NCBI GenBank assembly: GCA_030841035.1 | Contig: JAVEDI010000030.1 | Location: 1 to 49,586 of the forward strand | Length of the DNA stretch: 49,586 nucleotides | Direction of reading: 5' to 3' | Origin: Actinomycetota bacterium | GTDB lineage: Bacteria; Actinomycetota; Actinomycetes; JACCUZ01 | In this document: positions 1 to 49,586 of the stretch, piece after piece | How the letters are laid out: every line of letters starts with the position of its first letter | How positions within the stretch are numbered: the stretch's first letter is position 1 | The notes under the pieces: model-generated | Databases searched by the model: none | Seen by the model: the letters and a program-made list of their open reading frames with translations, nothing else | Told to the model about the DNA's origin: nothing | Translations under genes and position numbers: made by a program

Positions 1-137
1 CGGTGACCGTGGGGGCCATGGTGCCCACCGACGGTCCGGTGCCGCCGCCGATCCACGTCGTGACACCTGAGCCGAGGGCCTCGGGCAGCTGGGTCGGGCT
101 GATCAGGTGGACGTGGCAGTCGACCGCGCCGGCGCCA
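1..137 (-). pseudogene. ureC: Inverted fragment of urease alpha subunit (ureC), assembly or inversion junction
   Basis: Read on the minus strand, these bases encode an uninterrupted 45-codon stretch that is plainly urease alpha: [15 protein letters not shown] followed by [17 protein letters not shown]. In the family this segment carries the two N-terminal nickel-ligand histidines (HVH) and lies roughly 45 residues before the carbamylated-lysine motif. Here it points away from the rest of ureC, which starts on the plus strand at about 126. The two pieces meet on the perfect palindrome GCGCCGGCGC (126-135), which encodes part of AGA in both orientations. The intervening urease residues are missing. 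This is either a fold-back chimera at a contig edge or, less likely, a true inversion that breaks ureC. The identity of the fragment is certain; the cause is inferred. Confidence 0.85.
126..135. repeat. 10-bp perfect palindrome at the ureC inversion junction
   Basis: GCGCCGGCGC equals its own reverse complement. To its right the plus strand reads urease RAGAIGLK; to its left the minus strand reads urease AGAVDCH. Both parts of the gene naturally carry an AGA-encoding GC-rich string, which makes this a natural template-switch or misassembly point. Confidence 0.85.
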
Positions 138-1198
138 TCGGACTCAAGGTGCACGAGGACTGGGGCTCCACCACCTCCTCGATCGACAACTCCCTCAAGG
201 TGGCCGACGAGTACGACGTCCAGGTGGCCATCCACACCGACACCCTCAACGAGGCCGGGTACGTGGCCGACACGCTGGCCGCGATCGCCGGGCGGGGCAT
301 CCACGCCTACCACACCGAGGGAGCCGGCGGCGGGCACGCACCGGACATCATCACGGTGGCCGGGCACCCCAACGTGTTGCCGTCCTCGACCAACCCGACC
401 CGCCCGCACACCGTGAACACGCTGGCCGAGCATCTGGACATGCTGATGGTCTGCCACCACCTCAACCCGCAGGTCGTCGAGGACCTCGCCTTCGCGGAGA
501 GCCGGATCCGGCCGACGACCATGGCCGCCGAGGACGTGCTGCACGACCTCGGTGCCATCTCGATGATCGGGTCGGACAGCCAGGCCATGGGCAGGGTCGG
601 CGAGGTCGTCCTGCGCACCTGGCAGACGGCCCACGCGATGAAGCTTCGTCGGGGCTCCCTGCCCGGCGACGGCGCTGCCGACAACGCACGGGCCCGGCGG
701 TACGTCGCCAAGTACACGATCTGCCCGGCGGTCGCACACGGCCTCGAGCGAGAGGTGGGGTCGGTGGAGGTCGGGAAGCTCGCCGACCTCGTGTTGTGGG
801 ACCCGGTCTTCTTCGGTGTGCGCCCTCACGTGGTCGTGAAGGGCGGCTTCATCGCCTGGGCGGCGATGGGCGATGCCAACGGTTCGATCCCGACCCCGCA
901 GCCGGTGCTGCCACGTCCCATGTGGGGTGCCGCTCCCGGGCCGGCCGCCGCCACGTCGCGGTTCTTCGTGGCCCCGATGGCCCTGGAGGCAGGCCTCGCC
1001 GACCGACTCGACGTACGGCGCTCCCTGGTGCCCGTGGAGGACGTCCGCCGGCGCGGCAAGGCCGACCTGCCCCTCAACGACGCGCTGCCCGACGTCCGCG
1101 TCGAACCCGACACGTTCACGGTCCGTGTCGACGGCGAGGTCATCGAGCCCGCGCCGGTGTCGCAGCTGCCGATGACCCAGCGCTACTTCCTGTTCTGA
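126..1198 (+). CDS. ureC: Urease subunit alpha, C-terminal part (5' end missing)
   Basis: Urease hydrolyses urea to ammonia and carbamate; the alpha subunit carries the two-nickel site. Visible active-site motifs are GLKVHEDWG (carbamylated Lys, codon 146-148), [20 protein letters not shown], the catalytic-flap MVCHH, and GSDSQAMGR with the nickel-ligand Asp. The C-terminal MTQRYFLF ending is typical. About 355 residues remain of the usual ~570. An open frame runs back to a GTG at 107, but the residues before the AGA at 126 do not match urease and belong to the inverted segment. The true start is outside the window. ureF follows after one base, so this is the end of a ure operon. If the upstream inversion were real, the enzyme would be non-functional. 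Confidence 0.95.
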
Positions 1199-1199
1199 C

Positions 1200-1895
1200 A
1201 TGACCGCGACTGCCGCCCTCCTGCTCCTCGCGGACTCCCGGCTGCCGGCCGGCGGCCACGCCCACTCGGGAGGCGTGGAGCAGGCCGTCTCGGCGGGCCG
1301 GGTCGGTGACATCGTCACCCTGGAGCGCTTCCTGCGCGGCCGGCTCGCCACCGCCGGAGCGCAGGCCGCGACGGTCGCCGCCTTCGCCTGCCTCGAGGTG
1401 ACCGATCGGGGTGCGTCGGGCCCGGCGGGCGGGCTGTGGTCGGACCTGGACACGGAGGTGTCCGCCCGGATGCCCTCACCGGCCCAGCGGGCGGTGTCCC
1501 GGGCCCAGGGCCGGGCGCTGCTGCGGGTCGTCGCCGCCGCCTGGCCGTCGCCTGTCGTGCACCGCGTCGGTGCCCGTCCGCACCACGCGGTCGCGCTCGG
1601 CGTCGCCGTTGCGCTCGCCGGGGGAACAGCGCGCGACGCGGCGCTCGTCGCGGCGACCGGTGCCGTCGGGGGCCCGGCCTCGGCAGCGTTGCGGCTGCTG
1701 GGGACGGACCCCGTCGAGCTGACCGCCCTGCTCGCTCGGCTGGCCCCGGAGCTCGATCGTTGTGCTGCCCGTTCGGGCGCCGATGCCGTCGCCGCCGCCG
1801 GCGACCCCGCACGGCTGCCCGCGCCCAACGGCCCGCTGCTCGACGTCCTGGCCGAGCGGCACGCATCCGCGGAAGGAAAGCTCTTTGCATCGTGA
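1200..1895 (+). CDS. ureF: Urease accessory protein UreF
   Basis: This 231-residue protein is an all-helical urease chaperone. It bridges the UreD-apourease complex and the GTPase UreG during nickel insertion. The N-terminus [21 protein letters not shown] is the classic UreF opening (LLQLADSALPvGgfahS). The length is normal. The ATG lies one base after the ureC stop, giving tight coupling. The 3' end overlaps the proposed ureG start by 11 bases. The order C-F-G-D without ureE is common in actinobacteria. No oddities were seen. Confidence 0.95.
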
Positions 1896-2580
1896 GGATC
1901 GTCATCCAGAAGGGCTCGTGACCTCTCCGCAGGCGGGCGGAGGCGACGCGTCGACCCGGCGTCGTACCTCGCTGCGCCTGGGCGTCGGTGGGCCCGTGGG
2001 TACGGGCAAGACCGCCTTGGTCGCGGCCCTGTGCCGCGTGCTCGGCCCAGAGATGTCTCTCGCGGTCGTCACGAACGACATCTACACGACCGAGGACGCC
2101 GACTTCCTGCGCGCCGCCGGGGTGCTCGACCCGGACCGCATCGAGGCGGTGCAGACCGGGTGCTGCCCGCACACCGCGGTCCGCGACGACATCGCTGCGA
2201 ACCTCGATGCCGTCGAGCAGCTCGAGGCGCGTCACGAACCGGCGCTCGTGCTCGTCGAGAGCGGCGGGGACAACCTCACGATGACCTTCAGCAAGGGACT
2301 CATCGACCTACAGCTGTTCGTCATCGATGTCGCGGGCGGCGACAAGGTCCCGCGCAAGGGCGGCCCGGGCGTCACGGCCTCCGACCTGTTGGTGGTGAAC
2401 AAGACCGACCTCGCGCCCCTGGTCGGTGCGGACCTGGACGTCATGGCTCGCGACGCCGCACGGGTCCGCGAGGGGCGCCCGGTGGTCTTCACCGACCTGC
2501 GCAACGAGCCGGGCGCGGCACCCGTCGTCGCGTGGTTGCGTGGCCGGCTGCGGGGCCAGGACGCAGCGCCGTCGCCGTGA
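1885..2580 (+). CDS. ureG: Urease accessory GTPase UreG
   Basis: SIMIBI-class GTPase that drives nickel delivery to urease. Visible motifs are the P-loop [13 protein letters not shown], the metal-binding [10 protein letters not shown] motif (family CPH), [12 protein letters not shown], and the guanine-specificity motif NKTDL. The start is a choice. TTG at 1885 follows a strong GGAAGGAAAG ribosome site and gives an N-terminus with two histidines (LHREDRHPE), as in many UreG proteins. GTG at 1918 is the alternative and would leave a 220-residue protein. The start overlaps ureF, and the stop overlaps the ureD start (GTGA at 2577). Identity is certain; the start is moderately so. Confidence 0.93.
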
Positions 2581-3329
2581 GGGCCTCGGCCCGGCTCCGC
2601 GCCGAGGCAGCGGCCGACGGCGCCCTGCGACTACCGGTGCTGCGGTCGGACCCGCCGCTGGTGCTGCGGCGTACGACCTCGGGGGTGACCCTGGTTGCCG
2701 GTGCAGGCGGCCCCCTCGGGGGCGACCACCTGGTGCTGGACGTCGACGTCGGGCCGGGTGCCCGGCTGACCGTCGGGTCGGCGGCCGCCACCGTCGTGCA
2801 GCCGGACCGCACCGGTGCTGCCGCGTCATCGGAGGTGACGCTGTGCGTCGCGGCCGGCGGGGCGCTGCGCTGGCTGCCGGAGCCGACGGTCGTCACCGAC
2901 GGGGCCGACCTGCACTCCCTGACCACGATCCGGTGCGCGCCCGGTGGGTCGCTCGTGTGGCGCGAGGTGGTGGCGCTCGGACGCCACGGACAGGCCGGGG
3001 GTACGGCGACCACGACGACGGTCGTCGACAGCGACCGGCCGGTGCTTCGGCAGACCTTGACGATCGGTGCGCGGGCGCCCTCGGGGTGGGACGGGCCCGC
3101 TGTGGCCGGCGGGCACCGGGTGGTGGGGACCGTGATCCTGCTCGGGGAGCTCGGCGAGGCGGCGCACGCGAGTCTGCCCGCGCTGCACCCGGACACGGTG
3201 GAGCGCGTCGTGCTGCCGCTGGAGGCCGGGGGCTTCGCGGTCACGGCGCTGGGTAGTTCCACGGTGGACGTCCTGCGTGCACTGCAGACCCGGTCCTGCG
3301 GGGCCCGACCCGGTGGGTGGGCACCCTGA
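2577..3329 (+). CDS. ureD: Urease accessory protein UreD (UreH)
   Basis: This 250-residue protein is the scaffold that binds apourease and recruits UreF and UreG for nickel insertion. Family features include [24 protein letters not shown] near the N-terminus, the central [11 protein letters not shown] (family GQSATRVqp), and LPEPTVV in the middle. These match the beta-sheet core of UreD. It is somewhat short (family about 260-280). It starts with GTG overlapping the ureG stop and ends the ure operon. The next plus-strand gene begins 83 bases later with its own ribosome site. Confidence 0.9.
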
Positions 3330-3412
3330 CCGTGGGTCCCTTGTGGACGCGCCCACTGAACGCGACGCACGACGGTACGGTGACGGCTACGCCAGGGGAG
3401 GTGCCGCGCGCG

Positions 3413-3757
3413 ATGGCCATCGGCCAGTCGAGGTGGACGGAAGGGACGATGCTGCCCGTCCTGTTCGTCGTGTCCGCGGCGTTGATCGCCGGCGGCCTGC
3501 TGGCGAGCTTCCTGCCCTTGCACGCCCACCGGACCAACTGCGGCAGCGCGTTCGTGCGCAACGACGGTGCCCTCGTGAGCGAGGTGGGCCACAGCACCAG
3601 CGAGTGGGGCCACTCGCAGAACAAGGTGGCCTGCGACGAGCGACGAGGCCTCTTCCGGACGGTCGCCTGGTTCCTGCTGGGTGGCGGGCTCGCCGTTGCC
3701 GTCACCGGCATGTACGTGCTGAGCACCCATGGCAGGCAGGAGCTGGACGCCGGCTGA
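3413..3757 (+). CDS. Small membrane protein with two transmembrane segments, unknown function
   Basis: This 114-residue protein has a first hydrophobic helix at about residues 13-33 (LPVLFVVSAALIAGGLL), a polar loop with two cysteines (TNCGS and VACDE), and a second helix (TVAWFLLGGGLAVAVTGMYVL). The topology suggests both helices flank an outer loop that could be closed by a disulfide. The ATG at 3413 was chosen because AGGGGAGG precedes it by about ten bases; an upstream extension to 3317 would overlap ureD. The family was not recognised. A strong hairpin at 3989 probably ends its transcript. Confidence 0.65.
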   Translation: MAIGQSRWTEGTMLPVLFVVSAALIAGGLLASFLPLHAHRTNCGSAFVRNDGALVSEVGHSTSEWGHSQNKVACDERRGLFRTVAWFLLGGGLAVAVTGMYVLSTHGRQELDAG

Positions 3758-3877
3758 TCCTGCCGCGGCACGCGCTGCGGCAGGTGCGCGACGCCCATGA
3801 CCGCCCATTGGTACTAGACCGTTGGTCCGGGCTGACAACCGCCCTGGCGGTCCGTCATCCTGATGGTGTTCGGAACG

Positions 3878-3954
3878 CCAGAGTCCTTCTCCCCCCCGGA
3901 AGATTGGCTGGCGGAGTGGCCAGAGTCCTTCTCCCCCCCGGAAGATTGGCTGGC
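3878..3954. repeat. Tandem repeat, two 35-bp copies with a 42-bp period
   Basis: Two identical 35-base copies (3878-3912 and 3920-3954) begin CCAGAGTCCTTCTC, contain a run of seven C followed by GGAAGATTGG, and end CTGGC. They are separated by 7 bases. They lie in the non-coding gap between convergent genes. The perfect identity of the copies suggests recent duplication or selection. No coding potential is supported on either strand. Confidence 0.9.
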
Positions 3955-3988
3955 CCGCCGGACGCGGAAGAACCGCTGACGAGTGCCG

Positions 3989-4033
3989 GTCGCCTCTCCC
4001 CAGTTCCACCCCCTCGGAACTGGGGAGGGCGAC
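3989..4033. terminator. Strong bidirectional hairpin terminator candidate
   Basis: Left arm 3989-4007 (GTCGCCTCTCCCCAGTTCC) pairs with right arm 4016-4033 with a single bulged base and an 8-base loop. It lies between the convergent small membrane-protein gene (plus) and the MFS gene (minus). It has no T-tract, as is usual in high-GC actinobacteria, so its termination role is inferred from stability and position. Confidence 0.75.
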
Positions 4034-4057
4034 GGGCCCGTGCCTGTGACCCGTCCC

Positions 4058-5371
4058 TCACAGGGCCGCGACGTCGTCGGCCTCCTGGAGTGCGGCAGCG
4101 TGCGCAGGCAGGTCGCCTGCCGTGCGGCGAGCGGCGAGGACGAGCAGCGCAGCGGCTGAGTAGGCGCCGGCCACGACCAGCCACGCGCTGGCATACCCCA
4201 CGGCCTCCACGAGAAGCCCGAACGAAACCGGCCCAGCGGCAAAGCCTGCGTAGAGACCGAGGGCGAGCAGCCCCGTCGCCGTACCCACGAGCCGCACGTC
4301 GACCACGCGAACCAGCGTCATCATCACGACCACGTTCGACGCGACGACGGTGGCGCCGCTGAGGGCCGCTGCCGCCCAGATCAGCCAGGCGGTCGTCGTC
4401 GACGACGCCGCAGCGAGCAGACAGGTGGCCATCGCCCCGCTGGCGGACATGGCGGCCAGGATCCGCCACGGCTTGCGGCTGCGGTCGGCAGCCCGGCCCC
4501 ACATGATCCGCGCCACCAGACCGATGCCGCCGACGACCGAGACGGTGAAGCCGGCGGTCGCGCTGCTCAGCGAGAGCCGTTCGAAGGCGAACAGCGGCAG
4601 GTACGCGTTCGTCGACTGGATGGCCGCTCCCGTCAGGAAGCTGTAGGCCAGCAGCAGCCACACGTCCGAGGGGACCGTGCCGCGAGGTCCGCCCTGCCGC
4701 GCTGCGGTCGGCGGCGCGGTCTTGGCGGCAACCGGGATGAACAGGTAGGTGAGCACGAAGCCCACCAGCACCATGGTCAGCGTGGCAGCGAGCGCGGTGC
4801 GCCAGCCGACGTGCTCGGCCAGGCCCGGAAGTGTCAGCCCGATGAGGAACTGACTGACCTGGACACCGGACTGCTTGGTGCCCATCACGCCTCCGCGCTG
4901 GCCGGGCGGTACATGACGGGTGACGACACGGTTCGTCACGGGGTTGGTCACCGACATCGCGACACCGCCGATGAGCACGCCGACGAGCAACCAGCCGAAC
5001 GAGGGCGCGACGGCGGTGACCGTCACGGACAGACCGGAGAGCGCAAAGACGCCCACCAGGATCCGGCGCGCAGGGTAGCGGTCCACCCAGCGGCCCAGGA
5101 TCACGGCGCTGGGTGCGGCAACCATGAAGGCCAGCGTGGCGAGCAAGCCGAACTGGGAGTGGCTCAGGTGCAGCTCGGCCGTGACCACGGGCCCCAGCGC
5201 GCTCAGCGCGAAGACCGCGAGCGGGCCCGCCGCCATCACGACAGCGAGAGTCGCACTCAGGGCAAGACGGCTGGCGCCGCTGGACCCGGCGGGCCCGTCG
5301 CCCGCCGCCCGCGGCCGCGTCGGAGGCAGATCGGGACCGCCCGCAGCCGTGCCGCGCGCCTGATCTGGCAT
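4058..5371 (-). CDS. MFS transporter, probable organic/aromatic acid permease
   Basis: This 437-residue protein has about 12 hydrophobic helices after a ~35-residue polar N-terminus, the standard major facilitator layout. The loop 2-3 signature is visible as GRWVDRYPARRIL. GTKQSGVQVSQFLIGLTLP in helix 5 resembles the GxxxGxxxGP-type motif of antiporters. ATG at 5371 follows GGAGGGAGAG. It is divergent from the ABC importer operon, and a GATAGT-type operator lies between them (5439), so both may be controlled by the MarR protein at 14242. The substrate is inferred from context (aromatic acid or pathway intermediate) and is not shown by sequence. Confidence 0.85.
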   Translation of the reverse strand: MPDQARGTAAGGPDLPPTRPRAAGDGPAGSSGASRLALSATLAVVMAAGPLAVFALSALGPVVTAELHLSHSQFGLLATLAFMVAAPSAVILGRWVDRYPARRILVGVFALSGLSVTVTAVAPSFGWLLVGVLIGGVAMSVTNPVTNRVVTRHVPPGQRGGVMGTKQSGVQVSQFLIGLTLPGLAEHVGWRTALAATLTMVLVGFVLTYLFIPVAAKTAPPTAARQGGPRGTVPSDVWLLLAYSFLTGAAIQSTNAYLPLFAFERLSLSSATAGFTVSVVGGIGLVARIMWGRAADRSRKPWRILAAMSASGAMATCLLAAASSTTTAWLIWAAAALSGATVVASNVVVMMTLVRVVDVRLVGTATGLLALGLYAGFAAGPVSFGLLVEAVGYASAWLVVAGAYSAAALLVLAARRTAGDLPAHAAALQEADDVAAL

Positions 5372-5438
5372 CTCTCTCCCTCCGCCACGGCGCAGGACGC
5401 CGTGCTGGGACGCGAACCTCGAAGTTACTACGAATCTT

Positions 5439-5478
5439 GATAGTCACTCTTGCTAATAGTCTCGTAACGGGATAGAAA
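5439..5478. promoter_or_regulatory. GATAGT direct-repeat operator (site A) with overlapping promoter
   Basis: Half-sites GATAGT (5439), AATAGT (5455) and GATAGA (5471) are spaced exactly 16 bases apart, with CTCTTG in the first spacer. A candidate -35 TTGCTA (5450-5455) and -10 TAGAAA (5473-5478), 17 bases apart, point toward the ABC substrate-binding gene. A protein bound here would block that promoter and could also act on the divergent MFS gene. The same motif recurs at 14893 and 21325. The motif is seen; its regulator (MarR at 14242) is inferred. Confidence 0.6.
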
Positions 5479-5565
5479 TGTGGGCGCTCGACACAGTGCG
5501 GAGTCCCGGGCGATGCTGGTGCCGCTCGGTGCTTCCGGTCGCGATCGCTCAACGAATGGAGTGAG

Positions 5566-6642
5566 TTGCCGGTGCATCCCACATTTGGTCGACGGGGTCC
5601 GTTCCGGGCCCTTGCCGTGACGACGGCCGCGCTGCTGCTGGTCAGCATCGCCGCGTGTGGTTCCAGCAGCACAGGGACATCCGACAAGAGCGTCGGGAAG
5701 AACCAGCCGCTGAGCCTCAACATGGGCGTGCAGTCGCTGGTCATCCAGACCTTCTACCCGCAGATCGCGCAGGCTCTCGGGTACTTCAAGGACGAGAACC
5801 TCAACGTGAAGATCACCGTCGGGGAGAGCACGGCGAACTCCGTCCAGGGCCTCATCGGCGGCTCCATCGACCTGTACAACGGCGGCCCCGAGGGACTCAC
5901 CGCCAACGAGCAGGGCGCCGACCTGCGGTTCATCGCCGCCGGGTCGAACCGCTCGATCTGGAACCTGGTGGCTGCCAAGGGCATCACGGACATCAAGCAG
6001 CTCCAAGGAGCCACCATCGGGGTCTCGGCACTTCAGTCGATCAGCACCGTGACGACCAGGCAGGCCCTCGTCGCCAACGGGGTCGACGCCAAGTCCATCA
6101 AGTACATCGTCGCCGGTGGTAGCTCGAAGCGCTTCGCCGCCCTGCAGGCCGGCCAGGTCAAGGCCGCGCCACTGGGCATCCCCGTGAACTACCAGGCCAG
6201 TCAGAACGAAGGCTTCAAGGACTTCGGCAACACCAACACGCTGGGCGCGCCTCCGCTCGCCGGTGCGGTTCTGACGGTCAGCAAGAAGTGGGCCGACGGC
6301 CACCGCGAAGCGCTGCGCCGTTTCCTGCGCGCCTACCAGCGCACCATCGATGCGCTCTACAACCCCGCGATGAAGGAGCGGATCGCCACGATCGTCGCGA
6401 AGGGCATCCAGGTCGACAAGCCGTACGTCGAGCGGGCGATCGACGAGCTCTTCCTCAAGGGCGACGGCAAGGCGATGCCCAAGGACTGCAAGGTCGACCC
6501 GGCCGCTCTGCAGACGGCAGCCGACGCCTTCGTCGAGTTCGGTGCGCTCAAGAAGAAGATCGACGCGTCCACCGCCATCGACAACTCCTACCTTGAGGAC
6601 GCCCAGCAGAGCTTGCGCAGCGATCCTCCGAAGGGCAGCTGA
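5566..6642 (+). CDS. ABC transporter substrate-binding lipoprotein (NMT1/SsuA-like)
   Basis: This 358-residue protein has a lipoprotein signal: basic GRRGPFR, a hydrophobic stretch, then LLLVSIAACGSS with the lipid-modified Cys at about residue 31. The mature part has the NMT1/SsuA/TauA fold. QTFYPQIAQALGYFKDENLNV opens the binding lobe, followed by GGSIDLYNGG and DIKQLQGATIGVSALQS. It would capture a small organic acid outside the membrane for the permease and ATPase that follow. The start may be TTG 5566 or GTG 5572; GGAG at 5558 fits either. The substrate is inferred from neighbours to be an aromatic carboxylate; sulfonates and pyrimidines are other substrates of this family. Confidence 0.88.
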   Translation: MPVHPTFGRRGPFRALAVTTAALLLVSIAACGSSSTGTSDKSVGKNQPLSLNMGVQSLVIQTFYPQIAQALGYFKDENLNVKITVGESTANSVQGLIGGSIDLYNGGPEGLTANEQGADLRFIAAGSNRSIWNLVAAKGITDIKQLQGATIGVSALQSISTVTTRQALVANGVDAKSIKYIVAGGSSKRFAALQAGQVKAAPLGIPVNYQASQNEGFKDFGNTNTLGAPPLAGAVLTVSKKWADGHREALRRFLRAYQRTIDALYNPAMKERIATIVAKGIQVDKPYVERAIDELFLKGDGKAMPKDCKVDPAALQTAADAFVEFGALKKKIDASTAIDNSYLEDAQQSLRSDPPKGS

Positions 6643-6699
6643 ACGACCGGCGGGGCCTGCGCAGCGGTGACCCCTCGGTCGGGACAAGGAGCGAACTGA

Positions 6700-7620
6700 A
6701 TGGCTGATCAACTGGCACGGCCCGGCACCGAGGGGGGCATGGACGGCACCGGGGGATCCGTCCCGACGGCCGGCCCGCGGGCTCAGACCCCGCTGCAGGC
6801 CACGAACGAGCCGCCCTGGGTCGCACAGAGCGAGAAGGTCCGCCGCGCCAAGGCCCGGCGCCGCTCGCTGATCCGTGGGCTGGTCTCCGTCGTGGTCGTG
6901 CTCGCGGCCTGGGAGGCGGCGGTGCGCATCTTCCAGCCGAGCACCGTGATCATCGTCGGGCCGAGCGCCATACCTGCCGCGTTCTGGAAGCTGGCCGAGT
7001 CCGGGGAGCTGTGGCACCACTTCTCGGTGAGCATGCGGCAGTTCCTGATGGGTTACCTGGTCGCCGTCGCGCTGGCCATCCCGCTCGGGCTGTGGATGGG
7101 GGCCAGCCGCCGTGCCCACGACTACGGCGACCCGTGGCTCACGGCGCTCTATGCGACGCCCAACGTGGCGCTGGCGCCGCTGTTCGTCATCTGGCTGGGC
7201 TTCGGCGACCCTGCCCACGTCGCGATCATCGCGCTCGTCGCGTTCTTCCCCGTCATCATCAACACCATCGACGGCGTCCACGCGGTCGAGCGGGACCTGC
7301 GCGAGGTCGGCATCGCCTTCCGCGCCAACCGGCGCGAAGCGTTCGCCCGCATCGACCTGCCGGGAGCGATGCCCTACATCTTCACCGGGCTGCGGCTGGC
7401 CATGGCGCGGGCCCTGGTCGGCATCGTCGTGGCTGACCTGTTCGGCGCCCAGGCCGGCCTGGGCTACCTGATCCTCACCTCGTCGCAGCTGTTCCAGACC
7501 GCCAACGTGTTCGTCGGCGTGCTGATCCTTGCCGCACTCGGCGTGGGACTGACGTTCGGGTTGCGTGTCCTGCAGAAGAAGCTCACTCCTTGGCAGACCG
7601 ATGTGAAGGAGCACCAGTGA
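6700..7620 (+). CDS. ABC transporter permease (SsuC/TauC family)
   Basis: This 306-residue inner-membrane permease has a polar N-terminal tail of ~50 residues and then about six helices. The EAA loop that contacts the ATPase is seen as EREVGIAFRANRREAFARIDLPGAMPYIFTGLRL-type sequence (starting at VERDLREVG and including LPGAMPYIFTGLR). ATG 6700 is preceded by AAGGAG. The stop overlaps the ATPase start (GTGA at 7617), so they are translationally coupled. It forms one importer with the lipoprotein upstream. Confidence 0.92.
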   Translation: MADQLARPGTEGGMDGTGGSVPTAGPRAQTPLQATNEPPWVAQSEKVRRAKARRRSLIRGLVSVVVVLAAWEAAVRIFQPSTVIIVGPSAIPAAFWKLAESGELWHHFSVSMRQFLMGYLVAVALAIPLGLWMGASRRAHDYGDPWLTALYATPNVALAPLFVIWLGFGDPAHVAIIALVAFFPVIINTIDGVHAVERDLREVGIAFRANRREAFARIDLPGAMPYIFTGLRLAMARALVGIVVADLFGAQAGLGYLILTSSQLFQTANVFVGVLILAALGVGLTFGLRVLQKKLTPWQTDVKEHQ

Positions 7621-8456
7621 CGACGCGAGAGACGTCGCCTCCACGCCCGGGTACGTCGGGAGGCGTCAGCGTCCGCGACGTGTCCAAGCGCTATGCCACC
7701 CCCAAGGGCGAGACACTGACCGTGCTCGACAACGTGTCGCTCGACGTGCAGCCGGGGGAGTTCGTGTCCATCGTCGGACCGTCGGGCTGCGGCAAGACCA
7801 CGCTGTTGCGCATCCTGCAGGGTCTGGAGCAGCACGACAGCGGCGACGTGCTCGTCGACTCACAGCCGCCCGGCAAGGTGGCGACCGGGTTCGTGTTCCA
7901 GAAGGCGTCGCTGTTCCCCTGGCGCACGGTGGAGCGCAACGTCTCGTTCGGGTTGGACCTGACAGTGCTCAAGGGCACACCGAACCAGCCGCCGAGCAAG
8001 GCAGAGCGCAAGAGGCGCGTCGCGCAGCTGCTCGAGCTGACGAACCTCACCGAGTTCGCCGACTACTACCCCTCACAGATCTCCGGCGGCATGCAGCAGC
8101 GCGTCAACCTCGCGCGGGCGCTGGCGATCCAGCCGTCGGTCCTGCTGATGGACGAGCCCTTCAGCGCCCTCGACGCACAGACCCGCGAAAAGCTTCAGCG
8201 CGACCTGCAGAAGGTGGTGGCCGGCGTCGGGACGACCACGGTCTTCATCACGCACGACATCCGCGAGGCGATCTTCCAGGCGGACCGGGTGTTCGTCATG
8301 GCGGCCAACCCCGGGCGGTTCATCAAGATCTACGAGATCGACGAGAAGCACCCGCGGGGCGCCGAGTTCCAGCAGAGCGACCGGATCGCCGAGCTCAGCC
8401 GGGAGATCTGGAAGCTCCTGCACGTCCCGAAGGTCGAGGCCCCCGCAGTCCCGTGA
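7617..8456 (+). CDS. ABC transporter ATP-binding protein (SsuB/TauB-like)
   Basis: This 279-residue ATPase powers the importer. Motifs in order are Walker A GPSGCGKTTLL, Q-loop FVFQKASLFPWRTV, signature ISGGMQQRVNLARAL, Walker B VLLMDEPFSALD, and the switch His in ITHDIREA. GTG 7617 was chosen because GGAG precedes it and it overlaps the permease stop; a longer frame upstream lies inside the permease gene. The sequence between Q-loop and signature is slightly long, with a KGTPNQPPSKAERKRR insertion before the signature helices. Confidence 0.93.
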   Translation: MTTRETSPPRPGTSGGVSVRDVSKRYATPKGETLTVLDNVSLDVQPGEFVSIVGPSGCGKTTLLRILQGLEQHDSGDVLVDSQPPGKVATGFVFQKASLFPWRTVERNVSFGLDLTVLKGTPNQPPSKAERKRRVAQLLELTNLTEFADYYPSQISGGMQQRVNLARALAIQPSVLLMDEPFSALDAQTREKLQRDLQKVVAGVGTTTVFITHDIREAIFQADRVFVMAANPGRFIKIYEIDEKHPRGAEFQQSDRIAELSREIWKLLHVPKVEAPAVP

Positions 8457-8528
8457 CAGACGTCCCCTACCGCACGCTACGACGTGCGGCAGGGCAGCAG
8501 GCCGCAAGAGCGGCGGAGAGGATGAGAC

Positions 8529-9614
8529 GTGGCAGAAGAGCCGAAGTTTCTGGTCGACAGCTACCTGGAGTGGTTGAAGGGGGAGGGGGTCCCCGTCGTC
8601 GAGGATTTCGGCGTCGATCTGCTGGCCGTCGAGACGGCGCCGTGGGCGCGGATGGGCGCCGATGCAGCCTTCGTCAACCTCAAGGGTCGTGGCGACTTCA
8701 TCAACGTCGTGGTCATCGACGTGCCGGCGGGTGGCAGCACGGACCCGCAGAAGCATCTCTACGAAGAGGTCGTCTACGTGCTCAGCGGCACGGGCAGCAC
8801 CACCATCGAGAGCGCTGACGGCACCCAGCACAGCTTCGAGTGGGGTCCCAAGAGCCTCTTCGCGCTGCCGCTGAACGCGCGCTACCGGCACTTCAACGCC
8901 AGCGGCTCCGAGCCGGCACGGCTGTCGTCGACGACGAGCGCCCCCATCACGATGAACCTCTTCCACAACGAGGACTTTGTCTTCGACAACCCGTGGGCCT
9001 TCGGTGAGCGGGTCGGTTCCCAGAAGCACTTCTCGGGAGACGGCGACTTCATCCCGATGCGGCCGGGACGACACATGTGGGAGACCAACTTCGTGCCAGA
9101 CCTCGCATCGTTCGAGCTGCAGAAGTGGTCGGCCCGTGGTGCCGGCGGCAGCAACATGATGTTCGTGCTGGCGGACGGCACCATGCACGCGCACATCTCC
9201 GAGATGCCGGTCGGCACCTACAAGAAGGGCCACAGGCACGGTGCCGACTTCCACGTCTACGCAGTCACGGGGCAGGGCTACTCGCTCCTCTGGTACGAGG
9301 GTGACGAGGACTTCCACCGCGTCGACTGGCGTCACGGCGTCGTCTACGCGCCGCCGGACCGCATGTTCCACCAGCACTTCAACATCAGCCCTGACCCCGC
9401 GCGCTACCTCGCCGTCGCGTTCGGCGGCCTGCGATACCCGTTCACGGCCGACAAGCGCAAGACGTTCATGGGGATGGACGTCAGCCTGAAGGAGGGCGGG
9501 CGGCAGATCGAGTACGAGGACCAGAACCCAGCCATCCACGAGCTCTACGCCAAGGAGCTGGCCAAGACCGGGGCCGAGATGCGCATGCAGGACTTCGTGG
9601 CCACCCGGGGATGA
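8529..9614 (+). CDS. Bicupin protein, possible ring-cleaving or metal-binding oxygenase
   Basis: This 361-residue protein has two cupin barrels. The first (about residues 55-150) has a reduced metal motif (KHLYEEVVYVLSGTG, with only one His). The second (about 215-320) has the canonical set KKGHRHGADFHVYAVTGQG and later MFHQHFN, so a metal is probably bound only in the C-terminal domain. The layout recalls gentisate 1,2-dioxygenase-like bicupins, but residue-level assignment is not possible here. GTG 8529 follows GGAGAGG. The stop overlaps the start of the EutA-like gene (ATGA at 9611), implying a shared function. It may be an oxygenase or isomerase for the imported compound. Confidence 0.75.
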   Translation: MAEEPKFLVDSYLEWLKGEGVPVVEDFGVDLLAVETAPWARMGADAAFVNLKGRGDFINVVVIDVPAGGSTDPQKHLYEEVVYVLSGTGSTTIESADGTQHSFEWGPKSLFALPLNARYRHFNASGSEPARLSSTTSAPITMNLFHNEDFVFDNPWAFGERVGSQKHFSGDGDFIPMRPGRHMWETNFVPDLASFELQKWSARGAGGSNMMFVLADGTMHAHISEMPVGTYKKGHRHGADFHVYAVTGQGYSLLWYEGDEDFHRVDWRHGVVYAPPDRMFHQHFNISPDPARYLAVAFGGLRYPFTADKRKTFMGMDVSLKEGGRQIEYEDQNPAIHELYAKELAKTGAEMRMQDFVATRG

Positions 9615-11251
9615 CCTCCCACAGTCACCCGCTCGAGGAGTCCTCGGTCTCCTTGGACCAGATCCACTTCCTGGACCACCACCACGAGGAGACGGCGCAA
9701 GCCGCCGACGAGCTCACCACAGAGCTCGACGATGGGTACTGGGACGTCGAGAACGTGGAGCTGCAGACGGTCGGGATCGACATCGGCTCGTCGACGTCGC
9801 ATCTGATGTTCGCCCGCGTGCACATGCAACGACTCGCTCAGGGACTGTCCAGCCGTTTCGTCGTGGTCGACCGCAAGGTCGTCTGGCGCTCGCCGGTCGT
9901 GCTGACTCCCTACCTCCCCGACAACAGCATCGACGCGGAGGTGCTGGGGACGTTCGTGCACGGCTGCTACGACGAGGCCGGCGTCGATCGGTCGGCCATC
10001 GACACCGGCGCGGTCGTGCTGACCGGCGAGGCGCTCAAGCGCCGCAACGCCCGCGCCATCGCCGACCTGTTCGCGACCGAGTCGGGGACCTTCGTCTGCG
10101 CCTCGGCCGGACACCACCTCGAGGCCGCGATGGCGGCCCACGGGTCCGGTGCCGTGGCCGACAGCCGTGACGAGCCGGGTGTCCGGTTGCACGTCGACAT
10201 CGGCGGCGGCACCGCGAAGCTCGCGCTGGTGTCCGACGGTGCTGTGCTCGGGACCGCAGCGGTCGCCGTCGGCGGCCGGCTGGTGGCCCTGGACGCACGC
10301 CGCGTCGTGCGCGTGGAGGGGCCTGCCCTGCTGGTGGCTCAGGCAGCGGGGATCCCGCTGGTCCTGGGCGAGGAGCTCAGCGAGGAGGACGAGCGCCGTC
10401 TCGTGCGCGCCTTCGTCGACGTCCTGATCGGTTGCATCGACGAGGGACGCGTGTCCGCGCCGTACCCGCAGGAGCTCCTGCTGGTCCACGACCTGCCGGT
10501 GACCGACCGCCCACGCGTGGTCAGCTTCTCCGGTGGTGTCGCGGAGTACTTCTACGGTCGCGAGTCGCAGACCTTCGGTGACGTGGCCCCGGCTCTCGCG
10601 ACGGAGCTGCGTGCGGCCATCGACGCCGGCAGGCTCGGCGACATGGCGGTCGTGGACGCGCGCGCCCACATCCGCGCCACGGTCATCGGTGCATCGCAGT
10701 TCTCCGTGCAGGTCAGTGGCAACACGGTGTGGCTGTCCGGAGCCGGCGTCCTGCCGCTGCGCAACCTGCCAGTGCTCTTCCCCCGCGTCTCGCTCGACGG
10801 TGACTTCGAGCCGACCCGTGTCGCCGACGCCATCGTCGCCGCGGCCCGCCGGTTCGAGGTCGAGGGCGGCGCGCAGCCGCTGGCCGTGGCGCTGCGGTGG
10901 TCCGGTGACCCCGACTACCGGCGGCTGCGGGCTCTGGCCGAGGGCGTGGTCGCCGGGCTTGCCGACCACCTGGCCGCCGGCTATCCCCTCGTCGTGCTGC
11001 TCGACGGCGACCTGGCCCGTTCCCTCGGCCGCCTGCTGACCCACGAGCTGGGGGTACCGCAGCCGGTGGTCTGCCTCGACGGGGTCAGCCTCCAGGAGTT
11101 CGACTACGTCGACATCGGCGAACCGATCCAGCCGGCCGGTGTCGTGCCGGTCATCATCAAGTCACTGCTCTTCGATGCGCCGGGCCAGGTGGTCTCCGGG
11201 GCCGGTGTGCTGGTCCGGGGGAGCGAGAGCACGGGCAGCCCGCGTGGGTGA
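9611..11251 (+). CDS. EutA-like reactivating ATPase (actin/Hsp70 superfamily)
   Basis: This 546-residue protein matches the EutA family, known for reactivating B12-dependent ethanolamine ammonia-lyase by ATP-driven cofactor exchange. The two nucleotide-binding signatures are clear: GIDIGSSTSHLMFARV near residue 57 and HVDIGGGTAKLALVSDG near residue 198, with SFSGGVAEY as the adenosine-region motif. A histidine-rich start (SHSHP, HHH) precedes. No eutB or eutC is in this window. It is sandwiched between the bicupin (4-base overlap) and an EamA transporter (8-base overlap). It may therefore serve another enzyme, or eutBC may be elsewhere. Family confidence is high; role is unknown. Confidence 0.82.
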   Translation: MTSHSHPLEESSVSLDQIHFLDHHHEETAQAADELTTELDDGYWDVENVELQTVGIDIGSSTSHLMFARVHMQRLAQGLSSRFVVVDRKVVWRSPVVLTPYLPDNSIDAEVLGTFVHGCYDEAGVDRSAIDTGAVVLTGEALKRRNARAIADLFATESGTFVCASAGHHLEAAMAAHGSGAVADSRDEPGVRLHVDIGGGTAKLALVSDGAVLGTAAVAVGGRLVALDARRVVRVEGPALLVAQAAGIPLVLGEELSEEDERRLVRAFVDVLIGCIDEGRVSAPYPQELLLVHDLPVTDRPRVVSFSGGVAEYFYGRESQTFGDVAPALATELRAAIDAGRLGDMAVVDARAHIRATVIGASQFSVQVSGNTVWLSGAGVLPLRNLPVLFPRVSLDGDFEPTRVADAIVAAARRFEVEGGAQPLAVALRWSGDPDYRRLRALAEGVVAGLADHLAAGYPLVVLLDGDLARSLGRLLTHELGVPQPVVCLDGVSLQEFDYVDIGEPIQPAGVVPVIIKSLLFDAPGQVVSGAGVLVRGSESTGSPRG

Positions 11252-12200
11252 ATCCCTCGCTCTGCTGTCGCTCGTCCTGTTCTCCACCAACGTGCTGTTG
11301 GTCAGCGTGGCCGCACCACGGCTCGGCCAGGACATCGGCTTCCTGCTGGCTCTCGGCAGCAACGTCCTCTTCTCCGGCCTGCTGGTGCTGGGGGAGCTCC
11401 TGCTGCTGGGTCGAGGCATGGACGTCCAGTGGGGTCCGCTGGTCATGTTCGCGATCGGTGGGTTGTGCACGTCCTACCTGGGGCGCCGGCTCTTCTTCCT
11501 CTCGGTGCAGTCGATGGGGCCCTCGCGCGCAGCGTCGCTGCAGATCACCAACCCCTTGTTCGCAGCGGTCATCAGCTGGGTGTTCGTCGGTGAGGTGCTC
11601 GGCGCGTCGGCCATCGGGTTCATCGCTGCCGTCCTGGTCGGCCTCTACCTGACGACGAGGGTGCCGGTCAGGCCCCGGGCACCGGTCGCGGCGCCGGTGG
11701 GGGCCGCGAGCGGGCCGCCGCCGGGAGTCGTCCCGCCACCGGGGCCGGCCGAGGTGGTCGGGCTGCCGAAGCGCGAGGTGGCCCTCGCGCTCATCGGTGC
11801 CTTCTCCTACGCCGTCGGCAACGTGGTGCGCAGCAGCGGCGTGCGCGAGTGGAACGAGCCGATCCTCGCGGGCTTCGTGGGAGCGGTCGCCGGAACCCTG
11901 GCTTACCTCCTCCTGCACACCGAGGTCCGCAGCGTCGTCGGGGCCGTTCGCCGGGCACAACGGGCAGGCGTCTGGCTCTGGACGCTGTCCGGGGTCCTGA
12001 CCATCTCCGCGCAGGTCTCGCTCATGGCCGCGACGCGCTACATCCCCATTGCGGTCGGTGTGGTCGTGTCGGCGGCGCTGCCGGTCATCGTCATCCCCGT
12101 GAGCGTTCTCCTGATGAAGAACAAGGAGGCGGTGACGGGTCGAACGGCGGTCGGAGGGCTGCTGATCCTGGCCGGAGTGGCCGGTTTGCTGCTTGCATGA
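11244..12200 (+). CDS. EamA/DMT-family transporter
   Basis: This 318-residue protein has ten predicted hydrophobic helices in two homologous halves, separated by a Pro/Ala/Gly-rich linker (about residues 140-175) unusual in length for the family. The second half ends with KNKEAVTGRTAVGGLLILAGVAGLLL, the typical last helix pair. Start GTG 11244 overlaps the EutA-like stop; the reading frame extends upstream but inside that gene. It is likely an exporter or importer of a pathway metabolite. The substrate cannot be read from sequence. Confidence 0.8.
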   Translation: MGESLALLSLVLFSTNVLLVSVAAPRLGQDIGFLLALGSNVLFSGLLVLGELLLLGRGMDVQWGPLVMFAIGGLCTSYLGRRLFFLSVQSMGPSRAASLQITNPLFAAVISWVFVGEVLGASAIGFIAAVLVGLYLTTRVPVRPRAPVAAPVGAASGPPPGVVPPPGPAEVVGLPKREVALALIGAFSYAVGNVVRSSGVREWNEPILAGFVGAVAGTLAYLLLHTEVRSVVGAVRRAQRAGVWLWTLSGVLTISAQVSLMAATRYIPIAVGVVVSAALPVIVIPVSVLLMKNKEAVTGRTAVGGLLILAGVAGLLLA

Positions 12201-12225
12201 GCGATCCGACCGCGCAGGAGGCGCC

Positions 12226-13218
12226 GTGACCCGTCCCGTCCCCGTTACCTATGCCGGTGTGGTCTACGACCGCACCCGGGCCCTCTACACCGGCGACGTG
12301 CAGGTCGAGGGAGTCGACCTCCGCTACCTGCAGACCGGCATCGAGGAGCTCTTCTGGCGGCAGGGGAAGTACGGCGAGTTCGACGCGGCCGAGTTCTCGT
12401 TCGGGGCCTACATCGCCGGCGTGGAGCAGGAGGCGGGTCCGTTCTGCGCGATCCCCGTCTTCCCGTCACGGGCCTTCCGCCACTCGGCGTTCTACGTCCG
12501 CTCCGACTCGCCGGTGCAACGGCCGGAGGACCTCTGCGGGCGCTCCATCGGGATGCCGGAGTGGAGCATGACGGCCGCGCTGTGGATGCGCGGGCTCCTC
12601 GGAGAGCACTACGGTTTGGACCTGGACAGCGTCCGGTGGCGCACGGGTGGGCTGGAGCAGCCCGGCCGCCAGGAGAAGTCCCGGGTGCAGCCTCCGGACC
12701 GGTTCAGCGTCGAGCCCGTCGATGCGTCGACGACGCTGACCGAGCAGCTGCTCGACGGTGGCATCGACGCCCTCATCAGCGCCCGGCCCCCCACGCCGTT
12801 CCTGAAGGGCGACCCTCGCATCCGGCGGGTCTTCCCGGACTACCACCGTGAGGAGCGCAGCTTCTTCCTCAAGACCGGGATCATCCCGCTGATGCACGTG
12901 GTGGTGCTCAAGAGAACCCTCGTCGAGGAGCACCCGTGGCTGGCTAACAACCTCCGGCGCGGGTTCGAGGCGGCCCGAGCGCTGGCCACCCCAGCGCTGC
13001 GCGACTCAGCGGTCTGCTTCTCCTCCCTGGTGTGGGAGTCGGCGTACGCCGAAGAGGAGGAAGCGTTGTTCGGCGACGCCTTCGCCTACGGAGTCGATGC
13101 CAACCGGGGCGCCCTCACGACTCTGCTGCGCTATGCCCACGAGCAGGGGTTCACCTCCCGACCCCTGGACCCGGAGGACTTGTTCCTCCCCGCGACGCTG
13201 ACCGACGCGAAGGTCTGA
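12226..13218 (+). CDS. 4,5-dihydroxyphthalate decarboxylase-like protein (Pht5 family)
   Basis: This 330-residue protein has the periplasmic-binding-protein fold without a signal peptide, as in Pht5 4,5-dihydroxyphthalate decarboxylases. Typical stretches are VQVEGVDLRYLQTGIEELFWR, FDAAEFSFGAYIAG, CAIPVFPSRAFRHSAFYVR and the later DALISARPPTPFLKG. The known enzyme removes a carboxylate from 4,5-dihydroxyphthalate to give protocatechuate. Start GTG 12226 follows AGGAGG by 4 bases. It runs convergent to the ACMSD-like gene with only 10 bases between stops. A Rieske oxygenase and a Gfo/Idh/MocA dehydrogenase downstream complete a Pht3/Pht4/Pht5-like set, though the exact substrate is inferred. 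Confidence 0.78.
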   Translation: MTRPVPVTYAGVVYDRTRALYTGDVQVEGVDLRYLQTGIEELFWRQGKYGEFDAAEFSFGAYIAGVEQEAGPFCAIPVFPSRAFRHSAFYVRSDSPVQRPEDLCGRSIGMPEWSMTAALWMRGLLGEHYGLDLDSVRWRTGGLEQPGRQEKSRVQPPDRFSVEPVDASTTLTEQLLDGGIDALISARPPTPFLKGDPRIRRVFPDYHREERSFFLKTGIIPLMHVVVLKRTLVEEHPWLANNLRRGFEAARALATPALRDSAVCFSSLVWESAYAEEEEALFGDAFAYGVDANRGALTTLLRYAHEQGFTSRPLDPEDLFLPATLTDAKV

Positions 13219-13228
13219 CGGTCTCGGG

Positions 13229-14245
13229 TCAGCGAAGGGCGAACAGGTCCGTCGCGGTGCCGGCCAGGACGGCCGTCGTCGCGGCGTCGTCGAGCCCCGC
13301 CGCCAGCACGCTGGTGCCGGCGGGGCGCTCGGCGATGGGGAACGGGTAGTCGGTGCCGACCATGACCCGGTCCGCGCCGACAGCCTGGACGAGCGTCCGC
13401 ACGCTGCCGGCGTCGTAGACGAGCGAGTCGTACCAGAACCGGCGCAGGTAGTCGCGCGGCGGGAGAGCCGGCGGGGTCATGCCGGGCAGCATCGTGAGGC
13501 ACCGCTCGATGCGAGCCAGCATGGCCAGCAACGCGCCGCCGCCATGTGCCAGGACGATCCGCAGCCCGGGATGGCGGTCCAGCACGCCGCCGAGCATCAG
13601 GGTGGCCGCGGCGACGGCCGTCTCCGCGGGCATCCCCACGGAGTAGAGCAGACCGTGGCGCCCCAGTCGTTCCTCGCCCAGCACCTGCCATGGGTGCACG
13701 AACACCACCGCGCCGCCCGCGGCGCACGCCGCCCAGAACTCCTCCAGCGACGGGTCGTCGAGAGGGAGACCGTCCACATTGGTGCCGATCTCGACGCCGC
13801 GCAGCCCCAGGCCGGTCACGCACTCGGCGACCGAGGCGGCCGCCGCCGCCGGGTCCTGCAGGGGCACCGTGCCCAGGCCGGCGAAACGAGCGGGGGCGGC
13901 CCGTACGAGCTCGGCGATCCATTCGTTCTGCACGCGCGCCAGCTCGGCGACCCCCGGCGCGGACAGCCGGTAGGAGAACGTCACAGGGATGGGCGACACG
14001 ACCTGCACAGCCACCCCCTCGGCGTCCATCTCCTCGATGCGCCGTCGGGCGTCCCAGCACCGGTCGTCGAGCGCCCGGAAGAAGGTGTCGCCCAGCAGCA
14101 GGTCCGCCGTGCAGGGACCGGTGGCGACCAGCGCCGGCCATGCCCCGGCGTACCGCTGCGCGAGGTCGGGTAGCTGCGGCGGGATCGCGTGGGTGTGTAC
14201 GTCGACGCGGCGCACGCCGCTGCGGTGACCGGTGGGTCGGCTCAC
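13229..14245 (-). CDS. ACMSD-like amidohydrolase-fold decarboxylase
   Basis: This 338-residue protein aligns by eye along its length with 2-amino-3-carboxymuconate-6-semialdehyde decarboxylase. The zinc site is complete: VDVHTHA, FVHPW, AHGGG and GTDYPFP. Substrate-loop motifs CWDARRRIEEMDAEGV and PIPVTFSYRL are also present. ACMSD-type enzymes remove a carboxylate from ring-fission products; a related decarboxylase acts in the protocatechuate 2,3-cleavage route. In this locus it would convert a carboxylated hydroxymuconic semialdehyde to the simple semialdehyde (inference). The start overlaps the marR stop (ATGA), so it is co-transcribed with the regulator. Confidence 0.85.
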   Translation of the reverse strand: MSRPTGHRSGVRRVDVHTHAIPPQLPDLAQRYAGAWPALVATGPCTADLLLGDTFFRALDDRCWDARRRIEEMDAEGVAVQVVSPIPVTFSYRLSAPGVAELARVQNEWIAELVRAAPARFAGLGTVPLQDPAAAAASVAECVTGLGLRGVEIGTNVDGLPLDDPSLEEFWAACAAGGAVVFVHPWQVLGEERLGRHGLLYSVGMPAETAVAAATLMLGGVLDRHPGLRIVLAHGGGALLAMLARIERCLTMLPGMTPPALPPRDYLRRFWYDSLVYDAGSVRTLVQAVGADRVMVGTDYPFPIAERPAGTSVLAAGLDDAATTAVLAGTATDLFALR

Positions 14246-14814
14246 TCGGCCATCTCGACGGGCCGCTGCGCCGGAGCGGTCTCGACCGAGACGCGCAGGC
14301 GGTCGAGCAGCTCGGTCAGCTGCGTGCGCTCCTCGCTGGTGAGGTGGCTGGTGAGGGCTTCGAGATAGCGCCAGTGGCTCGGCAGGAAGCGGGCCAGGAA
14401 GTCCTCTCCGGCCGGCGTGTTGGCGATCAGGTAGGACCGGCGGTCGTCGGGGTTGATGCGCCGCTCGATGAGCGAGCGCTGGGTGAGCGCGTCCACCACC
14501 GTCGTGAGGTTGGCAGGGCGCACGGAGACGGCATGGCCGAGCTCGCCCATCGTCAGCGGGGTGTCGGCGCGGTGCAGGACCGTGAGGATGTTCAGCTGGC
14601 TCACGCTCAGGCCGTGCGGCGCCAGCTCGGCGGCCCCGGCGCGGTCGAACGCGGTCATCGCGCGGTAGAGCGTCAGGGTCAGCGACAGGACGCTCGGGTC
14701 GAAGTCCCCGTGCTCGGCTGCCGCCATGGACACCTGGCGGGCCACGGTCACGGCCGGGTCCGCCTCATCGGGGCTGGCGGCGCCAACCGTCCGCGCCCTG
14801 CCGTTCTTCGCCAC
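14242..14814 (-). CDS. MarR-family transcriptional regulator
   Basis: This 190-residue protein has a winged helix-turn-helix core: LSVSQLNILTVLHRADTPLTMGELGHAVSVRPANLTTVVDALTQRSLIERR-type sequence, ending with the wing residues NPDDRRSYLI. It binds DNA as a dimer, usually releasing it on binding a phenolic ligand. GTG 14814 was chosen because AGGGAGG lies just upstream; a long upstream extension would run into the dioxygenase gene. The gene is divergent from the extradiol dioxygenase operon, with the GATAGT motif in between, so it is the best candidate to control that promoter, itself, and the similar sites at 5439 and 21325. Confidence 0.9.
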   Translation of the reverse strand: MAKNGRARTVGAASPDEADPAVTVARQVSMAAAEHGDFDPSVLSLTLTLYRAMTAFDRAGAAELAPHGLSVSQLNILTVLHRADTPLTMGELGHAVSVRPANLTTVVDALTQRSLIERRINPDDRRSYLIANTPAGEDFLARFLPSHWRYLEALTSHLTSEERTQLTELLDRLRVSVETAPAQRPVEMAE

Positions 14815-14892
14815 GACTCGCCCTCCCTGACGGTGATCGCTCGACGCTACCGTCAGTCGAGCGCTGGAGGGAGCACCTTCGTTCCCTCTGTG

Positions 14893-14933
14893 GATAGTTT
14901 CTCTTGACGATAGTTCACGAATCGACTTATTGT
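14893..14933 (+). promoter_or_regulatory. GATAGT direct-repeat operator (site B) and dioxygenase promoter
   Basis: Two perfect GATAGT half-sites (14893 and 14909) are 16 bases apart with CTCTTG in the spacer. A -35 box TTGACG (14904-14909) lies within the operator and a -10 TATTGT (14928-14933) follows after 18 bases. Transcription would begin near 14940, just before the ribosome site of the dioxygenase gene. Binding here would occlude the -35, so repression is the likely mode. 17 of 22 positions match site A. Confidence 0.65.
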
Positions 14934-14982
14934 GCGAAACGCAACCGTGCAGCGCCAGGGGACGGAAACGGGAGGCACCCAG

Positions 14983-16056
14983 ATGGGCGAGGTTCTCGGG
15001 GTAGGACTGTCCCACTACCCGCCGTTCAGCGGCCTGGACGACGACATGGCCGCCATCCTGCGCCGCACTCTCGAGGATCCCGCGATCCCCGACGCCGCCA
15101 AGGACGTCGCCAACTGGCCGGAGATCGCGCGCCGGGAATGGGCGGCTGACGAGGGCCGGGCGGCCGCGGCCGACCACCGGGCGGCGCTGATCGAGGGTTT
15201 CGAGAAGGTTCGCCAGGCCATCGACGACTTCCGGCCGGACGCCGTGCTGATCTGGGGCGACGACCAGTACGAGAACTTCAAGGAGGACGTCATCCCGCCG
15301 TACGCCGTCCTGGCCTACGACGACATCGACGTACGGCCCTGGGCGCAGGCGGCGGAGTCCTCCGACATGAAGGGTCGGCCCAACGTCTGGGGTGAGAGCG
15401 GCGACACGACGTTCACCGTCAAGGGTCGCCCGGACATCGCCAAGCACATCACGAGTGAGCTGCTCGGGCGCGGCGTCGACGTGGCCTACGCGTACAAGCA
15501 GCTGCACCACCCCGGGCTCCCGCACGCCTTCCTCAACGCTGTGCTCTACCTCGACTACCACCGCGCGGGCTTCGACTACCCCGTCGTGCCGTTCCCGATC
15601 AACTGCTACGGGCGACGAGTCGTCAGCTATCAGGGGTTCATGGCGCCGTTCGACGACATCCGCGAGCTGGACCCGCCGTCCCCCACCCCGGCGCGCCTGA
15701 TGGACGTCGGTGCCGAGGTCGGTCGCATCTGCGCCGAGTCGCCGTGGCGCATCGCGCTGCTCGCCTCCTCGAGCTGGTCGCACGCCTTCATCTGCGACCG
15801 CACCTGGCGGCTGCGCCCCGACACGCCCAGCGACCGTCGCCTGTTCGAGGCGATGACCAGTGGTGACGTCGACGCGTGGCGCTCCACGCCGTTGGACGAG
15901 ATCGAGGGCGCGGGGCAGCAGGAGCTGCTGAACTGGTTCCCGCTGCTGGGTGCGATGGAAGCGCTGGGCCAGAAGGTCCCGGCCTGGGCGGACTTCGCCG
16001 AGACCGGCATCTTCAACTCCAACAAGGTCTTCGCGGCCTACCACCCGTGTCCGTGA
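14983..16056 (+). CDS. Class III (LigB-type) extradiol ring-cleavage dioxygenase
   Basis: This 357-residue protein has an iron(II)-dependent LigB fold. Candidate ligand motifs are GLSHYPP near the N-terminus, FRPDAVLIWGDDQYENF, and HHPGLPHAFLN in the middle. SSSWSHAF near residue 260 resembles the catalytic-His region. No separate LigA-like small subunit is nearby. ATG 14983 was chosen because GGAGGC precedes it and the proposed promoter overlaps the upstream GTG at 14932. The stop overlaps the next gene (GTGA). It probably cleaves the catecholic product of the Rieske and decarboxylase steps; protocatechuate (2,3 or 4,5) is the leading but unproven substrate. Confidence 0.85.
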   Translation: MGEVLGVGLSHYPPFSGLDDDMAAILRRTLEDPAIPDAAKDVANWPEIARREWAADEGRAAAADHRAALIEGFEKVRQAIDDFRPDAVLIWGDDQYENFKEDVIPPYAVLAYDDIDVRPWAQAAESSDMKGRPNVWGESGDTTFTVKGRPDIAKHITSELLGRGVDVAYAYKQLHHPGLPHAFLNAVLYLDYHRAGFDYPVVPFPINCYGRRVVSYQGFMAPFDDIRELDPPSPTPARLMDVGAEVGRICAESPWRIALLASSSWSHAFICDRTWRLRPDTPSDRRLFEAMTSGDVDAWRSTPLDEIEGAGQQELLNWFPLLGAMEALGQKVPAWADFAETGIFNSNKVFAAYHPCP

Positions 16057-16901
16057 CCGCCACCCCGGTGAGCAGCATCGTGGCCGACGAGCTGGTCTCG
16101 GCGCGCGTGCAGCACGGCCCGTTCGAGACCCACTACCTCGAGTCCGGCCGCGGCACTCCCGTCCTGCTGGTCCACGGGTCGGGTCCGGGCGTGTCGGGTC
16201 GAGCCAACTGGCAGGGTCTGATGCGTTCACCGGTGGCCGCCGATCACCGGCTGCTCGCACCGGACGTGGTCGGCTTCGGTGAGACCCGCGCGGGCGAGGA
16301 CATCGAGCTGGACCACGACACCCGGGTGGAGCACCTCCTGGGATTCCTCGACGCGCTGGGCCTGGACCGTGTCGACGTGGTCGGCAACTCGATGGGCGGG
16401 GCGCTAGCACTGGCCCTCGCGCACCGCTACCCGCAGCGGGTCCGGCGGATGGTCCTGATGGGCACCGTGGGCATCGACTTCCCGATCACCGACGGCCTGG
16501 ACCGCGTCTGGGGATACACCCCCTCCCGCGACAGCATGGCCGCGCTGATGCGGCTCTTCGCCTACGACCAGAGCCTGGTCACCGACGAGCTGATCGAGCT
16601 GCGGTTCCGGGCGACCGAGGTGGGCGACGTCCAGCAGCGCTATGCCAGGGCGTTCGCCGCGCCGCGCCAGCGCCACATCGAGGCGATGGCACTCACCGAG
16701 GATCAGCTGAGGGGGATCGACACGCCGACGTTGCTCGTCCATGGACGTGACGACCAGATCATCCCGCTGGAGGCCACCAGCCAGCGGCTGGTCGGCATCC
16801 TCCCCGCTGCCGACCTCGTGGTCTTCGGCCGCTGCGGGCACTGGACCCAGATCGAGCGAGCTGTGGACTTCCAGCGGCAGGTAGCGGGATTCTTCCGCTG
16901 A
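16053..16901 (+). CDS. Alpha/beta hydrolase, meta-cleavage product hydrolase-like
   Basis: This 282-residue protein has an alpha/beta fold with a clear catalytic triad: nucleophile GNSMGGA, acid HGRDDQIIP and histidine GRCGHWTQIE. The oxyanion region LVHGSGPGVSGRANW is the hallmark of DmpD/BphD/HsaD-type C-C hydrolases, which split ring-fission products to a dienoate and an acid. It begins with GTG overlapping the dioxygenase stop. In a pathway that also has a semialdehyde dehydrogenase and a decarboxylase, it may handle a ketonic fission product or act as a side branch. Confidence 0.87.
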   Translation: MTATPVSSIVADELVSARVQHGPFETHYLESGRGTPVLLVHGSGPGVSGRANWQGLMRSPVAADHRLLAPDVVGFGETRAGEDIELDHDTRVEHLLGFLDALGLDRVDVVGNSMGGALALALAHRYPQRVRRMVLMGTVGIDFPITDGLDRVWGYTPSRDSMAALMRLFAYDQSLVTDELIELRFRATEVGDVQQRYARAFAAPRQRHIEAMALTEDQLRGIDTPTLLVHGRDDQIIPLEATSQRLVGILPAADLVVFGRCGHWTQIERAVDFQRQVAGFFR

Positions 16902-16954
16902 TGACGCTGACGCCGTTGAACCGTTGAACCGTCGAAGAGAGGAACGGCTCCGAG

Positions 16955-18232
16955 ATGCTGACGACCGAGTTGAACGAGCGGCTCACCCGCGTGGGACCCG
17001 GCACGCCCATGGGCACGCTGCTGCGTCACTACTGGTACCCCGTCGCCGCCACGTCCGAGCTCGGGCCGGAGCCCATCCAGCGGCGGCTGCTGGGTGAGGA
17101 CATCGTGCTCTACCGCAAGGGCGACGAGATCGGGGTGATCGAGGCCCAGTGTCCGCACCGGCGCGCGTCGATGCGCTACGCGATCGTCGAGGAGCGCGGC
17201 ATCCGGTGCGGCTACCACGGCTGGCTCTACGGCATGGACGGCCAGTGCCTCGAGCAGCCGGCCGAGCCGGCGAGCAGCACGTTCAAGGACCGCATCAAGG
17301 CGGTGACGTACCGGGCGGAGGAGCTCGGTGGCCTGATCTTCGTCTACATGGGCAAGGACCCTGCGCCGCTCCTGCCGCGCTTCGACCTGTTCGTGTGGGA
17401 CAACTGCCTGCGCGACGTGGGGCACGCGTTGCTGCCGATGAACTGGTTGCAGGTGATGGAGAACTCCGTCGACCCGCACCATGTCGAGTGGCTGCACGGG
17501 CACTACATGAACTTCGTGCGTGGCATCTCCGGCGAGCAGCAGGCCGAGGTGCTGATGCGCAAGCACGAGAAGATCGCCTTCGACGTCTTCGACTACGGGA
17601 TCATCAAACGTCGGGTCCTCGAGGGGATGACGGAGGAGGACGAGGACTGGAAGGTCGGTCACCCACTGGTCTTCCCGGCGATGCTGCGCGTCGGTGGCGG
17701 CGGGCACTACCAGTTCCAGATCCGGGTGCCGGTGGACGACACCCACACCTCGCACTTCTGGTACGACGTCTACAAGCCCGACGGCGACTACATCGTTGCG
17801 CCTCAGGAGTCGGTTCCGCTCTTCGAGGTCCCGATCTACGACGAGAAGGGCGACTACCTCGTCGACTTCGTCGATGGTCAGGACGTCATGGCCTGGGCGA
17901 GCCAGGGAGAGATCGCAGACCGCTCCAACGAGCATCTCGGCAAGTCGGACCTCGGTGTCATCATGCTGCGCCGTCTCTTCCAGGAGCAGCTCGACCAGGT
18001 CGAGGGTGGCGCCGACCCGTTGGGCGTCGTTCGCGACGAGAGCATCAACGACTGCATCACGCTGCCGCAGGAGAAGAAGAAGTTCGGCACCGGCGCCGGC
18101 TTCCGCTACGAGTTCCTGACGATGGGCCAGTGTCGCTACAGTCCCATCGCGCAGGATGTGCTCAAGCTGTTCGAGGAGGCCGAGAAGAGCCTCGCCGGCG
18201 GCGATGCGATGCACCATGACGCTTCCGTCTGA
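16955..18232 (+). CDS. Rieske non-heme iron aromatic ring oxygenase, large subunit (phthalate dioxygenase-like)
   Basis: This 425-residue protein has an N-terminal Rieske 2Fe-2S domain with CPHRRA and CGYHGW, and a catalytic domain with the mononuclear iron motif ENSVDPHHVEWLHG. The start MGTLLRHYWYPVA is typical of the phthalate dioxygenase/carboxylate oxygenase group, which work as one-subunit oxygenases. Electrons would come from the ferredoxin and reductase at 19802-21248. No iron-sulfur flavodoxin-type (Pht2) reductase is present, so the electron chain is a three-component one. GAGAGGA precedes ATG 16955. Confidence 0.92.
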   Translation: MLTTELNERLTRVGPGTPMGTLLRHYWYPVAATSELGPEPIQRRLLGEDIVLYRKGDEIGVIEAQCPHRRASMRYAIVEERGIRCGYHGWLYGMDGQCLEQPAEPASSTFKDRIKAVTYRAEELGGLIFVYMGKDPAPLLPRFDLFVWDNCLRDVGHALLPMNWLQVMENSVDPHHVEWLHGHYMNFVRGISGEQQAEVLMRKHEKIAFDVFDYGIIKRRVLEGMTEEDEDWKVGHPLVFPAMLRVGGGGHYQFQIRVPVDDTHTSHFWYDVYKPDGDYIVAPQESVPLFEVPIYDEKGDYLVDFVDGQDVMAWASQGEIADRSNEHLGKSDLGVIMLRRLFQEQLDQVEGGADPLGVVRDESINDCITLPQEKKKFGTGAGFRYEFLTMGQCRYSPIAQDVLKLFEEAEKSLAGGDAMHHDASV

Positions 18233-18257
18233 CATGACGGTCGCCAGGGAGGCAGGC

Positions 18258-18491
18258 GTGCCAGAGTCCGCCGGAGCTGCCCCTCGGGGCGAGACCGCCA
18301 TCGACGACGACGCACAGGGTCTGGTGGGGTTCTGCCCCCACTGCGGGGCCGAGCTGGACGTGCAGTCCTTCGTGCAGGAGTACTGGACTGCCGACGAGCG
18401 GGTCTTCCACGTGTGGTGCGAGCGGTGCCGCTACGTCTTCGATGTGCGCCCCACCGCGCGGGTGACCACGCACGAGCCGGCACACGAGTGA
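18258..18491 (+). CDS. Small zinc-ribbon protein in the oxygenase operon
   Basis: This 77-residue protein contains two knuckles, FCPHCGAEL and WCERCRYVF, about 35 residues apart: a four-cysteine zinc ribbon. There is no signal peptide or helix. GTG 18258 was chosen because AGGGAGG lies 5 bases upstream. Longer frames from 18216 or 18234 would overlap or abut the oxygenase stop. It lies between the Rieske oxygenase and the dehydrogenase. No known pathway member matches; a role as an assembly or regulatory partner of the oxygenase is speculation. Confidence 0.7.
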   Translation: MPESAGAAPRGETAIDDDAQGLVGFCPHCGAELDVQSFVQEYWTADERVFHVWCERCRYVFDVRPTARVTTHEPAHE

Positions 18492-18510
18492 TCCCACCGG
18501 TCGAACGCTC

Positions 18511-19761
18511 GTGACCCGGGGCGGTCACCCGCCCGTCGGGCTCGGGGTTGTCGGGCTCGGAGCGGCGGGCGTGGCTGCGCTGCCCTATGCGCAGGCTCAT
18601 CCGGACGTGGTCGTCACGGCAGGAGCCGATCCCGACCCGCGGGCCCGCGACGCCTTCGCCCGTTGCGGAGCCGCGGCCTACCCGAGCGCCGAGGAGCTGG
18701 TCGGCTCCCCGGACGTCGACGCCGTCTACGTCGCCAGTCCGACCACCGTGCACCTGGAGCACGTGCTGCTGGCCCTGCGCGCCGGGAAGCACGTCGTGGT
18801 GGAGAAGCCCATGGCGCCCTCGCTCGCGGAGGCAGAAGCGATGGTGGCCGAGGCCGAGCGGCTCGGCCGGGTGCTGCTCGTCGGACACTCGCAGAGCTTC
18901 GAGGCACCGGTCCGGGCCATGCAGGCCGTCGTCGCGTCAGGCGTCCTGGGACAGCTGCGCGCGGTGAACTGCTGGTACTACACCGACTGGATGTACCGGC
19001 CGCGACATCGCGACGAGCTCGACGCCGCCAAGGGCGGCGGCGTGCCGATGCGCCAGGGCGCGCACCACGTCGACATCATCCGCTTCCTCGGTGGTGGGCT
19101 GCTGCGCAGCGTGCGCGGCCGCGTGGGCACCTGGGACCCGTCGCGGAAGGCGGCCGGCGCCTACACGGCGTACCTCGAGTTCGAGGACGGCACGCCGGTC
19201 AGCGCCTTCTACAGCGGGTACGACCACTTCCCGAGCACGGAGCTGACCTTCGGCATCGGCGAGTCGGGCCAGCAGCTCGGTTCCGACTACGCCGTCGCGC
19301 GCGGCCGGCTCGCGCGCGTGGACTCCGCTGAGGGGGAGCTGGCGCTCAAGCGAGGTGCGGGAGGAGTCAGCAGGCAGTCGGAGATGTTGCGCTCGGGCGA
19401 CCGGCAACCGTTCTTCGGGCTGGTGATCCTCAGCTGCGAGCACGGCGACCTGCGGGTGTCGCCCGAGGGCCTGATCGTCTACGGGGACACCAGCCGGGTG
19501 GAGGTCTCGCTGGCGGGTCTGCCCGTCGGTCGCCAGGTCCTGCTCGACGAGCTGGTGGCCGCGGTGCGCGGCACCGGGGGCGTGACGCATGACGGTCGCT
19601 GGGGGGTGGCCAACGTGGAGGTCTGCGAGGCGCTGGTGCGGTCCTCCGACCTGCGCCAGGAAGTGGTCCTCAGCAAGCAGGTCGTCCTACCTGCGCAACC
19701 CGCACTGGCCGAGGTCGTACGGCAGGCCGCTGCCGCCACAGCGGGCGTGCGCGACAGCTGA
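18511..19761 (+). CDS. Gfo/Idh/MocA-family NAD(P) dehydrogenase
   Basis: This 416-residue protein has an N-terminal Rossmann fold (GVVGLGAAGVAALPYA) and the family EKP motif in VVEKPMAP at about residue 95, followed by the alpha/beta substrate domain. The Pht4 phthalate dihydrodiol dehydrogenase belongs to this family. The position after a Rieske oxygenase suggests it aromatises the cis-dihydrodiol. Start GTG 18511 lies 19 bases after the zinc-ribbon stop, with a weak ribosome site. It converges with the ferredoxin gene. Sugar-type substrates are also known in this family, so the substrate is inferred from context. Confidence 0.85.
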   Translation: MTRGGHPPVGLGVVGLGAAGVAALPYAQAHPDVVVTAGADPDPRARDAFARCGAAAYPSAEELVGSPDVDAVYVASPTTVHLEHVLLALRAGKHVVVEKPMAPSLAEAEAMVAEAERLGRVLLVGHSQSFEAPVRAMQAVVASGVLGQLRAVNCWYYTDWMYRPRHRDELDAAKGGGVPMRQGAHHVDIIRFLGGGLLRSVRGRVGTWDPSRKAAGAYTAYLEFEDGTPVSAFYSGYDHFPSTELTFGIGESGQQLGSDYAVARGRLARVDSAEGELALKRGAGGVSRQSEMLRSGDRQPFFGLVILSCEHGDLRVSPEGLIVYGDTSRVEVSLAGLPVGRQVLLDELVAAVRGTGGVTHDGRWGVANVEVCEALVRSSDLRQEVVLSKQVVLPAQPALAEVVRQAAAATAGVRDS

Positions 19762-19780
19762 ACGGCAGGCATCGGCACTG

Positions 19781-19804
19781 GGCGCACGATCAGGCGCACG
19801 ATCA
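19781..19804. repeat. 12-bp tandem duplication at the end of the ferredoxin gene
   Basis: GGCGCACGATCA occurs twice in tandem (19781-19792 and 19793-19804). The second copy contains the ferredoxin stop codon on the minus strand and the first copy supplies an in-frame second stop. It looks like a simple slippage duplication in the 40-base gap between convergent genes. Confidence 0.8.
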
Positions 19805-20155
19805 GCCGTCGGCCGTGCCGCCGCCCGGGGCCGCTTGCACCAGCGGGGTGTCCACGCCGACCCGGCCCACCTTGTGGGCGCCGCCGGGGCTGCCCAGCGG
19901 CTCGTCGCGACCGGGCAGTGGCGCGGTGAAGAACTGCGCGTTGTCGGCCTTGTGCGGCAGCTGATCCTCGGGCAGCCTCCGGTCGACCGAGATCGCCTCG
20001 ACGGGGCACACCGGCTCACAGGCACCGCACTCGATGCATTCCACGGGGTGGATGTAGAGCTTGCGGCCGCCCTCGTAGATGCAGTCGACGGGGCACTCCT
20101 CGGTGCAGGACTTGTCCATCACGTCGATGCACGGGCTGCCGATCACAAAGGGCAT
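19802..20155 (-). CDS. 7Fe (3Fe-4S/4Fe-4S) ferredoxin, FdxA-like
   Basis: This 117-residue electron carrier starts with MPFVIGSPCIDVMDKSC, followed by TEECPVDCIYEGG and the 4Fe-4S motif CIECGACEPVCPVEAI. These match actinobacterial seven-iron FdxA ferredoxins. The ~45-residue C-terminal tail is longer and more Gly/Pro-rich than needed for the clusters. ATG 20155 follows GGAGG. It lies just downstream of the ferredoxin reductase on the same strand (52-base gap), so they are probably co-transcribed as the electron supply for the Rieske oxygenase. Confidence 0.9.
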   Translation of the reverse strand: MPFVIGSPCIDVMDKSCTEECPVDCIYEGGRKLYIHPVECIECGACEPVCPVEAISVDRRLPEDQLPHKADNAQFFTAPLPGRDEPLGSPGGAHKVGRVGVDTPLVQAAPGGGTADG

Positions 20156-20207
20156 GCGTCCTCCGGTAGCTGGCGTGGCCTCGGGGGAGCCACGTCGGGC
20201 ACGTTCG

Positions 20208-21248
20208 TCAGGGAGCCTCGTCGGTCGAGTGCCCCGGGAAGAGAGCGGCGTTCGGGTCCAGGAGGGTGGCGGCGTTGTTGACCGCGGTGGCCACCTCGCC
20301 GAACCCGACGGCGATAAGTCGGACCTTGCCGGGGTACTCGCTGATGTCCCCGGCCGCGAACACCCGGGGCCGGTTGGTCGCGGCCCGGCTGTCCACGACG
20401 ATGTGCCGCTCGCGGACGTCCAGACCCCACTCCAGGAGCGGCCCGAGGTTCGCGGTGAACCCGAGCGCGGCGACGACCGCTTGTGCCTTCAGCGTGCGTA
20501 CCTCCCGGGTCGGCCCGTGGGTGATCTCCACCGCCTCGATGTGCGTGCCGTTCGTCGCACCGTCGAGGTCGCCGTGGATGGCGCTGACCTGGACATCGGT
20601 GATCACCTCGACGCTCGACGCGAGAACCTGTTGCACGGTGTGCTCGTGTGCGCGGAAGGCCTTCCGCCGGTGCACCAGGGTGACGGAGCGGGCCAGTGGC
20701 TCGAGGCTCAGCGCCCAGTCGAAGGCGCTGTCGCCGCCGCCCACGATCACGACGTCCTGGTCCGCGAGCTCGGCCAGCTCGCGCACGAAGTAGCGCAGCC
20801 CCTTGCCCTCGAACTGTGATCCGCTGGGCAGCGGCCGGGGGCTGAAGGACCCGATCCCCCCCGTGATGATGACGGCCCCCGCGTGCACCGACCGGCCGCG
20901 GTCGGTGCCGACGAGCACGCTGCCGTCGGCGGCGTAGTCGAGGGTGAGCGCCTGCTCCTCCAGCAGGTACTGCGGCGAGAACGCGTCGGCCTGGTCGCGC
21001 AGGTTCTGGACCAGGTCGCGCCCGCGCACGGCGGGGAACCCGGCCACGTCGTGGATCAGCTTCTCCGGGTACATCGCGCTGATCTGGCCGCCCACCTCGG
21101 GCAGCGCGTCGAGCACGGCGACGCTCAACCCGCGGAAGCCGCCGTAGTAGGCGCCGAACAGGCCTACCGGCCCCGCGCCCACGATCAGGATGTCGACCTC
21201 GACGTCGGCCGTCGGGGCCGAGCGGCCCAGGGGGCCGTCGGGTCTCAT
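20208..21248 (-). CDS. Ferredoxin-NADP reductase, thioredoxin-reductase-like FAD enzyme
   Basis: This 346-residue flavoprotein has the FAD motif IVGAGPVGLFGAYYGG, VGGQISAMYPEKLIHDVAGFP and the NADP motif VIVGGGDSAFDWAL, ending with VFAAGDISEYPGK. It lacks the redox CxxC of thioredoxin reductase, which places it with the TrxR-like ferredoxin reductases (YumC type). It passes electrons from NADPH to the adjacent ferredoxin. GAGGAG precedes ATG 21248. Site C of the GATAGT motif lies 60-100 bases upstream, suggesting shared control with the oxygenase and uptake genes. Confidence 0.9.
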   Translation of the reverse strand: MRPDGPLGRSAPTADVEVDILIVGAGPVGLFGAYYGGFRGLSVAVLDALPEVGGQISAMYPEKLIHDVAGFPAVRGRDLVQNLRDQADAFSPQYLLEEQALTLDYAADGSVLVGTDRGRSVHAGAVIITGGIGSFSPRPLPSGSQFEGKGLRYFVRELAELADQDVVIVGGGDSAFDWALSLEPLARSVTLVHRRKAFRAHEHTVQQVLASSVEVITDVQVSAIHGDLDGATNGTHIEAVEITHGPTREVRTLKAQAVVAALGFTANLGPLLEWGLDVRERHIVVDSRAATNRPRVFAAGDISEYPGKVRLIAVGFGEVATAVNNAATLLDPNAALFPGHSTDEAP

Positions 21249-21308
21249 GGGCGCTCCTCGCTCTCCGGGAGAGGTGCGGCGCCCCGGGCTGCCGGCTCGG
21301 CACCCCGA

Positions 21309-21346
21309 GGTAGTACGACGAGTGGATAGTCGCTCACCGTAATACT
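21309..21346. promoter_or_regulatory. GATAGT-type operator (site C) upstream of the ferredoxin reductase
   Basis: Half-sites GGTAGT (21309), GATAGT (21325) and AATACT (21341) again have an exact 16-base period, and the spacer starts CGCTC as in sites A and B (CTC shared). The site overlaps the iclR stop codon and lies 61 bases upstream of the reductase start. It matches site A at 16 of 22 positions. No convincing -10/-35 pair was seen. Confidence 0.5.
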
Positions 21347-22158
21347 CCCGACGCCGTAGCGGAAGCGCCGGCCCCCGTAGCGGCCGGGCCGAGGGTCGAC
21401 TGCACGGCCCCCAGCTGGCGGGAGATCGAGAGGGTCGCCGTCCGCACGGCAGAGGCGACCCGCCCGGTGTCGAGCCGGTTGGACCAGCCGGAGATCGAGA
21501 CCGCTGCCACGACGTCGTGGGCCCGACCCAGGACGGGGCAGGCGACGCAGACGACTCCCGGTGTGCTCTCCTCGCGGTCGAACGCGAGCCCGCTGCGCCG
21601 GATGTCGGCCAGCTCGCGCTGCAGCACCGCGGGGATGGTGATCGTGTGCGGCGTCAGCCGGACCATGTCCGAGGTGGCGGCCTCGACCGCCGCGGCATCC
21701 GGGGAGAAGGCGAGAAGTGCCTTTCCGACGCCGGTGCAGTACGCCGGCATCCGGCCGCCGACCCGGGACGGCAGGGGCGGTCCGCCGCGACCGAGCAGCT
21801 TCTCCAGGTACACCACCTCGGTCCCGTCCAGCACCGCGAGGTGCACGGTGTGCGCGGTGGCTTGCTGCAGGTCCTCCATGTGGGGCAGCGCGGACTCGCG
21901 CAGGTCACGGTGGCGGGGTGCGAGCTGTCCGAGCTCGAACAGGCGCATGCCCAGCCGTACGCCGGCCGGTGTCTGCTCGACGGCACCCCACTGGGCCAGC
22001 TGGCCCACCAGACGGTGCACGGTGGCCTTCGGGATGCCGGTGCGGCCCGAGAGCTCGGCCAGGCTCAGCTCGCTGTCGGCCGCCGTGAAGCAGGTGAGCA
22101 GCGCGAACGCCCGACCCAGCACCGACCTCTGCCCGGCGTCTCGTTGAGTGGACCGCAT
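21334..22158 (-). CDS. IclR-family transcriptional regulator
   Basis: This 274-residue protein has an N-terminal winged helix (SVLGRAFALLTCFTAADSELSLAELSGRTGIPKATVHRLV-type sequence) and a C-terminal GAF-like ligand domain with MPAYCTGVGKALLAF and VVCVACPVL. These regulators usually sense pathway acids. ATG 22158 fits the normal spacing to the helix-turn-helix; ATG 22188 is an upstream alternative. Neither has a good ribosome site, so leaderless translation is possible. It is divergent from the lower meta-pathway operon, and a perfect 28-bp inverted repeat covers its start. Confidence 0.9.
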   Translation of the reverse strand: MRSTQRDAGQRSVLGRAFALLTCFTAADSELSLAELSGRTGIPKATVHRLVGQLAQWGAVEQTPAGVRLGMRLFELGQLAPRHRDLRESALPHMEDLQQATAHTVHLAVLDGTEVVYLEKLLGRGGPPLPSRVGGRMPAYCTGVGKALLAFSPDAAAVEAATSDMVRLTPHTITIPAVLQRELADIRRSGLAFDREESTPGVVCVACPVLGRAHDVVAAVSISGWSNRLDTGRVASAVRTATLSISRQLGAVQSTLGPAATGAGASATASGVLR

Positions 22159-22177
22159 CCTAGTGATGATGCGGTCC
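22150..22177. promoter_or_regulatory. Perfect inverted-repeat operator, probable IclR binding site
   Basis: Arms GGACCGCATC (22150-22159) and GATGCGGTCC (22168-22177) are exact complements with an 8-base spacer. The site overlaps the first codons of iclR and lies about 85 bases upstream of the hydratase start, suiting autoregulation plus control of the divergent operon. Confidence 0.75.
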
Positions 22178-22216
22178 CGAGGTGCCATGATGCAAGCCGC
22201 TGTACGGCGGCTGCGC

Positions 22217-22237
22217 GCACGCTGCAGGCACGCTGCA
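22217..22237. repeat. Direct repeat GCACGCTGCA x2, 11-bp period
   Basis: GCACGCTGCA at 22217 and 22228, about one helical turn apart, lies between the inverted repeat and the hydratase start. It could be a second regulator or activator contact, or a chance GC-rich duplication. Confidence 0.45.
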
Positions 22238-22259
22238 CCGACGAGAGGGCGGTACCTGG

Positions 22260-23054
22260 ATGGACGTGGGGACGCACCGGGAGGCGGCGGACCGCCTGCT
22301 CGAGGCCTACGAGTCGCGTCAGGCGATCCCACCCCTCGTGCAGAGCTATCCCGGGCTCGGCCTCGAGGACGCCTATGCCATCCAGGCGCTGCAGGTCGAC
22401 GTGTGGGAGAAGGCCGGTCGGGTGCTGCAGGGCCGCAAGGTAGGGCTGACCTCGGCGGCGATGCAGCGGCAGATGGGCGTGGACCAGCCCGACTTCGGCG
22501 TGCTGCGCGACGACATGTTCTATGCCGAGCACCAGCCGATCGACATGGCCGCGTTCATCGCACCGCGCGTCGAGCCGGAGGTGGCCTTCGTCCTCGGCCG
22601 TGACCTGTCCGGGCCGGGCGTCACGGTCGCGCAGGCGGCGGCCGCAGTCGACTTCGTGCTGCCCGCGCTGGAGATCATCGACTCGCGGATCAGCGACTGG
22701 AAGATCAGCATCGTGGACACGATCGCCGACAACGCCTCCTCCGGTGGAGTCGTGCTGGGCAGCCGCCCGGTGCGGCTGACCGCGGTGGACCTGCGCCTCG
22801 CCGGCTGCAACCTCTACGGCAACGGCGACCTGGTGGCGACCGGCGCAGGAGGGGCGGTGCTCGGCTCGCCGCTGATCTCGCTGGCCTGGCTGGCCAACAC
22901 CCTCGGTGAGCACGGCATCGGCCTGGGGGCCGGCCAGGTCGTGCTGCCCGGCTCGGTCACCGCAGCGCAACCGGTGTCACCGGCCGACACGTGGAGTGCG
23001 ACCTTCGCCGGACTGGGGACAGTGACGGCACGCTTCGAGAGGACGACGAGATGA
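22260..23054 (+). CDS. 2-keto-4-pentenoate hydratase
   Basis: This 264-residue protein belongs to the FAH-fold hydratase family (DmpE/MhpD/TesE). It adds water to 2-oxopent-4-enoate to give 4-hydroxy-2-oxovalerate. Visible family motifs are [23 protein letters not shown], the metal ligands in [26 protein letters not shown] and [14 protein letters not shown] 22260 follows GAGAGGGCGG. It is the first gene of the lower meta-cleavage operon and overlaps the next gene by 4 bases (ATGA). It is a paralogue of the decarboxylase at 24999. Confidence 0.93.
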
Positions 23055-23950
23055 GCAAGGTCTTGGCCGCGATCGTGGGACCGGGGAACATCGGCACCGA
23101 CCTGCTGGTGAAGCTGCAGCGGTCGGACTCCATCGAGGTGGGCTACATGGTGGGAGTCGACCCGGAGTCCGACGGGCTCGCCAAGGCCCGAGCGCGCGGC
23201 GTCGAGACCTCGGCGGGCGGTGTGGACTGGCTGCTCGCGCAGTCCGAGGTGCCGCGCATCGTCTTCGAGGCGACCAGCGCCAAGGCCCACGCGCGCAACG
23301 CACCCCGGTACGCGGAGGCGGCAGTGCAGGCCGTCGACCTGACACCGGCGATGCTCGGCCCGCTGGTCTGCCCGCCGGTGAACCTCGACGAGCACCTGGC
23401 CGCTCGGAACGTCAACATGATCACCTGCGGCGGGCAGGCGACCATCCCGATCGTCCACGCCGTCTCCCGCGTCGTGCCGGTGCCCTACGCCGAGATCGTC
23501 GCGTCCATCGCCTCGCGCTCCGCCGGTCCTGGCACGCGCGCGAACATCGACGAGTTCACCGCCACGACGTCCCGGGCCATCGAGCTCGTCGGAGGCGCCG
23601 ATCGCGGCAAGGCGGTCATCATCCTCAACCCGGTCGAGCCGCCGATGATCATGAGGGACACGGTGTTCTGCGCCATCCCCGCCGACGCCGACCGTGACGC
23701 CGTCAGCGAGTCGGTGGTGCGCATGGTCGCCGCGGTGCAGGAGTACGTCCCCGGCTACACGCTGCGCGCCGATCCGCAGTTCGACGATCCCCGGGAGGGC
23801 TGGTCCGGAAATGCCCGGGTCGCGGTCTTCCTCGAGGTCCGCGGCAACGGCGACTACCTGCCGGACTACGCCGGCAACCTCGACATCATGACCGCCGCCG
23901 CGGCCCGCGTCGGCGAGCGGCTGGCCCAGGGAAGGCTGGTGGCCGCATGA
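23051..23950 (+). CDS. Acetaldehyde dehydrogenase (acylating)
   Basis: This 299-residue enzyme converts acetaldehyde, NAD and CoA to acetyl-CoA and channels its substrate from the aldolase. The Rossmann motif [15 protein letters not shown], the catalytic Cys in [13 protein letters not shown], and the terminal aldolase-contact sequence DIMTAAA identify the DmpF/MhpF/HsaG family. ATG 23051 overlaps the hydratase stop, and the stop overlaps the aldolase start. Length is normal. Confidence 0.95.
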
Positions 23951-25002
23951 CCGAGACGCGCGCCACCGCCGACGTACGCATCACCGACTCGACGCTGCGC
24001 GACGGCTCCCACGCGATGGCGCACCAGTTCACCGAGGAACAGGTGCGCGCGACCGTGTCCGCGCTGGACTCGGCGGGCGTACAGGTCATCGAGGTCTCGC
24101 ACGGCGACGGCCTGGGCGGCTCCTCCTTCAACTACGGCTTCTCCCGCGAGAGCGAGATCGACCTCATCGCCGCTGCCGTCGACGAGGCGAGGACGGCGCG
24201 GATCGCGGTGCTGCTGCTGCCGGGGCTCGGGACGGTGCAGGACCTGCGGCGCGCCCACGCCGTGGGTGCCTCGGTCGCGCGGGTCGCGACGCACTGCACG
24301 GAGGCGGACGTGTCCCTCCAGCACTTCGGCGCGGCCCGCGATCTGGGCATGGAGACCGTCGGGTTCCTGATGCTGGCCCATCGCACCTCGCCGGAGAACC
24401 TCGCTCGGCAGGCGCGCATCATGGTCGACGCCGGCGCACAGTGCGTCTACGTCGTCGACTCCGCGGGCGCGCTCGTGCTCTCCGACGCGCAGGAGCGCGT
24501 GAAGGCGCTGGTGAGCGAGATCGGCGGCGAGGCGCAGGTCGGCTTCCACGGCCACCAGAACCTGTCCTTGGGCATCGCGAACTCCGTGCTGGCCTACCAG
24601 AGCGGGGCCAGGCAGATCGACGGTGCGCTCTGCGCGCTCGGTGCCGGCGCGGGCAACTCCCCGACCGAGGTGCTGGCCGCCGTCTTCGACCGCCTGGGTG
24701 TCTCGACCGGGGTCGACCCGCAGCTGGCCGCCGCCGCCGCCGAGGACGTCGTACGGCCCTACATCCCTCGGCTGCCCTGGATGGACCGGGCGTCGATCGT
24801 GCAGGGGTACGCCGGCGTCTACTCCAGCTTCCTGCTGCACGCGGAACGTGCTTCCGCGCGGTACGGCGTGCCGACGCACGCGATCCTGCAGAGGGTGGGA
24901 GAGGCCGGGTACGTCGGCGGCCAGGAGGACATGATCATCGACGTGGCGCTGCAGCTGATGCAGGAGAGAGAGCGCGAACCGGCGACGGCGGGCCTGCGAT
25001 GA
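23947..25002 (+). CDS. 4-hydroxy-2-oxovalerate aldolase
   Basis: This 351-residue DmpG/MhpE/HsaF-type aldolase cleaves 4-hydroxy-2-oxovalerate to pyruvate and acetaldehyde. Visible features are the HMGL-like TIM-barrel start [16 protein letters not shown] with the catalytic Arg and Asp, the metal-binding [11 protein letters not shown], and the C-terminal communication domain ([18 protein letters not shown]). It overlaps both neighbours by 4 bases, consistent with the known bifunctional complex with the acylating dehydrogenase. Confidence 0.95.
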
Positions 25003-25781
25003 GCGACTGGGACGTCGAGCGCGCTGTCGCGGTGCTGCTGGAGGCCGAGCAGACGCGCACCGACCGTGGGCCGATCACCGACGAGTGGCCGGATCTGGAC
25101 CTGGCCACGGCTTACGCCGTGCAGGACGAGGCGCTGGCCCGCCGGCTCGCGCGGGGCGAGCACCTGGTCGGCGTCAAGCTGGGGTTGACCTCGCGCGCCA
25201 AGCAGCGGCGGATGAACGTCGACACGCCCCTCACCGCGTGGCTGACCGACGCCATGGTCCTCCCCGCCGGTGAACCGGTGCCGCGGCACCGGTTGATCCA
25301 CCCGCGGGCCGAGCCGGAGATCGTGTTCGTGCTCGGTGAGCGGCTGGCGGGCCCCGGCGCGACGGCGGCCACGGCCATGCGAGCCGTCGAGACGGTGTAC
25401 GCCGGTGTGGAGATCATCGACTCCCGCTACGCCGACTTCCGGTTCACCCTGCCCGACGTGGTGGCCGACAACGCCTCCTCGGCCTTCTACGTGACCGGGC
25501 CGGTGGGCCTGCCGCCCGCCGTGGTCGACCTGTCGTTGGAGGCCTGCCTGGTGGAGGTCGACGGCAAGGTCGTCGACTCGGCGACCGGAGCCGCCGTGCA
25601 GGGCCATCCCGGCGAGGCACTGGCGATGGCCGCCAACTCGCTGGGGGAGCGGGGGCACTGCCTCGAGGCTGGCTGGATCGTGCTCACGGGGGGTATGACG
25701 GACGCGGTGACCGTCGAGCCGGGCTCTCGCGTGGCCGTGCACTTCACTCACCTGGGCTCGCTCGTCCTCAACGGAGGTTGA
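24999..25781 (+). CDS. 2-oxo-3-hexenedioate (4-oxalocrotonate) decarboxylase
   Basis: This 260-residue protein has the same fold as the hydratase at 22260. [49 protein letters not shown] and DNASSAFYV are seen. The shorter, charged N-terminus and position beside the tautomerase point to the DmpH-type decarboxylase, which makes 2-oxopent-4-enoate and forms a complex with the hydratase. ATG 24999 overlaps the aldolase stop. Hydratase versus decarboxylase is assigned from context and overall similarity. Confidence 0.85.
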
Positions 25782-25783
25782 CC

Positions 25784-25978
25784 ATGCCGCTCGTGGAAGT
25801 CACGCTTGTCGAGGGCCGGACCCCGCAGCAGCTTCGCGCGCTCATCACCGCTGTGACCGACGCCGTCGAGAACGCAGTCGGCGCCCCGAGGGCCAACGTG
25901 CGTGTCGTGCTCCGCGAGGTGCCGGCCACGCACTGGGCCGCGGGAGACATCACCGTCGCCGAACGGAAGGACGCCTGA
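25784..25978 (+). CDS. 4-oxalocrotonate tautomerase
   Basis: This 64-residue protein is of 4-OT type. After removal of Met it begins PLVEVTLVEGRTPQQLRALI, giving the essential N-terminal Pro; Arg residues at about 11 and 39 (VRVVLREV) fit the active site. It interconverts 2-hydroxymuconate and 2-oxo-3-hexenedioate. The start is ATG 25784, because a Pro must follow; the TTG 6 bases earlier would destroy this. It lies two bases after the decarboxylase stop. Confidence 0.92.
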   Translation: MPLVEVTLVEGRTPQQLRALITAVTDAVENAVGAPRANVRVVLREVPATHWAAGDITVAERKDA

Positions 25979-25980
25979 CG

Positions 25981-27456
25981 ATGGAGCTGGTCCCGCACCT
26001 CATCGCCGGTGAGGAGGTCGAGTCGACCAGCGGCGCCCGCTTTCACACGGTCGACCCCTGGACCCGCGAGGCGTGGGCCGACGTCGCGCTCGGGGGTGAG
26101 AGCGAGGCGGACCGGGCGGTGGCCGCGGCGCGGCGGGCGTTCGACGACGGGCCGTGGCGGCGCATGGGTTTCGCCGAGCGCGGAGCGATCCTGCACCGGC
26201 TGGCCGACCTGATGATCGAGCACACCGCCGAGCTGGCCATGGCGGACACCCGCGACATGGGCAAGCCGATCACCGACAGCGCCGGCCACGACGTACCCCG
26301 GTCTGCGTCGAACTTCCGGTTCTTCGCCGACCATGCGCGGCTGGCTACCGGCGAGGCGCTGCCGATGGATTCGGGGCACCACGCCTACACCCGCTTCGAG
26401 CCCGCCGGCGTCGTCGCCGCGATCGCGCCGTGGAACTTCCCGCTGATGCTCGAGACCTGGAAGATCGCACCCGCTCTGGCGTGGGGCAACACGGTGGTGC
26501 TCAAGCCGGCGGAGGACACGCCGTCGTCGGCATCGCTGCTCGGTCGCCTGGCCCTGAGGGCGGGGATGCCGCCGGGCGTCCTGAACATCGTGCACGGTTT
26601 CGGGCCCGACTCGGTCGGCCAAGCGCTCACGGAGGACCCGCGCGTCGACCGCATCACCTTCACCGGTGAGTCCGCCACCGGGCGGCTGATCGCGCGCGCG
26701 GCGGCGGCGAACCTCACCCCGGTGAGCCTCGAGATGGGCGGCAAGGGCGCCAACCTGGTCTTCGCCGACGCCGACCTCGACACCGCGGTGCCGTGGTCGG
26801 TGCGTGCGATCTTCTCCAACGCCGGCCAGGTCTGCCTGGCGGGCAGCCGGCTCTACGTCGAGCGGCCGGTGCTGGAGGAGTTCCTCGAGCGGTTCACGGC
26901 TGCGGCGGGCGAGCTGCGGACCGGCGACCCCAAGGACCACGACACCCAGCTGGGTCCGCTGGCCTCCGAGGAGCACTACAAGAAGGTGCGGTCCTTCGTC
27001 GACGGCATCGAGGCAGACGGCGGTCGGGTGCTCGCCGGTGGTCTCGGCGACGGATGGGTGGTGCGCCCCACGGTGGTCGTCGGCGCGCCGAGCAGCGCGC
27101 GGGTGTGCCGGGAGGAGGTTTTCGGCCCGGTCGTCGTCGTACAGCCCTTCGACACCGAGGCCGAGGCTGTAGCGCTGGCCAACGACACGCCCTACGGTCT
27201 GAACGCGATGCTGTTCACCCAGAACCTCTCCCGTGCACACCGCGTGTCGGCCGCCCTCAAGGCGGGCACGGTGTGGACCAACTGTTTCTTCATCCGCGAC
27301 CTGCGGGCGCCCTTCGGCGGCGTGGGTGACTCCGGGATCGGTCGTGAGGGCGGTCAGTTCAGCCGCGAGTTCTTCACCGAGCCCAAAGCGGTCGTGATGG
27401 CCATCAGCGACGACGCGCCGCCCGCGCCGTCCGGTCCGACGAGGAGTGCTCCATGA
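25981..27456 (+). CDS. 2-hydroxymuconic semialdehyde dehydrogenase (ALDH family)
   Basis: This 491-residue NAD-dependent aldehyde dehydrogenase shows APWNFPLMLETWKIAPAL, FTGESATGR (cofactor loop), the general base LEMGGKGAN and the catalytic Cys in NAGQVCLAGSRLYV. The context between tautomerase and lower-pathway genes makes a hydroxymuconic (or aminomuconic) semialdehyde the probable substrate. It starts two bases after the tautomerase stop and overlaps the next gene by 4 bases. Confidence 0.9.
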   Translation: MELVPHLIAGEEVESTSGARFHTVDPWTREAWADVALGGESEADRAVAAARRAFDDGPWRRMGFAERGAILHRLADLMIEHTAELAMADTRDMGKPITDSAGHDVPRSASNFRFFADHARLATGEALPMDSGHHAYTRFEPAGVVAAIAPWNFPLMLETWKIAPALAWGNTVVLKPAEDTPSSASLLGRLALRAGMPPGVLNIVHGFGPDSVGQALTEDPRVDRITFTGESATGRLIARAAAANLTPVSLEMGGKGANLVFADADLDTAVPWSVRAIFSNAGQVCLAGSRLYVERPVLEEFLERFTAAAGELRTGDPKDHDTQLGPLASEEHYKKVRSFVDGIEADGGRVLAGGLGDGWVVRPTVVVGAPSSARVCREEVFGPVVVVQPFDTEAEAVALANDTPYGLNAMLFTQNLSRAHRVSAALKAGTVWTNCFFIRDLRAPFGGVGDSGIGREGGQFSREFFTEPKAVVMAISDDAPPAPSGPTRSAP

Positions 27457-27971
27457 CGACGCAAGCCCGACCCGCACGCGAGCTTCCGGACGACGAGCTC
27501 GAGCAGCAGGCCAACTACGCCCATGCGACGCGTGACTGGGTGTTCCACCACGGCACGACCGACCAGTTCCGCCACCACACGGAGCGGATGCTCGAGCTCG
27601 AGCAGGAGTACCTGCGCCGGTACCCCAAGCGCACCTGGCAGGGCACTGTCGACGCCCCGCGCGAGATCGACGAGGCCACGCGGCTGCGGCTCGCGCTGCG
27701 CGCCCTCTCGCGCCAGCTCGACTCCCTGCTCGCCGACTCGCCGGAGGTGTCCGATCCCGACGTGGCCGACCCACCGGCCGTGCGGCAGCTGCTGGACCGG
27801 GTCGCGCAGGCCGGCGGTCGGATGCACAAGCTGGAGATCCATCAGGTGGCCCGTGAGCTCGGGATCAGCCCGCTGGCGCTGGCCTCGCTGTACCGGGGGG
27901 AGCGAGCCGTGCTCCTCGCCGACCACGACGAGCGCGTGCTGACCGATGCAGGGCGCGCGGCGGGTGCGTGA
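27453..27971 (+). CDS. Conserved hypothetical protein in meta-cleavage operon (DUF6158-like)
   Basis: This 172-residue soluble, helical, charged protein contains FHHGTTDQFRHHTERMLELEQEYLRRYPKRTWQG, which recalls the actinobacterial DUF6158 family (recognised from memory, tentative). The C-terminal part (LEIHQVARELGISPLALASLYRG) resembles a helix-turn-helix. It overlaps the dehydrogenase by 4 bases, so it is translated with the pathway enzymes. No catalytic motif is seen. It could be a regulatory or structural partner. Confidence 0.65.
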   Translation: MTTQARPARELPDDELEQQANYAHATRDWVFHHGTTDQFRHHTERMLELEQEYLRRYPKRTWQGTVDAPREIDEATRLRLALRALSRQLDSLLADSPEVSDPDVADPPAVRQLLDRVAQAGGRMHKLEIHQVARELGISPLALASLYRGERAVLLADHDERVLTDAGRAAGA

Positions 27972-27984
27972 CCCGGGGCCCGAG

Positions 27985-28731
27985 GTGACGCAGTCACAGC
28001 TGCCGGCTCTGCGCCACAAGGTCGCTGTGGCGTGCCGCATCCTCGGTGCCCGTGCCCTCGCCGAGGACGTGCTGGGTCACGTCAGCGTGCGCGTCGGAGA
28101 CGACCGGCTGCTCGTGCGCTGCCGCGGCCCTCACGAGCGTGGACTGATGTTCACCACCCCCGACGACGTACGGCTGGTCGACTTCGCCGGCGACGGTGAC
28201 CTCGAGGGCGGCTACGAGGTGCCCAACGAGCTGCCCATCCACGCCGCGCTGCTGCGCAGCCGCCCGGACGTGAGCGCCGTCGTGCACGCCCACCCACCGG
28301 CGGTCGTGGTCGCCAGCCTGGCCGACATCGAGCTGCGGCCGGTGTTCGGTGCCTACAACATGCCGGCGGCGCGCATGGCGCTGGACGGCGTTCCGGTCTT
28401 CCGCCGGTCCGTCTTGATCCGTCGCGATGATCTGGCGCAGGAGATGCTGCAGGCGATGGGCGTCTCCCCGGTCTGCGTGCTGCGAGGTCACGGGGTCACC
28501 ACCTGCGGCGAGACGGTCGAGCAAGCCGTCGTACGTGCCCTCAACCTCGACGTCCTGGCCAGCATCACCGTGGAGCTGGCACGCATCGGTGCCGAGCCCG
28601 CGGTCATGCCGCCGGAGGACGTCGCCGAGCTTCCGGACCTGGGCGGCACGTTCAACGACACCAACGTCTGGCGCTTCCACGTGAGCAGGCTGGAGCTGGA
28701 AGGACTGCAGCTGCCCGGCCCGGAGGCCTGA
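27985..28731 (+). CDS. Class II aldolase/adducin-fold protein, possible dihydroxyphthalate-type decarboxylase
   Basis: This 248-residue protein has the class II aldolase fold. The zinc ligands are in VVHAHPPAVV and in LRGHGVTTCG; the acidic catalytic residue is likely in VPNELPIHAALL. The gram-positive 3,4-dihydroxyphthalate decarboxylase PhtC belongs to this fold, so a decarboxylase role is plausible in this operon; a sugar-phosphate aldolase is unlikely here. The start may be GTG 27985 or GTG 27964 (overlapping the previous gene). It ends the lower-pathway operon. Confidence 0.8.
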   Translation: MTQSQLPALRHKVAVACRILGARALAEDVLGHVSVRVGDDRLLVRCRGPHERGLMFTTPDDVRLVDFAGDGDLEGGYEVPNELPIHAALLRSRPDVSAVVHAHPPAVVVASLADIELRPVFGAYNMPAARMALDGVPVFRRSVLIRRDDLAQEMLQAMGVSPVCVLRGHGVTTCGETVEQAVVRALNLDVLASITVELARIGAEPAVMPPEDVAELPDLGGTFNDTNVWRFHVSRLELEGLQLPGPEA

Positions 28732-28773
28732 TAATCGCTCGCGGCGCCGCCTCAACGGGCGTTTGCTTGGCAG

Positions 28774-29769
28774 GTGAAGCTGACCTGGCTCGATCCCGAG
28801 CATCTTGACCCCCGCGCCGTCGGCGGCGCGGTTGCCGTTCTCGAGGCGGCCCGGGCCGTCGACGCGCCTCACCTGCTGCCGACCACGACGTCCTCGTTCA
28901 CGGTGATGCTCCAGCACGGCTGGGAGGCGGAACCGACGCTGGGCGCTGTGCTGCACGACGAGCGCGACCAGGTCGTGGCCGTGCTGCAGGTCTCGCTGCC
29001 GACCTGGGACAACCGGCACGTGGGTCAGCTGGACATCTGCGTCGACCCGCGGCTGCGCCGCCGCGGCTTCGGGACCATGGTGTACGACGCCGGCGTGGCA
29101 CGGGCGCGGGGCGAAGGCCGCACCGTGGTCCTCGCCGAGTCGTGGGACGAGCCGGGAGGTGTCGCGTTCGCCAAGAGGGTGGGGCTCGAGCGCGGCTCCG
29201 ACGAGGTGCAACGCCAGCAGGACGTTCTGACGCTCGACTGGCGAGGCCTGGACCGGGCGCACGAGGCGGCCGCCGAGCTGGCCCGCGACTACGAGCTGCT
29301 CCGGATGCCGGGCGCGACACCGGAGCACATGGTCGGCGCGGTCCTCGAGCTCACGAGGGCGATCAACGACGCGCCCATCGACGCCCTCGCCATCGAGGAC
29401 CAGGTGTTCAGCCCCGAGCGGCTGCGGGCGTTCGACGAGACGCAGCGCCGGTTGGGCAGGCGGATCTACCGGGTCGTGGCCCGGCACCGGCGGACCGGCG
29501 CGCCTGCCGGACACACCATCATGGCCGTCGACGCAGAGTTCCCGTGGCACGCCAGCCAGTACGACACCAGCGTCGTACGTGCGCACCGTGGGCACCGCCT
29601 CGGCCTGCTGCTGAAGATCGCCATGCTGCGCTGGCTGCAGACCGAGGAGCCGCAGGTCCGGACCGTCAGCACGTGGAACGCCGCCTCGAACGACCACATG
29701 ATCGGGGTCAACGAGCTGCTCGGCTACCGCGTCGTGGCCAACGCGATCGCGTGGCAGCGCCGCGTCTGA
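28774..29769 (+). CDS. Protein with two GNAT acetyltransferase domains
   Basis: This 331-residue protein has two tandem GNAT folds. Acetyl-CoA loops are seen as DPRLRRRGFGTMVYDAG in the N-terminal half and RAHRGHRLGLLLKIA in the C-terminal half. The two-domain layout resembles mycothiol synthase, but the sequence is different and the family has many actinobacterial members of unknown substrate. GTG 28774 has a weak ribosome site. It is separated from the aldolase-fold gene by 42 bases and may or may not share its transcript. Confidence 0.8.
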   Translation: MKLTWLDPEHLDPRAVGGAVAVLEAARAVDAPHLLPTTTSSFTVMLQHGWEAEPTLGAVLHDERDQVVAVLQVSLPTWDNRHVGQLDICVDPRLRRRGFGTMVYDAGVARARGEGRTVVLAESWDEPGGVAFAKRVGLERGSDEVQRQQDVLTLDWRGLDRAHEAAAELARDYELLRMPGATPEHMVGAVLELTRAINDAPIDALAIEDQVFSPERLRAFDETQRRLGRRIYRVVARHRRTGAPAGHTIMAVDAEFPWHASQYDTSVVRAHRGHRLGLLLKIAMLRWLQTEEPQVRTVSTWNAASNDHMIGVNELLGYRVVANAIAWQRRV

Positions 29770-29890
29770 GGACCGCTGGACGACTTTTGAGCCGGTGGTG
29801 CCTAGGGTGGCCGGCGATGAGCTTTCTGTCCGACCGTGGTCTCACCATGGATGAGCGCGACAGGACGCTTCACGAGGCGAGGGAGTGCGG

Positions 29891-31006
29891 ATGAGCGGCA
29901 TACGGGTCCTGGTCGGCACGCGCAAGGGTGCGTTCGTGCTCTCCGGTGACGGCAAGCGAGACGACTGGGACGTCAGTGGACCGCACTTCCCGGGCTGGGA
30001 GATCTACCACGTCAAGGGATCGCCGGCCGACCCCGACCGGCTCTACGCGTCGCAGTCCAGCGGCTGGTTCGGGCAGCTGATCCAGCGCTCCGACGACGGC
30101 GGCAAGAGCTGGACGCAGGTGGGCGGCGCGTTCGAGTACGACGGCGTGCCCGGCACCCACCAGTGGTACGACGGGACGCCGCGGCCCTGGGAGTTCAAGC
30201 GGGTCTGGCACCTGGAGCCTTCGCTGAACGATCCCGACACGGTCTATGCCGGGGTGGAGGACGCCGCGCTGTTCCGCTCGGAGGACGGCGGTCAGCAGTG
30301 GCAGGAGCTGTCCGGGCTGCGCCGGCACGATTCCGGGCCGCAGTGGCAGCCCGGTGCGGGCGGCATGTGCCTGCACACGATCCTGCTGGACCCCGTCGAC
30401 CCGCAGCGGATCTTCGTGGCCATCTCGGCCGCCGGCGCGTTCCGGTCCGATGACGCGGGCAAGACCTGGACACCGATCAACCGCGGCCTTCGGTCGGAGG
30501 GCATCCCCGATCAGGATGCCGAGGTGGGTCACTGCGTCCATCGCATCGCCATGCACCCGTCGCGCCCGGACGTGCTGTTCATGCAGAAGCACTGGGACGT
30601 CATGCGCAGCGACGACGCCGGTGACAGCTGGCATGAGGTGAGTGGTGACCTGCCGACCGACTTCGGATTCCCGATCGACGTGCACGCACACGAACCGGAG
30701 ACCGTCTTCGTGGTGCCGATCAAGAGCGACTCGGAGCACTTCCCGCTCGAGGGGAAGCTGCGCGTCTACCGGAGCCGGACCGGTGGTAACGAGTGGGAGG
30801 CGTTGACCAACGGGCTGCCGCAGAGTGACTGCTACGTCAACGTGCTGCGCGACGCGATGGCCGTGGACTCGTTGGACTCCTGCGGTGTCTACTTCGGCAC
30901 CACCGGGGGGCAGGTCTACGCCTCCCCCGACGCGGGGGACAGCTGGGCGCCGATCGTGCGGGACCTGCCTCCGGTGCTGTCGGTGGAAGTGCAGACGCTG
31001 CCGTGA
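29891..31006 (+). CDS. Asp-box (BNR/sialidase-like) beta-propeller protein
   Basis: This 371-residue protein carries repeated Asp boxes: [40 protein letters not shown] and SPDAGDSW, spaced along a propeller. It starts [17 protein letters not shown]. There is no signal peptide, so it is probably cytoplasmic. The family is annotated as glycosidase/exo-alpha-sialidase-like but lacks recognisable sialidase catalytic residues. GAGGGAG precedes ATG 29891. It overlaps the MoaD-like gene by 4 bases, which suggests a functional pair. Confidence 0.8.
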
Positions 31007-31299
31007 TCCGCGTCGTCCTTCCGGCGCACCTGCGAACCATCGCCCGCGTGGACGGTGAGGTGACGCTGGACGTCGAGGGTTCGGTGACGCAGCGCTCGGT
31101 GCTCGACGCGCTCGAGGCCCGTTACCCGACGTTGCGCGGCACCATCCGGGACCGCTCGACGCACAAGCGTCGGGCGTTCGTGCGGTTCTTCGCGTGCGAG
31201 CAGGACCTGTCCCACGAGCAGCCCGACGACCCGCTGCCGGACGCCGTTGCGGCGGGCACCGAACCTTTCCTGGTCGTGGGCGCCATGGCCGGTGGATAG
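31003..31299 (+). CDS. MoaD/ThiS-like ubiquitin-fold protein
   Basis: This 98-residue beta-grasp protein ends in VVGAMAGG. The terminal Gly-Gly is the hallmark of sulfur carriers that are adenylated and thiocarboxylated. [19 protein letters not shown] matches the helix region of the MoaD family. Compared with MoaD (about 80 residues) it has a small insertion with cysteine ([12 protein letters not shown]). It starts with GTG overlapping the propeller gene. No MoaE or MoeB is adjacent. It may be a carrier for a dedicated modification with the propeller protein. Confidence 0.82.
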
Positions 31300-31307
31300 C
31301 TGGTCGT

Positions 31308-32693
31308 TCACCCCGAGAAGTGCGCCTTCTGGATGACGCCGTGGACGCCCACTGTCCGGTCGACCACCTGTGAGACCTCGAGGTCGGCGGCCGCGGACAG
31401 ATAGGCGTAGGCCACGGCGCGGTCCATGCCGAGGTCGTGCTCCAGGAAGTCGAGCGCATTGACGACCGCGCGGCGCATCGCGATGTCCAGGTCGTTGACC
31501 TGGCCGTTGCGCACTCCGTCCGGGTCCGACAGGCCGATCGGCACCCACGCGTCCGGGGTCTCCACGAACGGGTAGCGGTAGGCGACCGAAGGCACCCCGT
31601 CGGCTCCTGGCTTGCACACCGTGAGGCGGAAGGTTCCGCGCAGCGAACCCTCCATCGCGGTGAGAGCGACCTCGCCGTTGCCCATCGCCATGTGCGGGTC
31701 GCCGACGAAGAACAGGGCGCCGGCGGAGAAGACGGGCAGGTAGAAGGTGGCGCCCACCCCGAGCAGGTTGATGTCGATGTTGCCGCCCCCCAACGTCGGG
31801 GGGATCGAGTTGAGGGCTGGGTCCGTGAGGCCCTCCGCTGCCGCGAACGCGACCCCCATGGCGCCCATGAACGGAGCCAAGGGAAAGCTGACCTCGCGGC
31901 TGGCTCCGCGGGGCAGGACACCGTTCAGCGTGCCGTGCCTGCCGTGGCGGACCTTGGTGAACGTCGACACGTTCCCGTACTTCCTCGGATCGCCCGTCGA
32001 GCGCCCGTCGGTCGACACGGGCGGCATGATCTCGGCCTCGCTGATCCCCGCGGGAACGCCACCGCCCGGGAGGCGGGGAAGCGCACCTTTCCCGTGCCGG
32101 CTGGACACCACTCCGTAGGGGACGCGGGGCAGCATGGACAGCATCTCCACCTTGAGCACGTCGCCGGGCTCTGCGCTCTCCACGTGGACCGGACCCGTGA
32201 TGACGTGCGGACCGTCCACGTCGAAGTTCCTTGCGGTCCGCGAGTAGTCCCGAGCGATCGCTACGGCGTCGAGCAGGACCTGCTCGCGTGCGACGCCGAG
32301 TCCGCCGAAGTACGTGAGGGGATCACGGCCCTGGTCTTCGAGGATGCCCTCGTGAGACACCGTGTCGATCGTGATGGTCTCGCCTGACCGCATGCGCAGG
32401 ACCGGTTCGCTGCCGAGTGCAGGGACATAGCCCCAGCGGACCCGGTCGGGCTGCGACGGGAGATAGTGCTTTCCGTGTATCGGTCCCTTGCCGGGCTGGA
32501 GGACCTCCTTCGCGGAGGCGCCGCGCCGTGCGCCTCTCCTCGGCGCCTGCTCGGCATGGGCGGGGCCGGCCAGCATCGGGGCCACGGCACCGCCCGCACC
32601 GATGGCGGCAGCCGCGCGCAGCAGTTCCCGCCGCCCGATTCCATCGACCAGTGCATTCGTCACGGCGACCGCCGCGTTGTCCTCGGTGTGCAT
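31308..32693 (-). CDS. Acetamidase/formamidase family protein, exported
   Basis: This 461-residue protein has an N-terminal export signal: RRELLRAAAAIGAGGAVAPMLAGPAHA, a twin-arginine type with an AHA cleavage site. Acetamidase/formamidase features are SGETITIDTVSHEG, GPVHVESAEPGDVLKVEML, FVGDPHMAMGNGEVALTAMEGS and the C-terminal helical part. It would hydrolyse short amides to ammonia outside or at the membrane. A KVRHGRHGTLNG stretch in the middle is unusual. ATG 32693 follows GAGGGGCAGG. It ends 8 bases from the convergent MoaD-like gene. Confidence 0.85.
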   Translation of the reverse strand: MHTEDNAAVAVTNALVDGIGRRELLRAAAAIGAGGAVAPMLAGPAHAEQAPRRGARRGASAKEVLQPGKGPIHGKHYLPSQPDRVRWGYVPALGSEPVLRMRSGETITIDTVSHEGILEDQGRDPLTYFGGLGVAREQVLLDAVAIARDYSRTARNFDVDGPHVITGPVHVESAEPGDVLKVEMLSMLPRVPYGVVSSRHGKGALPRLPGGGVPAGISEAEIMPPVSTDGRSTGDPRKYGNVSTFTKVRHGRHGTLNGVLPRGASREVSFPLAPFMGAMGVAFAAAEGLTDPALNSIPPTLGGGNIDINLLGVGATFYLPVFSAGALFFVGDPHMAMGNGEVALTAMEGSLRGTFRLTVCKPGADGVPSVAYRYPFVETPDAWVPIGLSDPDGVRNGQVNDLDIAMRRAVVNALDFLEHDLGMDRAVAYAYLSAAADLEVSQVVDRTVGVHGVIQKAHFSG

Positions 32694-32925
32694 GTCCTGC
32701 CCCTCCGGGTCTCGCCGGTACGTGCCGGTTCGCTCCGCGCCGCGGCGCGGGCGTCGTCCCTCCGTCGCTGACACGAGAGTCCTAACAGCACCAGATTTCA
32801 CCGGTTCGCCCCGTCTGTTACGCGCTCGTTGCCGCAACCGTGCGGCGTCCGCGCTGGGTCGGCACGAGGCTCTGTCGCGGGGGCGTATCCGGGCATAGCA
32901 TCCCTTCATCACCCCTGGAGGCACC

Positions 32926-34089
32926 ATGACGAAGCTCTGGACAGCCGGGTTGGCACTGGTCGCCGCTGCCACGGCGGCCTGGATAGGGGTGGGGACAGCG
33001 GCCGGCGATCGGGAGCCGCCGGTCGCACCGCCCGACGCGACCTGGACGACGGTGTTCCGCAGCCCGCTCGCGATCGAGGGCCTGGCCACGGACGCCGAGG
33101 ACCAGCTGTACGTCGCCCAGCGAGGAGCCGGCGGCGACTGCCCGATCGTTCGCATCGACCCAGCGGGCGGTGACGGCCAACCGGGAGTTGTCGTCGGGAA
33201 GGTCACCGCGCCGTGCAACCCCAGCGGGCTGGTGTTCGGTCCGGACCGGCGGTTGTATGTCACCGGTGCCGGATCGGCCGGCGATCAGATCGCCGCGCTC
33301 GCACCGAGCGACGCGGACCCGGCCGACCCGCCCGTTGCGAGTGTGTTCGCGACCGGCATGCCGGGCGCCAACGGCGTCGTCTTCGACTCCGCCGGCAACC
33401 TGTACGGGTCTGACGGGGGCACCAACCAGGGTCGCGTCTTCCGGGTCGGCCCCGCGGGCGGCGCAGCGACGGAGATCTTCCGCGTCCCGTCGATGACGAA
33501 CTCGGTCGGCGTCGGCCGGCAGGACCAGACCGTGCAGCCGGCAGCAGCGCGAGCCCCCGCGGCGACGCAGGGGATCGTCGCCAACGGCCTGGCCGTCGGC
33601 AAGGACGGCGCACTGCTGGTCGCCGACACCGCGCGTGGTGCTCTGTGGCGGGTGACGGTGGCCCGTTCGGGCAAGGTCCTCGCCCACACCGGCTGTGACC
33701 TCACGTTCAGCAAGGACACGCTCTGCCTCGACGCGCTGGTCGTGCAGCACCCGGCACTCGAGGGCGCCGACGGCATCACCGTCGACCGCCGGGGGAACGT
33801 CTGGGCGGATGCGAACGAGCGGAACGCGATCGTCATCGTCGACCGCCGGGGTCGTGTGTCGGAGTTCTTCCGCAACCCGGCCGGGGCGCAGGACCAGCTG
33901 CGCAACGCCGGGCCGCTTGAGTTCCCGACCAGCCCGGTGCTGGCCGGCGGGACGGTGTGCACGACCAGTTCGGACGGCAACCGGCGCGACAACTCACCTA
34001 ACAGCGCCGGCGAGAGCGCGCCGGGCAGTGCCGTGCTCGGCAAGGTCTCGTGTCTGGACCAGCGAGTGAGCGATCCCGACGGGCACTGA
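32926..34089 (+). CDS. Secreted beta-propeller protein (SMP-30/NHL-like)
   Basis: This 387-residue protein has a signal peptide (hydrophobic LWTAGLALVAAATAAWIG, residues 4-21). The mature part has repeated strand motifs such as GLATDAEDQLYVAQRG, GLVFGPDRRLYVTG, GVVFDSAGNLYGSDGG, GLAVGKDGALLVAD and GITVDRRGNVWADA, typical of SMP-30/gluconolactonase-like propellers. Conserved cysteines near GGDCP, APCNP, GCDL and LCLD could form disulfides. CTGGAGG precedes ATG 32926. The substrate is unknown. Confidence 0.8.
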   Translation: MTKLWTAGLALVAAATAAWIGVGTAAGDREPPVAPPDATWTTVFRSPLAIEGLATDAEDQLYVAQRGAGGDCPIVRIDPAGGDGQPGVVVGKVTAPCNPSGLVFGPDRRLYVTGAGSAGDQIAALAPSDADPADPPVASVFATGMPGANGVVFDSAGNLYGSDGGTNQGRVFRVGPAGGAATEIFRVPSMTNSVGVGRQDQTVQPAAARAPAATQGIVANGLAVGKDGALLVADTARGALWRVTVARSGKVLAHTGCDLTFSKDTLCLDALVVQHPALEGADGITVDRRGNVWADANERNAIVIVDRRGRVSEFFRNPAGAQDQLRNAGPLEFPTSPVLAGGTVCTTSSDGNRRDNSPNSAGESAPGSAVLGKVSCLDQRVSDPDGH

Positions 34090-34146
34090 ACCCCGCCCCT
34101 CGGCTCACCCACCGGCGGGCGGGCCCCCCGTCGCGCCGGGTGCACC

Positions 34147-34205
34147 CGTTCGATAGGCCTGTGGTCGCTGATGTCGGCTGCCGGCGACCCTGGGCCTATC
34201 GAACG
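34147..34205. terminator. Hairpin element at convergent gene ends, also a dispersed repeat
   Basis: Arms CGTTCGATAGGCC (34147-34159) and GGCCTATCGAACG (34193-34205) are perfect complements. An inner stem GGTCGC/GCGACC (34163-34168 and 34184-34189) extends it. It lies between the propeller gene (plus) and the DMT gene (minus), whose stop codon is inside the right arm. A related copy is at 38303. It probably terminates both transcripts. Confidence 0.75.
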
Positions 34206-35008
34206 TCGTCACGGGGCGGCGGGGGTCCTGCCGGCGCGACGGCCGCTTGCAGCAGCACGACGCCCAGGCCGGCGCCGAGCGCGCCGAGGACCGCGACCGG
34301 CGACACGTGCGGGGTCTGGTGCAGGGTGGGGATGGCGAGCGCGACGGCCGTGACCGGCTCGCTGAGGGTGAGGGCGGCCAGCGACGGCCCGATCTGTGGG
34401 GCACGCAGTGCTGCGTGGGCGACCTGCAGGGCCAGCAGGCCGACGAGCGCGGCCGCGTACGCCTCAGGGCGCAGCGGTACGTCGCGCAGCGGCGTGGCCG
34501 CGACGGAGGCGAGCAGCACGCCGGCGCAGCCGACGATCACGCCGGCTGCGAGGCCCATGACCAGCGCCGGTCGCCTGCCCCGGGCGAGCAGGGCTGCCGC
34601 CACGGCAAGGCCGAGCGGCAGGGCCACGGAGCTGCGGCCCGGGACTGCCTGCGCCTGCGGCGACTGGAACGCCGCGAACAGCACGATCCCCGCCGTGGTC
34701 AGCGCGGTTCCGGCCGCCGTGCGGCCGGTGATGCGCCCGCTGAGCACCACGGCGACGGGCAGGCCGAGTACGAGCAGGGCCTGCACCAGGGCGACCGGAG
34801 CGGCGCGCAGCGCGACGTACTGCAAGGCCACCGCCGCTACCTCCGCGGCGCCGGCCAACCACCACCGCCCGCGCCTGGCGAGATCGGCCAGCAGGCGCAG
34901 GTCCAACCCGCCGCGGGCGGCGGTCGTGGCGACCGCGGCGAACTGTCCGGCGCTGGCGAGGCCATAGCCGCCCGCCGAGGCGAGCGCCGCGGCCACCGCC
35001 AGGTTCAT
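34196..35008 (-). CDS. DMT-superfamily membrane protein (EamA-like)
   Basis: This 270-residue protein has nine to ten hydrophobic helices with Ala/Leu-rich sequence. Two EamA-like halves are visible, the second with PSLAALTLSEPVTAVALAIPTL. It is last in a minus-strand operon with the polysaccharide deacetylase and the glycosyltransferase fusion. ATG 35008 overlaps the deacetylase stop (ATGA). It may move a lipid-linked or sugar precursor for the glycolipid made by the neighbours (inference). The stop lies inside a terminator hairpin. Confidence 0.78.
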   Translation of the reverse strand: MNLAVAAALASAGGYGLASAGQFAAVATTAARGGLDLRLLADLARRGRWWLAGAAEVAAVALQYVALRAAPVALVQALLVLGLPVAVVLSGRITGRTAAGTALTTAGIVLFAAFQSPQAQAVPGRSSVALPLGLAVAAALLARGRRPALVMGLAAGVIVGCAGVLLASVAATPLRDVPLRPEAYAAALVGLLALQVAHAALRAPQIGPSLAALTLSEPVTAVALAIPTLHQTPHVSPVAVLGALGAGLGVVLLQAAVAPAGPPPPRDDVR

Positions 35009-35709
35009 CTCAGCCCGTGCGCACCGAGGGGGCCGACCTGCAGCCCACGCGACCGGCATCGTTGCAGCAGGGCCGGCAGCGCCTGCACGGTAGCCCGCCA
35101 CGAGTTCGGCGCGGACGTGCAGTCGGAGTCGTGCAGCAGCACGGTGCCGCCGCCATCCAGCTGGCGGGTCACCAGCCGGGCCACGCTGTCGCCGGTCGCG
35201 CTCTGCTCCCAGTCGCGACCCCACGCCGTCCACAGCACCGGCTGCAGCTGAAGCGTGCGCGCGGCGACGAGGCCGCCACCGGTCAGGACGCCGTACGGGG
35301 GCCGGAACCAGCGCGGGCGGCGGCCGCAGAGCCGCTCCACCACCTCGGCGGTCCGGGCGAGCTGGTGATGCACCACCGGCGGCGGGTGGCGCAGATGGTT
35401 GCGGTGGTCCCAGCTGTGCACGGCGACCTCGTGTCCCTCCGCGACGACCCGGCGGAGCACCTGCGGATGCCGCTCCACCATTGTCCCGAGCACGAAGAAC
35501 GTCGCCTGGACCTCCGCCGCCGCGAGGACGTCGAGCACCTGGGGGGTGCCGCGGTCGTCGGGCCCGTCGTCGAAGGTCAGCGCCACATGGTCCGGGCGGC
35601 CGCGGCCCGCGAGTCGCGGCCACAGGCCACGGAGCAGGGGCACCCCAGTGAGCAGCGGTCCGGCATGCGCCCCGGCGACCACCGCCGCGGCGGTCGCCCA
35701 CCGGCTCAT
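35005..35709 (-). CDS. Polysaccharide deacetylase (NodB domain)
   Basis: This 234-residue protein carries NodB homology motifs: TFDDGPD (catalytic base and metal Asp), HSWDH (metal His pair), RPPYG and LLHDSD. It removes acetyl groups from N-acetyl sugars. A hydrophobic N-terminus (AAAVVAGAHAGPLL) suggests a membrane anchor or signal. ATG 35709 overlaps the fusion gene's stop; GTG 35721 is an alternative. It is presumably active on the product of the upstream glycosyltransferase. Confidence 0.9.
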   Translation of the reverse strand: MSRWATAAAVVAGAHAGPLLTGVPLLRGLWPRLAGRGRPDHVALTFDDGPDDRGTPQVLDVLAAAEVQATFFVLGTMVERHPQVLRRVVAEGHEVAVHSWDHRNHLRHPPPVVHHQLARTAEVVERLCGRRPRWFRPPYGVLTGGGLVAARTLQLQPVLWTAWGRDWEQSATGDSVARLVTRQLDGGGTVLLHDSDCTSAPNSWRATVQALPALLQRCRSRGLQVGPLGAHGLR

Positions 35710-38177
35710 CGTTGCTTCCACAGGGCCCCCAGCGGCCGCACGTGCAGGTGAGCCGACGCGGCCGCCGAGGACACGGCGGCAAGGGTCGCGGCCAGCTCCC
35801 CGTCGGGCACGTCGACGACGACCTGCTCACCCCGCTGCAGGACCAGCCCGTACGGCGAGCGCAGCGGTTTCGCCACCCCTACCGGCAGGTGCGCCCGGAA
35901 GGCGGAACTCAACGACCACGCGCCGAGCCCGTGCAGCGCGATCAGCGAGGGCACCCTTTCGTCGGCCGCGCGGACGAGCTCGTCGTGGGCCTGGGCGCAG
36001 GCCCGGCGGGCGGGCCCGGGTCTGCGTGGCAGGCGCGGGAACGCACCGAGAACGGACACGCCGCCCTGGGCGAGAGCACGCACGCCCACGGGATCGGCCA
36101 TCGCCACACCCTCGGGCACGACCGCACTGGCCTCGGCCGTGTCGAGCAGCTCTAAGGTCGCCGGGTCGGCCAGGGCGGCGCCGCCCAGCTGCACCGCGAG
36201 GTACACCTGCCCCGAGGCCGAATGTGGCGCGCGGGCCACCCCGAACCCCTTTTCCGTCGCCTCGCTGACGCCGAAGCTGGTCACCGTGAACGCCAACGGC
36301 ACCGCCGCCAGCATCGCTGCCGCGCGCACCAGCGGCCGGCGCCGCCGAGGGAGGCGCAGCGCAGCGGGCGTCACCGCGCTCAAGGCCTCGGTAGCGTCGG
36401 CGCGGAACAGCGCCCGAGCCCGCGCCGCCATTGCGCTGCCGAGCGCCGTACCGCCGACCTCGTGCACGAGCCGTACGAGGTCCGGCTCGTTGTCAGCGAG
36501 CGAGGCGAGGTCCGCATCGGCCATCGCTCGAGCGTTTCGCTGTCCGTGCCCCGGCAGGCAGGCGTGCCCGATGACCGGCACACCGGCCGCGAACGCCTCC
36601 AGGCACGAAAGCCCTCCCGCGTTGTGTACGACGACATCGGCGGCGGCGTAGAGCGGCCGGACGTCGGTCGTCCACCCGACGGAGCGGATGCCGCTGTGCT
36701 CGAGCGCCGAGCGCAACGCGTGGTTGCGCCCGCAGAGCACCACCGGCACGGCGCCGCCGTCGCGCAGCGCCAGCGCGGCCGACTGCACCCCGCCGACGCC
36801 CCACGAGCCGGTGACCATCAGGACGACAGGCCCGGCGTCCTCCGGCAGCTGCAACGATGCCCTGGCCGTGCGGCGTTCGGCCAACGTGACCAGCGAGTCG
36901 TGCTGCGGGGACAGCACCGGGCCGGTCGCGATCGCTGGACGCCCGGTCCGCTGTGCGGCCGCTCGCGCACTGACGTCGTACACCGCGAGGTACAGGTCGG
37001 TCCCACGGTCGAGCCAGGTCGCATGGACGTCGATGTCGGTGAGGAAGGTCGCCACCGGAACGCGCAGGCGACCCTCGCGGCGTAGCTGGCCGGCCGCGCG
37101 CCCGGCCAGCGGGTACGTGGCGACGACCAGGCGGCAGCCGCCGTCGCGCACGATCCGCAGCAGCCGCCGACGTCCCGTGCCCGCGATCACCCCGGCGACC
37201 CGGTCCAGCAGCGGCCGTCGCTCCAGCACGCCGTACAGCCATTCGTAGGTCGACGGCGCGTAGTGCAGCTGCGCGGCGTACGCCCGGCGGATGAACCGGC
37301 CGAGACCCCACGGCAGCACCCGGAGGTAGTCGACGACGGTCACCGGCGTTCCTTGCTCCCGCCAGCGCCGCGCCAGCTCGTAGGCGACACCGTCGTGCCC
37401 GGCACCCATGCTGGCCGAGACGACCAGGACACCCCCGGTGGGTACCCGCACCGCAGCGGCGGCGGGGACCAGGGCCCAACCAGCGCAGCCGAGCAGCGCA
37501 CCCGCCACCACGTCGAGCACATAGTGATTGCCGGTGAACAGCACGACCGCGACTGTCACCACGACATGGCCGGCCGCCAAGGCCCGCAGCGTCCGCCGCC
37601 GGCTCACTGCCCAGGAGACCAGCAGCACCCACACCGCCCAGGCCACGTGCAGGCTCGGCATGGACGCGTACTCGTTGGCGCGCGCTGCGAGCGTCGAGGA
37701 CGCCTCCCAGGCGCCCCACGTCCTCGACCGTGCGACGACGTCGACGTACCCGCCCGCGGGAAGCAGCCGCGGCGGAGCGACCGGTGCGACCACGAACACC
37801 ACGAACGCCGCGAGGTTCACCGAGACCAGTGCCCAGCGGGCGCGCCGGTAGCTGTCCGCCCGGGACACGTAGACAACCGCGAGCACACTCAGGGTGCACA
37901 GGACGTGACCGAAGTCGTAGTAGAGCGCCGCCAGCTGCCCCAGGCGGACATGCCCGGAGAGCACGCGGTCCAGAGGCAGCTCGACCGCGATGTGCATGGA
38001 TTGCTCGAGCGACAGCAGTCGCTCCGCGCGGGCCACGGCCCGATCGGCCTGGACGTCGACCAGGCCCGCCACCCAGTCGTAGGCGACCAGCAGCAGGGCC
38101 ACGATCGCCAGCTCGCGCGGCCATGGCGGACGGCGCCCCGTGGTCACGTGGGTCAATCCGGCGCCCCTATCTGCCAC
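35706..38177 (-). CDS. PAP2 phosphatase/inositol-transferase - MGDG-synthase-like glycosyltransferase fusion
   Basis: This 823-residue protein has three parts. Residues 20-240 form a multi-pass PAP2/AUR1-like domain with ASMPSLHVAWA (174-177 PSLH) and GNHYVLDVVAG (216-226). Residues 248-560 are a GT28-type glycosyltransferase like MGDG synthase: VSASMGAGHDGVAYELARRW, GSWGVGGVQ and VVHNAGGLSCLEAFAAGVP. After a further hydrophobic segment (RAAAMLAAVPLAFTV) comes a ~220-residue C-terminal domain, perhaps a degenerate NodB-like barrel. It likely makes or remodels a glycolipid. The start is GTG 38177; GTG for residue 11 is an alternative. It heads a three-gene operon. Confidence 0.85.
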   Translation of the reverse strand: MADRGAGLTHVTTGRRPPWPRELAIVALLLVAYDWVAGLVDVQADRAVARAERLLSLEQSMHIAVELPLDRVLSGHVRLGQLAALYYDFGHVLCTLSVLAVVYVSRADSYRRARWALVSVNLAAFVVFVVAPVAPPRLLPAGGYVDVVARSRTWGAWEASSTLAARANEYASMPSLHVAWAVWVLLVSWAVSRRRTLRALAAGHVVVTVAVVLFTGNHYVLDVVAGALLGCAGWALVPAAAAVRVPTGGVLVVSASMGAGHDGVAYELARRWREQGTPVTVVDYLRVLPWGLGRFIRRAYAAQLHYAPSTYEWLYGVLERRPLLDRVAGVIAGTGRRRLLRIVRDGGCRLVVATYPLAGRAAGQLRREGRLRVPVATFLTDIDVHATWLDRGTDLYLAVYDVSARAAAQRTGRPAIATGPVLSPQHDSLVTLAERRTARASLQLPEDAGPVVLMVTGSWGVGGVQSAALALRDGGAVPVVLCGRNHALRSALEHSGIRSVGWTTDVRPLYAAADVVVHNAGGLSCLEAFAAGVPVIGHACLPGHGQRNARAMADADLASLADNEPDLVRLVHEVGGTALGSAMAARARALFRADATEALSAVTPAALRLPRRRRPLVRAAAMLAAVPLAFTVTSFGVSEATEKGFGVARAPHSASGQVYLAVQLGGAALADPATLELLDTAEASAVVPEGVAMADPVGVRALAQGGVSVLGAFPRLPRRPGPARRACAQAHDELVRAADERVPSLIALHGLGAWSLSSAFRAHLPVGVAKPLRSPYGLVLQRGEQVVVDVPDGELAATLAAVSSAAASAHLHVRPLGALWKQR

Positions 38178-38302
38178 CAGCAGTCGTGCGGAGCCTAGCC
38201 AGCCCCGCTGCCCACGAGGTCGAACGGCTCCAGGGCGGACCCGTCCGTGTCGTCGGGCGAGCGCGGGCGCGGCCCGGGCGGCTCGTGGCGCGCCGGCATG
38301 AC

Positions 38303-38360
38303 CGTTCGATAGGCCCGTGGCGGCTCAGGGCGCCATCCCGCGACCACGCGCCTATCAAAG
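38303..38360. repeat. Second copy of the CGTTCGATAGGCC hairpin element
   Basis: CGTTCGATAGGCC (38303-38315) is identical to the left arm at 34147, followed by CGTGG and CGGCTC like the other copy. The right arm (CGCCTATCAAAG, ending 38360) is imperfect. The inner CGTGG/CCACG pair is present. It lies in the 320-base gap between the fusion gene and erm, where otherwise nothing was seen, and may end the erm transcript. Confidence 0.65.
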
Positions 38361-38497
38361 GGCCCGAGCGGGAGGTATCAGGCCGGTCGAAGCGCGCCTC
38401 GTGCGCCTTACACCGAGTTCCAGCGCGCGCGGGGGAAGGCATCGCCACCAACGTTGCGGGAAGGCACGAAACCCTCGCACGTGGCTGCGCCTTCGCT

Positions 38498-39331
38498 TCA
38501 TCGTCGGCCGGGTGGCTGGTGGCGTCGGTCCTTTACGGCGGTGTGCAGTGATGCCCAGTTCGCTGCGTTGAGGTCTCGGGGTAGCCGCCTCTCGCCGAGC
38601 CCTTCCCTGGACAGCCACTGCCGGATAGCTGACTGTGGAAGCTGCCCGCGCAGGATCTGGGCGATCCCGTGTCCCCGGCCGGTGAACACCTCGCGGACCA
38701 TGCGTTGGTATCCCACTCGCTCTTCGTGTGGGACGAGCGGGTGGGTTCGCCGGGTGATCGTGAGGATTCCGCCGTCGGTGGTTGGCATGGGCTCGAATGC
38801 CGCGGCCGGTACGCGCTGAGCGAGGGCGAACTCGTACCAGGGCCACCAACTGGCGGTTAGCAAAGTCGTGCCCCCGACGGCCGCGCGTTTGCGTGCGACA
38901 TCCCACTGCAAGAGCAGAACTGCGGTCTGCCAGTGTGCTTGTGGCATCAGCCGGCGTAGCACCGGCGTTGTGATCGCGAACGGCACGTTGGAAGCGATGT
39001 GGTGCGCACGCGGCCCGTAGTCGAAACGCAGCATGTCTGCGGCCACGATCTCCACGCGTGCGCCGAATTGACGGCGGAGACGGGTCAGGCAGCGTCGGTC
39101 GACTTCAACGGCGGTGATGGATCTGCCGAGGTTGAGCAGCTCGCGGGTCAGTGCGCCGTTGCCAGCTCCGAGTTCGACAATCGGAAGCGGCGGGGCGTGC
39201 CGCAGGATGTCAGCCATCACGGCGGGGAAACGGCGGTCGACGAGCCAGTTCTGGCCCATCTCATGTCGTCCAGGCAGATGCCGGATCGAAGGTGCGGCGG
39301 CTGGGCGCGGGTAACGGCGATGGTCGGGCAT
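38498..39331 (-). CDS. erm: Erm-type 23S rRNA adenine N6-methyltransferase (macrolide resistance)
   Basis: This 277-residue protein has Erm/KsgA features: GQNWLVDRRF at the N-terminus, SAM-binding VELGAGNGALTREL, EVDRRCLTRL, ADMLRFDY and the catalytic SNVPFAIT. Erm enzymes methylate A2058 and block macrolides, lincosamides and streptogramin B. A C-terminal extension after LTITRR is typical of actinobacterial Erm. ATG 39331 follows GAAGGA. It lies beside mobile-element debris. Intrinsic resistance versus acquisition cannot be settled here. The exact erm class is not assigned. Confidence 0.88.
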   Translation of the reverse strand: MPDHRRYPRPAAAPSIRHLPGRHEMGQNWLVDRRFPAVMADILRHAPPLPIVELGAGNGALTRELLNLGRSITAVEVDRRCLTRLRRQFGARVEIVAADMLRFDYGPRAHHIASNVPFAITTPVLRRLMPQAHWQTAVLLLQWDVARKRAAVGGTTLLTASWWPWYEFALAQRVPAAAFEPMPTTDGGILTITRRTHPLVPHEERVGYQRMVREVFTGRGHGIAQILRGQLPQSAIRQWLSREGLGERRLPRDLNAANWASLHTAVKDRRHQPPGRR

Positions 39332-39457
39332 GGACGTGTCCTTCGGTAGGCGGAAGCCGAGGACCACGTCAAACGTGTGATGGGCGTGCTGAGGCGGGGC
39401 CGCTCGGCGGGACTGCGGCGGCGGACCACCCACGCCGAGACGACTAGGGTTTCGGGC

Positions 39458-39658
39458 GTGACCAACCCGGCAGGTAGGCCGGGCGAAGGGTGGCGCCGCC
39501 GTCAGGCGGTGCGGATCCGCGTGGCGCAGCAGCACATGACCGCACCGTACAACATCCGGTTCGTCGACCGAGTGCAAAAACTCCTCACAGGTGTGCCGGT
39601 TCCAACTTCCGAGCTGAAGGTCGATCTGCGGCCGGCTCCACTAGATGAGCCGTTGTGA
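39458..39658 (+). CDS. Small hypothetical protein divergent from erm
   Basis: This 66-residue frame starts at GTG 39458. It is basic at the N-terminus (GEGWRRRQAVRIRVAQQ) and ends VPTSELKVDLRPAPLDEPL. It is open, has plausible codon use and lies divergent from erm. No family is recognised and no strong ribosome site was found, so it may be spurious. Confidence 0.35.
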   Translation: MTNPAGRPGEGWRRRQAVRIRVAQQHMTAPYNIRFVDRVQKLLTGVPVPTSELKVDLRPAPLDEPL

Positions 39659-39810
39659 AGGCCAGCCTGGCGGGCTTGAGCGTAGGAGAAGACTGGCGGC
39701 AAACCACGCCAACTTTCGGCGGTCCTCCTCGCCAAGCCTGGACGGGCCCGCCGCCCGCTTACGACGGCCTGCCCAAGGCACTGCCCCCGCCCCACCCACG
39801 ACCCCCACAC

Positions 39811-39905
39811 TCACGACCGTCCGCCACGACCGCCGGAACCTCCTGATCGTCCAGGACCTCCAGATCCGCACCGTCAACGCGATCACCGGCGAAGTTGGAG
39901 GTCAG
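39811..39905 (+). pseudogene. Remnant of an IS481-type transposase C-terminus
   Basis: A short stretch reads TVRHDRRNLLIVQDLQIRT and then VNAITGEV. Many IS481-family transposases end with a VRHD...LLVxDLxIRxINAxTGE pattern, so this looks like a deleted tail of one. The surrounding 39659-40134 shows no intact gene on either strand. Confidence 0.45.
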
Positions 39906-40134
39906 TGGCATGATCAAGTCCGCCAGTATCCGGCTGGATTCGCCCACGTTCGTACCCTTGGGACACGCGGGGGCACAACGATCTTGAGTTCGATCTTCCA
40001 TCGTTTCGTCATCTGAGGTCGGTTCAGAGAGGTTGCGCCCAACTGGTGACGGCGACCAGCACAGCAAGGCGTGAGGCCGGCGTGGGCGCGGCCGAGCGCA
40101 TTCGGAGTCCGAATGAAACCTGGACATCCGGCCT

Positions 40135-40824
40135 GTGTCAGGCACACTCCTCGGAGTGGCGGACGACGACCGAGCGAAGCATGAACGGGTTCGCGATGCC
40201 TACGACGCCGTCGCTAGCGACTACGACCGCGCCCTTGCCGATGAGCTCAACGGCAAGCCGCTCGACCGCAAGCTCCTGGAGGCGTTCGTCGAACTTGTCG
40301 TCGAGGGCACGATCGCGGATGTTGGGTGCGGGCCGGGTCATGTGACGCGATTCCTTGCCGGCTTGCACGATGACGTGATCGGCATCGATCTGTCCGCTGT
40401 GATGATCGATGTCGCCAAGGAGCACGCCCCCGACCTTGAGTTCCAGGTCGCCTCGATGCTCGATCTACCTGTGAGGAATGGCGCGTGGGCTGGTGCGGTC
40501 ACCTTCTACTCGGTCATCCACTTCCATGATGGGCAGCGGGCCGGGGCATGGCGCGAGCTCGCCCGGGCCATCAGGCCCGGCGGATGGCTGCTGGTGGCAT
40601 TCCACGTGGACAGCGCAGACCACCAGGCGGGTGAGATCAACCACGTGACCGAGTGGTCCGGCCGGGTCGTAGACCTGGATGGGCATTTCCTGGATCCGGT
40701 GAACGTGATTGGGGAGCTCGAACTCGCGGGCTTCTCGGTGGTCGCGCAGGTCGACCGAGCGCCCAACCCATCGGTGGAGTACCCAAGCAGGCGCTGCTAC
40801 GTGCTCGTCCAACGCCGTCCGTAG
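40135..40824 (+). CDS. Class I SAM-dependent methyltransferase
   Basis: This 222-229 residue protein has motif I IADVGCGPGHVTRFLA, motif II VIGIDLSAVMIDVAKE, a motif III-like region LPVRNGAWAGAVTFYSVIHF, and AIRPGGWLLVAFH. N-terminal VRDAYDAVASDYD is typical of small-molecule (UbiE/Methyltransf_11) types. The start is GTG 40135 or GTG 40156; neither has a good ribosome site. The substrate is unknown. It is in an accessory zone of lower GC. Confidence 0.82.
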   Translation: MSGTLLGVADDDRAKHERVRDAYDAVASDYDRALADELNGKPLDRKLLEAFVELVVEGTIADVGCGPGHVTRFLAGLHDDVIGIDLSAVMIDVAKEHAPDLEFQVASMLDLPVRNGAWAGAVTFYSVIHFHDGQRAGAWRELARAIRPGGWLLVAFHVDSADHQAGEINHVTEWSGRVVDLDGHFLDPVNVIGELELAGFSVVAQVDRAPNPSVEYPSRRCYVLVQRRP

Positions 40825-41281
40825 ATCGTCGACTGGGCCATCTCGACAATCCGAATGCTCAGCACCGATCGATTCCGCTGTATGTGGGCAGCCAAGCCAG
40901 TGCCGGCCTGGCCGCCGACCCGTTGCCATCGAGCCACTCTCCTCCACGGAGGACGACGACCACCAGATACACGAAAGCGCATGCGGCGGCCGACCGTCCG
41001 GAGACGGTGACGCTCGATGCGCGCCTTTTCGCCTCGAAGGCTCATGCGGCCCGACTCGTCGTCTCACCCTCAGTTCCTCCTGGCCCCTGCTGGGCCCAGT
41101 GCAAACGGCTTCGGTTCACGGCAACTACTGCAGTCGCGGTTGCGACCGAGACCTTCGTTACGCCGCTTCCGGCGGATGCCGCTTAACGACGGCGCATTGC
41201 TCGAGGCATTGCCGCGTCCGTCACTTTCGGATCAAGGGTCGAGTGAGAAGATCGTCGGCGTTGTTGAAGTCGAGTGCGTGG
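40825..41281. other. 457-bp gap with no supported gene
   Basis: Open frames here have no recognisable family, no ribosome site and strongly skewed codon use. Nothing resembling an RNA gene, repeat or promoter could be supported. It may be decayed mobile DNA. Confidence 0.5.
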
Positions 41282-41992
41282 ATGCGTGCGGCTGCGAACG
41301 GGCATGATGCGTCTGTGCCGTCACTGCTGCCCTCGGAACTCGCCGATCTCGCCGAGCGTGCGACGAACGAGGGATGGGCGACAGGACAGGCGGATCTGGG
41401 ACGGCTGCGATACGCCGCCCAGCGCCTCGACTGGGCCATCGTCGAACTTCGCAGCGGCGACGGAGGTAGCACTGCGCTACGGCCGACCCCGACGGAGCTG
41501 GCGCATCCTAGATCACACAGCGCAAAGGTAGGAACGGGCGAGCAGCCGTTGCACACCGACGGGGCTCACCTCCGATACCCGCCCCGCTGGCTCATCCTCT
41601 ACTCGGAGGAACCGAATCTGACGCCGTCCCTCTTCTTCCGGCTTCGTCCGCGTCTCGTGATGACGCGCCTTGCGGTATCGCTGCCGCAACGAGCAACCGA
41701 TGGCCTGTTTCTTGTCGACAGCGGCAGCGATCGCTTCTTGGCACTGCTACAGACGTCCGGCGGTGGCTGGAGATGGGACCCCGGATGCATGACTCCTTGC
41801 GATCAGCGAGCCCGTGAAGCGGCAGACTTTCTCGGCTCACTTTCCGGTGCCGCGCAGGCCTATGAGTGGGCCGAACCGAATCAGTTCCTGTTGCTGGACA
41901 ACACCCAGATGCTGCACGCCCGTGGCGATGCAAGTGAAGATGACCAGCGGTGCCTGACGCGGCTGGCCTACTCACCAAGGGTGCCCTCATGA
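41282..41992 (+). CDS. Putative Fe(II)/2-oxoglutarate oxygenase (TauD/clavaminate synthase-like)
   Basis: This 236-residue protein has a probable double-stranded beta-helix iron site: QPLHTDGAHLRYPPRW (HxD) in the middle, and a distal LLLDNTQMLHARGD (His), followed by CLTRLAYSPR where the family places the 2-oxoglutarate-binding Arg. The start is uncertain: ATG 41282 or GTG 41315. The stop overlaps the HEPN-motif gene (ATGA), so the two are coupled. The substrate is unknown. It is short for the family (about 270-300). Confidence 0.65.
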   Translation: MRAAANGHDASVPSLLPSELADLAERATNEGWATGQADLGRLRYAAQRLDWAIVELRSGDGGSTALRPTPTELAHPRSHSAKVGTGEQPLHTDGAHLRYPPRWLILYSEEPNLTPSLFFRLRPRLVMTRLAVSLPQRATDGLFLVDSGSDRFLALLQTSGGGWRWDPGCMTPCDQRAREAADFLGSLSGAAQAYEWAEPNQFLLLDNTQMLHARGDASEDDQRCLTRLAYSPRVPS

Positions 41993-42903
41993 GTGACGTC
42001 TACGACTCCGAAGCCCTCTGGCTCAAAGCGCGATTGTTCGTGAACCATGCCATGGACCACGAAGAGCCGCGAACTTTCGATGAGCACGCACTGTGGGCGT
42101 CGCTCGCCTTGGAGCTACTGGCAAAGGCGGCGCTGGCACGGGTGAACCCTCTCTTGATTGCCATGCCAAATGAGGAAGGCGCTCATCTCCTTGCTGCGTC
42201 TGGTTTGCTCGATGGTGATGGGCCAGCGATGACGGTCGGCGCATCGACCGTCTTCAAGAGGTGCGCACGAGTCTTCCGGCCGTTCAACCTGGCCGAAGCG
42301 CTTCAGTTCGCGAATAACCGCAACCAGTACCTTCACAGCGGAGCAGCGACCGTCACCTCACTCCCGGAGACAGCGTTCTGGCCTGCCTTTTGGAGCCAGG
42401 CGGCAATCCTGATCTTGGCCCAGGACCGGGACATCTCGGAATTCGTCGGTGCTGATCGCGCCGACGAGGTCGAAGCACACCTCGCCCGCAACAGGCAGCA
42501 CGTCGAGCAGCGTGTCGAGACTCTGATCGGCCGGGCTCGCCAGCACCTCGACCTCATTGCATCGGGAAACGCCCCTGAACGCATCCTTGCCGCCTATCGG
42601 CGCGGGGGCGACCTTCGGGCGGGTCTTCGCTATTCAACAGAGGCCTCATGTCCGGCATGCAGCGAAATCGGGACTGTCGAAGGGGAGCAGCCCGAGGGAC
42701 ACGAACTGCGGTACGAGCAGGTCGGGGAGGACGACTTCGACGTCTTCGCCGACGTCTCGGTGTACGCCGACTACTTTAGCTGCGCCAACTGCCGCCTGGT
42801 CCTTGATGATGCTGAGTTGCTGGAAGTAGCCGGCCTAGTCGACCTGTTCGATGTCGAGGGAGATCCCGCGGAGTTCGTCAGTGGCGATTACGGCAACGAC
42901 TAG
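41989..42903 (+). CDS. HEPN-motif protein with C-terminal zinc ribbon
   Basis: This 304-residue protein is helical over residues 1-200. It carries RNQYLH (111-116), a match to the HEPN RNase signature R-polar-x3-5-H, with preceding ALELLAKAALA helix. The C-terminal part has CPAC (221-224) and CANC (265-268), a four-Cys zinc ribbon, and acidic tails. ATG 41989 overlaps the upstream oxygenase-like stop. HEPN proteins often act as RNases in toxin-antitoxin or defence systems, but catalysis is inferred only from the motif. An IS5-type element begins at or just after its stop. Confidence 0.6.
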   Translation: MSDVYDSEALWLKARLFVNHAMDHEEPRTFDEHALWASLALELLAKAALARVNPLLIAMPNEEGAHLLAASGLLDGDGPAMTVGASTVFKRCARVFRPFNLAEALQFANNRNQYLHSGAATVTSLPETAFWPAFWSQAAILILAQDRDISEFVGADRADEVEAHLARNRQHVEQRVETLIGRARQHLDLIASGNAPERILAAYRRGGDLRAGLRYSTEASCPACSEIGTVEGEQPEGHELRYEQVGEDDFDVFADVSVYADYFSCANCRLVLDDAELLEVAGLVDLFDVEGDPAEFVSGDYGND

Positions 42904-43420
42904 GGCGTGTCTCCTTATTGGCGGAGCCAGATGAGGATGGCGCGCAGGACGATTCCGCCGCGGTAGATGGTGGCGAGCTTGTCGTAGCGGGTGGCCAGGC
43001 CGCGCCACTGCTTGTGGTCGTTGAAGGAACGCTCGATCACGTTGCGGCCGCGGTAGCGGTCGGCGTCGAAGCAGGGCGGGCGCCCGCCGGCGCTGCCGCG
43101 TCGTTGGCGGTGGGCGATCTGGTCGCTGGGCTGCGGGATGACGGTGGTGATCCGCTTGCGGCGCAACAGTTCACGAGTCCCGCGCGAGGAGTAGGCCTTG
43201 TCACCCAGCAGGGCCGCTGGCCGGGTTCGTGGCCGTCCACCGCCAAGACGCGCCACGGCCAGGTCGGCCAGCAGCACCGGCAGCATCGGTGAGTCGCCAG
43301 CCTGGCCGGCGGTCAGCGCGATGACCAGCGGGCGGCCCTGGCCGTCGACCAGCTGGTGAATCTTGGTCGAGAGCCCACCGCGAGATCGGCCCAGCGCGTG
43401 GTCCAGCGGTTCGGCGCCCG
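42904..43420 (-). mobile_element. IS5-family (IS427-like) insertion sequence, 5' truncated
   Basis: The minus strand encodes the C-terminal two thirds of an IS5-type transposase from LDHALGRSRGGLSTKIHQ to the stop at 42915, including ALLGDKAYSSRGTR and the DDE Glu region NVIERSFNDHKQWRGLATRYDK. The outer end near 42904 (GGGCGTGTCTCC) is the probable terminal repeat. The other end and the N-terminal part are missing; IS481-like sequence takes over between about 43400 and 43440. It is non-functional as it stands. Confidence 0.8.
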
Positions 43421-43920
43421 GGTCTGCGCCGCGAATCACACCCACCCGGTGATCGGCTACGGCTACCTCCACACCGCCATCGACGACCACTCCCGGCTGG
43501 CTTACAGCGAAGTGCTGCCCGACGAGCAGGCCGACACCGCCGCCGCGTTCTGGACCCGGGCGATCGCCTGGTTCGCAGGCCACGGCGTCACCATCGAACG
43601 GGTGCTGACCGACAACGGCCCCTGCTACCGGTCCCGGCAGTGGGCCGCCGCCTGCACCGCCCACGCCATCACCCACAAGCGGACCCGGCCCTACCGGCCC
43701 CAGACCAACGGCAAGGTCGAACGGTTCCACCGGGACCCTGCTCGTCGAATGGGCCTACGTGCGGGTCTACACCTCCGAAGCCGCCCGGACCCGGGCGTTG
43801 ACCGCCTGGCTGCACCTCTACAACCATCACCGCACCCACACCGCGCTCGTCGACAAGCCCCCAATCAGCCGCATCCCCCTCAACCTCATCGGGGCACAAC
43901 ACCTACGTGTCCTGCCTTAG
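43421..43920 (+). pseudogene. IS481-family transposase, 5' truncated and frameshifted (copy 1)
   Basis: The frame shows the IS481 catalytic core: GYGYLHTAIDDHSRLAYSEV, VERVLTDNGPCYRSR-like sequence and QTNGKVERFHR. At 43731-43734 one extra G shifts the frame. The remainder (LLVEWAYVRVYTSEAARTRA to the TAG at 43918) continues in another frame and reads normally. The N-terminal half is absent at the IS5 junction. A pseudogene is likely, though a sequencing indel at the G run is possible. Confidence 0.8.
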
Positions 43921-44937
43921 GACGTTGTTGACAGGTCGTTGCGGCGTGGCGAGTTGATCAAGCACGCTAACGCCCGACTGACCCTTCATGCCCGCAGGCT
44001 GCTCGTCGAGCGGGTCGCGGCCGGCTGGCCGCAGGCCCAGGTCGCCGAACAGCTGGGGGTCAGCCGGCAGACCGTGTCGCGCTGGTGGCGCCGCTACGTG
44101 GACTCGGGTGAGGCCGGGCTGGCCGACCGGTCCAGCCGACCGCACCGCCAGCCGGCGCGCACCCCGATCAAGGTCGAGCGGCGGGTGCTGGCCGCCCGCA
44201 GGCGGCTGCGGGTCGGGCCGGTGGCGCTGGCCGCCGCCACCGGGTGCGGGCCGCCACCATTGGACCGATCCTGCGCCGCCACCGGGTGCCGCTGCTGCGC
44301 GAGTTGGACCTGGTCACCGGTGCCCGGGTCCGGTCCCGGGCCACCGACCGGCGTTACCAGCACCCCCCGGCCCGGGGACCTGATCCACGTCGATGTCAAG
44401 AAGCTCGGCCGGATCCCGGCCGGCGGCGGCTGGCGGGCACACGGGCGCAGCGGGGCGGTGCGCGGCCGCGGGCTGGGCTACGACTACGTCCACTGCGCGG
44501 TCGAGGACCGCACCCGGCTGGCCTACAGCCAGGTGCTGCCCGACGAACGCGACGCCACCTGCGCCGGGTTCCTGCACTGGGCGCTGGTCTGGTTCCGCGG
44601 CCACGGCGTGGTGGTGCGCCGGGTGCTCACCGACGACGCCCAGGTCTATCGCCGCGGCGGGACCTGGGCGGCGGTGTGCTCGGCCTGGCAGGTCAGGCGC
44701 CGGTTCATCAAGCCTGGCTGCCCGTGGACCAACGGGGAAGGTGGAACGCTTCCACCGCACCCTGCTCACCGGCTGGGCCTACCGGCGGCCGTACACCAGC
44801 ATCCCCGCCCGCACCCGCGCCCTGCCCCGCTACCTTGATCACTACAACAGCAAGCGCGGGCACACCGCTCACCAGGGCCGACCCCCGATCAGCGCCCTCG
44901 CCGCATGACCATCAACAACCTGTCCAGGCAGGACACC
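43907..44937 (+). mobile_element. IS481-family element, copy 2, with terminal inverted repeats and three frameshifts
   Basis: Left end GTGTCCTGCCTTAGGACG (from 43907) and right end, reverse-complemented, GTGTCCTGCCTGGACAGG (to 44936) share GTGTCCTGCCT and a nearby TTGTTGA: terminal inverted repeats. Inside (43939-44908) is an IS481 transposase: HTH AQVAEQLGVSRQTVSRWWRRY, DDE residues in DLIHVDVKKLG and VLTDDAQVY, and VERFHRTLL. Three single-base indels break it: a missing G near 44242, an extra C in the C6 run 44363-44368, and an extra G in the G4 run 44734-44737. It sits next to copy 1 and interrupts whatever preceded 44940. Confidence 0.85.
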
Positions 44938-44939
44938 TA

Positions 44940-45233
44940 GACGACGACACTGGCCGCGCCACCATCCGCGTCCTGACCGCCAGGGTCGAGTGGTTGCTCG
45001 ACCGATACGCGCTCGGCCCTCGCACCGTCCCGCCCTGCTGGTCAGCACATGGAGCCCTGGTCGAGGAGCTCACGGCTCTGCACGCCGCTTGGCTCGCGGC
45101 ACATTCAGGAGTCGCACCGGGCAATCCACCGCTGGACTGGCAAGCCATGTTCGCCCACTCACGGGACCGGCTCCAGAAGTGGGCCGCGCGTACCGGGTGC
45201 CGCGACGGAGAACACCGCGACGACCTGGGATAG
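44940..45233 (+). pseudogene. C-terminal gene fragment, DUF4913-like, cut by the IS element
   Basis: 97 codons remain, from DDDTGRATIRVL through WLLDRYALGPR, a Trp-rich helical section (CWSAHGALVEELTALHAAWLAAH) and DWQAMFAHSRDRLQKWAAR to the TAG at 45231. The pattern recalls DUF4913 proteins found on actinobacterial mobile elements (tentative). No start is present because the frame opens directly at the IS right end. The N-terminal part was not found in this window. Confidence 0.5.
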
Positions 45234-45263
45234 CGAACAACCCAGGGTCCCATTTTCCGGGCC

Positions 45264-45293
45264 TTGACTTCGGACGGCCTAGTGCAACACTGT
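45264..45293 (+). promoter_or_regulatory. Candidate promoter of the Mau-like operon
   Basis: TTGACT (45264-45269) is followed 18 bases later by CACTGT (45288-45293), a weak -10. The MauE-like ribosome site (GGGGGAGG) lies just downstream, allowing a leader of about 15-20 bases. Confidence 0.35.
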
Positions 45294-45318
45294 CAGCACC
45301 GGCTCGGGGGAGGCTCAG

Positions 45319-45849
45319 TTGGCGCTAATCGCTTTGCTACTCCAGATGGCTCTCGGTGTTCTCTTCTTGGTGGCGGGCGGGTCGAAGTTGTTCAGCCCAG
45401 ATCCGTTGACTCGGACGCTCCGTACAATCCTGCGCCTGAGTTGGACCAGCAGGATTATCGAACTCGTGGCGCGCGGGCTTGGGGTCGTCGAGATCGTTTG
45501 CGCCGTGTGCGTGAGCGCCATTCCTAAGTTAGGCGCGCCTACCGCGTTCGCCCTGGGGGCCGGCATCGCCGTGTTCAGCCTCATCGCCGTGACCGGCGAC
45601 CATTCGATTTCATGCGGCTGCTTTGGCCGGAGCGGCGGACGTCCCCTCGGGGTACGGAATCTACTGGCCGGTGCGGGAATCATGGCAGGGGCAGGGCTGC
45701 TGGTGATTCTCGTGGCAGAAGGCGAGCTAACAGAGAATCGATGGCCGGAAACCATGGCACTTGTCGCTCTCGCCACCATTGTGTATGTCACCGCCAATGA
45801 CGCTTCAACAATTGCGCCTCTCCTTCGCCGACCCAGGAGTGCCGAATGA
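45319..45849 (+). CDS. MauE/DoxX-like membrane protein
   Basis: This 176-residue protein has four hydrophobic helices. A MauE-type signature ISCGCFGRSGG is seen, and LGVLFLVAGGSKLF in the first helix is typical of MauE/DoxX proteins. MauE is known to act with MauD in disulfide formation of the methylamine dehydrogenase small subunit. TTG 45319 follows GGGGGAGG. The stop overlaps the MauD-like gene by 4 bases. It opens a lower-GC operon whose third gene is a 14-cysteine exported protein. Confidence 0.85.
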   Translation: MALIALLLQMALGVLFLVAGGSKLFSPDPLTRTLRTILRLSWTSRIIELVARGLGVVEIVCAVCVSAIPKLGAPTAFALGAGIAVFSLIAVTGDHSISCGCFGRSGGRPLGVRNLLAGAGIMAGAGLLVILVAEGELTENRWPETMALVALATIVYVTANDASTIAPLLRRPRSAE

Positions 45850-46382
45850 GGCTACTCGATTACCTGATCGTCGCCTTTTTGGTTGTCGTCGCGGTATCGC
45901 TCGTCGGCCTCTTTGCGATGATGGGCGAACTTTCGGCAAGAGTGGGTGAGCGGCCCGCCGACGGAGACGATGACACGCTGGTCCCCATCGAGGGCATTCC
46001 ACACGGTGCTCGGCCAGCGTGGTGGCCAAGTCAACTTGCCGATCTCGAGCAGCTGGACGAGTCGGCAGCCCTGGTCTTGAGTTCGGTATGTGCCTCCTGT
46101 CGGAAAATTGCGCTGGAGCTCGCGAGAACGGAAATTGAGGCCGCCCTTCCACTTCGCCTCGTGATCGCCTGCGGAACTCCGGAGGCAGGTCTAGCATTTC
46201 TTGGGGAAACTGGCCTCCGGGAAGACGAGCGAACCTATATAGATGTAGCGGGAGACTGGGTCAGGAGGAGCTTCGGTGTCAGCGTGAGTCCCGCGCTTCT
46301 GCGGTTCAAGGACGGGGCCCTTTACAGGGCGGACACGCTGGGTTCAGTTAAGGCCCTACACAGCAGCCTAGTAGCGAGTTGA
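45846..46382 (+). CDS. MauD-like membrane-anchored thioredoxin-fold protein
   Basis: This 178-residue protein has an N-terminal membrane anchor (LLDYLIVAFLVVVAVSLVGLF, residues 3-23) and a thioredoxin-like domain outside. The redox site is SSVCASCRKIAL (Cys82, Cys85), and VSPALLRF supplies the cis-Pro loop. MauD has this layout and is thought to promote or isomerise disulfides. It overlaps the MauE-like gene (ATGA) and is followed by the Cys-rich protein gene. A disulfide role on that protein is a strong inference. Confidence 0.85.
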   Translation: MRLLDYLIVAFLVVVAVSLVGLFAMMGELSARVGERPADGDDDTLVPIEGIPHGARPAWWPSQLADLEQLDESAALVLSSVCASCRKIALELARTEIEAALPLRLVIACGTPEAGLAFLGETGLREDERTYIDVAGDWVRRSFGVSVSPALLRFKDGALYRADTLGSVKALHSSLVAS

Positions 46383-46393
46383 TCGGAGGAGGA

Positions 46394-46735
46394 GTGCCTG
46401 CTCGAAGCGATTTGATTCCGACGGTACCCGCTAAGGCGCGGCCCAGCCGTCGACGATTTCTCTCCCATTTCGGCACACTTGGTCTCGCCACGTCGGCGAC
46501 CATCTTCGCCACCCCTGGCCGAGCCAATGCAGACGCGTGCACTCCATGCTGCGACTTGGTCTTCTGTCCCCAGAACATTTCAATCACGACGTGCCAGAAC
46601 GCATGTCATAACTACATCTGGTCGTGCCGCGTGTGCGGCGGCGGCAGTTGCGTCACATGCTCGTGCTGCGAGAGGTACACGAAATGCCAGGGCGGTGTCA
46701 TCAATGGCTCCGCGGCTAACTGCCAGCCGACGTGA
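46394..46735 (+). CDS. TAT-exported cysteine-rich protein (14 Cys), probable substrate of the Mau-like machinery
   Basis: This 113-residue precursor has a twin-arginine signal, PSRRRFLSHFGTLGLATSAT, ending near ANA|DA at residue 46. The mature part of about 67 residues has 14 cysteines (CTPCCDLVFCPQ, TCQNACHN, SCRVCGGGSCVTCSCCERY, KCQ, NCQ), an even number that would allow seven disulfides. The CSCC cluster recalls the methylamine dehydrogenase small subunit MauA, but the protein is shorter, has one Trp, and lacks MauB nearby. GTG 46394 lies right after GGAGGAGGA. No known family is assigned. It may be a structural peptide, an enzyme subunit or a bacteriocin. Confidence 0.72.
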   Translation: MPARSDLIPTVPAKARPSRRRFLSHFGTLGLATSATIFATPGRANADACTPCCDLVFCPQNISITTCQNACHNYIWSCRVCGGGSCVTCSCCERYTKCQGGVINGSAANCQPT

Positions 46736-46753
46736 CGTCGAAGGAGGTGCCGA

Positions 46754-46816
46754 GTGACACTGTGGATTCTTCCGGTCGTCTTCCTGGGTGGAGTGCTTCA
46801 GCTCTTCAGCCCTTGA
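46754..46816 (+). CDS. 20-residue hydrophobic peptide with perfect ribosome site
   Basis: A very short frame begins GTG 46754, 4 bases after AAGGAGGT, a near-perfect Shine-Dalgarno sequence. It encodes 20 residues starting MTLWILPVVF and ending LFSP, which would form one membrane helix. The stop (46814-46816) is 9 bases before the next gene. It sits in the operon between the Cys-rich protein and the multi-pass protein. Being so short, it is supported by its ribosome site and position rather than by homology. Confidence 0.55.
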   Translation: MTLWILPVVFLGGVLQLFSP

Positions 46817-46825
46817 GGGCGATCT

Positions 46826-47422
46826 ATGATTGGCGTGACCAATCCTGGCGGCAGTGTGCGCCCGCGCAAAGAAGTTTACGCGGCAGTGGCCTCACTGGCG
46901 ATCGGCTATTCGATCAGTACTGCCTTCGTGGCTCTAGTGCTCACGACGGTGGCGGCCGTTGTGCCACATTACTTTAGTGATTCTTTGAGACTAGGTGCCG
47001 TGATCAGCGTGCTGATTCTCTTCGGGCTCGCCGACCTGACCGGCCGCACGCCGATGACTCAACGCCAAGTTCCTCAAGTGTTCGCCCGGACGCTAGGCGT
47101 CGCGCCCCGTAACTTGCTCTGGGGACTTGACTTGGGTCTGCTTATAACGACACAGAAGACCAGCTCCCTTATTTGGATCGGGATTACCACATCGCTGATC
47201 GTCGAACGGGGCCAGATTCTCACCGCGTTGGTCCCATTGGTCGCCGCGGTGGCGTTCCTAGGGGCATACACCGCAGCAGCCGTTTCAAAGCCAGAATGGA
47301 AGGCGACCCAGCGGTTGGCATCAGCGGGACTCAATGGGACGGCCCTGGAAACAATCCGAGTCGCGTCCGGAGCGTTCGCACTGGCTATTGCAGCTACTCT
47401 AGCGGTGTCTCGGCTTGGATAA
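46826..47422 (+). CDS. Multi-pass membrane protein, MauF-like position
   Basis: This 198-residue protein has about five hydrophobic helices (for example IGYSISTAFVALVLTTVAAVV, LGAVISVLILFGLADL, LLWGLDLGLLITT, LVPLVAAVAFLGAYTAAAV and the last at 180-196). No CxxC is seen. In mau clusters MauF is a membrane protein needed with MauE and MauD; this protein holds the equivalent place but sequence identity to MauF cannot be claimed. It may be the redox partner channel or an exporter. Confidence 0.65.
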   Translation: MIGVTNPGGSVRPRKEVYAAVASLAIGYSISTAFVALVLTTVAAVVPHYFSDSLRLGAVISVLILFGLADLTGRTPMTQRQVPQVFARTLGVAPRNLLWGLDLGLLITTQKTSSLIWIGITTSLIVERGQILTALVPLVAAVAFLGAYTAAAVSKPEWKATQRLASAGLNGTALETIRVASGAFALAIAATLAVSRLG

Positions 47423-47450
47423 TCAGTTGGCGAGCGTACAAGGCGGCCTT

Positions 47451-47798
47451 GTGGTGATCACTCGGTTTGAGTGCCCCAATAAGAGAACGGTTTTGGAAAT
47501 TCTCTGGCTCCATTTTCTGCTTAGGCGCCGGTGTCGCCGAGCCCTGCGTTCGCTGATTGACGTTAAAGCGCATGCCTCATGGCGACAACGTCTCGTTCTA
47601 AGCGTGTCCCTGTGGTCAGAGCCGACCGGCGTCCTAGGAATGGGCGCCATAAATGAGCATGTTCGTCTCTCACGATTTCCCAGCAAGCGGGGTATTGCAA
47701 CATCATGCGGAGTCTTCACCTTCAGTGACGATTGGCGGAACTTGATGTTTGGCGCGAATGCCGTGGCGCGGTCGCCACTTTCTGAAGAAGCACCTTAA
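47451..47798 (+). CDS. Hypothetical protein, possible ABM-like monooxygenase fold
   Basis: This 115-residue protein starts at GTG 47451 or earlier (TTG 47415 overlapping the previous stop). Segments LVLSVSLWSEPTGVLGMGAINEHVRL and TSCGVFTFSDDWRNLMFG recall ferredoxin-fold small monooxygenase-type proteins (tentative). AAGGCGG precedes it. There are no signal or membrane segments, so it acts in the cytoplasm. It could modify the Cys-rich protein or a cofactor. Confidence 0.5.
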   Translation: MVITRFECPNKRTVLEILWLHFLLRRRCRRALRSLIDVKAHASWRQRLVLSVSLWSEPTGVLGMGAINEHVRLSRFPSKRGIATSCGVFTFSDDWRNLMFGANAVARSPLSEEAP

Positions 47799-47827
47799 AC
47801 AGGAGCGACCTACTTGGAGGTTGTGAG

Positions 47828-48091
47828 ATGAGCATACCGACGGATCGCGGGTTTGTACGTATTGGGGTTCCGGATGAAACTGGTCGTTTCTCCGTGACTG
47901 TCTACACAAGTCTGCCAAACGCTGGCATAGTTAGACCATATGCAATTCACACAGGAATCCTGATGCTACACGTAGATCCTCGCGTCGAGTTCGCCGAGAA
48001 GGACGGCGTGAGGCTCTCCCTGACGCCGTTGGCGGTGTTGGAAGATGCCTCGGGGCTCTATCTGCAACCGGCCCAAGATGCCACTTTATAA
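47828..48091 (+). CDS. Small hypothetical protein in the Mau-like operon
   Basis: This 87-residue soluble protein is predicted to be beta-rich (RGFVRIGVPDETGRFSVTVYT). GGAGG precedes ATG 47828 by 8 bases, a good ribosome site. Its stop overlaps the possible start of the lipoprotein gene. No family is recognised. Confidence 0.55.
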   Translation: MSIPTDRGFVRIGVPDETGRFSVTVYTSLPNAGIVRPYAIHTGILMLHVDPRVEFAEKDGVRLSLTPLAVLEDASGLYLQPAQDATL

Positions 48092-48101
48092 CGCACGGCG
48101 A

Positions 48102-48647
48102 ATGTTCGGAAGGCGGCTGCGTCGGGTAGCTGGACTGTGCGCAGTCGCACTTATGACTTGTTTAGGCTGCGCTGCCTTCCACAGCGATTCCAGCGAGTCG
48201 GCGAAGCCATCGGCTTCTAGCGGAAAGGTACCGGGGAAGACGGCTGTCCGCGACGCTTGCGCGTCGGCGTCCGTCTCCACGGGGCCACTGCCAGAGCCTT
48301 ACGCGAGCAGGGTAGGGAATCCGAACGCCGGTTTCTGGCTCGGTGCCGAGGGCTTCGTGGCCCTCCTATTCTATGCGACAGATTCCCCCGTCATCGCGAC
48401 TGGCGGCAAGATGCCCGATGGACGAAACACGAAGGTTCTGTGGCTCACGCGTCAGCGACAAGACGCGCCGGTGACGTTGACCGGGGTGCTGACCGACGAC
48501 TCTGACGTCAAGATCTCCCAGGAACTGTCAGGCGCCTACGACTTTCCGAGCATCGTTGACCTTCCAGCCCCTGGTTGTTGGCGCCTGAGCCTTATAGGGC
48601 AAAAAGGCAGCCTGGGATCAATCAAAGTGCCGGCTGAGGTCATGTAA
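48102..48647 (+). CDS. Putative lipoprotein
   Basis: This 181-residue protein has a lipoprotein signal: FGRRLRRVAGLCAVALMTCLGCAAF, with the lipid-linked Cys in CLGC. The mature part has a Ser-rich linker, then DACASASVSTGPLPEPY and GCWRLSLIGQKGSLGSI; the Cys residues could pair. The start may be ATG 48102 or ATG 48078, which overlaps the upstream gene. It would be anchored outside the cell membrane. It is the last gene of the operon before a hairpin at 48680. Confidence 0.65.
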   Translation: MFGRRLRRVAGLCAVALMTCLGCAAFHSDSSESAKPSASSGKVPGKTAVRDACASASVSTGPLPEPYASRVGNPNAGFWLGAEGFVALLFYATDSPVIATGGKMPDGRNTKVLWLTRQRQDAPVTLTGVLTDDSDVKISQELSGAYDFPSIVDLPAPGCWRLSLIGQKGSLGSIKVPAEVM

Positions 48648-48679
48648 CGAGCCTCGCGCAAACACCCAGCCTTCGATCC

Positions 48680-48705
48680 GTCGGTCTTCGCCAGCCGAAG
48701 GCGAC
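48680..48705. terminator. Candidate terminator hairpin after the lipoprotein gene
   Basis: GTCGGTCTTCG (48680-48690) and CGAAGGCGAC (48696-48705) can pair with a small bulge around a 5-base loop. The location 33 bases after the last operon stop supports termination. Confidence 0.5.
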
Positions 48706-49223
48706 ACGCACACCTTGACCCCAGTGCAGGCAGGTCGGTCCCTCGTCGACGCGGCGGGGACAAGCTGAGCACTCCTGGTGAGGTCCTTGCAGAATGCCGT
48801 TGACGCGCATTCGCATGGGTTGCAGAAAGAACTATGCGAGTATTTATCCCATGACCTAACTCAATTCACCATCCAAACTTCGCAACGGTTGCCCAGGCAG
48901 TTGTTATATGTCCAAGACGCGGCTATTGGCCTACTGGTGCCTGATACTCGAAACACGATCATGTTCCTGCATGCCGGAATGGCTCGTGTGGGACCAGGGC
49001 GAGGTAGTCACCAGCGGCAGCGGAGGCGCACCGGTGCGGGAGCCGGGGACGGTGAGCCGGTTTGCGGACGACGCCTTGCAGGAGCGTGCCTTCCGTGACC
49101 CTGTCCCGTTCCCGGGCCACGACGGTCTTCCCACCGGTCTTGAGCCGGGCGTGAGTGACCGCGTCGGCGTGGTCGATGGCGTCGGGGCTGTCATTGCTCG
49201 TTCATGGATTCTGTCATGGAGGC
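48706..49223. other. Non-coding or unassigned region with base-composition change
   Basis: Up to about 48980 the sequence is AT-richer, like the operon before it; from there GC rises sharply. Open frames on both strands in the second part have no recognised family. Frames around 48985-49195 may be decayed coding sequence. The junction could mark the edge of an inserted island. Confidence 0.4.
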
Positions 49224-49586
49224 ATGGGGGACGTCCTCGATCACGGGCCTGCCCGTCCGGCGCGACGGCGCCGGTGGGTGCTGCTGGCCGGGGCCGTCGC
49301 CGTCTCCGTCGCAGCGGTGGCGCTCGCCGTCACCGGCCGGGACCCGGTGCCCTCGCTGCGCGGCGCAGCGCCGGAGGCGAAGCCGACGTCGACGCCGAAT
49401 TCGACATCGACCCAGCCGGAGGGGAGGAAGCGGGCCAGCCTGACGCCCGCCGACCTCCAGCCGTGGCCGTCCGCAGCTGGCGCCTGCGGGAACGACGCGT
49501 CGCTGCCCCTGCTGTCCGTTGATCAATTGCACGCCACCACCGGCCTCACGGCCCTGATCGGGGGGGGGGGGGGGGGGGGGGGTGGG
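49224..49586 (+). CDS. Membrane-anchored protein, 3' end missing at contig edge
   Basis: The frame from ATG 49224 stays open to the end. It has an arginine-rich start (ARPARRRRW), one membrane helix (VLLAGAVAVSVAAVALAVTG, residues ~18-37), a Thr/Ser/Pro-rich linker (KPTSTPNSTSTQPEG), and then SLTPADLQPWPSAAGACGND, suggesting an extracellular domain. The ribosome site GGAGG is close to the ATG. After LTALI the sequence is a G run, an artefact. Family unknown. Confidence 0.6.
   Translation, partial: MGDVLDHGPARPARRRRWVLLAGAVAVSVAAVALAVTGRDPVPSLRGAAPEAKPTSTPNSTSTQPEGRKRASLTPADLQPWPSAAGACGNDASLPLLSVDQLHATTGLTALIGGGGGGGGG
49560..49586. other. Poly-G tail, sequencing artefact
   Basis: 23 consecutive G (49560-49582) followed by TGGG. 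Runs like this at the end of draft contigs are typical of two-colour sequencing chemistry reading no signal as G. It is not biological sequence. Confidence 0.85.

Follow-up and report, generated by a model that had tools for sequence, protein, structure and literature searches.

The window analysed here, a 49,586-nucleotide stretch of Actinomycetota DNA, carries a cluster of Mau-type redox genes that includes a predicted selenoprotein. A UGA codon at position 46814 lies within a gene for a homologue of MauF and, judging from the comparison of homologous loci, is almost certainly decoded as selenocysteine (Sec). The resulting protein, Sec-MauF, would very probably represent a previously unlisted selenoprotein family, absent from both a 2026 catalogue and NCBIfam 20. 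The preferred reading, to which a probability of roughly 75% is assigned, is that the cluster forms a maturation line for a Tat-exported cysteine-rich protein, with Sec-MauF as its membrane redox carrier. It also appears likely that this family is widespread in the phylum, that it acts as redox core in the Tat-linked assembly of surface proteins containing between 14 and more than 20 cysteines, and that a plasmid can carry it along with its own Sec-decoding genes. The gene content, the synteny, the exchange of TGA for TGC and the presence of the Sec machinery are established at the level of sequence.

Organisation and distribution of the gene cluster

A tblastn search of plasmids found one record in which the MauD-like protein and the multi-pass protein are encoded together, NZ_CP109276.1 (locus L027), a linear plasmid of Streptomyces anthocyanicus. 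The gene order on this plasmid is that of the window (MauE, MauD-like protein, cysteine-rich Tat protein, small peptide, multi-pass protein and two small proteins), and the protein pairs encoded by the shared genes are all similar. A search with MauE alone recovered only distant family members. For the window subtype, one close relative is known.

All of the open reading frames listed in the first-pass annotation are present in the window, on the forward strand. The first (45319..45849) encodes a MauE-like membrane protein with a CGCFG motif, an assignment borne out by Pfam PF07291 (E-value 3.1e-16; 60.3 bits against a gathering score of 27), and is syntenic with L027:7054-7605. It is followed by a gene (45846..46382) for a MauD/TlpA-like thioredoxin-family protein with a CASC motif. 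Although this protein has no Pfam match, and its syntenic Streptomyces counterpart (L027:7590-8150) matches Thioredoxin_2 only weakly (0.011), the two are 38% identical over 151 amino acids, in keeping with the MauD-like designation. The third gene (46379..46735; relative at L027:8247-8573) encodes the presumed substrate, a Tat-exported protein with the signal motif SRRRFLSHFG, and the earlier description of a twin-arginine precursor with 14 cysteines, CSCC among them, is correct, all 14 falling in the final 68 residues. What had been described next as a 20-residue membrane peptide (46754-46816) and a separate multi-pass protein (46826-47422) is a single in-frame gene for the predicted MauF-family selenoprotein (46754..47422; 222 amino acids), with a GTG start, a TAA stop and the TGA read through.

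Two small proteins conserved in the cluster follow, both as first described: a cytoplasmic protein (47415..47798; 36% identity over 114 amino acids to L027:9306-9743) and a second small protein (47828..48091; 30% identity over 83 amino acids to L027:9740-10024, pairwise E-value 2e-6). The lipoprotein-like reading frame that had been included at the end of the system (48045..48647) does exist, but the syntenic Streptomyces cluster has no counterpart of it and its membership is uncertain. The lower GC content noted at the outset also holds, at 56-63% in the cluster against about 70%. Just upstream (window 42915-44908) are transposase genes that appear to be broken into frames, comprising an IS481-type helix-turn-helix and rve frame (43939-44908), a further rve frame (43356-43931) and an overlapping DDE frame on the minus strand (42915-43730); these fit acquisition of the low-GC cluster. 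With the low GC, the transposase genes and a relative on a plasmid, it is plausible that the cluster was acquired. At its far end (49559-49586) the contig closes with a run of G that is probably a sequencing artefact.

The same partners recur in other genomes. Wherever homologous loci have enough flanking sequence, the MauF-like gene lies beside genes for MauE, a TlpA/MauD-like protein, a protein of about 160 amino acids and a cysteine-rich Tat protein; locus L078 stops short of the position expected for the last of these. Within 1.5 kb on each side of the TGA loci L100-L123, a TlpA-like gene is found at 24/24 and a cysteine-rich gene at 20/24. In two genomes with the cysteine form (L080 and L081) the MauF-like gene is divergently transcribed and the same partners adjoin it. 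Among the phylum-level cysteine loci, a cysteine-rich gene occurs within 1.5 kb at L127 only, so that the co-occurrence is weaker for the cysteine form.

The repeated association of Mau-type redox genes with a cysteine-rich Tat gene lends substance to the original suggestion of a dedicated assembly and export system, although the MauF selenoprotein in it had been missed. Novelty can be claimed for less of the system than was first thought, since Streptomyces clusters with MauE/MauD, a precursor of at least eight cysteines and no other mau genes were described by decRiPPter in 2020 (PMC7794033). Likened to the present cluster by description only, those families share MauE, in one family also MauD, and the cysteine-rich precursor, but differ in that a MauF-like selenoprotein was not recognised there.

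The cysteine-rich Tat protein and its proposed maturation

The cluster is proposed to be a maturation system of the MauF/MauE/MauD type for a Tat-exported cysteine-rich protein, operating without a dehydrogenase. MauE and the MauD-like thioredoxin would act on disulfides outside the membrane, while Sec-MauF, a CcdA-like multi-pass protein in which selenocysteine replaces the cysteine of other MauF proteins (SP-U/C-G-x-S), would most likely pass electrons or exchange disulfides across or at the membrane. The selenocysteine is presumably redox-active, and we infer that the cysteine-rich protein is the substrate and, likewise, the direction of electron flow. The proposal draws on analogy with the mau system: as stated in PMC7794033, with reference to van der Palen (1997), methylamine dehydrogenase maturation requires MauE and MauD, and MauE has been speculated to form disulfides. 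The Paracoccus denitrificans mau operon (NC_008688.1) has in common with the present cluster a MauE-family protein, a MauD-type thioredoxin, a MauF homologue with SP-C/U-G-x-S and a Tat-exported cysteine-rich protein encoded after mauD, in the position of MauA. It differs in that here selenocysteine stands for cysteine in MauF, MauB is absent, extra small proteins are present and the cysteine-rich protein is not recognisable as MauA.

The presumed substrate of the window is difficult to trace by similarity. Viral contigs, plasmids and genome contigs yielded no relatives, and 394 genomes of the class gave chance-level matches only; such searches fail because the protein diverges too fast. In the larger group of clusters the precursors contain 19-24 cysteines and, where examined, the cysteine domain is followed by LGFP repeats, which point to the cell wall. 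Two of these LGFP-repeat cysteine-rich Tat proteins (L033 11034-12422; L034 6866-8584, minus strand) represent a conserved unnamed family (CPPGSFAGGWWK, FRYGQC), whose cysteine domain has no match in Pfam or the PDB. Comparison of the short window protein with the cysteine domain of the larger group gave no demonstrable homology, and PDB chains searched with the cysteine-rich profile gave no match.

It has to be considered that the exported product is instead a cysteine-rich ribosomal peptide of the bacteriocin-like RiPP type, in which case its disulfides would be introduced by the Mau-like proteins, with the small proteins serving in immunity or regulation. This would accord with the placing of MauE/MauD clusters with cysteine-rich precursors among RiPP candidates by decRiPPter (PMC7794033), and with the short mature part (68 amino acids) and fast divergence of the window protein. 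It is nevertheless unlikely, as the cysteine domain of the larger group is well conserved and joined to wall-binding LGFP repeats, which would not be expected of a peptide toxin; Tat serves for export in place of an ABC exporter, and no RiPP-type modifying enzyme was seen in the Streptomyces cluster.

Still less probable is that the cysteine-rich protein is a distant MauA-like subunit with a tryptophan-derived quinone, belonging to a dehydrogenase encoded elsewhere. MauF, MauE, a MauD-like protein and a cysteine-rich Tat protein do constitute a mau gene set, and the larger family has conserved tryptophans and a CPPGS stretch that also occurs in MauA. Against this, when the family was compared with MauA (Pfam PF02975 and profile comparison), the Tat signal alone aligned and the cysteine domain was unmatched. 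The short window protein, moreover, has a single tryptophan. AlphaFold models of the cysteine-rich family (pLDDT 32) are too poor for a comparison with the MauA fold. In agreement with the first-pass annotation, which had seen no dehydrogenase, a MauB profile that recognised Paracoccus MauB as a positive control found no match in the window genome or 35 relatives (0/36), control genomes also being without MauB. The profile check of the cysteine-rich protein likewise placed it in no Pfam or NCBIfam family beyond the Tat signal.

A predicted selenocysteine codon in a MauF homologue

The case for selenocysteine begins with the two syntenic clusters, in both of which the small peptide ends in FSP-TGA and the multi-pass reading frame continues in the same frame. 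Read through, the window gene (TGA at 46814..46816) gives LQLFSP-U-GRSMIGV and the Streptomyces gene LQVFSP-U-GQSMAGV, and the two proteins are 40% identical over 144 amino acids in an alignment that spans the TGA. Each has a single selenocysteine and no cysteine. The RefSeq entry for the Streptomyces gene, the one annotated record examined, is a truncated hypothetical protein with its start placed after the TGA. When genomes of the class were searched with the read-through profile and stops were allowed, additional loci came to light, each interrupted by exactly one TGA in frame. Across the fetched homologous loci the codon is TGA in 33 and TGC in five, always in one alignment column and in the context (W/F)SP-x-G-x-S, and in the TGC (cysteine) loci the gene is one uninterrupted reading frame. 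These counts exclude G241 (L044/L082), whose match was weak and partial and lacked the motif. A scan of genome contigs with two-row patterns having cysteine at the selenocysteine codon found no match. In a sample of the phylum, the read-through profile matched 64/396 genomes, 53 of the 64 having exactly one TGA.

The same column holds cysteine in MauF itself. Comparison of the family profile with Paracoccus MauF by hhalign gave a probability of 98.1 and an E-value of 1.2e-13; MauF reads TWSPCGYSS, and SP-C/U-G-x-S is invariant in the joint alignment. On this sequence evidence the window read-through protein is a MauF homologue. By itself the window multi-pass protein has no Pfam match, and one relative passes the cut-off of Pfam DsbD_2 (PF13386). 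An AlphaFold2 model of the read-through chain, with cysteine in place of selenocysteine, is fairly confident, with a pLDDT of 82 and a pTM of 0.73. It shows a single fold for the whole chain, in which helix 1 consists of the first 18 residues, ahead of the TGA. The top Foldseek match of the model is CcdA, which is not significant (E 0.17), and VIA-align gave middling helical-bundle scores, with CcdA not among the 50 matches listed. Carriers of the CcdA/DsbD type are similar in being multi-pass and in having a redox residue that follows SP where helix 1 ends, but differ from the window and Streptomyces proteins, with their one selenocysteine and lack of cysteine, and the similarity of the window protein to them is not significant. 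A selenoprotein with a DsbD-like part is known in TsoB, the rhodanese/DsbD fusion-like protein (NF045694; PMC13188914), but TsoB has a rhodanese-like domain and two selenocysteines (UxxxxU). No NCBIfam 20 model matches the present read-through proteins, nor is there such an entry among the 119 prokaryotic selenoprotein families of the 2026 catalogue. In a literature search with subscription journals outside its scope, no report linking MauF or MauE to bacterial selenoproteins was found.

Hairpins downstream of the codon were assessed with the published bSECIS model and energy limit (PMC13188914). The model is satisfied downstream of the TGA at 26/30 loci, against 9.5 expected from synonymous recoding of the same residues, an excess that is not an independent-sample probability as the TGA loci are related to each other; for TGC loci the figures are 1/5 and 0.9. 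Hairpins typical of the family read CCCC-GGUC-GGGG (at 29 nt) or CCCGCUC-GGU-GAGCGGG (at 33 nt), and that of Streptomyces also qualifies (GGCCGG-GGUCG-CCGGCC at 17 nt; -12.2). The candidate hairpin of the window (46828..46844, plus strand; GAUUGG-CGUGA-CCAAUC, apical loop 17 nt past the UGA) has the position and size of the Streptomyces one, with paired base changes. It is weak: no window hairpin past the TGA reaches the published energy limit, the best being -5.8 kcal/mol, and Rfam finds no SECIS at gathering score within the window. For the window's own copy, the hairpin is the weakest point of the selenocysteine reading.

Selenocysteine machinery and its association with the gene

In the genome from which the window derives, selA (41694-42956), selB (42976-44760), selD (34088-34999) and tRNA-Sec (38690-38781) all lie on contig C90. 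On the Streptomyces plasmid, tRNA-Sec (on the other strand), selD, selA and selB directly follow the cluster (L027 10075-14416), as if the Sec machinery travelled with it. Taking at least 67 bits as a true tRNA-Sec match (other tRNAs score at most 55), matches were found in 6/8 TGA genomes, 0/2 TGC genomes and 12/40 genomes without the gene. Assembly is incomplete for the two TGA genomes that lack a match, and SelA is present in both, while it is absent from both TGC genomes. Either tRNA-Sec or SelA is thus found in 8/8 TGA genomes tested and 0/2 TGC genomes (Fisher p = 0.02, from small numbers and ignoring kinship).

That the TGA is a true stop, ending a short membrane peptide, with the downstream protein restarting at a nearby ATG and the GAGG at the TGA as its ribosome-binding site, is scarcely credible: both in the window and in relatives TTGAGG does lie shortly 5' of an ATG in the same frame, and the window hairpin is weak, but the stretch separating TGA from ATG is conserved (G-x-S), MauF has cysteine at the same place, five TGC loci have one continuous frame there, the TGA/TGC exchange tracks the Sec genes and the chain is modelled as one fold that includes helix 1.

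Read as selenocysteine, the codon adds a selenoprotein family whose TGA form occurs in about 53/396 sampled genomes of the phylum. It suggests that selenium can be required for assembling exported proteins rich in disulfides, gives the little-studied MauF a testable role and offers a possible reason why these bacteria retain the means to insert selenocysteine; for experiments, the TGA/TGC pairs that occur in nature provide ready material. In the window genome, genes for a molybdate-type ABC transporter adjoin tRNA-Sec (L029 3671-6480), and the Sec machinery there may also serve a molybdenum enzyme, for instance formate dehydrogenase.
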